From positions 1 to 64,000 of the forward strand of contig JAJEIP010000082.1 in the NCBI GenBank assembly GCA_022827885.1: a stretch of DNA of 64,000 nucleotides, in the 5' to 3' direction. Origin of the DNA: Candidatus Poribacteria bacterium. Its GTDB lineage: Bacteria; Poribacteria; WGA-4E; WGA-3G. The notes beneath the pieces are model-generated. The model made no database searches. It was not told the DNA's origin and saw nothing but the letters and a program-made list of their open reading frames with translations. The position numbers and the translations under genes are program-made. Of the stretch, positions 1-64,000 are shown one piece after another (the stretch's first letter is position 1; every line of letters starts with the position of its first letter).

Positions 1-1
1 C

Positions 2-1642
2 GGCACACAGGCGGATGAGAGAGTCGGCAATGAAAGCGTTTTTGACATGAGTTGGGATGCAAAATGGGAAGCAAAAGTAAAAAAACACCCGGATCATTGG
101 ACAGCAGAATTCGCGATTCCGTTCCGTGAGGTCCGTTTTAATCGGCGGAACACCACCTGGGGCATCAACTTTTGGCGGGTGCGTCCGATAAATGGTCAGT
201 CCCATTCATGGGCAGAGACGGCTTTTTTCTCGCGTGTGTCGGAATATGGCAATTTGACCGGATTGGATTTAGAAAGGGTTAAAACAGAACAAAAAGTTGG
301 GATTCTTCCTTATGGCAGCTATCGTGCCCTCGTGGATCGTCCCAACGACCTTGATGGCGGGCTGGACCTGATCCTTCCGATCTCAACACATCTGACCTCG
401 AATGTAACACTCAATCCTGATTTTTCACAGTTGGAGAGCGATCCGACGCAAATTAACGTCTCAAGCGACCGGGAGTTGTTTCTTCCAGAACGCCGCCCGT
501 TTTTCAGGGAGGGTGCCGAGTTATTTGAGTTGCCGTTGAATTTATTCTATACCCGGCGCGTCCAAGAAATCGATGTGGGTGCGAAAACGACGGGCAGGAT
601 TGGAGGTTCTAATTTCGCGATCATCAATACCTACGGCAAAATGATCGATCGGTACGACGGAGATGAGAAAAAGCAGGTGAACCTTTTAGCCGGTCGGATT
701 AATCACGATATCGGTGAGCGGACTGTCGTGGGCGCGATGGGGATCCACAAACACCAAGCCGATCGAGATGTCGCGCTTCTATCGCTCAATGGACGGTTTG
801 GATTGCATCGAGATTGGACAGCAGCGTCGCAATACGCTGTCGATTGGATTGATGGCGAAATGCACTGGGCGTACCACACCGCCATGGAATGGACTCACGA
901 AGGGTGGCTGGGTGAAGCACAGCTTGAAGAGATTCAGGACGGTTTTCGCCCAAACGAGATGGGGCTCGAAGAGGAAGCGTTTCGCCGTGTGCGTGCTCGT
1001 CTCAGATACAGATATGAGTTTCCAGAGGCGCGTTTCGTGGAATCCTTTTGGGTTGATACACGTCATTTCTATCAGACCAATGCCCAAAGGTTACTGCGGG
1101 AACGACTGAGCGAATCGCGCTTCTATATTGACATCGGACGGTTTAACTTTTTCACTTCTGGTGGGTTCGGACGGCTTCGCGAAGTCGGTCAGCTTTTTGA
1201 CACCAAGTTTATCCGATCAGAGATCGATTACCAAGCACCGTGGGGACAATTGTCGGTCATAAATCGTTTCGGTACCCGTCGAGACGAATTCAATCGGTTC
1301 ACGAGTTTCTCTGGGGGTGTCAATCTTTCCGGTAAACTTACCATCGATCTGGATTTGGACAATTTCTTTTGGCGTGCACACCGAAATACGCTCATTTTCC
1401 GGCTCCGTAGCAATTACCAATTTACCCAAAAGATTGGTTGGCGCATCTTCGTTGAACGTGTAGATGAACGGATGGTAGATGAGATCACCTACAACTTCAA
1501 TTCCATCTTCGATTACGAATTTACGCCGGAAAGCCACTTCTTCTTTGTAGTTGCTGATAGCCTGCCTGGGGATCGGGCTGTGTTTGCGAAATTGGCATAT
1601 CTTTTTGAACCGAATCTTCCAGATTTCGCTCAGTTTAATTAA
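2..1642 (+). CDS. DUF5916 outer-membrane protein, 5' truncated
   Basis: C-terminal part of a DUF5916-family protein. The reading frame is open to the left edge (G-T-Q-A-D-E-R precedes the first Met at 47), so the true start lies outside the window. The first ~60 residues look like the end of a family 9-type carbohydrate-binding module (WTAEFAIPFREVRF, then WGINFWR). The following NPDFSQLESDP and LPERRPFFREGAELF match the DUF5916 signature. The rest is rich in alternating aromatic/polar strands such as RYRYEFPEARFVESF, as expected for an outer-membrane beta barrel. The family is thought to be surface-located; its substrate is unknown. It lacks the WG-x-K tail found on other exported proteins here. 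Family call is firm, function is not. Confidence 0.8.
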   Translation, partial: GTQADERVGNESVFDMSWDAKWEAKVKKHPDHWTAEFAIPFREVRFNRRNTTWGINFWRVRPINGQSHSWAETAFFSRVSEYGNLTGLDLERVKTEQKVGILPYGSYRALVDRPNDLDGGLDLILPISTHLTSNVTLNPDFSQLESDPTQINVSSDRELFLPERRPFFREGAELFELPLNLFYTRRVQEIDVGAKTTGRIGGSNFAIINTYGKMIDRYDGDEKKQVNLLAGRINHDIGERTVVGAMGIHKHQADRDVALLSLNGRFGLHRDWTAASQYAVDWIDGEMHWAYHTAMEWTHEGWLGEAQLEEIQDGFRPNEMGLEEEAFRRVRARLRYRYEFPEARFVESFWVDTRHFYQTNAQRLLRERLSESRFYIDIGRFNFFTSGGFGRLREVGQLFDTKFIRSEIDYQAPWGQLSVINRFGTRRDEFNRFTSFSGGVNLSGKLTIDLDLDNFFWRAHRNTLIFRLRSNYQFTQKIGWRIFVERVDERMVDEITYNFNSIFDYEFTPESHFFFVVADSLPGDRAVFAKLAYLFEPNLPDFAQFN

Positions 1643-1696
1643 AAGAGGTTTAGCGGCGTTACTGCTCCCGAGGAAGGGATATGAAAGGAACATTCG

Positions 1697-2452
1697 ATGT
1701 CAAATACCGAACTCAAGACCACATTTAATACCGCTCCAACGCTCTATGAAGATGTCCGACCCGGATATCCTGAAGAACTGATCCAGGATGTCTTGGACCT
1801 CTCCGGACTCAACGACCGTAGCAGCATCCTTGAGGTTGGCTGCGGAACAGGGAAAGCGACGCGCCCCTTTGCAGAACGCGGATATGAATTGGTTTGCCTG
1901 GATATTGGTGCCGATTTAATCGCCGTTGCGAAGGAAAAGTTGAAGGCGTTTCCAAACGTTTCATTTGTAGAACACGCATTTGAGGACTGGGAATCAGACG
2001 GAAAGTTTGACTTGATTATCTCTGCCACCGCCTTTCATTGGGTAGATCCAAATGTGAGATACCTGAAGACATCCGAGGTGCTTAAATCAAAGGGTTTCCT
2101 GGCTGTTTTCTCGAACCAGCACATCAGAAAGGACGAAGGATTCTTTGCGGAAAGTCAGCGTCTCTACGATAAATACTACGCGCCACTGACCATGAATCGT
2201 CCGACACACGCCACAAACTTTCCCGGTGTGGAAGCCTTTCAGGATCCAATTAAACACACCTACCCATGGACGCAAACGTATTCATCTGAGCAATACATTA
2301 AACTCTTGGGGACCTATTCAGGGCACATCGCGTTGCCAGAAGAAAATAAACGTCTTCTGTTTGAGGGAATAGTCGATCTCATCGAAACACAGTATGACGG
2401 TCAGATTACCAAACACTACGAAGCCGTTCTTGACCTTCGGGAGAAAAAATGA
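1697..2452 (+). CDS. class I SAM-dependent methyltransferase
   Basis: A 251-residue Rossmann-fold methyltransferase of the Methyltransf_11/25 type. Motif I is ILEVGCGTGKATRPFAERGY at about residues 39-58, followed by the acidic ribose-binding LDIGADL and the motif IV region DLIISATAFHWVDP. The F-H-W-V-D pattern is common in small-molecule or tRNA-type methyltransferases of this group. The start is an ATG preceded by AAAGGAA. It lies 54 bp after the DUF5916 gene on the same strand. The substrate cannot be read from the sequence. It is distinct from the methyltransferases at 5584 and 44290. Confidence 0.85.
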   Translation: MSNTELKTTFNTAPTLYEDVRPGYPEELIQDVLDLSGLNDRSSILEVGCGTGKATRPFAERGYELVCLDIGADLIAVAKEKLKAFPNVSFVEHAFEDWESDGKFDLIISATAFHWVDPNVRYLKTSEVLKSKGFLAVFSNQHIRKDEGFFAESQRLYDKYYAPLTMNRPTHATNFPGVEAFQDPIKHTYPWTQTYSSEQYIKLLGTYSGHIALPEENKRLLFEGIVDLIETQYDGQITKHYEAVLDLREKK

Positions 2453-2591
2453 AAATTAGAAAATAAGATTTCTTTGCTGTAGGGGCGCCCTCCCGGTCAT
2501 AATTCCTTCCATAATCCGTGTGATCCATATAATCTGTGAAAATCCGCGATTCAGACTGACGACTGAAAACCCACAACTGACAATCATTCAA

Positions 2592-2620
2592 TTGACATCT
2601 ATTCCTAATCGTGATACGCT
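2592..2620 (+). promoter_or_regulatory. sigma-70-like promoter
   Basis: TTGACA, a 17-bp spacer and TACGCT, about 77 bp before the ABM monooxygenase start. A nearly identical promoter sequence occurs at 27201-27229 (TTGCTA, 17 bp, TAAACT) with a shared spacer core CTATTCC-AAT-GTGA. The upstream part of this gap (2461-2590) holds no gene. It contains the kind of 'atccgtgtgatcc' text often seen in degenerate intergenic repeats. Confidence 0.55.
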
Positions 2621-2696
2621 AATGTGACTTTGGCGTCTGCATGCCGAAGTGAAAATAGAATCCACATTGAAAATTATTTATAGGAGGAAAAAGAGT

Positions 2697-3017
2697 ATGT
2701 TTGTTATCATCGCACCGATTCAGATTAAGGAAGGGCACAGAGACGCATTCATCGAATCGATGATAGACGACGCGAAAGGCTCCGTTGCGAATGAACCCGG
2801 TTGCCTGAGATTTGACGTGATTCAGGACGGTGCCGATCCGAATCGGATCTGGCTCTACGAGGTTTATGTAGACGAAGCAGCGTTCCAAGAACACCTGAAA
2901 GCCCCACACTTCATTAAGTGGCGGGATACCGTCAAAGACTGGTTCGCTGAGAGCGAATTTAAAGGCGCAGGTAGCGGAAGTTCCATGATCTACCCACCAG
3001 ATGACGATTGGAAATAG
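2697..3017 (+). CDS. antibiotic biosynthesis monooxygenase (ABM) domain protein
   Basis: A 106-residue one-domain protein of the ABM / YgiN-like quinol monooxygenase family, a dimeric alpha-beta barrel. It begins MFVIIAPIQIKEGH, the usual first strand, and holds NEPGCLRFDVIQD and the family-typical LYEVYVDEAAFQEHLK followed by HFIKWRD. An upstream in-frame ATG at 2649 is possible. However, the strong AGGAGG at 2683-2688 decides for the ATG at 2697. It probably acts on quinones, reactive aldehydes or similar small molecules in the cytoplasm; the substrate is unknown. A promoter lies just upstream and the gene looks monocistronic. Confidence 0.85.
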   Translation: MFVIIAPIQIKEGHRDAFIESMIDDAKGSVANEPGCLRFDVIQDGADPNRIWLYEVYVDEAAFQEHLKAPHFIKWRDTVKDWFAESEFKGAGSGSSMIYPPDDDWK

Positions 3018-3177
3018 TTCGGCCGTATGAAAAAGCCGTTTGTCAATTGGACAAGTGCTTGATTACTCCTTTTCGATCGACATTGTTTTTGCATAATGGT
3101 TAGCTCAGGAAGGTAAAAAGTTCCAAACCGTTTCGTCCGAAAGCGATAGCGAGAAAGGAGCACCAAGATAAACATTG

Positions 3178-4236
3178 CTAAAACGGAAAGAATACCGTCA
3201 GACGCGGCATAATCGTTTCGCTTGGTTTGTCAATGTTATCCGGTTTATCGTAAAAAACGAAGACAAGATTGGGTATGATGTGAACTGCCTCGGTTGGTGT
3301 CCAATCCAGCCCAACAAGAATCATATTCGACCTCGTTGTGTTATCAAAAGGGATATAAGGAATTGTTTCCGCATTGGGATTCGGATCGAACAATCGGTCA
3401 AACCGAGCGAAAACCCACATCTTTTTCTCGAGCAATTGCACTGCGCCGAACACCGAACTCGCTAAAATGTTAAGGTCCTCCGCGTCCGCCTGCTGCCGCG
3501 TCTGATTGGCAAGCTGAATGCCGAACCGAAATCGTTCCCGTTGATAGCCGAGAAAACCTTGCACGGTGGACCATTTGCCCCGATCTACAGCGTTTTCCAG
3601 ATCGACATATCCTTCAAGGGTAACACCTGCAACAGGCTTGGCTGCAAGTGCGAAATAGATCTTCTTATTCTTGTCAATTTCTGCCCGAGTGCCTGTCCCA
3701 TTTGCGATCATCAGATGGTAGCTAATCCGCTTTGAAACATCAATATCCCCTTGCAGTCCGACCCCAAAGTCGGCACTGCTTCCCATTTTGTGAAGATCAA
3801 GTATTGTTTTCGCAACAGAACGATACCCCCATACTTGTTCAACAGTCCGCCAGGTCGGTGCGCCGGATAACAGAAAATGGACACTCGTCCGCCACTTGGA
3901 AGGCTTCCACTTCAGATAGCCGTGTTTGAGATACGGTTCTAATTTTGACGCTGTCTGGCGGGTTGTGGCAAATGTTTTGCCATTCATCTCCAACCGAAAC
4001 CGCATGGAAAGTTCAGCTGACAAATCCTTTTCATAAGTGAAGTAGACACGCCGATACTGAAATCCATTCCGTTCCTCAAGTTTATCGTCGTGAGACTTCA
4101 ACACGTAGTAATAATCTCCAAAAAAATAACCTGAAATCTCCCCTTTACTTTCCGATGCAAGAGCCCATACAACAGAAGGACTGCTTAATAATAGCCCTAT
4201 AAAGAGCAAGATGTTGATCCGAAAATATTTCGTCAT
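3178..4236 (-). CDS. porin-like outer-membrane beta-barrel protein
   Basis: A 352-residue exported protein. Residues 1-25 form a signal peptide (MTKYFRINILLFIGLLLSSP, cleavage near VWA). The rest is a run of amphipathic strands with aromatic girdle residues (GYFFGDYYYVL, YRRVYFTYEKDL, RFRLEMNGKTF, GYLKWKPS). It ends in T-V-F-F-P-F, a terminal aromatic typical of barrel proteins recognised by BamA. It resembles phosphate-selective porin O/P-like and DcaP-like proteins, but no diagnostic motif names the substrate. The gene stands alone, convergent with the ABM gene. It does not carry the WG-x-K tail, which suggests that tail is not a general feature of exported proteins here. Confidence 0.7.
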   Translation of the reverse strand: MTKYFRINILLFIGLLLSSPSVVWALASESKGEISGYFFGDYYYVLKSHDDKLEERNGFQYRRVYFTYEKDLSAELSMRFRLEMNGKTFATTRQTASKLEPYLKHGYLKWKPSKWRTSVHFLLSGAPTWRTVEQVWGYRSVAKTILDLHKMGSSADFGVGLQGDIDVSKRISYHLMIANGTGTRAEIDKNKKIYFALAAKPVAGVTLEGYVDLENAVDRGKWSTVQGFLGYQRERFRFGIQLANQTRQQADAEDLNILASSVFGAVQLLEKKMWVFARFDRLFDPNPNAETIPYIPFDNTTRSNMILVGLDWTPTEAVHIIPNLVFVFYDKPDNIDKPSETIMPRLTVFFPF

Positions 4237-4579
4237 AAGCCTCTGTTCTCGTAGGGCATTGCACGCGAATCACCAATCCCCTACGGATCATAAATCCCTT
4301 TCATGAAAAACGGTGTTTGCACACCTAAAATTTTGTAAGCAGCAAGTTGGATTATAAATCGACTTCTCCAACACTTCGCCGAAAAACAAACGGCTGACTC
4401 AGAGATGGCAGTGCTTGGTGGGTTTTTATCGAACTTCTCGAGGTTCTATGCTGCCTTGAGTGGTTTTCCAGTAATATAAATAATGATGGAATAGTGGGCC
4501 CTCATAACGCTGCTATCCGACAATGGTTTAGTTAGCAAAAGTATGACAGGGCTCAGAAAAAATATGACTCATTTTTTTA

Positions 4580-4608
4580 TTGACAAACAAAGATGGATGA
4601 TGTATTCT
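4580..4608 (+). promoter_or_regulatory. consensus-like sigma-70 promoter
   Basis: TTGACA at 4580-4585 and TATTCT at 4603-4608 with a 17-bp spacer, in an AT-rich stretch. The only reading frame closely downstream is the 41-codon ORF at 4661. The promoter therefore drives either that peptide or a non-coding RNA. Confidence 0.55.
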
Positions 4609-4660
4609 TATCGAAAGTCAAGGGGCAATCGAAGATACCTTCATATCCGCGAGGTAGATT

Positions 4661-4786
4661 ATGGTATCAACAAGAGTTACTTCCGATGGGCAGTTTGAGG
4701 CTCTCTACTCCAGAGGACAACGTCCAGTTTCCCTCTCGCCCGAAGGCAACTTCGTATCTGTGATAGCCCCATACACGAAAGGGTGA
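4661..4786 (+). CDS. small ORF, 41 residues, unknown
   Basis: An ATG preceded by GAGG (4651-4654) and lying ~50 bp after a consensus promoter opens 41 codons, starting MVSTRVTSDGQFEALYSRG and ending IAPYTKG. No family is recognised. Composition is unremarkable and compatible with coding, but it could equally be the 5' remnant of a degraded gene. Confidence 0.3.
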   Translation: MVSTRVTSDGQFEALYSRGQRPVSLSPEGNFVSVIAPYTKG

Positions 4787-4978
4787 GGAACCTCGGTTTC
4801 ATAGCAACTGCAGTTTTCTCCGAGAGGCCCTGTCTTGTTATCACTCCACTATGACGGATATTATTCCAAATCAGATCGGTTTTATCAGGGATATGACTAC
4901 CGCGCCTCTCAAGATTTTATGGGGGATAGCGAGATAAGGCGTTAGGGGTATAAATCCGCAATGTGACTGACAGGCACG

Positions 4979-5058
4979 CTATCCATAATAGCCTCACGAG
5001 ACTATGCAGATGAACGTTTCAATACACAGCGTCACCCATGTACACTATCCATAATAGC
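4979..5058. repeat. paired 14-bp direct repeats with dyad symmetry
   Basis: CTATCCATAATAGC occurs at 4979-4992 and again at 5045-5058. Each copy is itself a short hairpin or operator-like dyad (GCTAT-CCATA-ATAGC in the first copy). Spacing is 66 bp. No gene follows closely. Confidence 0.5.
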
Positions 5059-5274
5059 TTTACAAGGGATCGCTTGCAACTTGTCACATATCACGTTACC
5101 GATAAGGATAGAACTCTACCAAGCGGTAGGGGTAATATTCCTATCCAGAAAGTTACATAGAAGTATACTACATTTTTTGACGAAAATCAAATTAATTTTC
5201 AAAGTAGCCCCGGTGCCATTTTTTGTCAAGAAAAAACCCGCCTACATCAGGGTCATTTCGTTTTAAGAATTTAA

Positions 5275-5560
5275 ATGAAAAAGCCGTTTGTTATATCAAT
5301 CAGCTCGGTATCTGGCGGCGGAAAGACAGCACTGTCGGTCGCTCTCCACAAGGCACTACCTAATTCGTCTCTTTTTCACTTCGACGATTTTGATGATTCA
5401 AATACTTATCCGAGTGATTTCTACGGCTGGCGTCGACGCGGCGGTGATGTCAAGGAATTTGACTGTCAAGGCAGATAGCGATCTTGTTTTAGATGGATGG
5501 CGCAGTCTGGATGACTTGAAGAACGACGTAATAGCAGTGCTAAATCAAGAAATCAGGTAA
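5275..5560 (+). pseudogene. P-loop kinase (uridine kinase-like) with internal deletion
   Basis: The frame starting at ATG 5275 gives an intact kinase N terminus: a Walker A (SVSGGGKTALS) and the acidic FHFDDFDD block. It continues through YPSDFYGWRRRGGDVKEFDC and stops at 5478. The C terminus of the same kind of kinase (ADSDLVLDGWRSLDDLKND) follows at about 5471-5560 in the +1 frame. In full-length relatives, as I know the family, roughly 100 residues separate these blocks, including the lid and substrate-binding parts. This is therefore best read as one gene with an out-of-frame internal deletion, and not as two small genes. The product would not be active. Confidence 0.7.
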
Positions 5561-5583
5561 CCTATACCAGAGAGGTTATCGAC

Positions 5584-6201
5584 ATGATGCAATTCACTGA
5601 CGGACTTGTGAAGTCATACGAGAAGTACGCCCATGAAAGAGCATCTCATTCTCCTGACGCATTCAAGGTCCGGGAGCGGTCAGAGTTTCTAAAATTCTTG
5701 CAGGATGAGGGACGAGAGACGCTCCTTGAAATTGGGTGTGGTCCCGGCGGGGATGCGCTGTTTTTTCAAAATCAAGGGCTCCGCGTTCTGGCGGTGGACA
5801 ATGCACCAACAATGGTGAAACTCACCACAGAAAAGGGGGTCCCTGCGCGAGTCTTGGATTGCTACAATCTTGACGAGATTCATGAGCGTTTTGATGCGGT
5901 ATATACGATGAATTGTCTCCTACACATACCGAAGCGGGACTTTGATCAGGTTTTAGATTTAATTTCAGGACGACTCAACGAAAACGGTATAATGTATATT
6001 GGCATTTGGGGAGACCAAAACTTTGAGGGTATCTGGGAAAAAGACAGATATGAGCCGAAACGGTTTTTCTCTTTCTGGAAGACAGAGGCACTTCTTGAAG
6101 TCCTACAACGATCATTTAAGTTAGAGTACTACCGGAGATTAGAGCCTCATGAAGGCAGGATATTCAATTCTATTGTTGTCCGTAAACACATGGAGGTCTA
6201 A
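5584..6201 (+). CDS. class I SAM-dependent methyltransferase
   Basis: A 205-residue methyltransferase. Motif I is TLLEIGCGPGGDALFFQNQG near residue 45, followed by VLAVDNAPTMV. Motif IV is FDAVYTMNCLLHIPK, and a C-terminal part contains MYIGIWGDQNFEG. The NCLLH-I-P region is typical of Methyltransf_25/11 proteins that act on small molecules. Two ATGs in tandem (5584, 5587) follow GAGAGG; either may start. It lies just after the kinase wreck and is followed, with a 1-bp gap, by a LamG gene that starts at GTG 6203, so the two are probably co-transcribed. Substrate unknown. Confidence 0.85.
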   Translation: MMQFTDGLVKSYEKYAHERASHSPDAFKVRERSEFLKFLQDEGRETLLEIGCGPGGDALFFQNQGLRVLAVDNAPTMVKLTTEKGVPARVLDCYNLDEIHERFDAVYTMNCLLHIPKRDFDQVLDLISGRLNENGIMYIGIWGDQNFEGIWEKDRYEPKRFFSFWKTEALLEVLQRSFKLEYYRRLEPHEGRIFNSIVVRKHMEV

Positions 6202-6202
6202 A

Positions 6203-6967
6203 GTGAGACGAATAGTTTCCTATATTCTGAGCGTGGCATTCATTTTGACATTCCCCTTCGTAACCGAAGCGATTGAGGACGACGCAATGGTTCTCTACTA
6301 CTCGTTCGATGCGGGAAAGGGAAAAGAGATTGAAGACCTGAGCGGCAAGGGGAACCACGGCACGCTCGAAGGCGATGCCAAATGGGAGAAAGATGGAAAG
6401 GTCAATTCAGGGGTATTTTTTAACGAACAGATTCAGAAAGGGGTCGTCGCCGCCGAAGCGTCTGACAGTTTGGCGATTACCAAGAACTTGACGATGGAGG
6501 TATGGGTATACCCAGAGAGCGTCGGCGATTACCGCAATGTGCGCGGGCAGGCGGGACCCCATACGTATTATCTGAGTATCCATCAAGGTAGACCCTCAGT
6601 GTGGATGGGATGCCCCGGTGCTGGTGGACGCACATGGAACAGCACAAAGAACGAGATTCCAAACGATAAGTGGTCGCATGTCGCCGCAGTTTACGAGTTT
6701 GATAAGGAACTTCGGCTTTATATTAACGGCAAACTTGACAATACCTATAAAGTGCAAGGCGAAATTCCGGTTTCTCAATCAGATCACTGGTTCGGTAATC
6801 GCTTAGATGGTCCGTGGCCCTATGGGGGGCGGCTTGATGAATTCGTTATCTATAACCGTGTCCTAACTGAAGATGAAATTCAGCAAGATATGGAACAGGT
6901 CTTGAGTGTATCGCCGTTGGATAAGGCTGCGACGACTTGGGGGCTGCTCAAAAAGGTTGCGAGATAA
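6203..6967 (+). CDS. secreted LamG-domain protein with TTWG C-terminal tail
   Basis: A 254-residue exported lectin-like protein. The start is chosen as GTG 6203: TGGAGG sits at 6191-6196 and the frame then gives a proper signal peptide (VRRIVSYILSVAFILTFPFV, cleavage near TEA). An upstream ATG at 6149 overlaps the methyltransferase and has no binding site. The mature part is one LamG / concanavalin A-like domain: YYSFDAGKGKEIEDLSGKGN, then LTMEVWVYPE, WSHVAAVYEF, LRLYINGKLDN and GGRLDEFVIYNRVLTEDEI. It ends L-D-K-A-A-T-T-W-G-L-L-K-K-V-A-R, the tail shared with seven other exported proteins here. It probably binds glycans at or outside the cell surface. Confidence 0.85.
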   Translation: MRRIVSYILSVAFILTFPFVTEAIEDDAMVLYYSFDAGKGKEIEDLSGKGNHGTLEGDAKWEKDGKVNSGVFFNEQIQKGVVAAEASDSLAITKNLTMEVWVYPESVGDYRNVRGQAGPHTYYLSIHQGRPSVWMGCPGAGGRTWNSTKNEIPNDKWSHVAAVYEFDKELRLYINGKLDNTYKVQGEIPVSQSDHWFGNRLDGPWPYGGRLDEFVIYNRVLTEDEIQQDMEQVLSVSPLDKAATTWGLLKKVAR

Positions 6968-6995
6968 GCGTCCGACTTTAAACGAAGAAAGGAAT

Positions 6996-7694
6996 ATGTT
7001 GGACATTAGATTGGCGCGTCCAGATGATGCCCAAGCAATTCACCTAATATTACAGGAAACATGGGAAGAATCGCTGCTCTTTGACGTGTTCATGGATCAC
7101 ATTTCGTCGCCTGAGCACCAAGTCTTCGTTGCAATGAACAGTGGCGAGGTCGCAGGTTTTCTTTCGGCGTTTCTGGTCCCCAGCCCAATCTCTCGATGGG
7201 AAATAGATCTCATTATTGTTCGCGCTGCGAGTCAAGGAAAGGGTATTGGGACTTCTCTCGTTAGGAAAGCGTTGACCTACGGTTCTCATCTGGGAGTGCA
7301 TCGCGCTGGGGCATCCATCCGCGTGGACAACTATGCAAGCCAACGTGCTTTTTCCAAGGCGGGTTTTGTAACAGAGGCTCAAGTGCGTAGTCTTTTTCTT
7401 TGGGATCCGTTGGCTTGTGAGTCCGCCCCTAACGTGCCGGAGACTGTTCATTTCATACCCGTTGATACATTAACATATCGTGGGTTGTGGATTGACGGAT
7501 TTATTGAGTCTCAACTACCTCCGAAGGAACAACATAATGTGATTCGTGCGGCTCGAAATTCTATTTTTCATGAGGACCGCTTAAATACAGGATTGTTTAT
7601 ACCAGACAGTTTTAAACACACGCTCGCGCCGGATCTATTAACCTCCACTACCGATTTTGGTCAATATCATCGGTGGGAGTATACATACAAATAG
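6996..7694 (+). CDS. GNAT family N-acetyltransferase with C-terminal extension
   Basis: A 232-residue acetyltransferase. The N-terminal ~145 residues form a GNAT fold (LDIRLARPDDAQAIHLIL; acetyl-CoA loop VRAASQGKGIGTSLVRKALT; NYASQRAFSKAGF). An extra C-terminal ~85 residues without a recognised domain follow (ESAPNVPETVHFIP to the end). The start at 6996 follows GAAAGGA. An earlier in-frame ATG at 6906 lies inside the LamG gene and is unlikely. The end overlaps the next GNAT's longest frame by 22 bp, but that gene probably starts at 7703. The acetyl acceptor cannot be deduced. Confidence 0.8.
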   Translation: MLDIRLARPDDAQAIHLILQETWEESLLFDVFMDHISSPEHQVFVAMNSGEVAGFLSAFLVPSPISRWEIDLIIVRAASQGKGIGTSLVRKALTYGSHLGVHRAGASIRVDNYASQRAFSKAGFVTEAQVRSLFLWDPLACESAPNVPETVHFIPVDTLTYRGLWIDGFIESQLPPKEQHNVIRAARNSIFHEDRLNTGLFIPDSFKHTLAPDLLTSTTDFGQYHRWEYTYK

Positions 7695-7702
7695 AAATTG
7701 CT

Positions 7703-8395
7703 ATGCCACAATCGTCGCTTCCAGTTGGAAACACCGTCCAACCCATCGCTCATGTTGACTTGCCTCAAAAGACAGACTACGTCGGTAAATTCATTACCCT
7801 GTCTCCGGTCGATCCACAAGCCGATGCTGCGGAACTCTATGCGTGTTCTCACGGCTCAGATATAACGGAACAACTATGGACCTACATGAGCTACGGTCCC
7901 TTTGACAACAGATACAGCCTGCAGCGTTGGCTTGAGGAAGGCGCAGCATCAACGGATCCGCTCTTCTTTACCGTCCACCACCATGAATCGAAGCAACGCG
8001 TGGGAATGGTAAGTTTCCTGAATATCGCTTCGGATATGCGACGATTGGAACTCGGACACTTATGGTATTCCCCGACCTCTCAGAGATCAAACGTAAACAC
8101 GGAAGCCATATACTTAATGCTTTGCGAGGCTTTCGACAGATTGAAATACCGACGCGTTGAATGGAAATGCGATTCTTTAAATGCGCGTTCTCGATCGGCA
8201 GCACTACGTCTCGGTTTTAAGTTTGAAGGCATTTTCAGACAGCACCTGATTATAAAAGGTCGAAACAGGGATACCGCTTGGTATTCAATGCTGGACAGCG
8301 AATGGATTGCTATTAAGAAGAATATGAAGAAGTGGTTGTATCAGAACCTTGATCGAAAATTGTCCTTAACAGCACTCAACAAGAATAAAATTTAA
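7703..8395 (+). CDS. GNAT acetyltransferase, RimJ/RimL-like
   Basis: A 230-residue acetyltransferase of the RimJ/RimL type, a group that acetylates protein N termini or small molecules. Visible features are FITLSPVDPQADAAELYACS, then QRWLEE, VGMVSFLNI, LELGHLWYSPTSQRSNVNTE, and RRVEWKCDSLNARSRSAALR with LGFKFEGIFRQHLI. The last two are hallmarks of this subfamily. ATG 7703 is chosen; a start at 7673 would overlap the preceding GNAT gene. Two acetyltransferase genes in tandem fit the accessory-gene character of this stretch. Substrate unknown. Confidence 0.82.
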   Translation: MPQSSLPVGNTVQPIAHVDLPQKTDYVGKFITLSPVDPQADAAELYACSHGSDITEQLWTYMSYGPFDNRYSLQRWLEEGAASTDPLFFTVHHHESKQRVGMVSFLNIASDMRRLELGHLWYSPTSQRSNVNTEAIYLMLCEAFDRLKYRRVEWKCDSLNARSRSAALRLGFKFEGIFRQHLIIKGRNRDTAWYSMLDSEWIAIKKNMKKWLYQNLDRKLSLTALNKNKI

Positions 8396-8445
8396 ATGAG
8401 CAACATCTGCAAACATGAACCTTTGGTGCATCCCTTTAAAGGCAA

Positions 8446-8796
8446 ATGAGGAAAGTCGATTTTTATCGTACGTCATCAGGACATTGTCCAATTGAACAAT
8501 TTTTGGATTCCCTTACTGCGAGGCAAAGTGCTAAAGTCACTTGGACCTTGCGACTGATTGAAGAATTGGAGTTTGTCCCAAAACAATACTTCAAAAAGTT
8601 GGTTGGCACGGATGATATTTGGGAGGTTCGAGTCAATATTGGTGGAGACACGTTCAGACTTTTAGCCTTCTTTGATGGTCCAAAGTTGGTGGTTCTTACT
8701 CATGCATTTGCCAAGCAGACACGGAAAATTCCAAGGTCAGACATTCGTACAGCCGAACAGAGAAAACGAGATTATTTCAGGAGGAAACAACAGTGA
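8446..8796 (+). CDS. HigB/RelE-superfamily toxin (phage Gp49-like)
   Basis: A 116-residue protein of the phage-derived Gp49-like / HigB group, mRNA interferases that cleave mRNA on the ribosome. It shows VDFYRTSSGHCPIEQFLDSL at the N terminus, a helical QSAKVTWTLRLIEE segment and the strand pair IWEVRVNIGGDTFRLLAFF. It ends with VVLTHAFAKQTRKIPRSDI, the family's usual end, and a lysine/arginine-rich tail. It overlaps the downstream antitoxin gene by 4 bp (GTGA), and toxin-first order is typical of higBA modules. The conserved basic residues needed for activity appear present, so it may be functional. Confidence 0.85.
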   Translation: MRKVDFYRTSSGHCPIEQFLDSLTARQSAKVTWTLRLIEELEFVPKQYFKKLVGTDDIWEVRVNIGGDTFRLLAFFDGPKLVVLTHAFAKQTRKIPRSDIRTAEQRKRDYFRRKQQ

Positions 8797-9068
8797 GCGA
8801 CTTAAAACAGTATATCGAAAAGCGTAGAGTCAAAGACCCTGAGTTTGCCGAAAATTACGAGACGGGTTATTTGGAGTTCAAGATCGGTGTCCTCCTTCGG
8901 CAAGCCCGGGAGGAAGCTGGCTTAACCCAAGAAGATGTTGCGCAAAAATTGAATACGAAGAAATCTGCTATTTCAAGAATGGAAAACCATGCAGAAGATG
9001 TTAGATTGTCAACCTTAGGAAAATACGCAAAAGTCCTCGGAAAGAAATTGTATTTATCAGTTGGATAA
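8793..9068 (+). CDS. HigA-like XRE-family antitoxin
   Basis: A 91-residue antitoxin. The N-terminal 30 residues are followed by a helix-turn-helix of the XRE/Cro type (VLLRQAREEAGLTQEDVAQK, then KKSAISRMENH and LSTLGKYAKVLGKKL). It starts at GTG 8793 with a strong AGGAGG at 8779-8784 and overlaps the toxin stop codon, so the pair is translationally coupled. It is expected to neutralise the toxin at 8446 and to repress the operon by binding its promoter. No clear operator palindrome was seen in the 50 bp upstream of 8446. Confidence 0.87.
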   Translation: MSDLKQYIEKRRVKDPEFAENYETGYLEFKIGVLLRQAREEAGLTQEDVAQKLNTKKSAISRMENHAEDVRLSTLGKYAKVLGKKLYLSVG

Positions 9069-9084
9069 GTAAGGAGAAATATCC

Positions 9085-9882
9085 ATGGGAAGATTTAGAC
9101 TTGCCTGCCACCTCATTCAATTTGGGGGTGAGCAGCGAGAAAACCCGGAGAAAGTGTTGCGTGAAGTCGCTGACGCTGGGTGGGACGGTGTCGAAGGTTT
9201 AGGAATAGAAACAGCCGATGAACTCGTTGAAATGGCGACGCTTGCACGGAGTCACGGCCTCCATATCGTCAACGCAGGTGGTGCCGGACTTGACAGGGTT
9301 AAGTTCAATATCGCCCTCGGAAACGATGCCGCCGAAGTCCCTTCGTTGAGACGCTCAGAATGGGGAGGACCCGACCCAAGCGATACTGAGTTCAAGAACG
9401 CCGCCCGGACCTTAGACGATGTCCTCGCGTTCTGTGACGCACACAATATCAAAGGCTTCCATCACGCACATCTCGGCACCCTGCTTGAGACGGTCGAGGA
9501 TGCGGAACGCCTTTTGACAGCCGCACCGAGTCTCTGGCTGCTGTTTGACACAGGACACATGCTTGCCGCCGGAAGTGATCCGATGCAGGTTTTTGAGAGC
9601 GAAAATTTGCGGAATCGGATTGGGCATGTGCATCTCAAGGATTGCCACGCGGATGATCCAAGCACATGGGATTATAGAACACACCGTTTCGGTGAACAAG
9701 CACGTTTTGCGGAACTGGGCGCGGGAAACCTTGGACTTGATGTCAACGCTGCACTGAAAGGACTCGAATCCGTCGGTTATGACGGGTGGGTCTCTGTCGA
9801 ACTCGACCGTCCTTATCCGCCGCGTCCACCCGCTGAAGCCGCAGTTGTAAATCGCGAATATCTACGGAGTCTTGGATATTGA
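9085..9882 (+). CDS. sugar phosphate isomerase/epimerase family TIM-barrel protein
   Basis: A 265-residue xylose isomerase-like TIM barrel, in the group that includes IolE-type dehydratases and hydroxypyruvate isomerase. Visible are LREVADAGWDGVEGL, then KGFHHAHLGTLLETVED and LWLLFDTGHMLAAGSDP. HVHLKDCHADDP and GYDGWVSVELDRP complete the set. The Glu/Asp/His residues in the FDTGHM, HVHLKD and VSVELD blocks are the expected metal ligands. It is a cytoplasmic enzyme of carbohydrate or inositol metabolism; exact substrate unknown. AAGGAG precedes ATG 9085. It follows the toxin-antitoxin pair by 16 bp and precedes the ATPase gene. Confidence 0.85.
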   Translation: MGRFRLACHLIQFGGEQRENPEKVLREVADAGWDGVEGLGIETADELVEMATLARSHGLHIVNAGGAGLDRVKFNIALGNDAAEVPSLRRSEWGGPDPSDTEFKNAARTLDDVLAFCDAHNIKGFHHAHLGTLLETVEDAERLLTAAPSLWLLFDTGHMLAAGSDPMQVFESENLRNRIGHVHLKDCHADDPSTWDYRTHRFGEQARFAELGAGNLGLDVNAALKGLESVGYDGWVSVELDRPYPPRPPAEAAVVNREYLRSLGY

Positions 9883-9898
9883 ACGGAGGCATATTACT

Positions 9899-11221
9899 AT
9901 GCTGAAGCGAATCAGAATTCAAGGGTATAAATCACTCGTGGATCTTGAGTTAAATCTCAAACCGCTTTCCGTGCTCGTTGGTCCTAACGCTTCGGGGAAG
10001 AGCAATTTCCTTGATGCCCTACAACTTCTGTCCCGGATAACGACCTCCCAAACCTTGGAAGAAGCATTTGATCCACCCTACCGAGGACATCCATTGGAAT
10101 CGTTTACTTTTGGGAACGAGGGCATCAAGAGCCTTCTGGAAAAAGAACGTGTGTCCTTTAGTGTAGAGGTAGATGTCCAACTTTCCGCTGCTGTTATTGA
10201 CAGCGTCAATCGGCGTATTCAGGAAATAAGGGAAACAGCAGCGAAAAATACACAAAGTGTAGATAAATCTGTTTCAGACCGACTGCCGCCCGTGCGCGAG
10301 GAGGACTTGCGGTATCGGATTGAGATTGAAATGCTCCCAAAGCAAGGAATTTTACGCGTGGCGGATGAACAACTCACAGCATTAACCGACGAGGGACAAC
10401 CAAAACAGAACAGAAAGCCTTTCTTAGAGCGAATGGAAAATCGATTGCATCTACGCATGGAGGGACAAGCGCATCCCCTCTACTATGAACGCTATCTTGA
10501 CTACAGTATCCTTTCAAGATCACACTATCCACCGCACTATCCGCATTTGATTGCCATGCAGCGAGAGTTGGCAAACTGGCTTACCTTCTACCTTGAGCCC
10601 AAGGAACAAATGCGACTCCCAAACCCAATCAAGGCGGTTCACCATATCGGATCGATGGGGGAGGATCTCGCAGCCTTTCTCAATACCTTGAAAGCCCGTA
10701 ATACGCAACAATTTGAATCCATCGAGAAATCACTTCACACGATGATTCCATCTATAACGGGAATTGATGTCAGTGTTAACGAATTAGGTGAGGTCGAATT
10801 GGATCTTCGTGAAGGTGAAAAGCGCATTTCTGCCCGCGTCCTGTCGGAAGGCACCCTCCGAATTTTAGGACTCTTAGCACTCGTTAGTGCCGAGGTGCCT
10901 CCTACGCTGATAGGATTTGAGGAACCGGAGAACGGCGTTCATCCGCGTAGAATTCAGCGTATTGCCCGGTTTTTGGAAACTCGTATGCGTCTTGAAGATG
11001 TCCAATTCATTGTGACAACGCATTCATCGCTTCTGCCCGATCTCGTTCCCGCCGAATCGCTATATGTTTGTCGCAAGGTCAACGGGAATACAGAAATTGA
11101 GCCTTTCAATATGATGCATGTGGGTCCCCTATGGAAAAAATCAGAGATTGAGGTAGCATTAGACGATGAAGATGCCTTATCCCCTTCCGAGCGTATCTTG
11201 AGAGGGGACTTTGATGCGTAA
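9899..11221 (+). CDS. AAA15/OLD-type ATPase
   Basis: A 440-residue ABC-like ATPase of the AAA_15/AAA_21 group. Walker A is VGPNASGKSN at residues 27-36. There is an internal coiled region, a signature-like RVLSEGTLRILGLLALVSAE, a Walker B LIGFEEPENGVHP, and a switch region FIVTTHSSLLPDLV. There is no C-terminal TOPRIM domain. The start at ATG 9899 is set by ACGGAGG at 9883-9889. Such ATPases are usually encoded with a small partner gene that overlaps their 3' end, and pairs of this kind are linked to DNA repair or phage defence. Here the partner's first codons overlap the stop (ATG 11214), but the partner is truncated. The ATPase may therefore be an orphan. Confidence 0.85.
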   Translation: MLKRIRIQGYKSLVDLELNLKPLSVLVGPNASGKSNFLDALQLLSRITTSQTLEEAFDPPYRGHPLESFTFGNEGIKSLLEKERVSFSVEVDVQLSAAVIDSVNRRIQEIRETAAKNTQSVDKSVSDRLPPVREEDLRYRIEIEMLPKQGILRVADEQLTALTDEGQPKQNRKPFLERMENRLHLRMEGQAHPLYYERYLDYSILSRSHYPPHYPHLIAMQRELANWLTFYLEPKEQMRLPNPIKAVHHIGSMGEDLAAFLNTLKARNTQQFESIEKSLHTMIPSITGIDVSVNELGEVELDLREGEKRISARVLSEGTLRILGLLALVSAEVPPTLIGFEEPENGVHPRRIQRIARFLETRMRLEDVQFIVTTHSSLLPDLVPAESLYVCRKVNGNTEIEPFNMMHVGPLWKKSEIEVALDDEDALSPSERILRGDFDA

Positions 11222-11336
11222 CATCAGCCTATTCGTTGAAGATATCACCCACGAGATTTTTTTAGGAACAGCAGGGTATCATTGTTATCCTAAGCCCGCC
11301 GCATGTCGTCCAGCAGCTGGGTCACCAGCAGCATAG
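11214..11336 (+). pseudogene. truncated partner gene of the AAA15 ATPase
   Basis: ATG 11214 overlaps the ATPase stop and opens MRNISLFVEDITHEIFLGT. I recognise this as the usual N terminus of the small partner protein encoded after AAA15-type ATPases. After about 19 codons the homology-like text ends. The frame then runs antisense through the 3' end of the gamma-glutamyltransferase gene and stops at 11336. A deletion or rearrangement breakpoint therefore lies at about 11265-11285, just outside the glutamyltransferase stop. Confidence 0.6.
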
Positions 11337-12901
11337 TAGGTTCCGTTATCTGTGTCGATATGGATCATGGAAGGCGCGGCAATGGCACCTCCGTGCGCTC
11401 TAATTTGATGCCCGCGACCGGCAAGCTCCTCTCGAACGCTCTCACTCACACTATCGTTGATCGTTAACGAACCCACTTGCCCGAACGTCTCTACACGGTT
11501 GGGATTCGGATCAAACGAATCTTCGTGATGCGCAGTGGCAAAACGCGGCGCTATGACAGCCGCTTCGGGTTGCATACCAAACTCAACGAAATTGAGCAGT
11601 AAATTCATCGTCGCCTGATCCTGCAGATCGCCACCGGCAACGCTTATCGCTAAAATCGGGGTACCCTCTTTGAGAACGACGGTCGGGGTCAGCGTAATCC
11701 TCGGACGCTTTCCGGGCTGGATACAATTCGGATGTCCAGGCGTTGTATTGAGGCTGCGTAAACGGTTGCCGTAACTGACCCCCGTCGGTCCGACCATGCC
11801 GCCTGCATGATAGACGTTGGCACTCGGTGTCGCAGCGACAACATTCCCCCATCGGTCAGCAACCGCACAGGTCGTTGTTCCACCCACACCGGGTCGAAAG
11901 ACACCATCTGCTTTTAGAGGTTCCATATTATCTACATCACCAGGTCTCACCTCGTGTGAGGCGTTCTGCATATCAATGAGCGGTCGGCGAATTTCGGTAT
12001 AGGCATCCGAAAGCAATGCGGCCATTGGAACATCAACAAATTCTGGGTCGCCATAATACGCGTCGCGATCCGCCATCGCTAATTTAAGTGCCTCCGTAAC
12101 CGCATGCACGTAGTCCGTGGAGGCGTTACCCATCGCTTTGAGATCGAAGCCTTCCAATAAACGCAACGCCTGACAGAGATAGGGACCCTGTGTCCACGGA
12201 CCGCACTTGTAGACCCTATACCCGCGGTAATCGACTGCTACAGGGTCCTCAATAAGCGTAACATGCGCAGCGAGGTCTGCCTTACGGAGAAACCCGCCCT
12301 TGTCAATGTAAAAACCTTCTAATGCATCGGCAATGTCGGTAGCAGCCCCGTTCCGTCCGTAGAAACGATCGCTTGCCGCTTGGATTTTGTCCTCACGGCT
12401 CCCGGATGTCTTCTGTTCCGATTCAACCATCCGACGCAGGGTGACCGCCAAATCAGGGTGCCAATCTGCCTCGCCAGCATCAAGGAGTGCCAATGTAGGT
12501 GCGACGATCTCCCCAAACGTCTTGGTCCCGTAAAGTTTGAGTGTCGTTGTGCAGAGGTCCACAACCGACGGGACGGGTGCCATTTTGATGTCGCCGTTTG
12601 GAATTCCGTTTTCCATGTACCAATCAATGGCGGTCTGTGAAAGCGGTGCACGTCCCTGCCCGGAGAGCGATTTCACTTCCTGTTTCTTCGAATCGAAGAT
12701 AAGGAGTGGCACCTCACCCCCAATGGAACAGGCACCGTGGTCCGTAACATTGAGTGCAAGAATCGTTCCTGCCGCTGCGTCTGCCGCATTGCCGCCCGCT
12801 TCCAGGATCTCAATCCCCGCGGCGACAGCCTTTGCGCCACCCGCGGCAACGACTCCGGTTTTACTAACGGCTTTCCAACCAATTTCTTGAGTGTTCTGCA
12901 T
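11285..12901 (-). CDS. gamma-glutamyltransferase family protein
   Basis: A 538-residue Ntn-hydrolase of the gamma-glutamyltranspeptidase family. The large-subunit part shows VVAAGGAKAVAAGIEILEAG, GNAADAAAG, and the CSIGGEVPLLIFD and GQGRAPLS blocks. The autoprocessing site is GVGGTTTCAVADRWGN near residue 340, with Thr342 the likely nucleophile. The small subunit contains RPRITLTPTVVLKEGTPILA and SVAGGDLQDQ. There is no obvious signal peptide, so it may be cytoplasmic, unlike E. coli Ggt. Its substrate may not be glutathione, because annotation by family alone is broad. The gene stands alone on the minus strand, and the ATPase partner remnant runs into its 3' end. Confidence 0.88.
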   Translation of the reverse strand: MQNTQEIGWKAVSKTGVVAAGGAKAVAAGIEILEAGGNAADAAAGTILALNVTDHGACSIGGEVPLLIFDSKKQEVKSLSGQGRAPLSQTAIDWYMENGIPNGDIKMAPVPSVVDLCTTTLKLYGTKTFGEIVAPTLALLDAGEADWHPDLAVTLRRMVESEQKTSGSREDKIQAASDRFYGRNGAATDIADALEGFYIDKGGFLRKADLAAHVTLIEDPVAVDYRGYRVYKCGPWTQGPYLCQALRLLEGFDLKAMGNASTDYVHAVTEALKLAMADRDAYYGDPEFVDVPMAALLSDAYTEIRRPLIDMQNASHEVRPGDVDNMEPLKADGVFRPGVGGTTTCAVADRWGNVVAATPSANVYHAGGMVGPTGVSYGNRLRSLNTTPGHPNCIQPGKRPRITLTPTVVLKEGTPILAISVAGGDLQDQATMNLLLNFVEFGMQPEAAVIAPRFATAHHEDSFDPNPNRVETFGQVGSLTINDSVSESVREELAGRGHQIRAHGGAIAAPSMIHIDTDNGTYYAAGDPAAGRHAAGLG

Positions 12902-13121
12902 CGGTTTCTCCTTTGCTTAAGTGTCAGAGATAGTTCTGATTTCCTTCTTTGCATGAGAGCATAGCATAAACTTTCATCTTATGCAATGTCTAAACCAAAA
13001 ATGGGTTGAATAATCGGACGGAGTCGGTTAAAATATTGTTCAAACAGCGAGTCAAGTACGTGATAGTCTTTACACAATCAGCCCATTTGGAAATGCAAGC
13101 AATCAACCCAAAAAAGGCAGT

Positions 13122-13424
13122 ATGAGTCATCCAATATACCGCGTGGTTTTTTTTGAAATACAGGCCCCCTACACACTTCGCGTCTGTTTTGATGACGATA
13201 CAGAGCAAGTTATAGACTTCCAACCCACATTAGCAGGTGAATTATTCGGTCCACTTCGCGATAGCTCTTTATTCAACCAAGTGCGGATTGATCCTGAAGT
13301 TCATACGTTGGTATGGCCGAATGGGGCTGATTTTGATCCAGCGACTTTACATGATTGGCCTGGGCATTTGCCCGAACTTAAGAGGATGGCCAAGTGCTGG
13401 TCTAAGGCAATCGAAGCATCATGA
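13122..13424 (+). CDS. DUF2442 domain protein
   Basis: A 100-residue protein of the DUF2442 family, known from structures as small DNA-binding-like or toxin-antitoxin-associated proteins. It shows the pattern PYTLRVCFDDDTEQVIDFQP, then GPLRDSSLFNQVRIDPEV and HTLVWPNGADFDPATLHDW. It overlaps the following acetyltransferase gene by 4 bp (ATGA), which implies translational coupling. A DUF4160 partner often precedes DUF2442 genes; none is visible here, and 12902-13121 holds no gene. Role unknown. Confidence 0.8.
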   Translation: MSHPIYRVVFFEIQAPYTLRVCFDDDTEQVIDFQPTLAGELFGPLRDSSLFNQVRIDPEVHTLVWPNGADFDPATLHDWPGHLPELKRMAKCWSKAIEAS

Positions 13425-14299
13425 TCGAAATACAATCTCACAACCATGCAAGTGAACTGATTTCACTTTCTGGTGCCTACCTGGAACAGAATGAGAGTGA
13501 AAATAATTTGCCGATCGGTTTGGCGTATAGGCTCGCTGAAGACCCATACTATTACGGATCCGAATTGCCGCTGCTATTGAGTATTTTGGAGCATGGAAAA
13601 GTCGTCGGCGTTTCACTCATGACACCCCCCAAGAAAATCATCTTAAGCAGAATTGACACAAATATCCACCCCGTTATTGTATCTCTTGTGCGGCACCTCC
13701 GTGAAATTGATATCCAGATACCGGGGGTCGTTGGACCGGAGGCAGAAGCCCAAGTCTTTTCTGAGTGTTGGGTTGAAGGCGTGCTCGATGTATCAGCCAG
13801 CATAGACAAGCGAATGCGTGTATTTGAGGCGAGAAGCGTCACAAATCTACCACTTTCATCGGGGAAGTTGCGTTTCGCTCGTCCCGATGACCATCCACTC
13901 ATGGCAAAATGGATTGTTGGTCTCTCAGAGGCAATAGGTGAACCTACCAGTTTTGAGGATGCTGAAAGTCGCGCCGAGAAACTCATCACGGATCAGCAAC
14001 TATACATTTGGGACAATAACGGTCCAGTGTCTATTGCTGGCGTATCCCGCCCGATGAGAAATGGTGCAACAATCGGTGTGGTATACACCCCACCTGAGCA
14101 TCGCAGCAAAGGGTATGCGACTTCATCTGTTCTATTGTTGACAAAGAAACTACTTTCGGATGGCTACTCATTTTGCAGCCTCTATACCGATTTAGCAAAT
14201 CTAACTTCTAACAGCATCTACACCAAAATCGGTTATGTGCCAATCGGAGATGCGTTGTCTTATGATTTTGTATCTTCAGATGGACACAATGCTGCCTAA
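13421..14299 (+). CDS. GNAT family acetyltransferase, paralogue of the gene at 20337
   Basis: A 292-residue protein with a C-terminal GNAT/FR47-like domain (VVYTPPEHRSKGYATSSVLL, LYTDLANLTSNSIYTKIGY) and an N-terminal half that resembles a degenerate second GNAT domain (YYYGSELPLLLSILEHGKVV). It is clearly paralogous to the gene at 20337. Long identical blocks include LAEDP, LPLLLSILE and GPVSIAG, and the two align end to end. Its start overlaps the DUF2442 stop codon by 4 bp. Substrate unknown. Confidence 0.82.
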   Translation: MIEIQSHNHASELISLSGAYLEQNESENNLPIGLAYRLAEDPYYYGSELPLLLSILEHGKVVGVSLMTPPKKIILSRIDTNIHPVIVSLVRHLREIDIQIPGVVGPEAEAQVFSECWVEGVLDVSASIDKRMRVFEARSVTNLPLSSGKLRFARPDDHPLMAKWIVGLSEAIGEPTSFEDAESRAEKLITDQQLYIWDNNGPVSIAGVSRPMRNGATIGVVYTPPEHRSKGYATSSVLLLTKKLLSDGYSFCSLYTDLANLTSNSIYTKIGYVPIGDALSYDFVSSDGHNAA

Positions 14300-14380
14300 C
14301 ACCCTATCTTCAGTTGTGATCCAAGATAACCTTCGCCAGACCACGGTGCAGGCACCACTTTAGCATAAACGGGAGAAAAT

Positions 14381-15445
14381 ATGGCTGAATACAAGATTGC
14401 GGTAATTCGAGGAGACGGCATTGGGATTGAAGTGATGGAAGAAGGACTCAAGGTCCTCAACACCATCGCCGACAGGTATAACATCAAATGGGACTTTGTC
14501 GAGTTTCCTTGGGGCTCAGACTACTATTTCAAGCATGGACACATGATGCCAGCAGATGCGCTTGACACCTTGGCGACGTTCGACCAGATTTATCTCGGCG
14601 CAGTCGGACACCCCGACATCCAAGATCACGTTACACTCAATGGGCTTTTGTTGCCAATCCGACGTAGATTCGATCAATACGTCTGTGAGCGACCGAGTGT
14701 CCTCTATCCGGGCATAAACACACCGCTTAAGGACAAAGCGGCTTGGGACATTGATCTGGTGGTAATCAGAGAGAACACGGAAGGGGAATATGCCAACGTC
14801 GGTGGGTTCCAGTACCAAGGGTTCCCGGAAGAGGTCGGCGTGCAGGTTGGCGTATTTACGCGTCACGGTTGCGAGCGGATTATTACTTATGCCTTCGAGC
14901 AAACTCGGGTACGAGACAAAAAACGCAAAGTCACTTCGGTTACCAAGTCGAACGCCCAAGGTTACGGCATGATTGTATGGGATACAGCCTTCGAGCGAGT
15001 GGCTGCAAAGTATCCCGACATAGAGACGGAATCGTTACTTGTGGACGCGGCATGTATGGATTTCGTGCGGAGACCCGAGGATTTTGATGTCGTCGTCGCC
15101 AGCAATCTGTTTGGAGACATCCTCACGGACATCGGCGCGATTATCACGGGAAGCATGGGCTTGGCTCCGAGCGGCAATATTGACCCGCAACGCCGATTCC
15201 CGTCGATGTTCGAACCTGTTCACGGGAGTGCTCCCGACATCATGGGGATGGGCATCTCGAATCCGCTGGCGGCAATTATATCTGGTTCGATGATGTTGCG
15301 TTTCATCGGTGAGGTGGAAGCGGCAGAAACGATAGATGCAGCTGTCCTACAGATCGTCAAAGAAGGGAAAACCCTCCCACAGGACCTTGGAGGGCAAGCC
15401 AAGACCTCACAGGTGGGCGATGCTGTCGTGAATGCCCTCGGCTAA
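14381..15445 (+). CDS. tartrate/D-malate dehydrogenase-like, isocitrate/isopropylmalate dehydrogenase family
   Basis: A 354-residue NAD-dependent beta-decarboxylating dehydrogenase. Family marks are IRGDGIGIEVMEEGLKVL, the GAVGHPDIQDH substrate loop and VVIRENTEGEYANVGG. CMDFVRRPEDFDVVVASNLF and GDILTDIGAIITGSMGLAPS follow with the metal-binding aspartates, then FEPVHGSAPDI. The YCERPS-like VCERPSVLYPG and the order of blocks fit tartrate dehydrogenase/decarboxylase or D-malate dehydrogenase better than LeuB. No leucine genes are nearby. Start ATG 14381 follows GGGAGAAAAT. Probable role is oxidation of a C4 hydroxy acid in the cytoplasm. Confidence 0.85.
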   Translation: MAEYKIAVIRGDGIGIEVMEEGLKVLNTIADRYNIKWDFVEFPWGSDYYFKHGHMMPADALDTLATFDQIYLGAVGHPDIQDHVTLNGLLLPIRRRFDQYVCERPSVLYPGINTPLKDKAAWDIDLVVIRENTEGEYANVGGFQYQGFPEEVGVQVGVFTRHGCERIITYAFEQTRVRDKKRKVTSVTKSNAQGYGMIVWDTAFERVAAKYPDIETESLLVDAACMDFVRRPEDFDVVVASNLFGDILTDIGAIITGSMGLAPSGNIDPQRRFPSMFEPVHGSAPDIMGMGISNPLAAIISGSMMLRFIGEVEAAETIDAAVLQIVKEGKTLPQDLGGQAKTSQVGDAVVNALG

Positions 15446-15563
15446 TGTGCTTTGTCATGTTCCAATATGAAATGGGAATTTGGTGATATTGGATTGACTT
15501 ATAAAACTGTGTGCGCGACATTCCTCTGTTTGAAAGGCTGTCAGTTAGATTAATACCTATCTC

Positions 15564-16130
15564 ATGAACACCACTCATGAACTTGGAAAAATTATCCTCA
15601 TCAACGGCGCGTCTAGTGCCGGAAAATCAACGCTTGCTCGTCAACTACAGCAAAAACTGCTAATCCCATTCTGGCACTTTTCGTTCGATCACCTCCGTGA
15701 TTCCAATGCCCTACCGATGGCACGTATTCTCAGCGGTGAAATCGATTGGCAAACGATGAGACCTGCCGTCTTTGATGGCTTTCATGGGTGTCTGCCAGTT
15801 TTGGCTGAGGCAGGTAACAATCTTATCGTCGATCATATTATCGAAAATGAGATATGGATGTCGGATCTGGTGCAATTACTCGCCGGTTTCGATGTATTCT
15901 TTGTTGGCATACACTGCCCGCTTCCTGAGCTTGAGCGTAGGGAGCGTGAAAGAGGAAATCGGCGAATCGGTGAAGCTCGAACGGACTATCAAGTCATACA
16001 CAGTTTTACCGAGTATGATCTGGAAATTGACTCAATGCAGCCGTGCCAAACCAATGTAGATATAATAATGAATGCTTGGAAAGTTCGCCAGCCTCCTAGT
16101 GCCTTCGACCGGATGGCTGCGCGAGAATGA
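15564..16130 (+). CDS. chloramphenicol phosphotransferase-like P-loop kinase
   Basis: A 188-residue protein of the CPT-like family. It has a Walker A (INGASSAGKSTLARQLQQ, residues 12-29) and the family-typical PFWHFSFDHLRDSN block. It continues with GFHGCLPVLAEAGNNLIVDH and FVGIHCPLPELERRERERGN, the P-loop kinase lid region with arginines. In Streptomyces the founding member phosphorylates chloramphenicol. Most homologues are uncharacterised small-molecule kinases, and no antibiotic substrate should be assumed here. There is no strong ribosome binding site at ATG 15564. It is followed by a truncated ankyrin copy. Confidence 0.82.
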   Translation: MNTTHELGKIILINGASSAGKSTLARQLQQKLLIPFWHFSFDHLRDSNALPMARILSGEIDWQTMRPAVFDGFHGCLPVLAEAGNNLIVDHIIENEIWMSDLVQLLAGFDVFFVGIHCPLPELERRERERGNRRIGEARTDYQVIHSFTEYDLEIDSMQPCQTNVDIIMNAWKVRQPPSAFDRMAARE

Positions 16131-16133
16131 AAA

Positions 16134-16310
16134 CACAATTAACCTAACACCCGGAGAAGAGATATGACACTCATTTCAATTCATGACGCAGCAGCCAACG
16201 GGGACCTCGATACCGTAAAGAAAATCGTTGAACAGAACCCTTGCTGGGTCAACCAAGACGACAGATACGAATGGCATCCTATATTTCATGCCGGATTAAG
16301 ACAGCACTAT
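16134..16310 (+). repeat. direct duplicate of the ankyrin gene's leader and 5' end
   Basis: About 177 bp that closely match 18411-18586, including the leader (ACAATTAACCTAACA and GGAG) and the first ~49 codons of the ankyrin gene. By eye most positions are identical. The match ends abruptly after GCACTAT/GCACTAC. The copies lie in the same orientation 2.3 kb apart and enclose the DUF4037 and phosphotransferase genes. Confidence 0.8.
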
Positions 16311-16322
16311 ACGGATTTGTAA
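16164..16322 (+). pseudogene. truncated ankyrin-repeat gene copy
   Basis: A 52-residue frame beginning MTLISIHDAAANGDLDTVKK. It matches the N terminus of the full-length ankyrin protein at 18440 (same DAAANG, VEQ, VNQDDRYEW and PIFHAGLR blocks). It ends shortly after the breakpoint with the unrelated residues T-D-L. It keeps its ribosome binding site (GGAGAAG) and could be translated, but encodes only one ankyrin repeat. It is best viewed as a remnant of duplication. Confidence 0.75.
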
Positions 16323-16395
16323 AGATGTAAGAGTAAGAGCAACAGGAAATACTTAGCCAATGAATCAAACCGTCGCATTACCTAAGAGATAACTG

Positions 16396-17394
16396 ATGAA
16401 GGAACAAAACTTTTCGCAATTCAATCCTGAAAACTACGCGTTACCGCTGAAGGGACACGTATACTGTAAAGTTTTATTTGATGAAGTCTTTCTACCCATT
16501 TTAAAAAAACGCTTTCCAGATGTCCTTCCTCGTCTCAGTGCCGGAGTCATCGGCTTAGGGTCCGATGTTCTTGGTGCCGATGACGAACTGTCACGCGATC
16601 ACGACTGGGGACCCAGTAAGTGCCAACTCCTGCTGTCGGAAGAGGATATCGCCGAGTATGGCTCTTCTATTGCTCAGGCACTGGAGGCGGCTATTCCAGA
16701 TGCGTTTTTAGGAATTGACACGGCCAAATTGCAACCGAAGACCCTACGGATAAGCACCATCGACGTAATCTATCGTGATTTTCACGAATCTGCCTATCCA
16801 CCTGTGACGATCGAGGAATGGGCTGCCGCTGATGATAACGACCTCTGCTATGCGTCGTCTGGTTTTGTTCTCTACGATCCCTCTAATGCCCTTAGCGAAC
16901 GCATATCCGCTTTCCAAAAGGCGTACTACCCGGCAGACATCTGGAAGTGGAAGATCGCGAGTGATCTATGGGGACTTTGGCACAATGGCGACTACAACTC
17001 GTGCTATCGTTTAGCGAAACGCGGGGATGGTATAGGTTTACTCATCGGCCAGGGTGCTTTCGTCGAAGGCACTCTCAGACTCCTGTGTCTGCTCAATAGG
17101 CACTTTCCCGTATACTGGAAATGGCTACACTGGCAGGCACAAAGCCTTCCGAAATGGATGGACAGGATAGAACCCTCTCTCAAGAAACTCGAATCGGCAA
17201 ACAATCATGAAACGCGCAGCGAGGTCATCCACACGATATGTCAATCAATTCGGGAAATCCTTTACAAAATAGATTTACTTCCCGATACAGAATGGCGCAA
17301 TTACATGGGGAGCGAAGAGATTGCCCTGCAAATCGAATCGACTCAGGTGAAGGCGTTGATTCGGGAAAGAGAACCCCATTTGTATGTATGGTAA
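16396..17394 (+). CDS. DUF4037 nucleotidyltransferase-like protein
   Basis: A 332-residue protein of the DUF4037 family. The nucleotidyltransferase-type signature is visible as GVIGLGSDVLGADDELSRDH followed by DWGP (residues ~50-75). It gives a GS-x(n)-D-x-D arrangement of potential metal ligands. The C-terminal half is helical (GLWHNGDYNSCYRLAKRGD, FVEGTLRLLCLLNRHFPVYW). The closest functional analogues are aminoglycoside and other small-molecule nucleotidyltransferases, but no substrate is established for DUF4037. It neighbours a phosphotransferase gene on the same strand. Both sit between the two copies of the ankyrin 5' end and may have arrived as a block. Confidence 0.83.
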   Translation: MKEQNFSQFNPENYALPLKGHVYCKVLFDEVFLPILKKRFPDVLPRLSAGVIGLGSDVLGADDELSRDHDWGPSKCQLLLSEEDIAEYGSSIAQALEAAIPDAFLGIDTAKLQPKTLRISTIDVIYRDFHESAYPPVTIEEWAAADDNDLCYASSGFVLYDPSNALSERISAFQKAYYPADIWKWKIASDLWGLWHNGDYNSCYRLAKRGDGIGLLIGQGAFVEGTLRLLCLLNRHFPVYWKWLHWQAQSLPKWMDRIEPSLKKLESANNHETRSEVIHTICQSIREILYKIDLLPDTEWRNYMGSEEIALQIESTQVKALIREREPHLYVW

Positions 17395-17473
17395 CGGAGA
17401 TTGTCCTATCGGATTGCCTTGGCACGATGTAGAACTTTCTAACACATTGGCTTGGCACTGATAATGGAGGAAT

Positions 17474-18346
17474 ATGCTCGAACTGACTGAGAAAAACTAC
17501 CACGCAGCGATTACTGAAAACTTCCCACAGTTGCCGATTGAAACATGGGAGCCGCTCTATGAAGGTTGGGCGAATCGAACGTTTCTGGTCAACCAGCAGA
17601 TAGTTTTTCGCTTCCCTAAACATCAGGTCGCAGCGCATGACTTGGTACGTGAGATGCGTTTACTGACCGAACTTGCCCCTACCGTTCCCTTGTGTATTCC
17701 CCAGTACCTTTACCACGGGCAACCTACACAACATTACCCGTTCGTGTTTGGGGGATATACCTTCATTGATGGAACGCCACTGAATCAGTGTTCACCGCAA
17801 GTACAATCGGCATCATGGTGGCAACCGCCGTTGGGGACTTTTCTCACCGCACTGCATCGCTTTCCTATAGATCGTGTGCAAGACTTATTTGAGACCGATG
17901 TTTGTACGACATCACAGGCATGGCAGGAAGGGATAACCAAGATGTGGGGAAAAATACGAACCTACATCTTCCCGCTGCTCACTCGCCGACAGCAAGAGGA
18001 ACTTACCACCTATTTCGAGCAGGTGATGGCCAATCCATCTATCTTTTCCTTCACCCCTGTAATTATTCACCAAGACTTTTATTCACACAACATTTTAGTC
18101 GATGTCAATACGGAAACCGTTACTGGAATTATTGATTGGGGAAGTTGCACGATTGGTGATCCGGCAGAAGATGTTGGCGATTTGGTTGCTCACTACGATG
18201 GCGTTATTGACGATGACTGGCATTCTCGCTGCGCTTTTTACCGCCGTACCGCCCCATTTCCGGATTTACTCTATGTTCTCGAACACAACCAGCAGGAAAA
18301 AGTGGCATCAATTATGGGCAAAATTGATGAATTATGGACACCATGA
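17474..18346 (+). CDS. aminoglycoside phosphotransferase (APH) family kinase
   Basis: A 290-residue APH/choline-kinase-fold protein. It has the N-lobe pattern PLYEGWANRTFLVNQQIVFR, then FPKH with the ATP-binding lysine, and the YTFIDGTPL hinge. The catalytic loop is VIIHQDFYSHNILVD (H-x-D-x(4)-N) and the metal-binding block is GIIDWGSCTIGDPAEDVGDL. All catalytic residues appear intact. The family includes antibiotic kinases, homoserine kinases and others, so a resistance role cannot be claimed. TGGAGGAAT precedes ATG 17474. It is likely co-transcribed with the DUF4037 gene. Confidence 0.85.
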   Translation: MLELTEKNYHAAITENFPQLPIETWEPLYEGWANRTFLVNQQIVFRFPKHQVAAHDLVREMRLLTELAPTVPLCIPQYLYHGQPTQHYPFVFGGYTFIDGTPLNQCSPQVQSASWWQPPLGTFLTALHRFPIDRVQDLFETDVCTTSQAWQEGITKMWGKIRTYIFPLLTRRQQEELTTYFEQVMANPSIFSFTPVIIHQDFYSHNILVDVNTETVTGIIDWGSCTIGDPAEDVGDLVAHYDGVIDDDWHSRCAFYRRTAPFPDLLYVLEHNQQEKVASIMGKIDELWTP

Positions 18347-18439
18347 GTCAATCCACACGATTTTGATAGGCAAGGCGGAAGATGAAAACCCCAGATTTAT
18401 TTTTCAAAATACAATTAACCTAACATACGGAGGATAGAT

Positions 18440-19132
18440 ATGAAACTCGGTTCAATTCACGACGCGGCAGCAAACGGCAACCTGGATTTAGTTAAGAAAA
18501 TCGTTGAACAGGACCCTCGCCTAGTCAACCAAGACGACAGATACGAATGGCGTCCTATATTTCATGCCGGATTAAGACGGCACTACGATGTTGTTAAATA
18601 TCTCATAGACTGTGGTGCCGATTTGGCAGCGCATGATGGTTACGTGATTCACTATGCTGGAGAAGTGCCAGACAATAAGGATGTCGTATCTTTACTCATC
18701 GCGTATGGTGGCTTGGACGCACATGCCAAACCACCGAGCGAAACCGCGCGCCAGTTTATATACGCCGTTTTCTTAGCCAATACGCAGCGAGTCAATGCAA
18801 TGCTCCGAGACACCCCAAAGTTAGTGCGGGAGCGTTACGCCCGTGGGGATACAGCCTTGCACCATGCGACTCGAAACGGTGACCTGGAAATTGTAGAACA
18901 GTTGATCGGCAGCGGTGCAGATGTCAATGTAACATCAGATCACGGGCATTTTCCCCTGTATTGTGCAGCCGGTCATGGACATGTAGAAACGACGCAATAT
19001 CTGGTAGAACACGGTGCAGATTTACAAGCCAGACTCGGGGACGGCAAAACGGTCATTGAGTGGCTAAAACAGTTTGCGAATCATGACCGTCGCTTGAAAT
19101 CCTGTCTTGATGTATTAGAGAGAGGACAGTAA
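18440..19132 (+). CDS. ankyrin repeat protein
   Basis: A 230-residue protein made of about six ankyrin repeats. Visible repeat cores are GSIHDAAANGNLDLVKKIVE, WRPIFHAGLRRHYDVVKYLI, GDTALHHATRNGDLEIVEQL and GHFPLYCAAGHGHVETTQYL, each followed by a GAD- or DP-type turn. There is no signal peptide or transmembrane segment, so it is probably a cytoplasmic protein-binding scaffold. Ankyrin proteins are common in host-associated bacteria, but a host-directed role is only a possibility. Its leader and first 49 codons are duplicated at 16134-16310. CGGAGGA precedes ATG 18440. Confidence 0.87.
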   Translation: MKLGSIHDAAANGNLDLVKKIVEQDPRLVNQDDRYEWRPIFHAGLRRHYDVVKYLIDCGADLAAHDGYVIHYAGEVPDNKDVVSLLIAYGGLDAHAKPPSETARQFIYAVFLANTQRVNAMLRDTPKLVRERYARGDTALHHATRNGDLEIVEQLIGSGADVNVTSDHGHFPLYCAAGHGHVETTQYLVEHGADLQARLGDGKTVIEWLKQFANHDRRLKSCLDVLERGQ

Positions 19133-19169
19133 TAATATGCAAAAAATAAGAACCTAACGGAGGAGTAAT

Positions 19170-19841
19170 TTGAAAGCCGTTTTCTTCGATCTATTCGAAA
19201 CCCTTATCACTGAGAAAACAAGAAAAGATTTCCAAGCAAGGGCTCCGTTTCACGAGCGACTGGGCACGACTGAAGATAAATCTTTGCTTTGGTGGGAGGA
19301 AAATGAGGATGCCGCGATGATCGGAAAATTTCCTGATTGTCTGGCGAGGTTCACCGATATGTGTATAGCAGTCGAGTCGCCGCTGACAAAAAATGAGATT
19401 ATCATGGCTGCCCAAGAGCATGAGGTATGGAAAACAAAAGTCTTGCGTCAAGTCGAGCCTCAGATATTTGAAATGTTGCGCGCAGTCCGGGCGCGTGGAC
19501 TGAAAGTTGGGCTTATCAGCAATGCCTTACCAGAAGAGGTTCTCGCTTGGCGATTTTGTCCGCTCCAAGATCACGTTGACCCCGTCGTGTTTTCCTGCAG
19601 TGTCGGCGTAATGAAACCCGATAGGGAGATATTCGAGCTGGCTTGCTCACGGATGTGTGTTCAACCTTCTGAAGCGTATTTTGTTGGCGATGGCGGTTAT
19701 GATGAACTACAGGGCGCGGTATCTGTCGGTATGAGAGCGATTCAGGCGGCGTGGTATCAAGATAGAGATGTGGAATGGTCCTGCACGCCTCCTTTAGTCC
19801 GGGCAAACTCAATAACAGATCTTCCGGGACTGTTGTGTTAG
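19170..19841 (+). CDS. HAD family hydrolase (HAD-IA)
   Basis: A 223-residue haloacid dehalogenase-like hydrolase. Motif I is VFFDLFETLIT, in which the usual DxDxT is D-L-F-E-T: the first Asp nucleophile is present and the acid/base Asp is replaced by Phe-Glu. Motif II is VGLISNA, motif III is GVMKPDREIFELA, and motif IV is YFVGDGGYDELQGAVSVGMR. The start is TTG 19170 with a strong GGAGGAG at 19159-19165. The leader AACCTAACGGAG resembles those of the ankyrin gene and its truncated copy. Substrate is unknown, and the altered motif I may change or weaken phosphatase activity. Confidence 0.8.
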   Translation: MKAVFFDLFETLITEKTRKDFQARAPFHERLGTTEDKSLLWWEENEDAAMIGKFPDCLARFTDMCIAVESPLTKNEIIMAAQEHEVWKTKVLRQVEPQIFEMLRAVRARGLKVGLISNALPEEVLAWRFCPLQDHVDPVVFSCSVGVMKPDREIFELACSRMCVQPSEAYFVGDGGYDELQGAVSVGMRAIQAAWYQDRDVEWSCTPPLVRANSITDLPGLLC

Positions 19842-19855
19842 GGGAGGATGTGTCA

Positions 19856-20329
19856 ATGAAGGTACAGATCGCCACACGCGCCGATATTCCGGGTTGGCTT
19901 GAATTAGCATCGCAGGTCGAGTTTCTCTTCGGACCGATGGTTGACCAGCCTGATTTTCATAGAGCGCTACGCAAAAATATAGATCGGGAGAGTGCCTACT
20001 GCGTTCGAGAACAAGATCGGTCAGCCGGAGCACCGCTGATGGGAGGTTTGTTTCTGTCCTTCAGAGAGTATCATATCAACTGGTTATCTGTGGACCAGCA
20101 ATGGCGTCGCAGGGGTATCGGCACGGTTCTCTTAGGGCATGTATTTGATTTAATTGAATCACCTGCTGAGTTATTTGTCACGACCTTCGGCGCGGATAAT
20201 TTGGAAGGTCAGCCAGCGCGTCGATTCTATGAGAAGATGGGTTTTGAACCCTTTGCAGAGGCACCTCCAGGACCGGAAGGTGGATCCAGAGAGGTCTTTC
20301 GGAAATCCTTTCCGATACAACGGAAATAA
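19856..20329 (+). CDS. GNAT family N-acetyltransferase
   Basis: A 157-residue single-domain GNAT protein. It shows VQIATRADIPGWLELASQVE, a strand INWLSVDQQWRRRGIGTVLL containing the R/Q-x-x-G-x-G/A acetyl-CoA loop, and ARRFYEKMGFEPF. ATG 19856 is chosen because GGGGAGG precedes it; the longer frame from 19775 overlaps the HAD gene. It is followed by the second copy of the 292-residue GNAT paralogue, so they may be co-transcribed. Acetyl acceptor unknown. Confidence 0.83.
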   Translation: MKVQIATRADIPGWLELASQVEFLFGPMVDQPDFHRALRKNIDRESAYCVREQDRSAGAPLMGGLFLSFREYHINWLSVDQQWRRRGIGTVLLGHVFDLIESPAELFVTTFGADNLEGQPARRFYEKMGFEPFAEAPPGPEGGSREVFRKSFPIQRK

Positions 20330-20336
20330 AAAAACA

Positions 20337-21212
20337 ATGATTGAAATAATATCTCATACCCATGCCAGAGAACTGATTGCACTTTCGGGCATCTACTTGG
20401 AACAGCATGAAAGTGAAAACAATAGGACCCTCGATTTGATTTATAAACTGGCTGAAGATCCAGACTATTACCGACCCGATCTCCCGCTTCTATTGAGTAT
20501 TTTGGAGAACGGAAGAACTGTCGGTGTTGCAATAATATCACGGCGGAGGGTCGACTTGAGCAAAATCAGTACGGAAGTCCAGACGGCTATCGTTCATCTT
20601 GTACGCCACTTACGCGGCATTGATGTCCAGATACCTGGCGTTATTGGACCAGCCGTAGAAGTCCAAACCTTTTCTGATTGTTGGGCTGAATGCATGCCCG
20701 GCGTATCATTCAAAGTAACCATGCGCATGCGTCTTTTTGAAGCAAGAGCGGTTGCTGATCTGTCACTTTCACCGGGGAAGTTACGTGTTGCTCACATGGA
20801 TGACCACTCCCTTGTGACGCAGTGGATGGTAGACTACTCGGAGGAAATAGGCAAACCTGTCAATTTTGACTTTACCAGAAACTGGACCGAGCAATTTATC
20901 ACGGATCAGCGATTGTACATTTGGGATCACAACGGTCCGGTGTCCATTGCGGGTGTGTACCGTCAGACAAAAAATAGCGCAGCAATTGCCGGCGTGTACA
21001 CGCCGCCTGAGCACCGTAATCAGGGATATGCGACTTCATCTGTCTCGATGTTGACAAAGAAACTGCTCTCGGCCCACTATTCATTTTGTTGTCTGTATAC
21101 GGACCTATCAAACCCAACTTCTAACAGCATCTATGCCAAAATCGGTTATGTGCCTGTCGGGGATGCGCTGGCAGTTGACTTTCAATCCAATAGGGGTGGG
21201 AGTAAGACGTGA
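20337..21212 (+). CDS. GNAT family acetyltransferase, paralogue of the gene at 13421
   Basis: A 291-residue protein that aligns over its full length with the product of 13421. The two share MIEI-SH-HA-EL, ENN, LPLLLSILE, QIPGV, ITDQ-LYIWD-NGPVSIAGV, GVYTPPEHR, GYATSSV and TSNSIY-KIGYVP-GDAL. The C-terminal half holds the acetyl-CoA loop. ATG 20337 matches the paralogue's start exactly; longer frames reach into the preceding gene and are unlikely. The ribosome binding site is weak. Two diverged copies 7 kb apart suggest an old duplication within the accessory stretch. Confidence 0.82.
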   Translation: MIEIISHTHARELIALSGIYLEQHESENNRTLDLIYKLAEDPDYYRPDLPLLLSILENGRTVGVAIISRRRVDLSKISTEVQTAIVHLVRHLRGIDVQIPGVIGPAVEVQTFSDCWAECMPGVSFKVTMRMRLFEARAVADLSLSPGKLRVAHMDDHSLVTQWMVDYSEEIGKPVNFDFTRNWTEQFITDQRLYIWDHNGPVSIAGVYRQTKNSAAIAGVYTPPEHRNQGYATSSVSMLTKKLLSAHYSFCCLYTDLSNPTSNSIYAKIGYVPVGDALAVDFQSNRGGSKT

Positions 21213-21400
21213 AAACGACAAGACTGAGACAATACGGAGACGATTACGCGTCCCGAATAAAGGATTGTGACTCCTGATCTCGTGTTTTTATAACTTTATG
21301 CACCCTTTTTGCCTCCAAATTGTGTCACTAATAATCGTACAACCATCTATCACTGACTTAGATAGTGCAAAGTGCATAATGGTAGAAGGAGGATTCTCTC

Positions 21401-22279
21401 ATGGTTACCAATCTTAAGTCCCTACTCATCACAGTCCTGTCTCTTAGCTTAGTTATGCCCGTTTTTTCCTTCCAGCCCTCTGGTCGTGTTTTGTCGCTGG
21501 ATGGTATTGATGACTATGCCGTCCTCTCGTTTGAGGAATACGGGTATCTGTTTCCAAAAGACACGCGTGAGTTCACTGTTGAGATGTGGTTTTATCCAAA
21601 ATCTGGACCAAATCACGGTGGTGGTAGCGATATCATTCTCAGTCAACAAGTCTACTTCGGAGTGGCCTTAAACCATCTGGAGTGTAGGGATGATGTGAGT
21701 AAGCTGTGTTGGCACACTCAAGCATATCTGGATAGTGAAGATGGCCATGGAATTGTGTTTTTTTATGTTCCAATGGAGATAAACCGATGGAACTATGTCG
21801 CAATCATTTTCAAGGATAGAACACTTGGTCGGGCATATAACAATCGGATTTATAAGTTTGGTCAAACTGTCCTGGATCGGGTATCCGCGGAGATTGATGA
21901 AAGACCTAAAGATTTCTTCGTAGGAGGGTATGCCCAAGCGTTTTTCCCGTTCCGCGGAGCCCCGCCAACTACCGGCTTTCATGGCGAAATTGATGCCATA
22001 AGATTTTCGAGGATCGCCCGGTATGACCTGCCTAAGATACCGGGCATCGAGGAACCGTTCGATCCACCGCATCGTTTTGCCAGCGATAGAGACACTGTAG
22101 CACTCTGGAATTTTGATGAACCAGAAGGCGCAACTCGCTTTCAAGATGAATCAAAAAATAAAAGGATATTAATCGGAATGAACGGAACTTCCGTCAGCAG
22201 GACGCGTGCGCTTGCTGTCAATCCGGATAGTACTTCGCTAACGACGATATGGGGTCGAATCAAGTTAAGATCGCGTTGA
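21401..22279 (+). CDS. secreted LamG-domain protein with TTxWG C-terminal tail
   Basis: A 292-residue exported protein. Residues 1-24 are a signal peptide (MVTNLKSLLITVLSLSLVMP, cleavage near FSF). The mature protein is a concanavalin A-like / LamG domain (LSLDGIDDYAVL, FTVEMWFYPKSG, RWNYVAIIFKD, FHGEIDAIRFSRIARYDLP). This is followed by a short TVALWNFDEPEGATRFQDES segment. It ends S-T-S-L-T-T-I-W-G-R-I-K-L-R-S-R, the shared tail. AGAAGGAGG precedes the ATG. The gap 21213-21400 holds no gene. It probably binds extracellular carbohydrate or anchors at the cell surface. Confidence 0.84.
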   Translation: MVTNLKSLLITVLSLSLVMPVFSFQPSGRVLSLDGIDDYAVLSFEEYGYLFPKDTREFTVEMWFYPKSGPNHGGGSDIILSQQVYFGVALNHLECRDDVSKLCWHTQAYLDSEDGHGIVFFYVPMEINRWNYVAIIFKDRTLGRAYNNRIYKFGQTVLDRVSAEIDERPKDFFVGGYAQAFFPFRGAPPTTGFHGEIDAIRFSRIARYDLPKIPGIEEPFDPPHRFASDRDTVALWNFDEPEGATRFQDESKNKRILIGMNGTSVSRTRALAVNPDSTSLTTIWGRIKLRSR

Positions 22280-22325
22280 ACCTGACGCACGAAATCCTAA
22301 AAGGAAAATCAGACATTTCACCCAA

Positions 22326-22928
22326 TCATTGTTCCTCGGTTTCTTCGGGAAGACGGAAGTGCGGCTCGCCATCTGTTGATCGAATCGTAAAACCGCTCCA
22401 GACCCACCTGTTATATCTACCTTTTACATCGGTATATATCACTTGCGTTAAATGTTCATCTGTAATTGTGATAGTGTAACGGCTATCAATCGTCTCATTT
22501 CCCGCAGGAATCCGCAAGCGCTGAATCGGTTTCTCACCATTCGCAATGAGATTTATCTCTAACGGTTCAGATCTATCCTCTTCATCTACTATATTTGCAC
22601 TGAAATAACATATCACTTCGTATGTCCCATTAGGCAGTGCAACTCGGAAAACCCCATCTTCTTTTCCCAAAATGCTATCTGTATAAGGTTGTGAAACTCC
22701 AAATTTGTTTTGTGACGCTTCACGCGTTGACACTGTTAACCAGCCGTATTTTCCATCAGTGTAAGTTGTATCCACATATACAGGAATATGTCCGGGTGCT
22801 GTCTGACCGTCTTCAGGCTGCATGTCAAAGGAGACAACGGTTCCACCATTCCACATCTGTGGATCGGGTGGCGTGCGTTTGCGGCGGTAGAGTCGGTTGT
22901 ATTCGTTAGCATCGATAAGATAATAATA
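22326..22928 (-). pseudogene. C-terminal beta-sandwich domain cut off from the membrane protein by stop codons
   Basis: About 200 codons that continue the frame of the membrane protein at 22932 directly after two TAA codons (22932-22934 and 22929-22931). The frame reads YYYLIDANEYNRLYRRKRTP and then a jelly-roll-like domain (VVSFDMQPEDG, DGKYGWLTVSTREAS, GVFRVALPNGTYEVICYFSA, RYNRWVWSGFTIRS). It resembles galactose-binding / rhamnogalacturonan-esterase N-terminal domains. An internal ATG at 22856 could start a 176-residue fragment, but no ribosome binding site precedes it. The domain probably belonged to the upstream membrane protein. Confidence 0.65.
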
Positions 22929-22934
22929 TTATTA
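22920..22934. repeat. AT-rich palindromic triplet tract carrying two stop codons
   Basis: TAATAATATTATTA (22921-22934) is a perfect palindrome. It is made of TAT/TAA triplets and encodes, on the minus strand, stop-stop-Tyr-Tyr-Tyr. Triplet slippage here would preserve the frame, which fits the intact frame on both sides. Confidence 0.6.
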
Positions 22935-24467
22935 CAAACCACCAACATCGCCGTATTCTGTCCGCCAGATGATAGCGAAATCGGCAAGATGTTCCTTTTC
23001 CTTATACGCTTCCTTATACCGTAGCGGAAAATGGTCTGTATTCGCCTCGTAGTTATCGAGATAAGCGATCCCCTTATGCACCGCCAGCAGACACTCGAGA
23101 TGACCGAAGGGTTCAACGTATTTCGGTTCAAAACCGAGCGAATCTGAAAAACCACCCCATTCCCCCGGTTCACTCGTGAGAATTGTATCCTTTTCGTCCA
23201 TCCCCTCCAACGAGATAGCATTGGCAATGTCGCGGTTCAACAAGGTATAAGTGTGAACGTTGTAACCGAGATGCCATAAGGATAGAGCAATGATAATCAC
23301 TCCCGCAGCAGCGTTTATATGCCGATGCAAATTGACAGCAAAGAATGGAATCAAGATAAGGAATATGTAGAGATGAAACCGGTCATTTATCCAACCACCG
23401 CTGTAGCCAGACCAAGGCGCTATGAAAAACATCACCGTGATAATGACAGACATGATCAGAAACCCGTCCATTTGTGACACAGTACGTGTCCAGAGCCGTT
23501 CGCCAGTCTCTTTCCATGCCTCTGATTTATGGAATTTGTAACACTGCCAGATTCTGTTGGTGATTGTAAGGACAATAGCGATAGCAAAAAAGAGCAGCAG
23601 TACACGCCCGATCAGCACATGATCGTCTCGAAAAGAGACCAAGGACTTCATGCCAAAGAAGTAGTCATTTAACCATTCAAAACCCTTATGGTTGCTGTTA
23701 CCGCCGTGGTTGTTGGAAAGGTAGAAGTAGTAGGAAAACAGGATAAAGTAAGCAGGTATAAGACTCCCTATGAAAGTCAGTGTAGATTTGTGCATCCCTA
23801 TACTTACCTTGAGTCGGTGCATGCGTGGTTGTGAGGTCTCCTTATGGCTCCATACCCGATGTAACACATCATAAGCCGATAAGAAGAGAGGGAAGAATGT
23901 CAATGACATGATAAGCACCGCGTAAGAGTGATAGTGGGTGAGGTAGGTCACCAATGATAATACGTATATGACAATGATGTTTGTCAGCCGGAGTTTATCC
24001 TTGACTCGCCACCAGTAACCCATCGTGAAGAAGTACAGGGACATACTGAGGACAAAATTGTAGAAACCCATGTGGAGTAGGTAGTTGTAGGCAAAAATAA
24101 ACCCAAGCAGTCCAAACACTATATTCTTTTTCTCGACACGGTTGAGGAAATAGAGAAGGGAGAGCGGTAGGAGACCGATACAGAGCGTAAGCACTATCTT
24201 TTCACAAACGAGGGGTGGAAAGACGTATAACAGGACTACAAGGAGCGCGTGGGAGGTCCAGTTCGGGAAGATCGTGGCATTCAGTTCATAGACTTCGCGT
24301 AATCGGTAGTTTTCGTGATTGTGGTATTCCTTCACCACGTAGGAATTGTAGATATGACTCGCTCCATCTTGCGTCGGAAAATACTTGAAACCCCAGACCG
24401 GCAGAAGATGTAGTACTATTAACACAATGACGGTAATATATCCAACAGATAGTTTATGCGTTTTCAT
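22932..24467 (-). CDS. polytopic membrane protein, GT-C glycosyltransferase-like (3' end interrupted)
   Basis: A 511-residue integral membrane protein with about ten hydrophobic segments. The first is YITVIVLIVLHLLPVWGF, followed by an acidic loop FPTQDGASHIYNS. Others include LTLCIGLLPLSLLYFL and FGLLGFIFAYNYLLHMGFYN. A soluble C-terminal part follows. The topology and the early acidic loop resemble GT-C / PMT-type sugar transferases that use lipid-linked donors. The start is ATG 24467, preceded by AAGGAAAATTAAAAAA from the dispersed repeat. It ends at tandem TAA TAA, after which the same frame continues for 200 codons, so this is probably the N-terminal piece of an interrupted gene. Confidence 0.7.
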   Translation of the reverse strand: MKTHKLSVGYITVIVLIVLHLLPVWGFKYFPTQDGASHIYNSYVVKEYHNHENYRLREVYELNATIFPNWTSHALLVVLLYVFPPLVCEKIVLTLCIGLLPLSLLYFLNRVEKKNIVFGLLGFIFAYNYLLHMGFYNFVLSMSLYFFTMGYWWRVKDKLRLTNIIVIYVLSLVTYLTHYHSYAVLIMSLTFFPLFLSAYDVLHRVWSHKETSQPRMHRLKVSIGMHKSTLTFIGSLIPAYFILFSYYFYLSNNHGGNSNHKGFEWLNDYFFGMKSLVSFRDDHVLIGRVLLLFFAIAIVLTITNRIWQCYKFHKSEAWKETGERLWTRTVSQMDGFLIMSVIITVMFFIAPWSGYSGGWINDRFHLYIFLILIPFFAVNLHRHINAAAGVIIIALSLWHLGYNVHTYTLLNRDIANAISLEGMDEKDTILTSEPGEWGGFSDSLGFEPKYVEPFGHLECLLAVHKGIAYLDNYEANTDHFPLRYKEAYKEKEHLADFAIIWRTEYGDVGGL

Positions 24468-24504
24468 TTTTTTAATTTTCCTTGCGGTTCGTTCAGGTCG
24501 GTTT
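24468..24504 (-). repeat. SD-carrying dispersed repeat, partial copy C
   Basis: Read on the minus strand: CCGACCTGAACGAACCGCAA, then GGAAAATTAAAAA, ending at the ATG of the membrane protein. It shares the 3' core (GAACCGCAAGGAAAATTAAA) with copies upstream of the sulfatase and sdhB. The upstream half is not clearly conserved. Confidence 0.65.
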
Positions 24505-24587
24505 GGCAAATGAAAACTGATTTGAAAGGTCGGTGAAAACAGACTTCCGCTACTCAAACCTTATGCTAATAGATTTCCCTGTTGGTT

Positions 24588-25595
24588 CTACCTCTTTTTT
24601 ATTTTACCCCATTCGATGGGTAGCAGCTGCGGTCGGGGTAATACATCCAATGTTATAGGATCGAACCAGTCGGCTAACGCGTTTGCCTGATACGGGACGC
24701 CAATATGTGTCAGTTGTGTTACCACTTGACTGCCTACATCAATTTTAAAGAGTTGGAGGTGCCCATCAATCTCTTGTGTATAAACGATTTCATCTCCGAG
24801 TGGTGACCAGACAGGATTTTTCGCTTTCGGACCGGCTTCGTTAACAATTTGCTGCACGTCAGTTCCATCAGAATTCATAATGTAAATTGTCTCCTGACTG
24901 AGCCATTCCGGTGGGACGAGAAACGGTTTTCCGGGCATCGCATCCGGTGGAACTGGAAGCGGATTCTTATTCCAAGAAAAACAGAGTTTGTCGCCCGTAA
25001 CTGTCCATGCCGGATTTGCTTGCCATGCTGAGACCTCTTGCGGAAGCACTTGCCTTTGCCGCCGTGTGTGAATATTCAGGAGGACAAGACGATGCGACCC
25101 AAACGGATTTAATGTCAAGGCAATCTCTCTACCATCAGGCGACCACGCCGGATCAAAACCGTCGGCAACCAATTCTTCCATTTGCTTACCTATCGTAGCA
25201 ATATAGATAAACTCACCCCGCTCGTAAGCAATCTGTTTGCCATCGGGTGACCACGTTGGGTTTTCTCTGTGTGCTGTCCGTTTGAATACTTTTTCGACGT
25301 TCCCGCCATCAGCATCCATGAGATATAGATCTCGAATACCATCGCGATCGGATACAAATAAAATTTGTTCACCAGTCGGGGACCAGGCAGGAAAAAGATC
25401 GTCTGCCAGATTTTTCGTTAAGTTCACCTGTTCGCTCCCATCGGGATTCATTAGGTAAATCTCGCGGTTAAGATCACGGGCAGACACAAATACGATTTTG
25501 GCAGTTCCCGGTGCCTGCGCCAAAATAGGGCAAACCGCTCCGTATAATAAGGCAACACTTAACACTAAACAGAGCAATAGAGATAAACCTTTCAT
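24588..25595 (-). CDS. secreted TolB-like beta-propeller (PD40) protein with WGxIK tail
   Basis: A 335-residue exported protein. Residues 1-27 are a signal peptide ([20 protein letters not shown], cleavage near LAQA). The rest is a run of PD40/WD40-like blades: [69 protein letters not shown] and [16 protein letters not shown]. It ends [14 protein letters not shown], the shared tail. ATG 25595 is chosen because GGAGG precedes it; the longer frame has no signal at its start. It is the most diverged of four paralogues (others at 31238, 32305, 33375). Likely an extracytoplasmic binding scaffold; no enzymatic motif. Confidence 0.83.
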
Positions 25596-25766
25596 CGAAT
25601 TACCTCCAAGGGATCCTGAAAAAATAAATTTCCTTTTCCGTCTGAACTCCATTCTAATAGATTTTCGCTTTTGTTTCAAGGGAATAGTCGGTTTTGGAAT
25701 CCCAATGCTTTAACTTTGGGAGGAAAAACCGCCCTCTTGGAAAGGACCAAAACGTTCATTTTTCCC

Positions 25767-25796
25767 TTGACATTTGGTCCGAAAGTGTGTTAGAAT
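25767..25796 (+). promoter_or_regulatory. promoter of tnpB
   Basis: TTGACA at 25767-25772, an 18-bp spacer and TAGAAT at 25791-25796. Transcription would start just before the structured leader of tnpB. Confidence 0.6.
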
Positions 25797-25800
25797 GAGC

Positions 25801-25889
25801 GTATCAGGTTGGCAAGTATTATCAGCGTTACCGCTTGGTAACGTACTTGCCTCCCACTGATAAGGGGATAAACACCTGATACCTGATAT
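25801..25889 (+). promoter_or_regulatory. nested stem-loop leader of tnpB
   Basis: Between promoter and start codon there is a nested fold. Outer TATCAGGT can pair with ACCTGATA; GGCAAGTA pairs with TACTTGCC; the inner CGTTACC-GCTT-GGTAACG is a perfect hairpin. It occupies nearly the whole 5' untranslated region and leaves no clear Shine-Dalgarno sequence at ATG 25893, so it may restrain translation. No sequence assigns it to a known riboswitch. Confidence 0.55.
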
Positions 25890-25892
25890 ACC

Positions 25893-27122
25893 ATGAAATT
25901 AACTTTTAAGTATCCTGTGTATCCTACCAGAACACAGGAACAAACAGTGTTAGCGTGGCTTGACCACTTGTGTGACCTTCAGAACTCTGCTCGCCACGAT
26001 CGCAAGGTAGCGTTAGAAGTTGAAGATCGTTTCGTCACGCTCTCCGAACAGCAAGACAAGTTAACAGCCGCTCGTGAGAAATATGACGACTTCCGAGAAG
26101 TGCCACAAGATTTCCAAAATCACGCCCTGCGAAGAAACGATAAAGCCTTTACTGCCTTCCGCAAACGTTGTAAAGAAAACGCTGCGAAAAAAGGGTATCC
26201 TCGCTACAAAAAGCGTGTCCGTTCTCTGACGTGGAGTCTTCGCAAATATACAAAAGTGGTTCGTCGAAAGACCAAAGACGCTGAAAAACAGACGCTACGC
26301 GTTCGCGAGAATCCAATCATAGAAACGCCCTTTCGCCATAACCGCTTGAAAGTGCCGAAGTTGGGTGAAGTCAAGATACGCATGCACCGCCCGCTTGAAG
26401 GGGATCCCAAAGAAGTTACGCTCGTGAAAAAAGCAAGTGGCTGGTACGCTCATATTACCTGTGAACTCCCCGATACCGCCAAAGTTGAACCGACGGATGC
26501 GATCGGTGTTGACGTTGGCACAACGCACTATCTGACGACTTCCGAAGGCGAAAAGGAAGATAACCCGCGCTGGTATCGCCAAGCAGAAGGACTGCTCCAC
26601 AAACATAATCAGACGATGGCCCGCCGTAAAAAAGGGAGCAACCGCTGGTATAAAGCCGTGCATGCCGTTACCTTGCACCATGAGCGAACTGCTAACAAAC
26701 GCAAAGACTTTATCGGTAAACTCGTCTACAAACTTTTTCATCATTGCGGAAAGCACGTCCTCGTTGCGGAGGACTTGCAAACCTCTAACATGGTTCAGAA
26801 TAAGCACCTCAGCAAGAGCATTTCGGATGCGTCTTGGGGCATCTTCTTTACGTGGTGTGGGAACATAGCCGAAAGAGACGGTTTCCACGTCCACCAAGTG
26901 AATCCCAAAAACACTTCGCAAACCTGCTCTGCTTGTGGTAAGAAGTCGCCAAAGAAACGCTCTTTAGCGATACGCACCTTTGATTGTAGTTTTTGTGGCA
27001 CTTCGTTAGACCGAGACCACAACGCTGCGATAAACATACTTTTGCGGGCGGCTTGCGCCCATCGTGGAGAGCGTTGGGTTACCAACCTCTGTGAAACGAG
27101 AAACTTACCGGTAGACCGGTAG
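25893..27122 (+). CDS. tnpB: TnpB, RNA-guided endonuclease of IS200/IS605 type
   Basis: A 409-residue TnpB. The N-terminal helix-turn-helix/recognition part starts MKLTFKYPVYPTRTQEQTVL and holds the YPRYKKR basic cluster. The RuvC-like nuclease motifs are all present: Asp207 in GVDVGTTHYL, Glu293 in VLVAEDLQTSNM, and the Asp pair 373/375 in DRDHNAAINI. A four-cysteine zinc finger (Cys345, 348, 365, 368) lies between the last two. It is therefore probably catalytically intact. TnpB proteins cut DNA guided by an omega-RNA from the element's right end. There is no tnpA alongside. The family is also related to Fanzor and Cas12. Confidence 0.9.
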   Translation: MKLTFKYPVYPTRTQEQTVLAWLDHLCDLQNSARHDRKVALEVEDRFVTLSEQQDKLTAAREKYDDFREVPQDFQNHALRRNDKAFTAFRKRCKENAAKKGYPRYKKRVRSLTWSLRKYTKVVRRKTKDAEKQTLRVRENPIIETPFRHNRLKVPKLGEVKIRMHRPLEGDPKEVTLVKKASGWYAHITCELPDTAKVEPTDAIGVDVGTTHYLTTSEGEKEDNPRWYRQAEGLLHKHNQTMARRKKGSNRWYKAVHAVTLHHERTANKRKDFIGKLVYKLFHHCGKHVLVAEDLQTSNMVQNKHLSKSISDASWGIFFTWCGNIAERDGFHVHQVNPKNTSQTCSACGKKSPKKRSLAIRTFDCSFCGTSLDRDHNAAINILLRAACAHRGERWVTNLCETRNLPVDR

Positions 27123-27166
27123 GCTTGTTAACACTCTTAACAAGCCAAAGTCTTTAGACTTGGGTA
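27050..27166 (+). ncRNA. predicted omega-RNA scaffold at the tnpB right end
   Basis: Known omega-RNAs overlap the tnpB 3' end and finish at the element's right end, where the guide begins. Here the 3' region has consecutive hairpins: GTTGG-GTTA-CCAAC near 27073, ACCGGT-AG-ACCGGT near 27107, a perfect 10-bp stem GGCTTGTTAA/TTAACAAGCC (27122-27131 with 27137-27146), and CCAAAGTC/GACTTGGG (27145-27164). The guide would then be the flanking genomic DNA from about 27165. The 5' boundary is a guess. Confidence 0.5.
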
Positions 27167-27200
27167 CATTGACTACCTCAAATCTTACAGATTCCCAAAC

Positions 27201-27229
27201 TTGCTATCTATTCCCAATTGTGATAAACT
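27201..27229 (+). promoter_or_regulatory. promoter upstream of the DUF123 gene
   Basis: TTGCTA, a 17-bp spacer and TAAACT. About 24 of 29 positions equal the promoter at 2592-2620, including the spacer, which is unusual for unrelated genes. Confidence 0.5.
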
Positions 27230-27304
27230 ACTCTCAAGCTTAATGCGTCTGGTATTGAAAAATATGAGGATGAGCATGTCCCAGAATTGACGGAAATATA
27301 GCCT

Positions 27305-27895
27305 ATGGGGGCAGGGATGGAAATCCCAAGTATTGTTATTATCGGCGATGATTCACAGGCAGGCACCTATATCTTGCGAATCCGCCTTAAAGAGAATACC
27401 GCATTAAAATTTGGGAGATTCAAGAAAGGGAAACTGATTTCATTACCTGCTGGTGATTACCTTTACATCGGCTCCGCACTCTCGGAGAAGGGATCCACTT
27501 CATTAGCACGGCGGCTTATCCGGCACGCAACGCGGCGTAACCCTCAGCCACCACATCCTATCCGAGAAAAAATGATAGACCGATTCATCAAAAGCGGTCT
27601 GGGACCTCGCGACCTATTACCAAAACGCGGTAAAACCCTACACTGGAACGTCGATTTTCTGTTGGATCTGCCATCGGCGGAACTCATCGCTATCCTTGCT
27701 ATCCGTTCCCCTGAACGCTTGGAGAAGCGTCTTGCCAAGCGACTTGAACAGGATCCACACACGGAGATTATCGAACCGGGGTTGGGAGCAAACGACGCGC
27801 CGGGTAACACACACCTGTTACGCATCCGATCAGATAGCACGGGGTGGACATCCCTCACAGACAAAGTAAGAGAGGTTCTGAAAGAAACGCCTTAA
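27305..27895 (+). CDS. DUF123 (GIY-YIG-like) domain protein
   Basis: A 196-residue protein of the DUF123 family, which is related to GIY-YIG nucleases and in archaea is sometimes fused to endonuclease III. Visible blocks are AGTYILRIRLKENTALKFGR, SLPAGDYLYIGSALSEKG, LARRLIRHATR, LHWNVDFLLDLPSAELIAIL, GLGANDAPGNTHLLRI. Either ATG 27305 or ATG 27320 could start; neither has a strong binding site. It stands alone between the TnpB element and the aminopeptidase gene. A DNA-related role is suggested by family only. Confidence 0.82.
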   Translation: MGAGMEIPSIVIIGDDSQAGTYILRIRLKENTALKFGRFKKGKLISLPAGDYLYIGSALSEKGSTSLARRLIRHATRRNPQPPHPIREKMIDRFIKSGLGPRDLLPKRGKTLHWNVDFLLDLPSAELIAILAIRSPERLEKRLAKRLEQDPHTEIIEPGLGANDAPGNTHLLRIRSDSTGWTSLTDKVREVLKETP

Positions 27896-27985
27896 ATCAA
27901 ACGAACGATGTTGAAACTTGAAACTCACACCTGAATTGTTATATGAATTTTTTTATATTCGACACCAACTACTTTTGAGGTAGAT

Positions 27986-29098
27986 ATGCACGATCCACGA
28001 CTTGATAAACTCGCAAATGTTCTCACAACCCATTCCACGAGAATCCAACCCGGTGAATTTGTGCTCATTGAAGGCATAGACATCCCACAAGAGATGGTCA
28101 TTGCCCTCATCCGAGCAGTTCGGAAAGCGGGTGGGATACCCCTCGTGGAACTCAAGCAGAACCGCATCCAACGTGAAATTATTCTCAACGGAGACGATGC
28201 CGGTATAAAACTGATTGGTGAATACGAAATATATCGTATGAAAAAGGTCCAAGCGTATATCGGTATCCGTGGGAGCCACAACATCACAGAGCTGTCTGAC
28301 GTCCCAGCAGCGGCAATGCAACGCTATCAAAAGCATTGGATACGACCGCTCAATGATTATCGTGTCCCACACACGAAGTGGGTCGTTCTACGGTGGCCCT
28401 ACCCGGCAATGGCACAACAGGCACAGATGAGTACAGAAGCGTTCGAGGACTACTATTTCGACGTCTGTACGCTTGACTACAGCCGAATGGAACAGGCGAT
28501 GAAACCCCTCACGTCTCTGATGGAGGAAACGGATGAAGTTCACATCGTCGGTGAAGACACCGATCTTCGGTTCAGTATCAAGGATATTCCTGTGATCCCG
28601 TGTGCTGGCGAGAAGAATATTCCCGATGGTGAATGCTTCACCGCGCCTGTGCGAGATTCAGTCAACGGCACTATCCATTTCAATACACCCACCATCTATC
28701 AGGGAACGACCTTCACTGATATTCGCCTCGGCTTTGAAAACGGTAAAATTGTTGAGGCAACGGCGAATAACACCGAAAGGCTGAACGATATTCTTGACAC
28801 AGACGAGGGCGCGCGGTATATCGGTGAGTTTTCTATTGCCTTCAATCCGTATATCACGAACCCGATGCTTGACATTCTGTTCGATGAGAAAATCGCCGGA
28901 TCGTTTCATTTCACACCCGGTCAGGCTTACGAGGAGGCGGATAACAGTGTCCGTTCCGCTGTCCATCGGGATATGGTCATGATACAGACACCAGAACATG
29001 GGGGTGGAGAGATGTACTTCGACGGAAACCTGATTCGGAAGGACGGACGGTTTGTTCATCCTGAATTAGAGGCATTGAATCCGGAGAACCTGAAATGA
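27986..29098 (+). CDS. M29-family aminopeptidase
   Basis: A 370-residue metallopeptidase of the M29 (AmpS/aminopeptidase T) family. It shows the N-terminal domain IQPGEFVLIEGIDIPQEMVI and VRKAGGIPLVELK, then YIGIRGSHNITELSDVP. The metal-site blocks are NIPDGECFTAPVRDSVNG with the conserved Glu and VEATANN. The C-terminal segment runs IGEFSIAFNPYITNPMLDIL, then DEKIAGSFHFTPGQAYE. It is a cytoplasmic enzyme that removes N-terminal residues from peptides. The stop overlaps the next gene's start by 4 bp (ATGA). Confidence 0.87.
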   Translation: MHDPRLDKLANVLTTHSTRIQPGEFVLIEGIDIPQEMVIALIRAVRKAGGIPLVELKQNRIQREIILNGDDAGIKLIGEYEIYRMKKVQAYIGIRGSHNITELSDVPAAAMQRYQKHWIRPLNDYRVPHTKWVVLRWPYPAMAQQAQMSTEAFEDYYFDVCTLDYSRMEQAMKPLTSLMEETDEVHIVGEDTDLRFSIKDIPVIPCAGEKNIPDGECFTAPVRDSVNGTIHFNTPTIYQGTTFTDIRLGFENGKIVEATANNTERLNDILDTDEGARYIGEFSIAFNPYITNPMLDILFDEKIAGSFHFTPGQAYEEADNSVRSAVHRDMVMIQTPEHGGGEMYFDGNLIRKDGRFVHPELEALNPENLK

Positions 29099-29580
29099 GC
29101 AGAAAACAACACCCGGTATACGGGGATCCTCAGCGATTTGAAGTTGTTGCCGATTTCATTGCCGCACGATATGGCAATACAATCCACGCTATTGCCGATG
29201 TTGCCGGTGGGAAGGGGATCTTAACCCGCCTTCTCACGAAAAAGAAAAATTTTGCATGTGAACTCATTGACCCGCGCCGCACAGTCCTCAAAGGCATCGA
29301 CCATCGTCCTGATCAGTTTGATCCTGAGATGGCAGATTATTATGACCTGTTGGTTGGACTCCATCCCGATGGTGCGTTGCGTCAATTGGGAGAGGCAGCC
29401 CTCGTCCGACCTGCTGTGATAATCCCGTGTTGCAATTTCTGGGATGAAGAACGGCGTGGGCAATACGAGTTGTTGACGGCAATTGAGGATTTCTATCGGC
29501 GACATTCGGTCCAGTTTGAGCGAATTGAACTCGACTTCAAGGGACCGAAGAATATTGCTATCGTCTCCAAACCTTTTTAA
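29095..29580 (+). CDS. methyltransferase-fold protein of unknown function
   Basis: A 161-residue protein with a Rossmann-like pattern. IADVAGGKGILTRLLTKKKN corresponds to methyltransferase motif I with the unusual D-V-A-G-G. It is followed by CELIDPRRTVLKGI and YYDLLVGLHPDGALRQLGEA, and the block VIIPCCNFWDEE, where C-C-N-F is reminiscent of an active-site NPP-like turn. I recognise related small proteins but no assigned substrate. Translationally coupled to the aminopeptidase by a 4-bp overlap. Confidence 0.65.
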   Translation: MSRKQHPVYGDPQRFEVVADFIAARYGNTIHAIADVAGGKGILTRLLTKKKNFACELIDPRRTVLKGIDHRPDQFDPEMADYYDLLVGLHPDGALRQLGEAALVRPAVIIPCCNFWDEERRGQYELLTAIEDFYRRHSVQFERIELDFKGPKNIAIVSKPF

Positions 29581-29614
29581 CTATGGGGTCATGGATTAGA
29601 TTCTTCCCTGTCCG

Positions 29615-29631
29615 GGCGAGGTAACCTCGCC
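29615..29631 (+). terminator. hairpin after the aminopeptidase operon
   Basis: GGCGAGG-TAA-CCTCGCC is a perfect 7-bp stem with a 3-nt loop, 35 bp after the stop codon at 29580. No U-rich tract follows directly, so it may be only a transcript-stabilising hairpin. Confidence 0.4.
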
Positions 29632-29669
29632 TCTACGGTTACGAGTAGGTCTTCGGTTTTTAAGAAATC

Positions 29670-29757
29670 GTAGCCCGTAATGTAATGGAGGGCGGCTCTA
29701 CGGAAAGGCACATCAATATCCAAACCCATCTGACCGAACCGCAAGGTAAAATTAAAA
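29670..29757 (+). repeat. SD-carrying dispersed repeat, copy A
   Basis: An 88-bp unit starting GTAGCCCGTAATGTAATGGA, with CTCTACGG-AAAGGCA in the middle and CCGAACCGCAAGGTAAAATT then AAAA at the end, directly abutting the sulfatase ATG. It matches copy B (61504-61592, minus strand) over its full length with few differences. Confidence 0.8.
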
Positions 29758-31224
29758 ATGGCACGACAACCCAATATCCTTTTTCTTCTCACCGACCAGC
29801 AACGTTTCGATTCACTCGGTTGCAACGGAGCACCTATTTGCAGAACACCTGCTATCGATGAAATCGCCGCAACAGGCATGCGGTTCACCAATGCCTACAC
29901 CCCTATCGCGCTCTGTTCACCGGCACGCGGGTCTCTACTCACCGGACTTTACCCACACAATCACGGACAGTTGTCAAATATGGGCAATTTCAACGCCGTG
30001 TTTGCGAACCAGATCCTCGACAAACCCGCGTATCCCAAACTCCTTGGCGAGGTCGGGTATCGGGTCAGCTGCATCGGTAAGTGGCATCTTGCGAAGGAAG
30101 GCGACACAGCGTTTTGGGGTTACGATAAGTGGCATCCGTATAGCGAGTGGCACCAATGGCTCCGCGAGGACGGGATCGATTTCCGAATCGATAGGGATGC
30201 TGTCCAACCGTATGAGTGGGGCGGGGAGGCACCTTTCTATGGGAAACATCCGCTCCCGGCTGAAAGGACGATGGAAGCGTGGACCGCAGACAAAACGATT
30301 GAGCGCATCAACGGTTACTCCGATTCCGAACACCCTTTTATGATTGCCGCGAATTTCTTTGGACCGCACTTCCCGTATGCCGTGCCAGCACCTTACGACA
30401 CGATGTATGATCCCGACACTGCTGAACGGTGGGGCAACTTTGACGAACAATTCATCAACAAACCGCTCATCCAGCAGAAGGAGATGCTCCGGTGGAACGC
30501 CAGTCACTTGACATGGCCCGATTGGCAGAAGGTCATCGCGGCTTATTGGGGATACTGCACCTTCATTGACGATCAGGTCCGACGCATTCTCGACTGTCTT
30601 GAGGCGAACGGTTTGGCAGAAAATACCGTCGTTATCTTTTCAACCGACCACGGCGATATGCTCGGCAGCCATCGGCTTTTCAACAAGGGGTTCCACATGT
30701 ATGAAGAAACACACCACATTCCGCTCGTCATTCGGTATCCCGGCGCAACATCACCCGGAACGACGTGTGATGAATTCGTGAATCTTGTGGATCTCATGCC
30801 GACGCTTTTGGAACTCGGGGGTGCAAAGATGCCTGAACGTCTTAATATCGGCTCGCAAGCTTCACCGGGGCTCGACGGTAGATCGATTGTGCCGCTGTTG
30901 CGAGGAGAAAATGTGGAGGATTGGCCCGATGATGTGTTCGCCGAATTTCACGGTTACGAACCGACACTCGCCTCTGTTAGGATGGTCCGGACGGATTCGT
31001 GGAAATACGTCTATAACCCCTACAGTGAGGACGAACTCTACGACATGAAGAGCGATCCTCATGAACTCCATAACTTGGCGAATCATCTCGGTTACAAACA
31101 CGTGCTCCGTCGTATGAAAGCGCGCATGGTCGATCGCTTGCGCGAAACGAGAGACAACATCGTCATGGAAGGTGGATGGCAGAGCAATTCGTTTGATCTA
31201 CTGGTTTCAGAACGAGAGCGATAA
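29758..31224 (+). CDS. sulfatase (formylglycine-dependent, arylsulfatase family)
   Basis: A 488-residue type I sulfatase. Asp13 in LLTDQQRFD begins the metal site. The formylglycine motif C-S-P-A-R is at residues 53-57 (ALCSPARGSLLTG), with the conserved GLYPHNHG after it, and VSCIGKWHLAKEG provides the active-site lysine and histidine. VVIFSTDHGDMLGSH carries the remaining metal ligands. There is no signal peptide, so the enzyme appears cytoplasmic unless exported otherwise; C-type sulfatases also need a formylglycine-generating enzyme, not seen here. It probably removes sulfate from glycans or small sulfate esters. Its ribosome binding site comes from dispersed repeat copy A. Confidence 0.9.
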   Translation: MARQPNILFLLTDQQRFDSLGCNGAPICRTPAIDEIAATGMRFTNAYTPIALCSPARGSLLTGLYPHNHGQLSNMGNFNAVFANQILDKPAYPKLLGEVGYRVSCIGKWHLAKEGDTAFWGYDKWHPYSEWHQWLREDGIDFRIDRDAVQPYEWGGEAPFYGKHPLPAERTMEAWTADKTIERINGYSDSEHPFMIAANFFGPHFPYAVPAPYDTMYDPDTAERWGNFDEQFINKPLIQQKEMLRWNASHLTWPDWQKVIAAYWGYCTFIDDQVRRILDCLEANGLAENTVVIFSTDHGDMLGSHRLFNKGFHMYEETHHIPLVIRYPGATSPGTTCDEFVNLVDLMPTLLELGGAKMPERLNIGSQASPGLDGRSIVPLLRGENVEDWPDDVFAEFHGYEPTLASVRMVRTDSWKYVYNPYSEDELYDMKSDPHELHNLANHLGYKHVLRRMKARMVDRLRETRDNIVMEGGWQSNSFDLLVSERER

Positions 31225-31237
31225 GACTGACGAAGTG

Positions 31238-32257
31238 CTATTTCTGTTTGACTTGTCCCCACGTCGTTGTTAATAAATGTGGTTTGGGTGCGACTGGCAG
31301 GGCAAATGCTGGATCGAACCAATCCCCCGGACTATTCGCTTGAAAGAATTCTCCAAATACCTTTGGTATAAAAGTATCTGTGAGCTGCTCCGAAACATCG
31401 CTGCCTAACGCTATTTTGAAGACTTGTAAGCGGTTATGCTTATCGGCTTTGTCATACAGAAGAGCATCGCCTTGCGGAGACCAGACCGGCGAAGTTTCTC
31501 TCGGGGCAGCATTGCTTGTAATTTGTTTAAGTCCGGTCCCGTCGCTATTTAGCGTATAAAGTGTTTCCATGTCAATGTTTTTCTTTTCCGCTCCCGGATT
31601 CCAAGAAAAAGCCAGCTTATCCACTGTTGAAGACCATACTAAATCGCCATTTATCCAGGAAGGTTTTGCCTCGCGTGGAAAAATCACCTTCTGTTTTTTC
31701 GTGCGCACGTTAAGTATATTGATTCGCACCTGCTTGTTCTCAAATCCAGAGAGGAAGGCTATCTGAGTACCATCAGGAGACCACGCCGGTCTACCGCCTC
31801 CGATTGCCACGCGTTCTTCTTTTTTCCCATCTATTGTACCGATGTAGATATACGATCCATTCAGTTCTCGCCTTCTGTAAGCAATCTGTTTACCATCCGG
31901 CGACCATGTCGCTGCAGATCTGTCTTCCGACTTGCCGAACACCCGCCTCACATTTTTGCCATCAGGATCCATGAGATACAGGTCTCGACTGAGCGTAAAC
32001 CGATCACGGTCAGAGGCAAAAAGAATGTGTTCCCCGGTTGGAGACCAAGTGGGTATGGCATCATCTGAACGATGGTTGGTCAGCCGCACCTGATCGCTTC
32101 CATCAGGATTCATCATATAGATTTCGCGATTGCCGTCACGCGCTGAAGTAAATACAACTTTAGCGGTTGTAGGCACTTTTGAACATATCCCAGCAACGCT
32201 GACGCTTAGTAAACTAACGATCACGACAGCAGATAGAAAAAAACGTTTATATTTCAT
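31238..32257 (-). CDS. secreted TolB-like beta-propeller (PD40) protein with TTTWG tail
   Basis: A 339-residue exported propeller protein. The signal peptide MKYKRFFLSAVVIVSLLSVS is followed by blades [86 protein letters not shown]. It ends K-P-H-L-L-T-T-T-W-G-Q-V-K-Q-K, the shared tail. ATG 32257 is selected by GGAGGGG. It is last of three tandem paralogues on the minus strand, all with closely similar signal peptides, so the group arose by tandem duplication. It is convergent with the sulfatase gene (13 bp apart). Probably a periplasmic or surface binding protein. Confidence 0.84.
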   Translation of the reverse strand: MKYKRFFLSAVVIVSLLSVSVAGICSKVPTTAKVVFTSARDGNREIYMMNPDGSDQVRLTNHRSDDAIPTWSPTGEHILFASDRDRFTLSRDLYLMDPDGKNVRRVFGKSEDRSAATWSPDGKQIAYRRRELNGSYIYIGTIDGKKEERVAIGGGRPAWSPDGTQIAFLSGFENKQVRINILNVRTKKQKVIFPREAKPSWINGDLVWSSTVDKLAFSWNPGAEKKNIDMETLYTLNSDGTGLKQITSNAAPRETSPVWSPQGDALLYDKADKHNRLQVFKIALGSDVSEQLTDTFIPKVFGEFFQANSPGDWFDPAFALPVAPKPHLLTTTWGQVKQK

Positions 32258-32304
32258 TAGTATCCCCTCCACGAGGTAAGCTTAAAACACATTATCACAG
32301 ACGA

Positions 32305-33294
32305 CTATTGCTTTAATTGTCCCCATATCTCTGTTGCCAATTGGGGTTGGCGGGCAACCGGCAATGCGAACGCCGGATCGAACCAATCTCCCACAAAATA
32401 CGAGAAGTTAGGATTGGTGAGCCGCACCGGATGCCCGCCGTTCACTGCAACTTTGAAGATTTGCAAGACCCTATTGTTTGTATCAAACTGCTCATAAAGG
32501 AGCTCGTCCCCTTGTGGAGACCATACGGGATTAACAGCAAGTCCCCCGGCTTCACCAACAATTTGTTGGGTCTCCATGCTGACACGATTTAGAACATAAA
32601 TCGTTTCTATATGAGCGTCATCTCGCTGAAGCTCAACGCGATTATACCACGCGAACGCGAGTCTATCTCCTTTCGGCGACCAGGCAGGATGCCGAATCCA
32701 CGCGGGTCCCTTTTGTGGGAAAAAGAACTTGTGTTTACGCGTCCGCACGTCTAACATACTAATCCGCTTAGGGTCTCTGGGTGCCCCTTCAATAAAGGCT
32801 ATCTCCGTGCCATCGGGAGACCATACGGGTTGGCTGCCAAGTGCGATACGTTCCTCTTTTTTACCATCTATTGGTGCGATATAAATATAGAACTTGCCCT
32901 GCTCCCAGCGGTTATAAGCAATCTGTTTGCCATCCGGCGACCACGTTGGAACGGTCCTCACTGCCTCCTTCTTAAACACGCGCCGCACATTCGATCCATC
33001 GGCATCCATCAGATAGAGGTCCCAGTCTCCTGGAGCACTGTCTCGGTCAGAGGCAAAAAGAATGTGTTCGCCCGTCGGAGACCATTTCGGACCGATATCC
33101 CTTGCGAGATCGTGGGTGAGGCGCTCCTCCTCGCTGCCATCGGGATTCATGAGATAGATGTCCAGATTCCTATGACGCCACGATGAGAACACGATCTTTG
33201 CAGTCGGTGGAGCCGCGGCATATATTCCGCAAATGTTTATACTTAGTAAACTAAAACTTACTACAGCAGAGAGAAAAAAACGTTTATGTTTCAT
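32305..33294 (-). CDS. secreted TolB-like beta-propeller (PD40) protein with TExWG tail
   Basis: A 329-residue exported propeller. The signal peptide MKHKRFFLSAVVSFSLLSIN differs by only a few residues from that of the paralogue at 31238. PD40 blades include [72 protein letters not shown] and NPVWSPQGDELLYEQ. It ends R-Q-P-Q-L-A-T-E-I-W-G-Q-L-K-Q, the shared tail with Glu in place of one Thr. The start at ATG 33294 follows GGTGGAGGA; a longer frame from 33399 lacks a signal at its N terminus and overlaps the upstream paralogue. Confidence 0.84.
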   Translation of the reverse strand: MKHKRFFLSAVVSFSLLSINICGIYAAAPPTAKIVFSSWRHRNLDIYLMNPDGSEEERLTHDLARDIGPKWSPTGEHILFASDRDSAPGDWDLYLMDADGSNVRRVFKKEAVRTVPTWSPDGKQIAYNRWEQGKFYIYIAPIDGKKEERIALGSQPVWSPDGTEIAFIEGAPRDPKRISMLDVRTRKHKFFFPQKGPAWIRHPAWSPKGDRLAFAWYNRVELQRDDAHIETIYVLNRVSMETQQIVGEAGGLAVNPVWSPQGDELLYEQFDTNNRVLQIFKVAVNGGHPVRLTNPNFSYFVGDWFDPAFALPVARQPQLATEIWGQLKQ

Positions 33295-33374
33295 CAGAAT
33301 TCCTCCACCAGACCAATATAAGAGATCCTCATACTTAAAATTGAAGCACAAACCCGCGAACGGGTAAAAAAAGG

Positions 33375-34343
33375 TTATTTGCTTTTCACCTGTCCCCACA
33401 CTGTTGTTAACAACGATGTTTGAGGTGAGACAGACAATGCAAACGCAGGATCAAACCAGTCACCTACAAAATGCCAAAATTTTGGATTCGTGAGTCGCAC
33501 AGAAATGCCGGCATTCAACCCAATCTTGTAGATTTGCTTCGGCTTGCCTCGGTTATAAAGCATCGCATCTCCCCGAGGGGACCAAACAGGAGAGGTTGCT
33601 CTCGAACCTTCTTCGTCAATAACTTGTTGAAGTCCTGTACCATCTCGGTTTATAATGTATATTGTCTCTGTATCAGCAAACTGTTTCAATGGTACCTTAT
33701 GGAGCCATGTAAACGCTATTTTATTGCCTGAAGGTGACCATACTGGAGATGTCATCCACGAAGGTCTTACCGGTCTGGGAAACAATACCTTCTGTTTACG
33801 CGTGCTGACGTTGAGAATCGTGATCTGCATGCGCTCGGGCCACCCCGTAAGAAAAGCGATTTCGTCTCCATCCGGCGACCACGCAGGACTACTCCCAAAA
33901 GCCACCTCTTCCTCATTTTTGCCATCTATTGGTGCAATGTAGACGAATGATCCACTCGGTTTTCGCCGTCTATAAGCAATCTGTTTTCCGTCCGGCGACC
34001 ACGTCGCTGCAGATCGATCTGCTTCTTTCCCAAATACCCTCCGCACGTTGGAGCCATCCGGGTCCATCAGGTATAAGTCAAGCACACCTCCTCGATCCGA
34101 CGCAAAGAGAATATGCTCACCTGTCGGAGACCAGATCGGATAGCCGTCGAGTGCCTTGTTCTGGGTAATGTTTACCTGATCAGTACCATCAGGATTCATG
34201 AGATAGATGTCTCGATTTTCATCACGATATGCTGAAAAGACAATTTTAGGGGTGTCAGGTGCTTTGGCAAAAACAGGGTAGATATTCAGGCATAACATTA
34301 CGTAACTTAACGCGAAAAAGAACAACACGTATGGATTTTTCAT
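33375..34343 (-). CDS. secreted TolB-like beta-propeller (PD40) protein with TTxWG tail
   Basis: A 322-residue exported propeller and the first gene of the tandem trio. The signal peptide is MKNPYVLFFFALSYVMLCLN, with cleavage near VFA. Blades include [72 protein letters not shown] and SPVWSPRGDAMLYNRG. It ends Q-T-S-L-L-T-T-V-W-G-Q-V-K-S-K. AAGGAGGA precedes ATG 34343. Gaps of ~80 and ~47 bp separate the three genes, compatible with one transcript. Confidence 0.84.
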   Translation of the reverse strand: MKNPYVLFFFALSYVMLCLNIYPVFAKAPDTPKIVFSAYRDENRDIYLMNPDGTDQVNITQNKALDGYPIWSPTGEHILFASDRGGVLDLYLMDPDGSNVRRVFGKEADRSAATWSPDGKQIAYRRRKPSGSFVYIAPIDGKNEEEVAFGSSPAWSPDGDEIAFLTGWPERMQITILNVSTRKQKVLFPRPVRPSWMTSPVWSPSGNKIAFTWLHKVPLKQFADTETIYIINRDGTGLQQVIDEEGSRATSPVWSPRGDAMLYNRGKPKQIYKIGLNAGISVRLTNPKFWHFVGDWFDPAFALSVSPQTSLLTTVWGQVKSK

Positions 34344-34674
34344 CAATTCCTCCTTCAAAGCAGAAAAAAAATATAACAATCCACTATTATATTATGTAAG
34401 TATAATACATAAGTGCGGTTAGAAAAAAACCTTTTAATTAAAGACACAATTTCAGGATGGAAAGGGTGCATAATTCCAAAAATCGGTGCGTTAGTTGTAT
34501 ATATTCATCAAGCAAAGCAATTTTCGCTAAATATAATCTCATCAAGTTTTACCCCACCTGAGACTCATTTTCTACTGGATGGAATCTGGAAAAAATCCGA
34601 AATTCAGATTTGAAAAAAATGTGGAAATGTGATAACATGTTTACCAAATTCCTATCCCTGTTAGGAGGGCGTTG
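34344..34674. other. AT-rich divergent intergenic region
   Basis: A 331-bp AT-rich region between the divergent propeller operon and the phosphohexomutase gene. It contains a plausible rightward promoter (34610-34638) and a TATAAT-rich stretch at 34382-34410 that may serve the leftward operon. No gene is seen in it. Confidence 0.5.
34610..34638 (+). promoter_or_regulatory. promoter of the phosphohexomutase-Ycf48 operon
   Basis: TTGAAA at 34610-34615, a 17-bp spacer and TAACAT at 34633-34638, ending 36 bp before ATG 34675. Confidence 0.5.
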
Positions 34675-36879
34675 ATGGTTATCACAGTTGACGAAAGCTA
34701 TCGCCATAAGAGAGATCGCACTGAACAACAACTCTTCGCAGTCGTTGAACAGAATACGCCGGATTCCATAAAAATACCCCTGTTTCCGCAAGATGAACCA
34801 AAAGCATTCACGTTCCAACTTGATAAGGAACTGATTGCGCGTTTGAACCTCTGGGACTGGTTTCGTAATTACGCGAAAGAAGCACAAGTCTCAACTGCCG
34901 GTATCCGAGGTCCACAGAATATTTTATACCCATGGGACACCCGCTTCCCGATTAACCAGATTGGGATTATTTTAGCAACGCTCGGAAAAAGTCTCGTCGC
35001 GAATGAAACCGCAGATGGAAGGTCGGTTGAGAAACTCGCAGGATGCGAAGTGCGTTACAACTCACAAAAATATGTCGAATACATCGCCCGTATCCAAGCT
35101 GCACAAGGAATTCGGACGTATGTGCCGAAATCATTTGGCACCCTCCCCATCTGGATGGCATCCTTCTTAATCTTTATGCTCGATTTGGACGGTGGTGAAC
35201 ATGTCACGTCAAGCCATTCCGTCAGCACAAAAAACGCCACCAAAGACCTCAACAATCAGGGAAGCCAATACCTGCCCGAGGAATCCATGCGGTTCGTCAA
35301 CAAGATCGAAGAGATCCTCACAATCGCTGAGGCGGACGGCTATCCCATTCAGTTCAGTGATGCTAACGACGCTCACATCGACTTTGAACGACTGGAGGAA
35401 CTTCACGATGGCGTGCAGCTTTATGTCGGGTATCTCAAAGGCGGTGTTGCTACAGACACGAATCTCGACCTCATCCGCGAGATGAAACCTCCGATTGTTG
35501 TTGATTGTGTCGGCGGGTGTATGTATCGTCCGATGCGTGCCATCTTTGAACGGTTGGGAATCGCTAACTCTGTGCGCTGGCTCCACGTTGCGGCGGATCC
35601 ACTCTATCACAACATCGGAAAACTCGATCGGAATCCGAAAACGGGTGAAACTGAATTTTACGATCTCGGTTGCGACTTTAGTATCCTCGATGTCGTCAAA
35701 TCCACAGATTACGCAACGAAACTCAAATCGCAGCCTATCGGAACCATTATTGAAGCGACCGACCCAGATGGCGACCGACTCATCGTCTGTGAAATAGAGG
35801 ACGCATCACGATCAGAAACGTTGGAACACCTCGGCATTGATTTTCTTGATCTCGGTGACGACCGACTCTTGACGATTTATACACCGAATCAAGCATTCCT
35901 TATGTTGATGGACTTCTACGCCAAGCAACTGAAAACCTCTGGTCTTTGGCAAGATCATCCGCGGTTCATGATTAAGACAACCCCCTCTGCGCTCGCTTGG
36001 GATCAGTGGGGTGATGCGAACAATGTGAAGGTCCTTAACGTTCCTGTCGGTTTCAAGGAGATCGCCGCGATTATGAAAAAGATTGAACGACAATTGGCTG
36101 ATGCACCAGAGGCACCCGTTGTTGTTCAAGATGTCTACGGTAAAACGATTTCACTCGGTATCCAACCGCGATTGATTTTCGCGGGTGAAGAGAGCGGAGG
36201 AATGATCACCGGTCCCGAAAAACTCATCCAGAGCCAGAGCGGTCGCACAGCGATAGCGATGCGTGAAAAATCGGCAGGTGAATCCATGGTTCTGGTTACG
36301 GCACTCGCGGCACACTGCAAACGGGCAAATATTTCCCTCTCTGACTATCTCGCAGCTGTCTTTGCAGAGAGCCAAATCACAGCGATGTATGACGTGAGAG
36401 AGGACATCACGTATTACAACGAATCGGAGCCGAATCCTGAAAAACTCCGGGTAGCAAAGCGTGAAGGCGAGGCGAAACGCGATAAAAACGACCTGTTTTT
36501 TCTCGGCATCGCCATTGCGCTCCGAGATGGGAAAATAGATGTAGAACACGCACGTGCCATCCTTTCAGACGCCCTGCCGAGCCTTGATTTCACAACGCTT
36601 GAGGATGTCAGATTTGTTGGCGACGGAAGTTATCTCAAGTTTCACGATAAATGTGTTGAAGTTCGAAAGTCAGGCACGGATGCGAAAACCAAAGCCTACG
36701 CCTCTGGCAGCGATAAGGAAGCGTGTCGGAAGTTCGCCAAAGCCTTCGGTGAAGCAAGTGGTGAATTAACCGAACTTTACACCGAACAAATAGGTCAAAA
36801 TTACTTAGGGGATGTTGAAAGCAGAGCACGCCAGATTTACGATGCATTTCAGTCAGCTAAAAAAGGAGAATTATCATGA
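34675..36879 (+). CDS. alpha-D-phosphohexomutase family protein (large)
   Basis: A 734-residue member of the phosphoglucomutase/phosphomannomutase superfamily, longer than the usual ~450-580 residues. Recognisable sites are STAGIRGPQN at the N terminus, the phosphoserine loop VTSSHSVSTKNAT in place of the usual TASHNP, the metal loop ATDPDGDRLIV, and the sugar-binding loop FAGEESGGMITGP. The phosphate-binding C-terminal domain is less clear. The serine loop deviates from consensus, so the phosphoacceptor Ser should be checked. The start is ATG 34675, five bases after AGGAGGG; a TTG at 34672 is too close to it. It overlaps the next gene by 4 bp. Likely role: hexose-phosphate interconversion for glycan synthesis. 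Confidence 0.8.
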   Translation: MVITVDESYRHKRDRTEQQLFAVVEQNTPDSIKIPLFPQDEPKAFTFQLDKELIARLNLWDWFRNYAKEAQVSTAGIRGPQNILYPWDTRFPINQIGIILATLGKSLVANETADGRSVEKLAGCEVRYNSQKYVEYIARIQAAQGIRTYVPKSFGTLPIWMASFLIFMLDLDGGEHVTSSHSVSTKNATKDLNNQGSQYLPEESMRFVNKIEEILTIAEADGYPIQFSDANDAHIDFERLEELHDGVQLYVGYLKGGVATDTNLDLIREMKPPIVVDCVGGCMYRPMRAIFERLGIANSVRWLHVAADPLYHNIGKLDRNPKTGETEFYDLGCDFSILDVVKSTDYATKLKSQPIGTIIEATDPDGDRLIVCEIEDASRSETLEHLGIDFLDLGDDRLLTIYTPNQAFLMLMDFYAKQLKTSGLWQDHPRFMIKTTPSALAWDQWGDANNVKVLNVPVGFKEIAAIMKKIERQLADAPEAPVVVQDVYGKTISLGIQPRLIFAGEESGGMITGPEKLIQSQSGRTAIAMREKSAGESMVLVTALAAHCKRANISLSDYLAAVFAESQITAMYDVREDITYYNESEPNPEKLRVAKREGEAKRDKNDLFFLGIAIALRDGKIDVEHARAILSDALPSLDFTTLEDVRFVGDGSYLKFHDKCVEVRKSGTDAKTKAYASGSDKEACRKFAKAFGEASGELTELYTEQIGQNYLGDVESRARQIYDAFQSAKKGELS

Positions 36880-37988
36880 TCAGAACGATTATCGCTTTAT
36901 TCGGAGTTGCGATGCTTTTTTGTTTCGCAACAGTTTCCGAAGCAGCGTGGACGATCCTGCGTGAAGACAACTTCGTCCGAGATGATGGAATTGACGCGAG
37001 GTTACAAGATGTCTATTTCATGGATAACCAGAGAGGTTTGGTCGTTGGAGATGGCGGTTTAATATTGGTGACGACGGACGGTGGGAAAATCTGGGGCAAA
37101 ATCGAAGTTGATATGCGTCCCCCCGGTGCCGGGCAAAGACCAGGCGGACGCCCAGGTGCTGGCGGTGGTCCCCCGGGTGCCGGTGGCGGTCCACCAGCGG
37201 GTATGTTCGGTGGTGGCGGTGGTGCGCCGCTCTACAATATCTACTTTGTAAATGAAAACGTCGGTTATATCACTGGCGGTAGAGCGACTATCCTGAAGAC
37301 CGAAGACGGTGGTAAAACGTGGGCACGGAAAACAGCGATGAGCGATACCCCGGGACGTGATGGCAGACCAGGACGCCTTCGCGCCAATCTGATGGGTATC
37401 CAGATGATTAGTGAAACAACCGGTTTCATTGCCGGCAGCGAGAACACGATCCTCAAAACAACCGATGGCGGCGAAACTTGGATAGGGAGTTCTGAACGGG
37501 CACGCGTCGGTGAGACCCGGAACAACCTTGAGAATATCTGGTTCGTCTCCCCTACAACGGGATGGGTCATCGGTTCCTTCGGGACGCTCCTGCATACCAT
37601 GGATGGCGGTGAAACCTGGGAGAAACGGAACCTTGCCAGCGTCGATGATAACCTATTTGGTATCCACTTCGTTGATGAAAACACGGGTTGGATATGCGGA
37701 CAGGGAGGCTTAGTTCTGCATACCGCAGACGGCGGTGCAACGTGGAATCAGCAAAAAACCGACTCATACGACGATCTCCACGATATTATCTTCGTTGATG
37801 CCATGATCGGTTGGGTAGTCGGCGGCTATAACACTATTTTACACACAGCGGATGGCGGCAAAACCTGGAATAAGCCCCCTGCCTCAGTGAGTGGAATTGA
37901 TAGTTTTAAAGGCGTTCATGCAACTGACTCGAATCACTGTTGGACAGTTAACGATGGAGGGGTCATCGCAGGATACAAAGCGGAATAG
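36876..37988 (+). CDS. secreted Ycf48-like / BNR-repeat propeller with Gly-Pro-rich insert
   Basis: A 370-residue exported protein. Residues 1-23 are a signal peptide (MIRTIIALFGVAMLFCFATV, cleavage near SEA). The mature part is a beta propeller of Ycf48/photosystem II stability factor type. Its blades end in D-G-G-x-T-W: TTDGGKIW, TEDGGKTW, TTDGGETW, TMDGGETW, TADGGATW, TADGGKTW. Between the first and second blade there is an unusual Gly/Pro/Arg-rich insert of ~40 residues (about residues 83-119, e.g. PPGAGQRPGGRPGAGGGPPG). It lacks the WG-x-K tail. Coupled by 4-bp overlap to the phosphohexomutase gene. Probably a protein-binding or assembly factor outside the cytoplasm. Confidence 0.8.
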   Translation: MIRTIIALFGVAMLFCFATVSEAAWTILREDNFVRDDGIDARLQDVYFMDNQRGLVVGDGGLILVTTDGGKIWGKIEVDMRPPGAGQRPGGRPGAGGGPPGAGGGPPAGMFGGGGGAPLYNIYFVNENVGYITGGRATILKTEDGGKTWARKTAMSDTPGRDGRPGRLRANLMGIQMISETTGFIAGSENTILKTTDGGETWIGSSERARVGETRNNLENIWFVSPTTGWVIGSFGTLLHTMDGGETWEKRNLASVDDNLFGIHFVDENTGWICGQGGLVLHTADGGATWNQQKTDSYDDLHDIIFVDAMIGWVVGGYNTILHTADGGKTWNKPPASVSGIDSFKGVHATDSNHCWTVNDGGVIAGYKAE

Positions 37989-37990
37989 TT

Positions 37991-38156
37991 GTCAGTTATC
38001 AGTTGTCAGTTTTAACCATCAACTCGTGCTTTAACATTTATACCGGAGTCGAGTTGATGGTTAAAGTTAAGAATGTTCCTGTAACACATCACTATCTCTT
38101 GATATATTCCAAATAGGGATTAATTGTTACCTGAAGCGCCTTGTCTGATAACTGAC
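37991..38156. repeat. nested palindromic element (MITE-like)
   Basis: The outer inverted repeat GTCAGTTATCAG (37991-38002) / CTGATAACTGAC (38145-38156) encloses a perfect 16-bp inverted repeat TTTAACCATCAACTCG (38011-38026) / CGAGTTGATGGTTAAA (38050-38065). It lies right after the Ycf48-like gene. The inner hairpin could act as a terminator, but the compound structure suggests a small mobile or REP-like element. Confidence 0.6.
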
Positions 38157-38183
38157 TACCGATATTCATTTAAAGGAAAAGCA

Positions 38184-39395
38184 ATGTCAGAACTCAGAAG
38201 CCATAACGTCACGATGCTCGGTACTGGACTCATCGGAATGTTCTACACGATGACGCTCCACAACCAACGCGGTGCAGACCGCGTCCACAGCGTCTATTCA
38301 CGGCGCGAAGAACGTGCGACAGCGTTCGCCGAAGAGTGGAACATCCCCCACGCAACAACCGATCTGTCAGAGGCTATCAATCACCCTGAAACGGATACCG
38401 TTGTCATTGGATTACCCAACAACTTGCACTTGAAGACAGTCGAACTCGCGGCAGCAGCCGGTAAAAGCATCCTCTGCACCAAACCGCTCGGACGCACCGC
38501 TGAAGAGGCTAAAGCGATATTAGACATCGTTGAAAACGCCGATGTATTTGGCGGTTATCTTGAAGATCTCGTCTATCCGCCCAAAACCCTCAAAGCGTTA
38601 GAGTCCGTCCAAAACGGTGCCCTCGGTAAGATCCTGTGGGTGCGTTCCCGCGAGACACATCCCGGTCCACATAGTGATTGGTTCTGGGATCTGGAGCAAG
38701 CAGGCGGCGGTGCCATCGTCGATATGGGATGCCACTGCATCGAGATCATCCGAAACTTCGTCGGGAAAAATAACAGACCGCTTGAGGTGATGTGCTGGGC
38801 AGACACGCTCGTGCATCCGATTGATGCGGAAGACCACGGCATTGCGCTCATCCGATTTGAGAGCGGCGCCATGGGACAATTCGAGGTCGGCTGGGCATTC
38901 CGAGGTGGCATGGATTTACGTGACGAGGTCTCCGGGAGTGAAGGAACCATCTGGCTCAACCACTGGCTCCGCACAGGTTATGAGATGTTCACGGCTGTCG
39001 GGCAGGGGGGATACGTCGCTGAGAAAGCGGAGAGCGACACGGGTTGGCTCTTCCCTGTCGGCGATGAGGTTGCGGAGCTTGGCTATCGCGATATGTTCCT
39101 CGATATGTTCAACGCGATTGACGAAGGACGGGAACCGATGGAAACCTTCTATGACGGTTACGTCGTGAACGCTATTATCGATGCTTGTTATAAATCCGCG
39201 AAATCGAAACAGTGGGAAGCCGTTGAAATTCAGGAGTGGCGTGGCACAACGGAAACCGCCGATGCACAAACCGCTAAGTCGGACACTGATGAACGATATG
39301 CCCCCCTCAAGAGTGAACGGATGCCGGATGGCAGAATGAAACGCATTTTCAGGGATCGGGAAACAGGGGAAATTATTGAGAGGGTAGAGGATTAA
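38184..39395 (+). CDS. Gfo/Idh/MocA family oxidoreductase
   Basis: A 403-residue NAD(P)-dependent oxidoreductase. The N-terminal Rossmann domain shows [56 protein letters not shown] and the family signature [18 protein letters not shown], in which the usual E-K-P is T-K-P. The C-terminal domain holds [20 protein letters not shown], with the catalytic Asp/His pair. The start at ATG 38184 is preceded by AAAGGAAAA; the longer frame begins in the palindromic element. It probably oxidises a sugar or inositol. A second, unrelated-in-detail member is at 59524. Confidence 0.87.
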
Positions 39396-39510
39396 ACGGC
39401 GATAGTTTATAATCGTTCTTTCGGTTGTGGTTCGGTTTGTAGGAGAAGGATTGAAGGGCACACGACTATTGTTTATGAACTGATCCGATTAAACATAGGA
39501 GGGACTTCCG

Positions 39511-40269
39511 ATGAATCAAATCCTAACAGCCATTGCACTTGTACTCTGTTTTGGAGTGCATTGTTTCGCTGCATTTGAAGAGGAGACCGTGTTGTTATAC
39601 CTCTTTGATGAAGAGACAGCTGATGAGGCAACAGATCTATCCGAATTCGAGAATCACGGGGAAATCACCGATGCTGAATGGACGAAGGATGGAAAACTCG
39701 GTGGTGCGTTGACGTTTGATGGCGCGAGTAGTCTTATTGAAGTGCCACATCATGAGAGTCTCTTCCCTGGAGGCGATGAACTGACAATCGAGGCGTGGTT
39801 CAAACCGGCTTCATTTCCAGCTGGACATCCACCGATTGCGCGGAAAGGCTCTGTCCCTGAAAGCGGATGGGGTTTTGATACACCCGGCGGAAAAATCCGT
39901 GGATTCGTCTATACCGCACCCGGTGCCGCTGCTGTGGCACAAGGCGCGACACCGATGAAGGTGGACACATGGCATCATCTCGCTATGGTCTACGATGGCT
40001 CGGAGATCCGTATATATCTGGACGGCGAACTGGACGGAGAAGTCCAGCGAAAAGGGGACATCAACGAAAATGAAGCCTCAGTCTGGATCGGGAAGAAAGC
40101 AAATGAAAATATCTGGCTTGATGGAACGCTCGATGAACTCCGAATTCTCAACATCGCAATCACGGAAGAACAGATTCAAGCGGATATGGAAGGTATCGCG
40201 TTTGCCGTTGAAGTCACCGGAAAACTCACAACGACATGGGGACGGATTAAAACCCAAATCCGCCGTTAG
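39511..40269 (+). CDS. secreted LamG-domain protein with TTTWG tail
   Basis: A 252-residue exported protein. The signal peptide is MNQILTAIALVLCFGVHCFA (cleavage near AAF). The LamG domain shows LLYLFDEETADEATDLSEFE, LGGALTFDGASSLIEV, LTIEAWFKPASFP, TWHHLAMVYDGSEIRIYLDG and GTLDELRILNIAITEEQI. It ends G-K-L-T-T-T-W-G-R-I-K-T-Q-I-R-R, the clearest version of the shared tail. AGGAGGG precedes the ATG. It is followed after 18 bp by the phytanoyl-CoA dioxygenase gene, so co-transcription is likely. Confidence 0.86.
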   Translation: MNQILTAIALVLCFGVHCFAAFEEETVLLYLFDEETADEATDLSEFENHGEITDAEWTKDGKLGGALTFDGASSLIEVPHHESLFPGGDELTIEAWFKPASFPAGHPPIARKGSVPESGWGFDTPGGKIRGFVYTAPGAAAVAQGATPMKVDTWHHLAMVYDGSEIRIYLDGELDGEVQRKGDINENEASVWIGKKANENIWLDGTLDELRILNIAITEEQIQADMEGIAFAVEVTGKLTTTWGRIKTQIRR

Positions 40270-40287
40270 CAGCTAAAGGGGATAACA

Positions 40288-41139
40288 ATGGATACAAGTT
40301 GGCTTGACTACTGTGCTACGGAAGAACAGCTCAAGGCATTCAATGACGAGGGTTACCTTATTGTCGAAGACGCTATAAGTCCTGAGATGGTAGACGCATT
40401 AGAGGTTGTCGCAGATCGACTTGATGCGGAAGAGCGTGCCAAAACGGGTTTAGCACCGAACAAATTGTTGTCGAAGTTCCGCACCGTCATTGAAGACGAT
40501 GTTCTGCTGGAGCTGCTTGATAACAAGAAGGTCTTTCCGCTGCTCTGGGACATTCTGGGATGGAACATCCAACTTTACATCTCTCATCTGATCATGTATC
40601 CGCCCGAACCTCCCGACAAGGAACGGATTCGCAAAGGGGCACATTGGCATCAAGACGGGGGTAGACCTGTGCCGGAGATGGAGCGTCCGCACCCCCGACT
40701 CTCCTTGAAAGTCAGTTACTGGTTGAGCGACGTTACCCACCGTGACAACGGCGCGATGCGTATTGTCCCGTGTAGTCATAAACTGGACACCCGTCCGCCA
40801 AACAGAGACGACGATCCTGATGGTGATCCCGAAGGTGCAATAGATCTGACCGTCAAGCGCGGGACGGCAGTGCTATTCGATCGACGGATGTGGCACTCAC
40901 GCGGTTGGAATTTCTCGGATGCAACTCGGAAGGTTCTGTTTATGGGGTATAGCTACCGGTGGTTGCGTGGCTTGGATTACAACCTCATGCCACCGGAGAT
41001 CCTTGAGAAATGCGATCCGATTCGACGGCAGTTGCTGGGAGATGGTGTAGATATTAAGGGGTGGTGGCAACCCACAGACGCAGATGTGCCTTTAAAGACA
41101 TGGATTGCGGAGCATCGCGGGGAGGAATACGTGCGGTAA
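40288..41139 (+). CDS. phytanoyl-CoA dioxygenase (PhyH) family protein
   Basis: A 283-residue Fe(II)/2-oxoglutarate-dependent dioxygenase. The facial triad is visible: His121 and Asp123 in HWHQDGG and His203 in DRRMWHSRGWN, with Arg214 as candidate 2-oxoglutarate ligand. The N terminus FNDEGYLIVEDAISPEMVDA is typical of the family. It probably hydroxylates a small organic molecule in the cytoplasm; PhyH paralogues are numerous in this kind of genome and are rarely about phytanate. The next gene, on the other strand, ends 20 bp downstream if its frameshift is corrected. Confidence 0.87.
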   Translation: MDTSWLDYCATEEQLKAFNDEGYLIVEDAISPEMVDALEVVADRLDAEERAKTGLAPNKLLSKFRTVIEDDVLLELLDNKKVFPLLWDILGWNIQLYISHLIMYPPEPPDKERIRKGAHWHQDGGRPVPEMERPHPRLSLKVSYWLSDVTHRDNGAMRIVPCSHKLDTRPPNRDDDPDGDPEGAIDLTVKRGTAVLFDRRMWHSRGWNFSDATRKVLFMGYSYRWLRGLDYNLMPPEILEKCDPIRRQLLGDGVDIKGWWQPTDADVPLKTWIAEHRGEEYVR

Positions 41140-41159
41140 CTTTTGACGGATGTGTGTCC

Positions 41160-41377
41160 CTAATCGGGTGCTGTATGTTTGGACGGATCATAGTAAGAGA
41201 CATATTTTTTCTGTCGCGTTTGTTCTCTTCCTGTCTTGCTTTCACATACGCAAAGTATTCGTCCAAGGTCTCGAACTGTGCACTAATCTCCGCTTTAATT
41301 CGATAACATTCCTCGAGAATAGGATCGGTGTAGGTTTCGGGGTCAAATTCTGGATGCTTTTCTGGGACTTCTTTCAT
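41160..41377 (-). pseudogene. second copy of the PIN companion protein, frameshifted
   Basis: A tandem copy of the small protein that forms the C terminus of the adjacent PIN gene. It starts MKEVPEKHPEFDPETYTDPI at ATG 41377, eight bases after GGAGG. At the T6 run 41205-41210 (A6 on the coding strand) the frame shifts. As read, it continues into unrelated residues and overlaps the PhyH gene down to 41054. With one extra A it reads KYVSYYDPSKHTAPD and stops at 41160-41162, matching the other copy's KYVPYDPSKR. The upstream TAGAACTGATGGAGG is the end of the PIN gene, so the duplication starts inside it. Confidence 0.6.
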
Positions 41378-41419
41378 TTGCATGCCCTCCATCAGTTCTA
41401 CCAAAGTTCCTATTAGCAG

Positions 41420-42148
41420 TTAGGTATCGTCATCGGATTTCTCAGGTGGTATGCGTTTGGATGGATCATACGGAACATATTTGATGCCATTGCGTTTATC
41501 TTCTTCCTCCAGTGCTTTCACATACGCAAAGAATTCCTTTTGAGTCTTAAATTTAGCACTGAGCTCTGCCTTGATTCGATAGCATTCTTCGAGGATAGGA
41601 TCCGTATACGTTTCGGGATCGAATTCTGGGTGTTTTTCTGGGACTTCTTTCATTTGAATGTCCTCCATCAGTTCTATAGGTGTACAGATAATTGTCGGCT
41701 GAAATCCTGCCTCTTGGCAAACGCGATTGATATGCTCACGTTTATTTTCATTTACAATATGTTTATGGTTCCACGACACCAAGTAATCAACACCATGTCC
41801 GTTTGCAATAGCGATATGCTGAGCATCAGGTCTGGAATTTCGTGGTACTGCCCCGGAATCAAGCAGTTTTTCCACAAGCATATCCATATCAGGTGAAACT
41901 TCCAATATCATTAGCGAAGATACCACATCAAGTCGTTTTTGTGCTGCAGTTGCGTCGCCTTGCCTGATCTCATCGCGAACTATCGGTGAAATGACAAACT
42001 CAAATCTGTCCGCATAGTCCTCCCACAACTGTCGACTTGCTTCTTGCCGGGCTGCTAAGATCGGATTGTTACTGGATCTCGCTACCAAGTAGCTAACAAC
42101 TGTTGGCTCAATGTAGACTCTCGGCTTTATGCTTGTATATTTTAACAC
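41420..42148 (-). CDS. PIN-domain (VapC-like) toxin fused to a small companion protein
   Basis: A 242-residue protein. Residues 1-~160 are a PIN nuclease domain (RVYIEPTVVSYLVARSS with Glu14 in the place of the first Asp, then FVISPIVRDEIRQGD, SRPDAQHIAIANGHGVDYLV and WNHKHI). Residues ~167-242 are a separate small domain MKEVPEKHPEFDPETYTDPI ending PYDPSKRIPPEKSDDDT. The junction IELMEDIQMKEV contains GGAGG followed eight bases later by ATG, so the companion can also be made alone. The gene starts at GTG 42148. PIN toxins cut RNA; the companion may be an antitoxin-like or regulatory partner, which is inferred. Confidence 0.72.
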   Translation of the reverse strand: MLKYTSIKPRVYIEPTVVSYLVARSSNNPILAARQEASRQLWEDYADRFEFVISPIVRDEIRQGDATAAQKRLDVVSSLMILEVSPDMDMLVEKLLDSGAVPRNSRPDAQHIAIANGHGVDYLVSWNHKHIVNENKREHINRVCQEAGFQPTIICTPIELMEDIQMKEVPEKHPEFDPETYTDPILEECYRIKAELSAKFKTQKEFFAYVKALEEEDKRNGIKYVPYDPSKRIPPEKSDDDT

Positions 42149-42308
42149 GAAATACTGCTTCTTTCAAATCAAACTGCTGACGTAAGAAATAATAAAAAAT
42201 CGGCGAATTCGCGAGGGAAAGTGAAAGAGTAGAAGGACAGAAATTGCGAAAAGATTCCTCTTCCATTCTTCCACCTTTTCGTCCTTCCAACCCAAACTCA
42301 AGATCGTA

Positions 42309-43376
42309 TCACGCCAACGCATCTTCTCCATCGGTCAGCCATGCCAGATCGAACTTTGCGAAGGACAACGCCTCGTTAGCCCTCTCTTCACCACACTCAT
42401 AGAGACAACAGATATGCGTGTCCGCGGCGATACAGAGATCGGAATACGCCGCGGGACCCGCATGCAAGACTTTGCCGCTACTCCAACTTTGACACTCATC
42501 GTAACTGATACGAATCGTCATCCGCTCGCGACTCTCGCTGGCGGGGTTAGAGAATAGGACGCGGTTCTTGTCGTGCTGATTCGCATCCGTATAGCGCACC
42601 ATACTCGCCTGACAGATCGGTTCAATAAGGTCCTCTTCGTAGCCGAATTCTGTGAATGTATCGCCGCCGTCACTGCTCTTTGCGTATGCACGCCGTTTCG
42701 GTGCGACGTAGTTCCGACAGTTGAAATAGAGTCCACCGTCCACGGTCTCAACGACAACAGATTCATTCGTCCCGGGTTGCGCCTTGCCCCCAATCCGCCA
42801 CGTTTCACCGTGATCGTCGCTAACAATCAGGTGCGAGTAGCCGTATTGCGCGTAGTCCCGGCTGTTTCCGAGCACATGATCACACGGAATGACGAATCTG
42901 CCGTTGGCGAGTTGAATCCCGTGGCAGGGACCCGTTGCATACCACGTCCAGTCTTCGTGCTTCGTCGTGGCTGTGATTTCTCTCGGTTCTGACCAAGTTT
43001 CTCCGTCGTCGTTACTGGCGGTCACCCAAACGGTGCGGGGTGCTTCGCCGGCAACAATCTTTCCTTCCGCGCCGTCAGCGAGATTTTTGCAGAAAAGCAG
43101 ATAGATCGTCCCTGTGTCGCGATCAACCACCGGTGCAGGATTGCCATCCGTATCGGTTCCTGTGGAAACGGCGACTTGCATCGGTTGCCAACGCTCCCCG
43201 TTGTCGAAACTCCGTTTGAGGACAATATCGATGTCTCCAGAATCTCCGCCCCCAGTGCGCCTGCCCTCACAAAACGCCAATAGCGTTCCTTCGTTCGATC
43301 GGACAAGCGCGGGAATTCGGAACGTATGGTATCCCTCCGTCCCTGCTGTGAAAAGCGGACGCTCCGTTTTGTACAT
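42309..43376 (-). CDS. exo-alpha-sialidase / BNR-repeat hydrolase
   Basis: A 355-residue six-bladed sialidase-fold protein (GH33-like). The F/Y-R-I-P motif is HTFRIPAL with Arg20. Asp-boxes occur as SFDNGERW, SNDDGETW, SDDHGETW, SSDGGDTF and SYDECQSW. Candidate catalytic residues are Asp in GGDSGDIDIVLKRS, Glu in ESVVVETVDGG and the arginines in ESRERMTIRI. There is no signal peptide, which is unusual for a sialidase; it may be intracellular or a sialidase-like hydrolase with another substrate. It is the second gene of a two-gene minus-strand unit with the secreted LamG gene at 43404 (27-bp gap). Confidence 0.83.
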   Translation of the reverse strand: MYKTERPLFTAGTEGYHTFRIPALVRSNEGTLLAFCEGRRTGGGDSGDIDIVLKRSFDNGERWQPMQVAVSTGTDTDGNPAPVVDRDTGTIYLLFCKNLADGAEGKIVAGEAPRTVWVTASNDDGETWSEPREITATTKHEDWTWYATGPCHGIQLANGRFVIPCDHVLGNSRDYAQYGYSHLIVSDDHGETWRIGGKAQPGTNESVVVETVDGGLYFNCRNYVAPKRRAYAKSSDGGDTFTEFGYEEDLIEPICQASMVRYTDANQHDKNRVLFSNPASESRERMTIRISYDECQSWSSGKVLHAGPAAYSDLCIAADTHICCLYECGEERANEALSFAKFDLAWLTDGEDALA

Positions 43377-43403
43377 GCCTACAAGCCTCCTCCGCGAGGT
43401 AAA

Positions 43404-44120
43404 TTAAAAACGTTTCAACCGTGCCCACGTCGTTGCGAGCTTTCCGATCGGCTGGATAGCTGCCGGATCATCCATCACAAACTCATCGGGTTCCTTCTGA
43501 TGATCGGAGAGCCGCACGCCATCAACGACACAATTCGTTGGGAACTTGGGGTCAGGCGGAGAGGCGTTGTTAATCTCAAAGGTTTCAGCAAACACGGTCG
43601 GTCCCTTCTTGAACGGTGCTTCACCTTCCAGCCTACCATCTAAATAGAGTTTCAAGCCGTCGGGTCCCCATGTGCCTGCCATGTGGTGATGCTCTCCCTC
43701 TTGCCACTTGAGTTCTGCACTGTTAGCGTTATGCCATGAGCCTGCGCTTTTAATCCGCATCTGTGCGATCCCGCCATTGTTAAACTGCAGGAATACCGCG
43801 TCAGTGCCGCGTTTGTAAGTCATGAACGTGAAAAGCTCACCTGTGATGGAACTGGTGTCCATACCCATTGTTACCCACAACTCAACGGTGCCTTCGTCGA
43901 GGTTGACAAAACGGTCTTCCACAGGGAAATGGATAACATCGCCAACCGATTCGCTAACGAAACCGTTGCCAAATTTACCGGGTTTGAAGGTTCCGCCATC
44001 AACGGTGCCGCCCTCTTTTTCAACTTCCGCTTTGCTCTCCAAGGCAGAAAAGAAGGTCTCCTCTGCCATCGCCACAGAGACACAAAGCAATGTGATTGCC
44101 AAAAGACATAACGTTTTCAT
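43404..44120 (-). CDS. secreted LamG-domain protein with ATTWA tail
   Basis: A 238-residue exported protein. The signal peptide is MKTLCLLAITLLCVSVAMAE. The LamG domain shows GTFKPGKFGNGFVSESVGDV, EGTVELWVTMG, EGEHHHMAGTWGPDGLKLYL, DGRLEGEAPF and NCVVDGVRLSDHQKEPDEFV. It ends G-K-L-A-T-T-W-A-R-L-K-R-F, the shared tail with Ala for Gly. It precedes the sialidase gene on the same strand. A role in binding the glycan that the hydrolase processes is plausible but inferred. Confidence 0.84.
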   Translation of the reverse strand: MKTLCLLAITLLCVSVAMAEETFFSALESKAEVEKEGGTVDGGTFKPGKFGNGFVSESVGDVIHFPVEDRFVNLDEGTVELWVTMGMDTSSITGELFTFMTYKRGTDAVFLQFNNGGIAQMRIKSAGSWHNANSAELKWQEGEHHHMAGTWGPDGLKLYLDGRLEGEAPFKKGPTVFAETFEINNASPPDPKFPTNCVVDGVRLSDHQKEPDEFVMDDPAAIQPIGKLATTWARLKRF

Positions 44121-44289
44121 GAGAGATTCTCCTATTTATTGGGTTAGATTGTAGTTTCGGGCTTACAAAGCCCTCCCACATGTCTGTAGCTTCTTCAACT
44201 TCAAAACTTCCAATACTATTAAACTTCAAAACTTCAAAGTCAACGGTGAAACTTGTTAATAAAAAATGATATCCTGTCTTGAATCATTC

Positions 44290-45087
44290 TCACTTTGGTT
44301 TTGTAGATAGTGCGTACACATACGGCGAAGTCAACTGTTGGTTCGGCACACGAAGCCCCACTAAGAAATTACTAAGGACTATATCCGTCAAATTCACACA
44401 CTTACAAAGTATTTCATGTCCCCATCTCCCGAGGACTGCCCGCCACGGCGAATAATCAACAACGCTCAATTTCAAGGGACCGCCTGTATATCCAAACGCC
44501 GTGACCTGAAACCCTGTGTCCCGCAATGCTGAAGCGAGGTCAGTCGGCAAAATTACTTTGTGCGTCGCAAGAAGTTTCGGACTCGCGACGCGGGCTATCG
44601 GTGTATACATACCCCGTAGATTCGGCGTTACCGTGAGCATTGTCCCACCGGGTTTGAGGAGGTTGTACATCTCCTCTAAGATCGCTTGCGGTGTGCTGAA
44701 ATGCTCAATCAATCCCATCGAGTAAACGAAGTCAAACGTCAAGTGATGTCTTTTGGCAAACGCGAACAGATCTTCACAGAGAATTGTTCCTTCCACACCC
44801 GCGAGGGCAAGATTGCGTTGTGCGAGTTGACACCCTAATTCTGAAAAATCGACCCCGTAAGTGTCACTTCCATACTTTTGCGTGAGATAAGGGAGCCACA
44901 ATGAATCGGCGCATCCCAATTCAATGAGCGTGGGTTGCTTAACACCTGTGAGTGCCCGATCGAACAACTTCGCGAGTTGACGGTTGGCGACATACACCCA
45001 CCGCAGATGCCGAATCTTATGCTGTTGACCGTCCCAAAGCGTCGTCCAATAGGATTCATCCGTTAAGGGGTTAACCTGCGACCCCAT
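44290..45087 (-). CDS. class I SAM-dependent methyltransferase
   Basis: A 265-residue methyltransferase. Motif I is TLIELGCADSLWLPYLTQKY near residue 60, followed by YGVDFSELGCQLAQRNLALA, LCEDLFAF, and the motif IV region FDFVYSMGLIEHFSTPQAIL. NLLKPGGTMLTVTPNLRG is the typical post-motif. The start at ATG 45087 follows GGAGGAAGG; the stop codon of the preceding DUF2851 gene lies directly before it. It is third in a probable operon thiE-DUF2851-methyltransferase. Substrate unknown. The gap 44121-44289 holds no gene. Confidence 0.83.
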   Translation of the reverse strand: MGSQVNPLTDESYWTTLWDGQQHKIRHLRWVYVANRQLAKLFDRALTGVKQPTLIELGCADSLWLPYLTQKYGSDTYGVDFSELGCQLAQRNLALAGVEGTILCEDLFAFAKRHHLTFDFVYSMGLIEHFSTPQAILEEMYNLLKPGGTMLTVTPNLRGMYTPIARVASPKLLATHKVILPTDLASALRDTGFQVTAFGYTGGPLKLSVVDYSPWRAVLGRWGHEILCKCVNLTDIVLSNFLVGLRVPNQQLTSPYVYALSTKPK

Positions 45088-45088
45088 A

Positions 45089-46561
45089 CTAACCTTCCTC
45101 CGAGAAAACCGCGTCATGCTCTAAAATAGGGCATAGGTCGCAGAGCCAGTCAGCACAATAATTTTTATGGAGACGGATGATCCCCTGCTCAATTTTAGCA
45201 GTCGGTTTCAAAAGACGCATCCCCTGCGCCTCTGTGAAAATCTGTTTATCAATTTTACGGATAATCTGGTTGCCTGTTGACTTGGAGGCGACACTGTAAA
45301 GTCTTAGGAGTCCGTCCTGCAATTTCTGACTATTCGCTTCAATTGCCCAAACATAGGCGACTGGCAAAATTTTATTGACGATGATGTCTATAGCCCGACT
45401 CTTTCCAATCAACACCGCGTTCCGAGTGCCGCCTGTCCCGAAGTTAGCGTGCTTTTCCCAGTAGCCGATGGGTTCAATCATCAGTAGATTGGTCAACGTT
45501 TTTTCGATAGCGCGTAACGATGTTCGCGTGTCTGCAGCCGCTGCCTTTTCACATGTCGGCAGAAAATACATCATCAGACTGCCTTGTGAACGATGGATTA
45601 ACTGGCTTATCGCGGCAATGCGTCGGGTCGGATAGTTCAGGGGTCTCCCGGTGAAACTCCAGCGTGCTTCTGTCATGCGTGGCGGAAGTTCAGCATATTC
45701 CGACCCACGCCACAACGCCTCTAACGCTGTAACACTCGGATCATCTGTTACTTCCGGTGGTAGCGGTTTCTCCCTTTGTGAGGGTAAGAGTCCGGCAACT
45801 CCAAAAAGGATCGCTTGAATCTCCAGTTCAGATTTCTGATCGAGATCGGAGAGCGGGACGTGCTGTGCCAATTCTCTTAACGCCTTGCTGTTGCGTTCGT
45901 ATCCCAACGCCTCCATGATCCCTTCGTAGAGAAGTTGCTCGAAATCAAGGCGCGTTCTTAACAAACGCATCGACTCCGTCTTTTCCAAAAAGCGTTCACG
46001 TCCTAAAGATTCAAAGACCCGTTTCAAGACCTCTATATTCAGCTGCTTCCCCGTCACTCGACAGATTCCATTTTGAGTCCCCGTATTTTGGATGTTGTCG
46101 TATAAATCACCGGTATCCGTCGCGACCCATTTCAGCAGTTCCAAGGTTGGCACGCGCTTGTTGTTCTGGAGCCGAATTCGCAGATTGATGCCATCGTCAA
46201 AATACACAGCATGCAGTATAACACGATTATATCTGGAATTGAGGTGATGCTTGTGCGTATACCACTCCGAAGATTGGACATGAATCTCGACATCACCGAC
46301 ATGGAGTTTTCCATCAATCTCAACCTCGGCGTGCATAAAATCGGGACCTTCGTTATGATTCCAGATTCCAGGTTTTAGCACGCGAATCGCGCGTCTATCA
46401 ATTGATGCCATGTTGGTATCGAAAAAGCGTTGCTCATGCCACAATTTCTGAACGAACGCTTCATCGATTTTATCGAGATTCGGCTTATAAGTCTCATTAA
46501 TTTCTCTGAAGCGTTTAAAGAGGCGTTCAATCTCGACTGCATTATCTATATATGTTTCCAT
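45089..46561 (-). CDS. DUF2851 family protein
   Basis: A 490-residue protein of the DUF2851 family, widespread in Bacteroidota, Chloroflexi and related phyla with no assigned function. The family signature is visible at the N terminus: FVQKLWHEQRFF, LKPGIWNHNEGPDFMHAEVE, VGDVEIHVQSSEWYTHKHH, NRVILHAVYF. The G-P-D-F-x-x-A-E-V and E-I-H-x-x-x-S-x-W blocks recall nuclease-like PD-(D/E)xK folds, which is a guess. A C-terminal Cys cluster (CADWLCDLCP) might bind a metal. It sits between thiE (10-bp gap) and a methyltransferase. Confidence 0.85.
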   Translation of the reverse strand: METYIDNAVEIERLFKRFREINETYKPNLDKIDEAFVQKLWHEQRFFDTNMASIDRRAIRVLKPGIWNHNEGPDFMHAEVEIDGKLHVGDVEIHVQSSEWYTHKHHLNSRYNRVILHAVYFDDGINLRIRLQNNKRVPTLELLKWVATDTGDLYDNIQNTGTQNGICRVTGKQLNIEVLKRVFESLGRERFLEKTESMRLLRTRLDFEQLLYEGIMEALGYERNSKALRELAQHVPLSDLDQKSELEIQAILFGVAGLLPSQREKPLPPEVTDDPSVTALEALWRGSEYAELPPRMTEARWSFTGRPLNYPTRRIAAISQLIHRSQGSLMMYFLPTCEKAAAADTRTSLRAIEKTLTNLLMIEPIGYWEKHANFGTGGTRNAVLIGKSRAIDIIVNKILPVAYVWAIEANSQKLQDGLLRLYSVASKSTGNQIIRKIDKQIFTEAQGMRLLKPTAKIEQGIIRLHKNYCADWLCDLCPILEHDAVFSEEG

Positions 46562-46571
46562 CTGTTCTGAC

Positions 46572-47201
46572 CTACTTCGCCTCCTGAATTTCGTTCAGCA
46601 ACGCCCGCGTTGCGACTTGTGGCTCAGGGTGGGCGCAAACAGCGGAAATTACGGCGATGCCGTGCGCCCCTGCCCGAATGACTTCACCTGCAGTCTGAAT
46701 ACCAATCCCACCGATCGCAATAACCGGACACGCCGCGATGTCACACATCCGGCGGAGCCTCTCTAACCCCTTCGCCGTCTCCGCGTCTGGCTTTGAAGTG
46801 GTTCCATAGATAGGTCCAAACCCGATGTAGTCAGCCCCTTCTGAAATTGCGGCGAGTATTTTCTCTTCGGTTCGGGCAGATGCACCAAGGATTGCCTCTG
46901 GCGATAGTATTCGTCTTCCGATAGAAACAGGCATATCGTCTTGCCCAAAGTGTGCCCCCGCCGCCCCAACAGCCAGGGCAATATCGGCTCTATCGTTCAC
47001 AATCAACGGCACAGTGTGTCTTGAACATACGGCTTGCATGGATTGTGCCATCGCTATTAATTCGCGCGTTGTCCCGTGTTTTTGCCGGAATTGCAGGGTA
47101 TCTGCACCGCCTTCAATTGCCAACGCCGCCAATTCCGCGTGCGTAAATCGAGATTGTAGGGTCGTATCCGTGATGACGTGTAGAACGCCGATGTCTTTCA
47201 T
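46572..47201 (-). CDS. thiE: thiamine phosphate synthase
   Basis: A 209-residue ThiE. It condenses the thiazole phosphate with HMP diphosphate to form thiamine phosphate. Signature blocks are LHVITDTTLQS, IEGGADTLQFRQKHGTTREL, VPLIVNDRADIALAVGAAGA, HFGQDDMPV, GADYIGFGPIYGTTSKPDAE and CPVIAIGGIGIQTAGEVIRA. All expected substrate-binding residues look present, with Q-F-R-Q-K in place of Q-L-R-x-K. It is the first gene of a minus-strand operon. The 160 bp upstream show no TPP-riboswitch core, so regulation by that route is not supported. Confidence 0.92.
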   Translation of the reverse strand: MKDIGVLHVITDTTLQSRFTHAELAALAIEGGADTLQFRQKHGTTRELIAMAQSMQAVCSRHTVPLIVNDRADIALAVGAAGAHFGQDDMPVSIGRRILSPEAILGASARTEEKILAAISEGADYIGFGPIYGTTSKPDAETAKGLERLRRMCDIAACPVIAIGGIGIQTAGEVIRAGAHGIAVISAVCAHPEPQVATRALLNEIQEAK

Positions 47202-47237
47202 GTTGGCATGTTACTCAAAATGTGATAGATTATAGTT

Positions 47238-47327
47238 ATTGGTTGTCAGTTAAGAGGTTCTCGTTTAATGGCATCCTCTGGTAACTGATAACCATTCCTT
47301 GGATAACCCTTAACTCCGACAGCCAAT
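47238..47327. repeat. 90-bp palindromic element with terminal inverted repeats
   Basis: Left arm ATTGGTTGTCAGTTAAG (47238-47254) and right arm CTTAACTCCGACAGCCAAT (47309-47327) are imperfect inverted repeats. Internal pairs such as AGAGG/CCTCT add further folding. The text GTTGTCAGTT is shared with the element at 37991, which suggests a family of small palindromic intergenic elements. It lies in the divergent gap between thiE and the SGNH hydrolase gene. Confidence 0.55.
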
Positions 47328-47362
47328 AATTAATTTAGTATAACACATCTGGGAGACACTTT

Positions 47363-47998
47363 GTGAATAATTTATTATTTCAATCTGGAGATAAAGTGCT
47401 TTTCATCGGGGATAGCATTACAGACTGCGGACGGCGTGATGCCCACGCGCCATTGGGACACGGCTATGTCCGTAAAATAACCGAACTCATCACTGCGAAA
47501 TACCCGGAACGTCGCATCACCTACGTCAACAAAGGTATTGGTGGGGATATCGTGGAAGGTTTGGAAAGCCGATGGGATATCGACGTGATTGACGAAAAAC
47601 CGGAATGGCTTTCGGTGAAAATCGGTATCAACAATGCGAGTCGGCAGTACGCGGAGGGTGTTTCAACATCAGACTATCTGCCGATGTGGGAGGACTGCTA
47701 TCGACGGATTCTCACACGTGTGAAAACTGAATTAGACGCCCCACTTTTTCTCTTTGAAATTTTCTATGTCGCAGAAGATGTTGAGGCACCGCGTCCACTG
47801 GACGTAGACGCTTATAACGCAAGTATCCATAGACTCGCGGAAGAATTTGAGGCACGATTAATTCCGACGAGTACCGCCTTTGAGAACGCGGTCGCTGCCC
47901 GCCCCGGTGCGCTCTGGACAACGCAAGACGGTGTCCATCCAAATGCGGAGGGACATACATTGATGGCACTGGAGTTTCTGAAGCAAGCGGCGTGGTGA
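47363..47998 (+). CDS. SGNH/GDSL hydrolase family protein
   Basis: A 211-residue esterase-fold protein. Block I is VLFIGDSITDCGRRD with the nucleophile Ser in GDSI; block II supplies the oxyanion glycine in NKGIGGDIVEGL; block III is KIGINNASRQ with the Asn; and block V is DGVHPNAEGH with the catalytic Asp and His. No signal peptide, so probably cytoplasmic. The start is GTG 47363, preceded by GGGAG at 47351. Relatives deacylate carbohydrates or lipids; the substrate is not evident. It is convergent with the TPR gene at 48013. Confidence 0.87.
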   Translation: MNNLLFQSGDKVLFIGDSITDCGRRDAHAPLGHGYVRKITELITAKYPERRITYVNKGIGGDIVEGLESRWDIDVIDEKPEWLSVKIGINNASRQYAEGVSTSDYLPMWEDCYRRILTRVKTELDAPLFLFEIFYVAEDVEAPRPLDVDAYNASIHRLAEEFEARLIPTSTAFENAVAARPGALWTTQDGVHPNAEGHTLMALEFLKQAAW

Positions 47999-48012
47999 AC
48001 GAGGAAGCGTAT

Positions 48013-48864
48013 CTATCGTCCCGATGATTTTTTCAATGCCTCAATTAACGCACGCTCACGCTGCGAGTTATATTCGGAGGCAAGTCGTTGTGCTTCGACG
48101 CGATTGCCCCAATAAAATTGACATCCGATCAAGAAGATACCCGTACCGTCAACATAACGGCGTTCACGAATGGCATCTGTGACAAGATACATGAACGTCC
48201 CACCCAAAACTGCTGCGAGAACACCCTCTTTGACGCTGCCCACATAGAGCTGCCCACTTCCGGGAACGATTGTGGACAACCATCCGGCTAATTGCGGAGA
48301 TTTGTGTGGGAGCGGTGTCTTTTCAAAAAGCATGTCCGCCAATCGACGCGCATTTTTTCCATGTGGTGCATCCGTTTGGAGGGTATCTACTCGCCGCAAT
48401 TCCGCGATCGCCTTGTTCCAATCGGATGTCCGAATGTAACACCAACCGCGCAGATAGTGCGCTGCTGCTACTACCTCTATATCTTCAGTCGAGTGCAGAA
48501 GTTCAAAGAGTGCCGTTCGCGCCAGTGAGTATTCATCGGCATCAAAATGGAGCTGCCCAATCATCAGCTGGCTCCGAAACCGAAAAGGTGAATTCGGATG
48601 AACGGCTAAAAATTCACGAAACAGGTGTTCAGCACGTTCAGGTCGGTTTTGATAGTAATAACTCTGTGCGATCCGGTAATCCGCCACATCCCTGAATTCC
48701 GTGTCAGGTCGATAGAAGAGGAGACGTTTGTATGCCAACCGTGCCGCCCGATAATCGCCCGATTCAAAAAGGTGCTCTGCATAACGATATTGCTGGACCG
48801 TCTCCTCGGTAGTCCCACCAACCGCAAAGACTATAAGAGAGATTAAAAAACTTGCAGTTGTCAT
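48013..48864 (-). CDS. TPR protein with C-terminal PGSGQ membrane domain
   Basis: A 283-residue protein. A short hydrophobic N terminus (MTTASFLISLIVFAVGG) acts as signal or anchor. Three to four TPR/YfiO-like repeats follow (YRYAEHLFESGDYRAARLAY, IAQSYYYQNRPERAEHLFRE, AVHPNSPF). A C-terminal segment LAGWLSTIVPGSGQLYVG is followed by a hydrophobic hairpin (VLAAVLGGTFMYLV), resembling DUF5683/TM2-type domains. It is a paralogue of its upstream neighbour at 48866, with the same architecture and the same LPHKSP/LPHRSP linker. Together with CvpA it forms an envelope gene group. Confidence 0.75.
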   Translation of the reverse strand: MTTASFLISLIVFAVGGTTEETVQQYRYAEHLFESGDYRAARLAYKRLLFYRPDTEFRDVADYRIAQSYYYQNRPERAEHLFREFLAVHPNSPFRFRSQLMIGQLHFDADEYSLARTALFELLHSTEDIEVVAAAHYLRGWCYIRTSDWNKAIAELRRVDTLQTDAPHGKNARRLADMLFEKTPLPHKSPQLAGWLSTIVPGSGQLYVGSVKEGVLAAVLGGTFMYLVTDAIRERRYVDGTGIFLIGCQFYWGNRVEAQRLASEYNSQRERALIEALKKSSGR

Positions 48865-48865
48865 A

Positions 48866-49813
48866 TTAAAATCGATACTTCCACACGACTAACTCCATCT
48901 TGCCTTTTAGAGGCGATAGTGCTCCGAATAATCCTGAACCCTGAATTTCCCGTTGAAGTCGGTTCCGAAATTGTGCCTCGTGTTGGACGTTGAAGACCCG
49001 CGCAGATTGAATACTCTGGTAGATACCATTGCCATAGAAAAACAGACTCAGCGCCCCGACAGGTATCGCAACTTCATAACGCTCTTGGTCGGCATAATAG
49101 AAGCTCGCACTCCCTAATACCACCATACCCACAAAGGTGTAAAGTCCGTCAATCGTTCTCCCGGTATAAACCTGTCCACTCCCCGGCACTAACGCTGAAA
49201 GCACACCAGCACCCGTCGGTGAACGGTGCGGAAGCGTATCAGCGTTTTTTATCCGCCGCGCCAATCTATCGCTCACTTCAGCAAAAGGCGTCTCAGGGTA
49301 GGTTGAATATACATCGCTCCACACGCGACTCGCTTGTGTCCATTCTCCCTTATCTGCATGGAGCATTCCAATTGTAAAGTGTGCGCGGGGTGCTAAACTG
49401 CTCTCCTTATGTTCTGAAAGGAACCGTTTAAGGGATGCAAGCCCCTGCTCGCTATTGCCCGATAGAACATGACACTGCGCAATATTGTTTTTCGCGCGCT
49501 CGACAAGAATACTTTTCGGATAGGTATCAATCAGAAGTTGGTAGGCGCGGATTGCGTTCTCCAATTTGCCCGCATTCTGGTAGGAGGCGGCAACACGGAA
49601 CGCTATGAAATCAATTTGCGGGGCATCGGGATGTAAAAAGAGGAGTCGCTTATACTCGTGAGCGGCGTTGAGATAATCCCTTTCTTGGAAGAGTGAATCC
49701 GCAAAAGAGGACTCTACAGCTTCAGCAGGTCCTGGAAATGCCCAGAAGAGAATAAGCGACATGGCACAAACGACACGCCCATATCGCTCTAAAACGGAGA
49801 GAAAGATTTTCAT
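48866..49813 (-). CDS. TPR protein with C-terminal PGSGQ membrane domain (paralogue)
   Basis: A 315-residue exported protein. A hydrophobic N terminus (VVCAMSLILFWAFPGPAEA) is followed by TPR-like repeats (FADSLFQERDYLNAAHEYKR, RVAASYQNAGKLENAIRAYQ, NIAQCHVLSGNSEQGLASLK). The linker LPHRSPTGAG leads to VLSALVPGSGQVYTGRTIDG and hydrophobic TFVGMVVLGSASFYYA. It overlaps the cvpA stop by 4 bp and is followed by its paralogue after 1 bp, so the three genes form one operon. It resembles the tol-pal YbgF-like architecture but lacks direct markers. Role probably in the envelope; unproven. Confidence 0.75.
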   Translation of the reverse strand: MKIFLSVLERYGRVVCAMSLILFWAFPGPAEAVESSFADSLFQERDYLNAAHEYKRLLFLHPDAPQIDFIAFRVAASYQNAGKLENAIRAYQLLIDTYPKSILVERAKNNIAQCHVLSGNSEQGLASLKRFLSEHKESSLAPRAHFTIGMLHADKGEWTQASRVWSDVYSTYPETPFAEVSDRLARRIKNADTLPHRSPTGAGVLSALVPGSGQVYTGRTIDGLYTFVGMVVLGSASFYYADQERYEVAIPVGALSLFFYGNGIYQSIQSARVFNVQHEAQFRNRLQREIQGSGLFGALSPLKGKMELVVWKYRF

Positions 49814-50304
49814 TCGGTATCAAGTTGCTTTTGCACATGCTCCTTGCTAATTGCCCAAACGCTATTTCCGACATCTGTAAGGTATGGGGCAAATCGAGAA
49901 TTCGCAATCTCGTCTTTGAAGCCATCGGGACCATAAGCGTTGAAAAGGATGAGCGCGAAGGCTATAACAAGTCCACCAGAAACGATACCAAAGCCGAATC
50001 CGAGGAGATGGTTCATCCATCCCAAAACACCGCTTTCCAGAATCCGCTGAATCCGCTCAAAAAGAGAATCCACAAGAATAGAGACGATCAGCACAATAGC
50101 AACAATGCTCAGCCACTTCGCCCAACTCGGATTGGCTACCAACTTCTGGATAACTATCGCAAGTTGACTCCACAATTGACAGGCAGTAAAGAACCCGATG
50201 CCGATGACGAATATACCCCATACACTTCGGGTGAAACCTGCCCGATAGCAACTTACACCCGCCAATCCAACAAGAATGAGAATACCGATATCGAGTTTAG
50301 TCAT
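49810..50304 (-). CDS. cvpA: CvpA family membrane protein
   Basis: A 164-residue inner-membrane protein of the CvpA family, with four hydrophobic segments (IGILILVGLAGVSCYRAGFT, IFVIGIGFFTACQLWSQLAI, LSIVAIVLIVSILVDSLFER, GFGIVSGGLVIAFALILFNA). The early YRAGFTRSV and the GWMNHLLGFGFG stretch between segments 3 and 4 match the family pattern. In E. coli CvpA affects colicin V export and envelope stress tolerance. It heads an operon with the two TPR/PGSGQ genes. Confidence 0.85.
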   Translation of the reverse strand: MTKLDIGILILVGLAGVSCYRAGFTRSVWGIFVIGIGFFTACQLWSQLAIVIQKLVANPSWAKWLSIVAIVLIVSILVDSLFERIQRILESGVLGWMNHLLGFGFGIVSGGLVIAFALILFNAYGPDGFKDEIANSRFAPYLTDVGNSVWAISKEHVQKQLDTE

Positions 50305-50364
50305 CTTTTTATGTATGAGCCTTGGTGATCAGCAATCGGCGATCAGCAGGCGGGGTTGCAAAAC

Positions 50365-50460
50365 CTGCAGCCGGTAACGGAATGGAGGGTGTTTTTGCTT
50401 GGTCTACGCCGAGAGGCATCAAACCTCAAACGCACCTCACCGAACCGTAAGGAAACATTA
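50365..50460 (+). repeat. SD-carrying dispersed repeat, copy E (not at a start codon)
   Basis: It contains CGGTAACGGAATGGAGGG, then TCTACGCCGAGAGGCATCAA and finally CACCGAACCGTAAGGAAACA followed by TTAAAAAA. It is the same family and orientation of parts as copies A and B, but followed by CTGGG instead of ATG. It faces the 3' end of the minus-strand peptidase gene and touches that gene's stop codon at 50458. It may be a copy whose gene was lost or an insertion. Confidence 0.65.
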
Positions 50461-51528
50461 AAAAACTGGGTTGGGTATCTGTTCGCTCTCTTGCAGAAAA
50501 GGGATCTCTGTCAAACTGCACCCAAAGACGTGTTCAATTGCAATCGCCATCGGAGTGCCGTTGCCTAACTGGTGAAGCAGCTTGCGAATTTTGGGGAAAC
50601 CGAACTGCTGGATGAGAAATTCCGCGACTGCAGTGGATTGGATATACGCCAACTTCCGATATTTTTTGGGAAGTTGATTAAACGGTTTATTCAATAGCGC
50701 GAAGGGGAGTAAACGTTTCATCTGCCCGGCTTGCTGGAAGTTACGGCGTTCAGATTCAAACATAGGTCGGGCAATGCTTTGTGCGAGTCCCTCGTCAAGC
50801 CATACAGGGCAATGCCCGTGTGCTACATGATGAATCAACAAGTGTACCCATTCATGTCGTAACAGCGCATATAAGATGCTGAGTACTGGCTCACCCGCTG
50901 CACAGTATGCCAAACGGATGCCGCCATCATAGCACCCACTTGCCCATCTCGGCATTGAATGTTGAAAGGTCGCAGGTCCGTTCGTATTTGCAATCGATAT
51001 AGAGACGGGTGAAGCGGGATAGTACCCTAACATTTCACCCAATTCCGAATAAGTTCGATAAATCAGGCGACAGATGTTCCAGATTGTCTGGGCGTTCATT
51101 TCGGAATGACACGTGAGATCGAAAAACTCGGAATGGACGACCTGTTTAGGGGATTTCGCGGGAGACAGTTGTAGCTGTTCAAGGAATTGTAGCGGGGGTG
51201 GTTCGTTAAAGTCATCCAAAGAGATAAGTGTATTATAACAGGCTTTCTCGTCAAGAATGCGCGCTTTCCGCCTAAGAGCCGTCGGCGAATCAGGGCATAA
51301 TCGCAAAGCGATGTCTAAGCATGCCAATGCCGTATCCCACTCTCCCACCATCTCGTATGCTTTTGCGAGGTCGGCATAGATATAGTGATGCTGTGCTGCC
51401 CCGAATTTCAAGCCAGCGAGATAGTGGTGGATCGCTTCAACATAACACGCCTGTCCATAACTAAGCGCTGCCTGTTGAAAATGTGATAATGCCAATGAAT
51501 TGGTATGTCCAACGTGCACAACCTTCAT
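50458..51528 (-). CDS. peptidase MA-like zinc metallopeptidase with TPR
   Basis: A 356-residue protein. Residues ~10-95 resemble TPR repeats (ALSYGQACYVEAIHHYLAGL, ADLAKAYEMVGEWDTALACL). The C-terminal half carries a gluzincin motif: His225-Glu226-x-x-His229 in LRHEWVHLLIHH and the downstream WLDEG with Glu246, as in the peptidase_MA-like (collagenase-like) family. All metal ligands are present. There is no signal peptide. It follows the ECF sigma and FHA genes on the same strand (gap 64 bp) and may belong to the same regulatory group. Substrate unknown. Confidence 0.78.
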   Translation of the reverse strand: MKVVHVGHTNSLALSHFQQAALSYGQACYVEAIHHYLAGLKFGAAQHHYIYADLAKAYEMVGEWDTALACLDIALRLCPDSPTALRRKARILDEKACYNTLISLDDFNEPPPLQFLEQLQLSPAKSPKQVVHSEFFDLTCHSEMNAQTIWNICRLIYRTYSELGEMLGYYPASPVSISIANTNGPATFQHSMPRWASGCYDGGIRLAYCAAGEPVLSILYALLRHEWVHLLIHHVAHGHCPVWLDEGLAQSIARPMFESERRNFQQAGQMKRLLPFALLNKPFNQLPKKYRKLAYIQSTAVAEFLIQQFGFPKIRKLLHQLGNGTPMAIAIEHVFGCSLTEIPFLQESEQIPNPVF

Positions 51529-51592
51529 AAGGAACGGTAGTGCATTAAAGGTTTATCCCTCAATGCACAACGCAATCCCTCTCCCAATAAAA

Positions 51593-52252
51593 TCATGACC
51601 GTTCAATATCAACGACCTTGAAACTAATTTTCCCACATTTCAGCGTAGAACCGTCCTGAATACGGGTCGATGCTTCAACGGGTGCGTCATCAAGGTAAGT
51701 CGTATCGGAACTCCCCAAATCCGTGACGTAGACCTCGTCATCCTTCTGCTCAAATCGGACGTGTATACGAGAAAGCGTCCGGATTGCGTTGTAACGCTTT
51801 AGCAGCTCCGGGGATTCAACGGGTTGTTGTGTATCCCATTTCTGGAGGGTCTCCGCGTCAGGTAAAGATGCCCCCACCTGTGAGATTTCGGTATCTTCAT
51901 TGCCCATCCCCTGTAGGCTATAACTGGGTTGCAGTTCGAGCCCTTCTACACCTACAGGTTCAGCTTCTACGGCTTCACCTCGAATTTCTGCCATTACACG
52001 TTCGCGGGCGCGTTGCTCGGCACCAGGCGGCGGTATAACGTTTTCTCTCTCCTCAAATCGGTAGTATGAGAAGTCTATTAATTGTTTCAATGGCTGAAGG
52101 TCCGGAAAGTTGTTAATTTCCTTTAGAAGACGTCTCTGCTTACGTGAAAGCCTTTCATTTTTCAGCCAGCACGTATAAGCTTCCAACATCTCAGCCTTTT
52201 TCAAGTCATCTGCCGAGATGCCGGCCCTCCGCCATATCTTCCAGAAGCGCAT
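51593..52252 (-). CDS. FHA-domain-like protein downstream of the ECF sigma factor
   Basis: A 219-residue protein. The N-terminal ~90 residues are helical and basic (CWLKNERLSRKQRRLLKEIN). The middle is low-complexity and acidic. The last ~65 residues look like a forkhead-associated domain: LSRIHVRFEQKDDEVYVTDL, then GSSDTTYLDDAPV and DGSTLKCGKISFKVV. It keeps the strand pattern and the G-S-x-x-T-Y-L-D-D motif. FHA domains bind phosphothreonine. A GGAGG binding site precedes ATG 52252, 15 bp after the sigma gene, so the two are co-transcribed. It may regulate or sense for the sigma factor; inferred from position only. Confidence 0.7.
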   Translation of the reverse strand: MRFWKIWRRAGISADDLKKAEMLEAYTCWLKNERLSRKQRRLLKEINNFPDLQPLKQLIDFSYYRFEERENVIPPPGAEQRARERVMAEIRGEAVEAEPVGVEGLELQPSYSLQGMGNEDTEISQVGASLPDAETLQKWDTQQPVESPELLKRYNAIRTLSRIHVRFEQKDDEVYVTDLGSSDTTYLDDAPVEASTRIQDGSTLKCGKISFKVVDIERS

Positions 52253-52267
52253 GAATTAATCCTCCAA

Positions 52268-52882
52268 TTAATATATCCACTGAATGCCTTTTGCAATCAG
52301 AATCTTCCGCAATTCTTCGGTGCACCGAAAAATCCAGATTTTCACAGTGCCATCCTTGCGGTTGAGAATGCGGGCAATCTCTGCGATACTATAGCCTTCT
52401 AAGTGCCGTAACATCCACGCAATCCGATGATTTGGTTTCGTTACCTGTTCAAGGGCACTCTCCAAAATCCGTTGCGCTTCCGAGGCTTCTAATTCTTGTT
52501 CGGGACCCGGGCGCGGGTCTTCGTATTTACTCAGCGGTTGTTCATCCTCATCAGGTGAACCACTGAGCGGATGTTCCCGAATCCGATCCCGTTTCCGTAT
52601 CGCATCAATAATCGTATTTCGCGCTACCGTATTTAACCACGCCTGAAAACTACCTTGCTCTGTGTCCCATTTGCCCAACTTCTGCCAAACTTTGACGAAC
52701 ACATCCGAGGCAACCTCTTCAGCATCTTGATAATTTCCAAGCATTCGGTAGGCTTTATTATAGACCCACTTATAATGCTTGTCGAACAATTGCCTAAACG
52801 CGGCTTCGTTGCCTGCTTTCGCTTGCGTCGCGAGATAGGTATCTTCGACAGCAGATAAGTCATTAGATATTTGGCGCGCCAT
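52268..52882 (-). CDS. ECF-family RNA polymerase sigma factor
   Basis: A 204-residue sigma-70-family factor of the ECF type. Region 2 spans about residues 20-95 (AFRQLFDKHYKWVYNKAYRM, DAEEVASDVFVKVWQKLGKW, FQAWLNTVARNTIIDAIRKR). Region 4 spans about 145-195 (RIAWMLRHLEGYSIAEIARI, LNRKDGTVKIWIFRCTEELR). A linker of ~30 acidic residues separates them. There is no anti-sigma gene with a recognisable ZAS domain; an FHA-like protein takes that place. A strong promoter lies at 53043-53072. Confidence 0.9.
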   Translation of the reverse strand: MARQISNDLSAVEDTYLATQAKAGNEAAFRQLFDKHYKWVYNKAYRMLGNYQDAEEVASDVFVKVWQKLGKWDTEQGSFQAWLNTVARNTIIDAIRKRDRIREHPLSGSPDEDEQPLSKYEDPRPGPEQELEASEAQRILESALEQVTKPNHRIAWMLRHLEGYSIAEIARILNRKDGTVKIWIFRCTEELRKILIAKGIQWIY

Positions 52883-53042
52883 TCAAATCTGCTCCTTCGC
52901 CTATAGGATCCTTTTCAGCAGGCTATACAATGTAACGTTAATGAATTCTATAACGTTTCAAAAAAAGAAAAGAGTGGCACGCCTTGGAGAATTAACGCGC
53001 TACTTACGTTCACTCATAGATTTATGAGAAAAGAGTTAATTT

Positions 53043-53072
53043 ATTATATACTATTTTCACAAAATATGTCAA
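53043..53072 (-). promoter_or_regulatory. promoter of the ECF sigma operon
   Basis: Read on the minus strand: TTGACA (53067-53072), 18-bp spacer, TATAAT (53043-53048), both hexamers perfect. It leaves a leader of about 155 nt before the ATG at 52882. The rest of the 281-bp gap 52883-53163 is AT-rich and holds no gene. Confidence 0.65.
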
Positions 53073-53163
53073 GAAAAAACACGTTTTTTTAGATTTATTG
53101 ATAAATTAGCGGAATCCCGCCAAAACACGCACCTATAGCAGGAAAAAAACGCAGAATGCGTCT

Positions 53164-54042
53164 CTATGGGACGCTCGCCAGAACAATTCGTTCCTTCCCT
53201 GCATAGTCCTCGAACAATTTATACGTGGCGTAGGCAGATCCAGCCTCAAGAAGCGTCCGAATGGTGTTGGCTTGTGTTGCCCCGATTTCAAGGATCAGTT
53301 TTCCCGTGGGTGCGAGATATTTTGGTGCCTCAGCAATTAATCGACGAATAACGTCAAGCCCATCATCTCCTGCAAAGAGCGCAATTTCCGGTTCATGGTC
53401 CCGGACATCCGGACTCAAGGTATCGCGCTCCGTATTTTTGATATAGGGCGGATTGCAGACGATCCAATCAAATTGTGTGTCTCCATTCGCACATATTGCC
53501 GCTACCGGCTCGAACAAGTCTCCAGACAAAAACTTAATTTGCGCTGTGCAGGCGTGTATCTCAGCGTTCTTCCGAGCAACGGCAAGGGCGGATTCAGAGA
53601 TGTCGGTTGCTACGATCTCCCACTCTGAGTGTTGCACTGCCAGACTGGTCGCAATTACACCGCTTCCTGTACCGATCTCCAGTAAACGTTGGGAATTTTC
53701 GGTTTCTGCTGTGAGGATCGTCTCAACGAGTTGTTCTGTTTCCGGGCGTGGAATGAGGACCCGTTCATCCACATAGAAATCCAAGGACATAAACTCCTTG
53801 CGATTCGTGAGGTAACTCACAGGGGTGTGGGCAATTCTCTTTTTTATTAACTCTCGGAAGGGTGTGAGGTGTTCTTGAAAGACAGGCATCTCAAAGTGGA
53901 GATAGAGCTGCAAGCGACTTTTTTTCAGCAAGTGCCCAAGCAATACTTCAGCATCTAATCTCGGATTTGGAATGCCGTGTTGCTGGAAGTACTCGGTTGT
54001 CCACTCGAGAAGATCCACTACGCTCCATATTTTACTCGGCAT
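53164..54042 (-). CDS. prmC: peptide chain release factor N5-glutamine methyltransferase
   Basis: A 292-residue PrmC. It methylates the Gln of the GGQ motif in release factors. The N-terminal helical substrate-binding domain (LLEWTTEYFQQHGIPNPRLD) is followed by the SAM fold: LLEIGTGSGVIATSLA at residues 120-135 and VATDISESALAVARKNA. The catalytic NPPY is at residues 197-200 in IVCNPPYIKNTERD. The last part is HEPEIALFAGDDGLDVIRRL. Its gene follows prfA by 26 bp, the classic order, so enzyme and substrate are co-expressed. Confidence 0.93.
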   Translation of the reverse strand: MPSKIWSVVDLLEWTTEYFQQHGIPNPRLDAEVLLGHLLKKSRLQLYLHFEMPVFQEHLTPFRELIKKRIAHTPVSYLTNRKEFMSLDFYVDERVLIPRPETEQLVETILTAETENSQRLLEIGTGSGVIATSLAVQHSEWEIVATDISESALAVARKNAEIHACTAQIKFLSGDLFEPVAAICANGDTQFDWIVCNPPYIKNTERDTLSPDVRDHEPEIALFAGDDGLDVIRRLIAEAPKYLAPTGKLILEIGATQANTIRTLLEAGSAYATYKLFEDYAGKERIVLASVP

Positions 54043-54068
54043 AGTTCCGTGTTCCTTAACTGGAGGCT

Positions 54069-55136
54069 TTAATCCTCTTTCAACCTTTCCGCTTGATCGG
54101 CAGTTGTGAGCCGTTCAATAAAGGTCTGTAGCGCGCCATCCAAAACGGAATCAAGTTGATAGGAACTGAATTGGATCCGGTGATCAGTTACCCGAGATTG
54201 TGGGAAATTATAGGTCCGAATTTTTTCGCTTCTGTCGCCACTGCCAACCATAGACCTACGGGTTTCGGCTCTTTCATTGTTAAGTTCAGATTGTTTCTGC
54301 TCTTGGAGGCGAGCCCGGAGAATCTTCATCGCCTTGGCACGATTTTTATGTTGCGACTTTTCGTCTTGGCATGTCACCACGAGTCCCGTTGGTAAGTGGG
54401 TAATCCGAATAGCGGAGTCGGTTGTGTTAACACTTTGCCCGCCGGGTCCGGAAGATCGGTAGGTATCAATACGTAATTCGGTTGCCTCATCAATCGCCAA
54501 ATCGAGTTCCTCCGCTTCAGGGAGAACCGCCACGGTGGCAGCAGATGTATGAATGCGCCCACTTGCCTCAGTGGCAGGAATTCGTTGCACCCGATGTATA
54601 CCGCCCTCAAATTTCAGTTGACTGTATGCGTTCTGTCCTACAATCGAGAAGACAACTTCTTTGAATCCTTTTAAGCCGGTTGCGTTTGAACTGAGGAGTT
54701 CCAACCGCCAGTTCTGACGTTCCGCATAGCGGGTGTACATCCGAAACAATTCGGCTGCGAAAAGACTGGCTTCCTCACCACCGGTCCCCGCTCGGATTTC
54801 GATGATGACGTTTTTCTCATCGTTCGGATCTTTTGGAACCAGAAGCACCTTAAGTGCCTCAGTAAGTTGATCTTTTTTGGCAGTGAGAACGTCCAACTCT
54901 TCCTGCGCTAATCCGAGCATCTCCGCATCCGTTTCGGCTTCCATGAGAAGCAGTGTATCGTCAAGGGCAGATTCTAACTGCTGATACTCCTGATAGGTGG
55001 ACACAATTGGCGAGAGTTCGGCGTGCGTTTTAGATAACTCCATTAATCGTTGTTGATTTGAAATTTGCGCCGGGTCTCCGAGTGCCTGTTCGACTTCAGC
55101 GTATCTGTTTTCAATATCCTTGAGTTTCTCAAACAT
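54069..55136 (-). CDS. prfA: peptide chain release factor 1
   Basis: A 355-residue RF1 that terminates translation at UAA and UAG. The codon-reading tripeptide is Pro-Ala-Thr at 187-189 (HRVQRIPATEASGRIHTS), which distinguishes it from RF2. The catalytic GGQ is at 232-234 in SSGPGGQSVNTTDSAIRITH. AGTGGEEASLFAAEL is the other hallmark. Its ATG at 55136 directly follows the dispersed repeat copy D1, whose AAGGAATAATTAAAAA supplies the ribosome binding site. It lies in the cluster rho-rpmE-prfA-prmC. Confidence 0.95.
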   Translation of the reverse strand: MFEKLKDIENRYAEVEQALGDPAQISNQQRLMELSKTHAELSPIVSTYQEYQQLESALDDTLLLMEAETDAEMLGLAQEELDVLTAKKDQLTEALKVLLVPKDPNDEKNVIIEIRAGTGGEEASLFAAELFRMYTRYAERQNWRLELLSSNATGLKGFKEVVFSIVGQNAYSQLKFEGGIHRVQRIPATEASGRIHTSAATVAVLPEAEELDLAIDEATELRIDTYRSSGPGGQSVNTTDSAIRITHLPTGLVVTCQDEKSQHKNRAKAMKILRARLQEQKQSELNNERAETRRSMVGSGDRSEKIRTYNFPQSRVTDHRIQFSSYQLDSVLDGALQTFIERLTTADQAERLKED

Positions 55137-55220
55137 TTTTTAATTATTCCTTGCGGTTAAAGCAAGTAGGTTCGGGAATGGACGTTCCTTTGGTGAATCC
55201 GCTTTCCACTTCGTTTCAAG
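55137..55220 (-). repeat. SD-carrying dispersed repeat, copy D1
   Basis: Minus-strand reading contains AGCTTGAAACGAAGTGGAAA, GCGGATTCACC-AAAGGAACG, TACTTGCTTTAACCGCAAGG and AATAATTAAAAA up to the prfA ATG. It is homologous to copies A and B at both ends and has a tandem partner at 55257-55310. Confidence 0.7.
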
Positions 55221-55256
55221 CTAAGCACTTTCGTTTACTAAGATTTTAAACCCCAT
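55221..55256 (-). CDS. 11-codon micro-ORF between tandem repeat copies, upstream of prfA
   Basis: ATG 55256 sits exactly where a gene start would follow repeat copy D2, and opens M-G-F-K-I-L-V-N-E-S-A then TAG (55221-55223). The following copy D1 leads to prfA. The frame may be a relic of the tandem duplication of the repeat, or a leader peptide. Confidence 0.3.
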   Translation of the reverse strand: MGFKILVNESA

Positions 55257-55310
55257 TTTTAATTATTCCTTGCGGCTAAAGCAAGTAGGTTTGGAAATGG
55301 ACGTTCCTGT
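55257..55310 (-). repeat. SD-carrying dispersed repeat, copy D2
   Basis: Nearly identical to the 3' part of D1 (AACGTCCAT-TCC-GAACCTAC, CTTGCTTTA-CCGCAAGGAAT, AATTAAAAATG). It begins 120 bp upstream of D1 in transcription order. It separates rpmE from prfA. Confidence 0.7.
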
Positions 55311-55416
55311 GTTGCACCCGCGACGCAGTCCGGCATTTCCCGCGCCTGCTGTCGCTAAGGCACGGGTATCCGTTCTTGGAACACCGATCAATAGACTTAC
55401 CTGCGAAACGACACCT

Positions 55417-55632
55417 TTAACTATCGTCTTGGGTGAGTCCGTAACGTCGGCGGAAACTTTCAACACGTCCGGCAGTGTCGATAAATCGAGCCTGTTGTCC
55501 AGTGTAGAATGGGTGACATTTCCCACAAATATCTACCCGCATCGCTGGTTGGATAGCGAGCGTTTTATGGGTCGCGCCGCAAACGCATGTAATGACGCAT
55601 TCTACCATTTCCGGGTGTATTTCGGCTTTCAT
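55417..55632 (-). CDS. rpmE: 50S ribosomal protein L31 (zinc-binding form)
   Basis: A 71-residue L31. [20 protein letters not shown] opens it, and the zinc ligands of the C+ type are present: Cys16, Cys18, Cys36 and Cys39 (in ITCVCG and [12 protein letters not shown]). It ends [10 protein letters not shown], as usual. AAGGAG precedes ATG 55632. It lies between rho and prfA, an arrangement found in many bacteria. Confidence 0.93.
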
Positions 55633-55720
55633 AATGTACTCCTTTAGATTCGTAATTTACGATTCTCTAATATTCTTAGGACCGCGCTGCTGAGGCGCGG
55701 AAGCGTAGATGTATAGAAAC

Positions 55721-57055
55721 TCACATTGATCGTTTTGAACGAGCATTCGTTCTCACTGACGTACTACTGTAAGTCGCATTGTCCACCATTCGCTGGAGGA
55801 ATTCTGCGTTTGTACCCGTCTTGCTGAATTGCTCAATGAGCATTTCAAGCGACTCTGCGTCGTCCATCTGACTCGTGAATTTCCGCAGCACCCAGACCTT
55901 GTTAAGAACATCGGGCGCCAATAAGAGTTCTTCACGGCGTGTTTTCGACTTTTCGATGTTAATCGGTGGATAGATACGGAGATCTAACAAAGAACGCTCC
56001 ATGTGGATTTCCATGTTGGCAGTGCCTTTGAATTCTTCGTAGATGTATTCATCTTGCCGGCTTTCCGTATCAACGAGCACAGATGCAATCACCGTTAGAC
56101 TTCCACCTTCTTCAAATTTCCGAGCTGCGCCGCAGAACTGCCGTGGTTTGACAAACGCCATTGCATCTAAACCCCCGGACAACGTTTTCCCGCTGTGGGG
56201 TGTCATGACATTGTGCGCCCGTGCGAGTCGTGTCATACTATCTAACAGAACGACGACATCCTTTCCGTATTCCGCCCACCGCTTCGCCTTTTCGATCGCC
56301 ATATCTGCGACCTGAATGTGCCGTTCGGGATGCTCATCGAAAGTAGAACTAATGACTTCCCCTTTGACAGAGCGAGCGACATCTGTAACTTCCTCGGGAC
56401 GCTCATCAATCAACAAAAAGATGAGAATGACTTCGGGATGGTTTGCTTCAATGCCGGCGGCAATATTCTTCAGTAGCGTGGTCTTCCCACTATAAGGGGG
56501 TGCGACAATCAAGCCGCGTTGTCCCTTTCCAATCGGGGCAATGAGATCCACGATGCGAGTCCCGTACTCTGACTGACTATGTTCAAGTTTCAATTTTTGG
56601 TACGGGTGAATAGGCGTGAGGTTATTGAAAAGGATTTTCTGCTTGACGGCTTCCGGTATTTCCCCGTTAACCTTCTCAATTTGTAACATTGCGAAGTAGC
56701 GTTCTGCTTTGTTTTCCGTCTTCTTTGGAGGACGGATGACCCCTTCAACGACGTGTCCGGTTTGTAAATCGAACCGTCGAATTTGCGAGGAGGACACATA
56801 AATATCCTCGTTACTCTGCAAATAATTGGAGCGCGATGAACGGAGAAAGCCGTAGTGCTGGTCGCGGTCATCAAGGATTTCCAAGACACCACCGCCGTAA
56901 AACTGGGTGTCCCCTTCAGATTTCGCCTCTATAATTTCGTTAATCAATTCCTCTTTCCGAGACCCGTTGTATTCGTTCACTCCGAGAGTCAAGGCAAAGT
57001 CTTTGAGTTCCGAGAACTCCATTTCTTGGAGCTTGCGAATGTCCAAGCTCTCCAT
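55721..57055 (-). CDS. rho: transcription termination factor Rho
   Basis: A 444-residue Rho. The N-terminal helix bundle (LDIRKLQEMEFSELKDFALT) and the cold-shock-like RNA-binding domain (GGGVLEILDDRDQHYGFLRS, YVSSSQIRRFDLQTGHVVEG) are followed by the ATPase. Walker A is GLIVAPPYSGKTTLLKNIA, Walker B is VVLLDSMTRLARAHN, and the catalytic Glu is in LLIDERPEEVTDVARSV. The Q/R loops (GGLDAMAFVKPRQFCGAARK) and the C-terminal ELLLAPDVLNKVWVLRKF are intact. It acts as a hexameric RNA translocase that ends transcription. A long structured leader and a promoter lie upstream. Confidence 0.95.
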   Translation of the reverse strand: MESLDIRKLQEMEFSELKDFALTLGVNEYNGSRKEELINEIIEAKSEGDTQFYGGGVLEILDDRDQHYGFLRSSRSNYLQSNEDIYVSSSQIRRFDLQTGHVVEGVIRPPKKTENKAERYFAMLQIEKVNGEIPEAVKQKILFNNLTPIHPYQKLKLEHSQSEYGTRIVDLIAPIGKGQRGLIVAPPYSGKTTLLKNIAAGIEANHPEVILIFLLIDERPEEVTDVARSVKGEVISSTFDEHPERHIQVADMAIEKAKRWAEYGKDVVVLLDSMTRLARAHNVMTPHSGKTLSGGLDAMAFVKPRQFCGAARKFEEGGSLTVIASVLVDTESRQDEYIYEEFKGTANMEIHMERSLLDLRIYPPINIEKSKTRREELLLAPDVLNKVWVLRKFTSQMDDAESLEMLIEQFSKTGTNAEFLQRMVDNATYSSTSVRTNARSKRSM

Positions 57056-57354
57056 AGTTTCAAATACTCCTCATTATGCCCGGTTCCAAGGTAATCTTTC
57101 CACCAGAGTGTCCATTTAACTCCCCAGCGAATTCTTTGTCTCCACTCAAATGTGTGACCTATGAGAAACAGGGTCGCGATTTGAAAACTATCGCTAAAAC
57201 AGGAGGCAAAATAGAGGTTAAAATGGAATCGGGGCTGATGCTATAGAATAATTATACGCTTTTTTCGGGGGTTACACCGTTTCATCAGGGGAAAGCTGCG
57301 AATTGCACCCTTAAAGCGTGCTTGCGCTTAGGAAGTTAAGGACCTTCATTGTTA
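57056..57354 (-). promoter_or_regulatory. long structured leader of rho
   Basis: About 300 nt separate the promoter from the rho ATG. Near the 5' end (minus-strand reading) CCTTAA ... AAGCG-CAAGCA-CGCTT ... TAAGG forms a two-part stem. Long leaders are common on rho genes, which are autoregulated by premature termination. No other gene is seen here. Confidence 0.45.
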
Positions 57355-57383
57355 ATTATACACAATTGATAACAAAAGGTCAA
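57355..57383 (-). promoter_or_regulatory. promoter of rho
   Basis: Minus-strand TTGACC (57378-57383), 17-bp spacer, TATAAT (57355-57360), in an AT-rich stretch. Confidence 0.6.
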
Positions 57384-57425
57384 GTTTTTTTCTAAAAAGA
57401 CGGATTCTTCTGAAATTATGATGGT

Positions 57426-57449
57426 GTGCGCGGTTGGAAAACCGCGCAC
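57426..57449 (-). terminator. hairpin terminator after the large TPR gene
   Basis: GTGCGCGGTT-GGAA-AACCGCGCAC is a perfect 10-bp stem with a 4-nt loop, 10 bp after the TPR gene's stop codon on the minus strand. The following bases are not a pure U-tract. It also precedes the rho promoter, so it separates the two units. Confidence 0.6.
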
Positions 57450-57459
57450 TTCACAAAAC

Positions 57460-59460
57460 TTATTCCGCGCCTTCACCTTTCAACTTCGTCAGGCTGCGCC
57501 GGACTTGCTGGTTATACTGATTTTTCGCCAAGTAGTCTTCCCAAAGGGCTATCGCGTCGTCATTAAACCCTTGTGAGACATAGTAATTGCCGAGTGCCAT
57601 CAGTGGAATATCAGAAAGCGGGTTCTTCTCAATCGAGGCTTTGAATTCAGCAACAGCGGTTTCCGCATCACCCTCTAAAAGTGCCAACTCGCCTCTACCG
57701 TAAGGGATTAAGGCGTGTTCGGGATACTCTACTGCCAATTCATCTATCATCTTCTGTGCGTCTTCCAATTTCTTCAGATGGTAAGTTGCGCGTGCAGCGA
57801 GGATAGTCGCATAAACGACCTGATTGCGAAGTTTTTGTTGTTCGACCTTGCTCTCCGATTTGTTGAGTAACCGCTTTGCTGTCCGCGCCGCGGCTCTATA
57901 CTTCGCACGGGATTGCACATAATTCCCGTACTTATAAGTGAGGTCCCCGAGGGTTTTAGATCCGATGTAGGAATCACCTTTCTGATCCACAAGATCCTGA
58001 AAAATTGCAGCGGCTTTCCGATCCTTCAACCGATAATGGAGGACTTCGGCAAGGCTTTGCAAGGCATCCAAATTCTGCGTGTTCGCCGCAACAGACTTTT
58101 CAAGGACCTCTCGTTCTTTCTCAGGTTCACCTAATTTTTTGTGTGCCAGCGAGAGTAACCAGTAAATCTCGGAATCTTTGCCACGTGCCATTCCAAGAAC
58201 AGAATTGTAGGTCTCTATCGCTTTCTCATAGGAGTCGGAAGTGTAGTGATTTCGTCCGGTGTCAATAACGGCTTGAATGACCCCACCATCTCGGCTGGCA
58301 GCCTTCTTCAGGACCTCCCGCGCGCGTTGATGCATCCCGACTTTTCGATAGCAGATCGAGAGTTTGAGGTAGGTATACGGGTCGAGCTTCACATTCGCCG
58401 CTTCTGCGCGGGCGATTGCATCGAAATACAGCGCGCCAGCGTCCCGGTAACTTTCATCACCGTAGAAGAAGTTAGCAATCATGAGTTCGGCATCATAGTA
58501 ACTGCCTTGTTCATCGCCTGAGATCCCGCCCTGTCCGCCGAAATTCCGCATGACCTCTGATGCGCTCACCCCGAATCCAGAATCTGCGATTTGCGTATCA
58601 ACATTCCCCATGGCACGACTTCTCTCAACACCGCCACGCGGTCGATCCATTTCACGTCTGGCGTCTTGCCGTGCATAGGCTCTGTCAAGCTGTGTTGCCA
58701 GTGGGTCATCGGGCTCCGGAATTCTGGCATTGAGGTCCGTCAGTTCCTGTTTCGCTATCTCAATCTCTTTCTCGGTACCTTCGACCTTACCATATCTTTT
58801 AACGAGTGATTGATAAGTGCGTTTCGCTTCATCCTCGTTTTTGAGGTACTGCCGTTGAATCCGCCCTTTATTGGCGATAGCGAGTGCTGCGCGTTGACTT
58901 CGAGGGTTCCGGTTCGCGAAGTTATCAAAAACCTCCACTGCCTGTTCAAAGTCCTTTGCTTCTTCAAAACTTTTCGCGAGCATGAGTTGGGCGTTGTGGC
59001 TCAATTCAAGGCTCGGAAAATTGTTGATGATTGCGTCAAATTGGGTTTGAGAGGCTTTATAATCCTCCTGCCGGAAATAGTGCATCCCGAGTTCATAATG
59101 CGCCTCAGCGGCTTGATCGCTCTTCGGTGCAGCGGCAATGACGGCTTCATAGGCTTTGATGCCTTCTGCGGGTTGATCCATCTGATCAGTGAAAATTTTG
59201 CCTATAGCGAGTTGTGCCTGAAGTGCTTCGGGTGTGCCGGGTTTGGTGTCCACAACACTTTGATATGCTTCTACTGCCCCTGTGTAGTCTTTCTGTTCAA
59301 CGAGCTTTTCTCCGGTGCGCAGCGCACTACCGGTTACACAACTGATTTGGACCACTGCTACCAAAATAATAGCAACGAGCGAGCAATACTGCATATTTTT
59401 AACAGCAAGTCTTTGCCAGCGATCATAAATCTTGCGTGCGAGTTGTGCTGAAAATTTCAC
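57460..59460 (-). CDS. large exported TPR-repeat protein
   Basis: A 666-residue protein made almost entirely of tetratricopeptide repeats. The start is GTG 59458-59460 after AAAGGAGAAAG. About 25 residues on comes a hydrophobic segment MQYCSLVAIILVAVVQISCV that may be an anchor or a lipoprotein signal (Cys after I-S, not a perfect lipobox). Repeats include AVEAYQSVVDTKPGTPEALQ, YELGMHYFRQEDYKASQTQF, AVEVFDNFANRNPRSQRAAL, AIETYNSVLGMARGKDSEIY and GRGELALLEGDAETAVAEFK. A less repetitive middle (~residues 235-300) separates an N- and a C-terminal array. Probably a periplasmic or outer-membrane assembly scaffold. Confidence 0.82.
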   Translation of the reverse strand: MKFSAQLARKIYDRWQRLAVKNMQYCSLVAIILVAVVQISCVTGSALRTGEKLVEQKDYTGAVEAYQSVVDTKPGTPEALQAQLAIGKIFTDQMDQPAEGIKAYEAVIAAAPKSDQAAEAHYELGMHYFRQEDYKASQTQFDAIINNFPSLELSHNAQLMLAKSFEEAKDFEQAVEVFDNFANRNPRSQRAALAIANKGRIQRQYLKNEDEAKRTYQSLVKRYGKVEGTEKEIEIAKQELTDLNARIPEPDDPLATQLDRAYARQDARREMDRPRGGVERSRAMGNVDTQIADSGFGVSASEVMRNFGGQGGISGDEQGSYYDAELMIANFFYGDESYRDAGALYFDAIARAEAANVKLDPYTYLKLSICYRKVGMHQRAREVLKKAASRDGGVIQAVIDTGRNHYTSDSYEKAIETYNSVLGMARGKDSEIYWLLSLAHKKLGEPEKEREVLEKSVAANTQNLDALQSLAEVLHYRLKDRKAAAIFQDLVDQKGDSYIGSKTLGDLTYKYGNYVQSRAKYRAAARTAKRLLNKSESKVEQQKLRNQVVYATILAARATYHLKKLEDAQKMIDELAVEYPEHALIPYGRGELALLEGDAETAVAEFKASIEKNPLSDIPLMALGNYYVSQGFNDDAIALWEDYLAKNQYNQQVRRSLTKLKGEGAE

Positions 59461-59523
59461 GATCTTTCTCCTTTTTTCATATTGACCCGGTTCAAAGACT
59501 CTGACGTGAATAAGCATCCGTGT

Positions 59524-60660
59524 TTAATAACATGATTTGGATGCACATTCATCAATCAATTCTAAGACGTCTTGCCGAGTGTATCCCTCTTTCTGAATGA
59601 GGTCGTCACAATTCACCCTATTTTTTGCGTCGGGCCCCTTACCGGCATCAAGGATGGCATTTGTCAACCAACTGGTGCGTATCCCGTTGATGCCAGAGGT
59701 GTAATTTGTCTGGTATTCGCCTTTCACCAATCCGACGAGCTGATCGACCTTGTTGCCAGGATACCCTTCTGGACGCGGATAAGCAAGGGGTGTTGGTTCG
59801 CCATTTTTGGGTGTGTAACGGATGCCGTTTTTGATTTCGATTGTGCCTTCATCCCCTTCCAGAATTACCCATTCTTCAAACCCAACGCGCGTGTTGCCGA
59901 GGATAGTGATTGTGCCTTCGGCCCCGTTATCGAGTGTGACATCAGAGTAGGAATTAATTTCAACGAACTTTGGAACAAGGTTTCCATCGTCGTCCTCAAA
60001 TTTCATGTCAGTTGTCCCGTAAACCTCAGCAGGTAAAGTCCCCGTCATCCATAAGAATATATCTTGGAGGTGGCTTCCTGAGTCATTCGGCTGCCCACCG
60101 CCAGAGAAGCGTGGATCCCCGCGCCAGCCACCGGCACCCCACCGCTGCGCCATGTAGACCTCAAATTTCTGGAGGTTACCGATGCGTCCTTCAGCGATAG
60201 CGCGTCTCGCTGCCATGTAGGTATCCTCGTAATGGCGTTGATACCCACCCACGAGATGTAATCCACTGCCCATTGCGATCTTGGTTACGGCGATTGCATC
60301 GCCAACGACATTCGCCATCGGTTTCTCGACGATAACGTGGCATCCGGCACGGAGCGCGTATTTTGTGTGAATATCGTGAAGGGAGTGCGGCGAGAATACA
60401 CCGACTATATCCAGATCTTCGTGATTGAGCATCTCCACGAACTCGTATTCACCGAGATAACGGTTGAAACTATTCGCTTTATAGCCATCAACCCGTTCTT
60501 GGAGCGCAGTTTCTAAAGCGTCTAAACTCGCTTCGTGGGTGTCCACAGCGGCAACGATTTCAGCGTCGGGACGCGTTGCGAAACCGAGTGTGTTTCCCCG
60601 TCCTGCGCCGCCGGGCCCAATCACACCAACTCTTAAAATATCATTTTTGCTGGTTCCCAT
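59524..60660 (-). CDS. Gfo/Idh/MocA family oxidoreductase
   Basis: A 378-residue NAD(P)-dependent oxidoreductase. RVGVIGPGGAGRGNTLGFAT is the nucleotide-binding turn, DIVGVFSPHSLHDIHTKYAL follows, and the family signature is HVIVEKPMANVVGDAIAVTK. The C-terminal domain has GGGQPNDSGSHLQDIFLWMT with the catalytic Asp and His. The product probably oxidises a sugar or cyclitol. It ends in a Cys-rich DECASKSCY, which is unusual for the family. It stands between the TPR gene and sdhB. GGAGA precedes ATG 60660. Confidence 0.87.
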   Translation of the reverse strand: MGTSKNDILRVGVIGPGGAGRGNTLGFATRPDAEIVAAVDTHEASLDALETALQERVDGYKANSFNRYLGEYEFVEMLNHEDLDIVGVFSPHSLHDIHTKYALRAGCHVIVEKPMANVVGDAIAVTKIAMGSGLHLVGGYQRHYEDTYMAARRAIAEGRIGNLQKFEVYMAQRWGAGGWRGDPRFSGGGQPNDSGSHLQDIFLWMTGTLPAEVYGTTDMKFEDDDGNLVPKFVEINSYSDVTLDNGAEGTITILGNTRVGFEEWVILEGDEGTIEIKNGIRYTPKNGEPTPLAYPRPEGYPGNKVDQLVGLVKGEYQTNYTSGINGIRTSWLTNAILDAGKGPDAKNRVNCDDLIQKEGYTRQDVLELIDECASKSCY

Positions 60661-60762
60661 GATTTTAACATCTCCGGATTATATCTGTCAAGAGATTTTT
60701 TGCTATACGAATTTGAGAATGGTGATTCACTTCACTCTGGTTTAAAGACACAAATAGGTCTC

Positions 60763-61503
60763 TCAACGACTAAAGACGCGGAACAATTTTTTGATCGGAT
60801 CGTAGAATTGGTCAACAACGCGCTCTTTGAGCGGAATAATGGCGTTGTCCGTAATCGTGATATGCTCCGGACAGACCTTTGTGCAACATTTGGTAATGTT
60901 ACAATACCCGATACCATCCGAATCCTTCAATTCTTCGAGTCGGTTCTCAGTGTCAATTGGGTGCATTTCCAAGGAAGCGGCGTAAACGAAGAATCTCGGT
61001 CCGATGAACTCGTCATGAAGATCGTGTTCTCGGAGGACATGGCAGACATCCTGGCAGAGGAAGCACTCAATACATTTCCGAAACTCTTGGATGTGATCGA
61101 TGTCTTCCTGTTCCATCCGCCACGTGCCGTCTTCGGCATCAGGCGGTCGTGGCGTGAACGGCTTCATCTTCTCTTTAACCCTGAAGTTCCAGGATACGTC
61201 TGTAACGAGGTCTTTAATGAGCGGGAATGCCCGCATCGGTTCGACGGTAACGGGTTCATCAAGGGACAGATCGTTGAGGCGTGTCATGCACATCAATTTC
61301 GGTTGCCCGTTGATTTCGGCGGAGCAGGATCCACATTTTCCTGCCTTACAATTCCATCGCACCGCCATGTCATTTGCCTGCTCGGCTTGGATACGGTGGA
61401 CGGCGTCTAAAACCACCATCCCTTCGGAAACCTCGGTGTCGTAATCGACAAATTCTGCGCCATCCGCATTGCCACGCCAGATTCTAAAAGTCGCTTTCGC
61501 CAT
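60763..61503 (-). CDS. sdhB: succinate dehydrogenase iron-sulfur subunit
   Basis: A 246-residue SdhB that passes electrons from the flavoprotein to the membrane subunit. The [2Fe-2S] ligands are Cys52, Cys57, Cys60 and Cys72 (RWNCKAGKCGSC and KLMC). The [4Fe-4S] and [3Fe-4S] clusters are bound by CIECFLCQDVCHV and CNITKCCTKVCPEHI. It is the last gene of sdhC-sdhA-sdhB. Its ATG follows repeat copy B, which separates it from sdhA by ~135 bp and supplies AAGGAAAAATTAAAA as ribosome binding site. Confidence 0.93.
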   Translation of the reverse strand: MAKATFRIWRGNADGAEFVDYDTEVSEGMVVLDAVHRIQAEQANDMAVRWNCKAGKCGSCSAEINGQPKLMCMTRLNDLSLDEPVTVEPMRAFPLIKDLVTDVSWNFRVKEKMKPFTPRPPDAEDGTWRMEQEDIDHIQEFRKCIECFLCQDVCHVLREHDLHDEFIGPRFFVYAASLEMHPIDTENRLEELKDSDGIGYCNITKCCTKVCPEHITITDNAIIPLKERVVDQFYDPIKKLFRVFSR

Positions 61504-61592
61504 ATTTTAATTTTTCCTTGCGGTTCGGTCAAGTCAGTTTGATGGATAAAGTGCCTCTCCGTAGATCCGCTCTCCATTACATTACGAGCTAC
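61504..61592 (-). repeat. SD-carrying dispersed repeat, copy B
   Basis: Minus-strand reading: GTAGCTCGTAATGTAATGGA, GAGCGGATCTACGG-AGAGGC, then TGACCGAACCGCAAGGAAAA and ATTAAAAT, ending at the sdhB ATG. It is full-length homologous to copy A at 29670-29757 in front of the sulfatase, 32 kb away. Confidence 0.8.
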
Positions 61593-61638
61593 ATGTTTGG
61601 TGGATTGGCAAAGATTTAATTCTTCCTTAAATTAAAAA

Positions 61639-63471
61639 TTATCCGATTTCGTCTATGATTTCCTGCAGATCGGCTCGGAGTTCATCAACGGGTTGGCGGC
61701 GAATCTCCATTGTACCATCGGGTGCCTTATTGACAATGGTGTTATATTTCCCTGCGCCGGGTTCCTCTTTCTCTGGATGATCGTCCCGTGAATGCGCACC
61801 GATGCTTGCCCTACGCTCAAGTGCTGCAAGTGCGATCGATTCAGAGATTGTGATTAAGCAGTCGAGATCAAGGGCGGTATGCCATCCGGAGTTATACTCC
61901 CGATTGCCGATAGCATGAACGTTCTCAGCCTGCTCACGGAGGTTTTGGATCTCTTCCAAGGCTTGCGTGAGGCTTTCCTGACTCCGGGCAATACCCACCA
62001 GTTCCTGCATCTTTTCTTGGAGTTGGGTCTGAATGTCGTAGGGTCCCATCTTCTCACCGCTGCCATCGTCTGCTGGGTTCTCAAAGGGTTTCAGTGTATG
62101 CGCAGCGATTGCATCAATTTCTGCTGTATCCAGTGGGACTGCTTCGTTCTCCTCCGCAAACTGTGCGGCGTATTCCCCGGCACGTTTACCGAAGACGAGT
62201 AGATCGGACAACGAATTACCGCCGAGTCTGTTGGCACCGTGTAATCCGGCAGCGCATTCACCCGCGGCGAAGAGCCCTGGAACCGCCGTCATCTGTGAAT
62301 CCGCATCGACCCGAATACCGCCCATGATATAGTGCGTTGTCGGACCTACCTCCATCGGCTCCTGTGTGATGTCAATGTCGGCAAGTTCCTTGAATTGATG
62401 ATACATACTCGGCAGTTTTCTACGGATATGCTCTGGTGCGTTCGAGATTTTTTCCTTAATCCATGCGATATCCAAGAATACACCCCCGTGTGGACTTCCG
62501 CGTCCCTCTTGGACCTCCCGGACGATGCACCGTGCGACATGATCGCGTGTGAGAAGTTCAGGAGGCCGGCGTGCCTCTCGGTCGCCTTGCGTATATCGCC
62601 ATCCCTCTTCAGGACTATCCGCCGTCTGGTTCACATAGAGTTCAGGGATATCATCGAACATGAAGCGTTTGCCCTCACTGTTTGTGAGGATGCCCCCTTC
62701 GCCACGCACACCCTCCGTGACCAAGATACCTCTGACACTCGGGGGCCATACCATGCCCGTCGGATGGAATTGGACGAACTCCATATCTATGAGTTCCGCG
62801 CCGGCGTGGTATGCCAGGGAATGTCCATCGCCTGTATATTCCCAACTATTGCTTGTGATCTTGTATGCCTTCCCAACGCCTCCGGTTGCCAAAACGACTG
62901 CGTTTGCGGAGAAGACTTTGAACCGTCCTTTTTCACGTTCGTAACCGAATGCCCCTGAGACCCTTTCGCCGGTCTTGAGGAGTGAAACGACGGTATTTTC
63001 CATGTGCACTTCAATGCCTTGATGGATACCGTGATCCTGCAGGGCGCGGATCATTTCCAATCCAGTTCGATCACCGACGTGTGCGAGACGTGGGTATTGG
63101 TGTCCACCGAAATTCCGTTGAAGGATGCCGCCCTCCTGTGTGCGGTCAAATAGAGCACCCCAGGCTTCAAGTTCACGCACTCGATCGGGTGATTCCTTCG
63201 CATGGAGTTCCGCCATTCGTGCGTTAGAGAGGTATTGTCCACCGCGCATGGTGTCAGCGAAATGCACACGCCAACTGTCTCTTTCATCGACGTTTGCCAG
63301 AGCGGCTGCGACACCACCTTCAGCCATAACAGTATGCGCTTTACCGAGCAAAGATTTGCACACAAGCCCTACTTTTAGGTCACCTGCGGCGGCTTCAATC
63401 GCTGCGCGAAGTCCAGCACCACCGGCTCCGATTATCAATACATCATATTCATGAGTTTCGTAAGATGCCAC
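61639..63471 (-). CDS. sdhA: succinate dehydrogenase flavoprotein subunit
   Basis: A 610-residue SdhA that oxidises succinate with covalent FAD. The FAD-binding GxGxxG is VLIIGAGGAGLRAAIEAA near residue 13, and the histidine for FAD attachment is in GKAHTVMAEGGVAAA. MEFVQFHPTGMVWPP and the LLTRDHVARCIVREVQEGRG block form the active site. GPTTHYIMGGIRVDADSQ and GLHGANRLGGNSLSDLLVFG complete the family pattern. The start is GTG 63469-63471, preceded by AGAGGAAA. It follows the membrane subunit gene by 28 bp. Confidence 0.94.
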   Translation of the reverse strand: MASYETHEYDVLIIGAGGAGLRAAIEAAAGDLKVGLVCKSLLGKAHTVMAEGGVAAALANVDERDSWRVHFADTMRGGQYLSNARMAELHAKESPDRVRELEAWGALFDRTQEGGILQRNFGGHQYPRLAHVGDRTGLEMIRALQDHGIHQGIEVHMENTVVSLLKTGERVSGAFGYEREKGRFKVFSANAVVLATGGVGKAYKITSNSWEYTGDGHSLAYHAGAELIDMEFVQFHPTGMVWPPSVRGILVTEGVRGEGGILTNSEGKRFMFDDIPELYVNQTADSPEEGWRYTQGDREARRPPELLTRDHVARCIVREVQEGRGSPHGGVFLDIAWIKEKISNAPEHIRRKLPSMYHQFKELADIDITQEPMEVGPTTHYIMGGIRVDADSQMTAVPGLFAAGECAAGLHGANRLGGNSLSDLLVFGKRAGEYAAQFAEENEAVPLDTAEIDAIAAHTLKPFENPADDGSGEKMGPYDIQTQLQEKMQELVGIARSQESLTQALEEIQNLREQAENVHAIGNREYNSGWHTALDLDCLITISESIALAALERRASIGAHSRDDHPEKEEPGAGKYNTIVNKAPDGTMEIRRQPVDELRADLQEIIDEIG

Positions 63472-63499
63472 GCTAATGTTTCCTCTTTCTTCTCTACTA

Positions 63500-64000
63500 T
63501 CAAAATGTAATCCAGTCCTGACCGAGTGCCGGTGCTATAAAACGGACGTATACATCCGAAAACCCTACCCAACAGAGACTCATCCATGCCCAGAGCATGT
63601 GTCGCTCGTTCAAGCAGGTCACACAATTATACGCTCGTCGACGAATTGGTGCTTTAGAGAGCAGATCAACAACCCCACCGACTAAGTGGCGTAAAGAATG
63701 ACACCCAAAGGTATAACCGCCTAAGAGAACGACATTGACTGCCAAAACGATAGTGCCTACACCGATGCCGAGGGTTTTTTCACCATTCCCATCGTCAAAC
63801 CAGAGTGCTTTCCATACGTCGTAAGCAAGGATACCCACAATAACGATTGCAACATAAAGGAAGTATCGGTGGATATTCTGTATAATCAACGGGAAGGAGT
63901 GCTCGCCTCTATAGTTATTACGCGGTTCTGATACCGTGCAAGAGGGGGGGTCTGCCCAGAACGCTTTGTAATACGCACCCCGGTAGTAGTAGCAGGTAAA
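63500..64000 (-). CDS. sdhC: succinate dehydrogenase membrane subunit, 5' truncated
   Basis: The frame stays open to the window edge upstream of the TTG at 63889 (FTCYYYRGAYYKAFWADPPS, then EPRNNYRGEHSFPL), so the gene is incomplete. The visible 166 residues contain LIIQNIHRYFLYVAIVIVGI, LGIGVGTIVLAVNVVLLGGY, FGCHSLRHLVGG and LNERHMLWAWMSLCWVGFSD. These match the membrane subunit known from actinobacterial and related succinate dehydrogenases, with haem-ligand-like histidines. First visible gene of the sdhCAB operon. Confidence 0.82.
   Translation of the reverse strand, partial: FTCYYYRGAYYKAFWADPPSCTVSEPRNNYRGEHSFPLIIQNIHRYFLYVAIVIVGILAYDVWKALWFDDGNGEKTLGIGVGTIVLAVNVVLLGGYTFGCHSLRHLVGGVVDLLSKAPIRRRAYNCVTCLNERHMLWAWMSLCWVGFSDVYVRFIAPALGQDWITF

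Follow-up and report, generated by a model that had tools for sequence, protein, structure and literature searches.

A probable recent nonsense allele in a GT-C-like membrane protein gene of a Candidatus Poribacteria bacterium

Relation to known proteins and layout of the gene

GT-C glycosyltransferases, such as STT3/AglB and ALG12, are the closest described counterparts of the membrane protein analysed here, which shares with them a predicted multi-pass fold, a soluble portion at the C-terminus and an invariant acidic motif, QDG, following the first membrane helix. Unlike the solved GT-C enzymes, to which it gave no sequence match, it carries an extra galactose-binding-like domain at its C-terminus. 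Similarly, this additional domain resembles AGA-YXIM_GBD (PF21254; PDB 2o14) and the CBM61/22/35 beta-sandwiches in profile and fold, but here it is fused to a membrane glycosyltransferase-like protein, and its Pfam score lies under the curated cut-off. As a mutated gene, the locus is like recent nonsense pseudogenes, with private stops in a conserved frame, possible signs of weak relaxation downstream and paralogues present. The stops described here come, however, from a dense cluster of substitutions of one class and not from a single point change. Our literature search found nothing specific on pseudogenes in Poribacteria.

The window, that is, the whole stretch of DNA analysed, comprises 64,000 nucleotides of a Candidatus Poribacteria assembly (G000). 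Translation of the minus strand from 24467 to 22326 gives a frame of 713 codons with exactly two internal stops, a tandem TAA TAA at codons 512-513 (Table 1). The frame is open on both sides: YYYLIDANEYNRLYRRKR comes directly after the stops, and no additional stop is met until the frame ends at 22326. Thus, the sequence-only reading, which had described, naming no strand, two tandem in-frame stops with the same frame continuing beyond them, was correct on this point. It had also placed a beta-sandwich domain immediately downstream; the sandwich is indeed there and in frame, but it begins about 30 codons past the stops and not at the stops, and the first codons past them still encode part of the conserved soluble domain that belongs to the membrane portion, as judged from a 37-member alignment and an AlphaFold model.

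Directly upstream of this gene lies a TolB-like/PD40 beta-propeller gene (24588-25679, minus strand), PD40 repeats being abundant in this genome (90 matches). Also nearby, on the plus strand, are a TnpB-like gene with OrfB_IS605 and Cas12f1-like TNB domains (25893-27119) and a gene for a DUF123 protein with a C-terminal stretch extending past the domain (27305-27895).

No Pfam or NCBIfam family scored above its cut-off for the protein. In the family alignment of 37 members, the QDG and PNW motifs are invariant. The AlphaFold model of the intact orthologue from G008, one of the two closest species (mean pLDDT 84.5, pTM 0.85), together with the alignment, predicts a membrane part of many helices, followed by a small soluble alpha/beta domain and, at the C-terminus, a beta-sandwich. 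Foldseek matched the membrane part to OST STT3/AglB and to ALG12 (E about 2e-4, TM about 0.3-0.4, over some 600-1000 columns); the predicted membrane part thus resembles GT-C glycosyltransferases, a structural resemblance at low identity. The C-terminal domain matched PDB 2o14 (YxiM) both by profile (E = 2e-5) and by fold in Foldseek (E = 2.5e-7), and Foldseek also matched this part to carbohydrate-binding modules.

Table 1. Features of the interrupted gene, in plus-strand positions of the window
Feature	Position	Strand	Evidence
Membrane part (GT-C-like) and most of the soluble alpha/beta domain, codons 1-511 plus the first stop	22932..24467	-	Translation, 37-member alignment, AlphaFold, Foldseek
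Tandem stops TAA TAA; two glutamate codons in relatives	22929..22934	-	Translation, comparison with relatives
Substitution cluster, five G-to-T changes (coding strand), no indel	22922..22934	-	DNA alignment with the two closest species
Sixth lineage-specific change, D to E, G:C to T:A	22902..22902	-	Lineage-specific substitutions
Perfect 14-nt palindrome TAATAATATTATTA, made by substitutions	22921..22934	.	Sequence
Remainder of the conserved soluble domain (two predicted beta strands) and linker, severed by the stops	22858..22928	-	Alignment, model
C-terminal galactose-binding-like beta-sandwich (AGA-YXIM_GBD-like), open but separated	22326..22857	-	Profile search, Foldseek, sequence

Termination after residue 511 cuts through the conserved soluble domain instead of between domains, removing two predicted strands of that domain (model strands 515-520 and 524-529, which read YDLIDA and YNRLYR in relatives) plus the entire sugar-binding domain. 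Natural paralogues of about 505-545 residues lack the sandwich, yet they retain the stretch aligned with YDLIDANDYNRLYRRK. Since these short paralogues keep the strands lost here, a stop after residue 511 does not separate the domains cleanly, and the truncated product has probably lost its function. It could still have partial function, as sandwich-less paralogues are natural, though about 18 residues longer. In related genomes, natural short forms (e.g. L066, L067, L079-L084, L089-L093) end just past an RLYRRK-like strand.

Orthologues and the ancestral state

The read-through frame was used as a query against 146 related genomes, and co-linear orthologues spanning both parts, at 75-94% identity, were found in 34 genomes of the same genus. 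These are the full-length homologues with both domains that the sequence-only reading had proposed to look for. In the 29 of these orthologues in which the junction was inspected, it reads WRTEYGDVGGLEEEYDLIDANDYNRLYRRKR or a close variant, the frame running unbroken through ..GLEEEYDLID.., with acidic sense codons at the position of TAA TAA and no stop in any (0/29). The stops flagged in these 29 lie near the natural C-terminus, at codons 702-708. Elsewhere in the family, flagged stops are also mostly near the natural C-terminus (codons 700-708), with one more flagged in G036, while two further family members in other genomes (L090 and L133) have mid-gene stops. As full-length orthologues exist and no junction stop occurs in the 29 inspected, the sequence comparison shows the fused protein to be ancestral and the stops to be confined to this assembly.

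The possibility of two separate genes, which the sequence-only reading had named as a refuting observation, was rejected, as the orthologues are fused. Nor does the ATG that lies in frame at 22856 have an evident ribosome binding site, and a search for promoter-like sites gave none. Two full-length intact paralogues are present in the same genome, one of 702 aa on contig C143 and one of 699 aa on contig C46, and they may cover the loss. A second apparent tandem stop, at about 4288 on C46, was discarded, as it lies upstream of what looks like a normal start codon.

The substitution cluster and its origin

The two closest species, G017 and G008, are identical to each other at all 15 positions of the tract, and the DNA alignment with the window shows five substitutions and zero indels. 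On the coding strand all five are G-to-T changes, at 22934, 22931, 22928, 22926 and 22922; every G in a 13-nt purine-rich stretch has changed and every other base is unchanged, turning the codons for E, E, E and D into stop, stop, Y and Y. The sixth change lies 20 nt downstream of the cluster, with no other lineage-specific change in between. The lineage-specific substitutions at 22902-22934 thus form an uninterrupted series of six G:C to T:A changes, a class with a background share of 7.8%. Along 325 kb of the genome aligned to G008, with 18,468 substitutions, the cluster is the sole same-type transversion run of five and, in the well-aligned parts, the only one longer than three; two other transversion runs of four proved to be misaligned stretches. 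When the substitution types were shuffled, a run of five was reached in 4/2000 shuffles. The inference of a single event is statistical, and the very high density, five of five Gs within 13 nt, counts against a real mutation of this kind.

Equal tract length, together with five substitutions and no indel, excludes the triplet expansion or slippage that had been suggested as the origin of the stops. It is tempting to see in the locus a programmed event, either phase variation by triplet slippage or readthrough of the stops, giving a short and a long form, as the downstream frame is open and still somewhat constrained. However, neither a repeat nor an invertible element is present that could drive phase variation, the tract being as long as in the two nearest relatives. 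Readthrough is very unlikely, given two consecutive TAA codons where relatives have acidic sense codons; a readthrough gene is expected to conserve its stop across relatives, and this stop is found in this assembly only and in none of the 29 relatives inspected. In addition, the protein is cut within its soluble domain, which is conserved, and neither a reinitiation site nor a promoter-like site is evident. A programmed event of either kind is therefore barely credible.

The AT palindrome that the sequence-only reading had pointed out is real, TAATAATATTATTA being perfect over its 14 nt, but since substitutions account for the tract, it is a product of the changes and not their cause. It occurs as a single exact copy in the 5.13-Mb genome, and 0.17 copies with up to two mismatches would be expected by chance in the window. 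Each mutated G formerly stood opposite an A across the palindrome axis and, after the G-to-T change, pairs with that A. Such symmetry recalls the template switching known from E. coli, which perfects imperfect repeats (PMC7202029), and we could speculate that one arm of an imperfect inverted repeat was copied locally, generating the perfect palindrome and the stops together. Conversion of all Gs to T yields a perfect palindrome in just 0.2% of comparable 14-mers, though palindromes of at least 12 nt arise near 4.8% of comparable 13-mers. These statistics are weak evidence, because the site was chosen partly for its palindrome. Moreover, the arm that serves as template in such a switch stays as it was, whereas here both arms changed, with three changes in one and two in the other; the orthologous 5 kb of the two relatives contain no donor with three or fewer mismatches, the genome holds no second exact copy of the tract, and as single-stranded DNA neither allele forms a stable fold. 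We thus consider a template switch highly improbable. An ectopic donor of the AT tract was also tried and rejected, as the sole other genome copy within one mismatch is on contig C105 and none was found near the orthologues.

We favour, at a probability of roughly 0.6, a real and recent nonsense mutation, arising in one event and inactivating the gene in this one lineage; of the explanations in the sequence-only reading, a very recent nonsense event is the best, given an ancestral full-length gene and private stops. In this scenario, the ancestor would have carried one gene encoding a multi-pass membrane glycosyltransferase of GT-C type that ended in a carbohydrate-binding beta-sandwich. One multi-nucleotide event would then have changed all Gs of the 13-nt stretch to T on the coding strand, for example if damaged guanines in transient single-stranded DNA were copied with A, converting two glutamate codons into the tandem TAA. 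The change would be present in the organism's own DNA, and translation would end at residue 511. A possible biological route is suggested by yeast single-stranded DNA, in which G to T is the main guanine substitution (PMC3799438). One could go further and imagine a bacterial process, specific for guanine and coordinated on one strand, that converts all Gs of a short purine-rich segment to T at one stroke, perhaps with hairpin pairing as a guide, and leaves AT palindromes with stops behind; we regard such a process as clearly improbable.

A single further convincing nonsense change was found among the 142 G008 open reading frames that matched the sampled sequence of this genome well, near the C-terminus of an oxidoreductase-like gene. 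This gene, outside the window (locus L106, contig C143 of the same genome), has 386 codons and is 98.7% identical to its G008 counterpart; its private TAA at codon 361 (129259-129261, minus strand) is one of several clustered, otherwise mostly synonymous changes.

Real mutation or artefact, and what the allele means

The main rival to the recent nonsense allele is a sequencing, base-calling or assembly artefact, under which the five to six substitutions would be absent from the organism and the gene intact and ordinary. This we hold to be quite possible, though short of probable. Each of the six changes belongs to one of the pairs, G/T and A/C, that are confused in four-colour Illumina chemistry, possibly not the platform used; in one evaluation, A/C and G/T swaps, each pair sharing a laser, were the commonest HiSeq substitution errors (PMC3334598; also PMC4381044). 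The changes, moreover, are private to this assembly, have no counterpart elsewhere in the sample and lie in a gene whose surrounding sequence is conserved. Against an artefact, the cluster sits inside a 101-kb contig (C34, 101,400 bases), so that several reads would need to agree, and no other such cluster was found in the sampled part of the genome.

Selection downstream of the stops also bears on this choice. Nonsynonymous to synonymous codon changes there number 9:9 on the branch leading to this genome vs 6:27 on the two sister branches together (Fisher p = 0.026), a mildly raised ratio, as expected of a real stop. Nonsynonymous changes on the same branch are still below the neutral expectation (p = 0.009), and by these counts the downstream part is still partly constrained. 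A ratio that is raised yet below neutral fits a stop younger than the branch, and leaves the reality of the stop undecided.

The locus also carries a caution, as an in-frame double stop in a palindrome resembles a switch, and it is the comparison with sister species that reveals a burst of substitutions of one class. If reads do not confirm the changes, the case would illustrate how a local base-calling fault can mimic a regulated stop. If they do, a natural bacterial genome would be seen to carry a dense cluster of strand-coordinated G-to-T changes. As a recent nonsense allele, the case is of an ordinary sort, unusual in its substitution signature, and would add one modest example of gene loss to a glycosyltransferase-like family that sponge symbionts carry in multiple copies.
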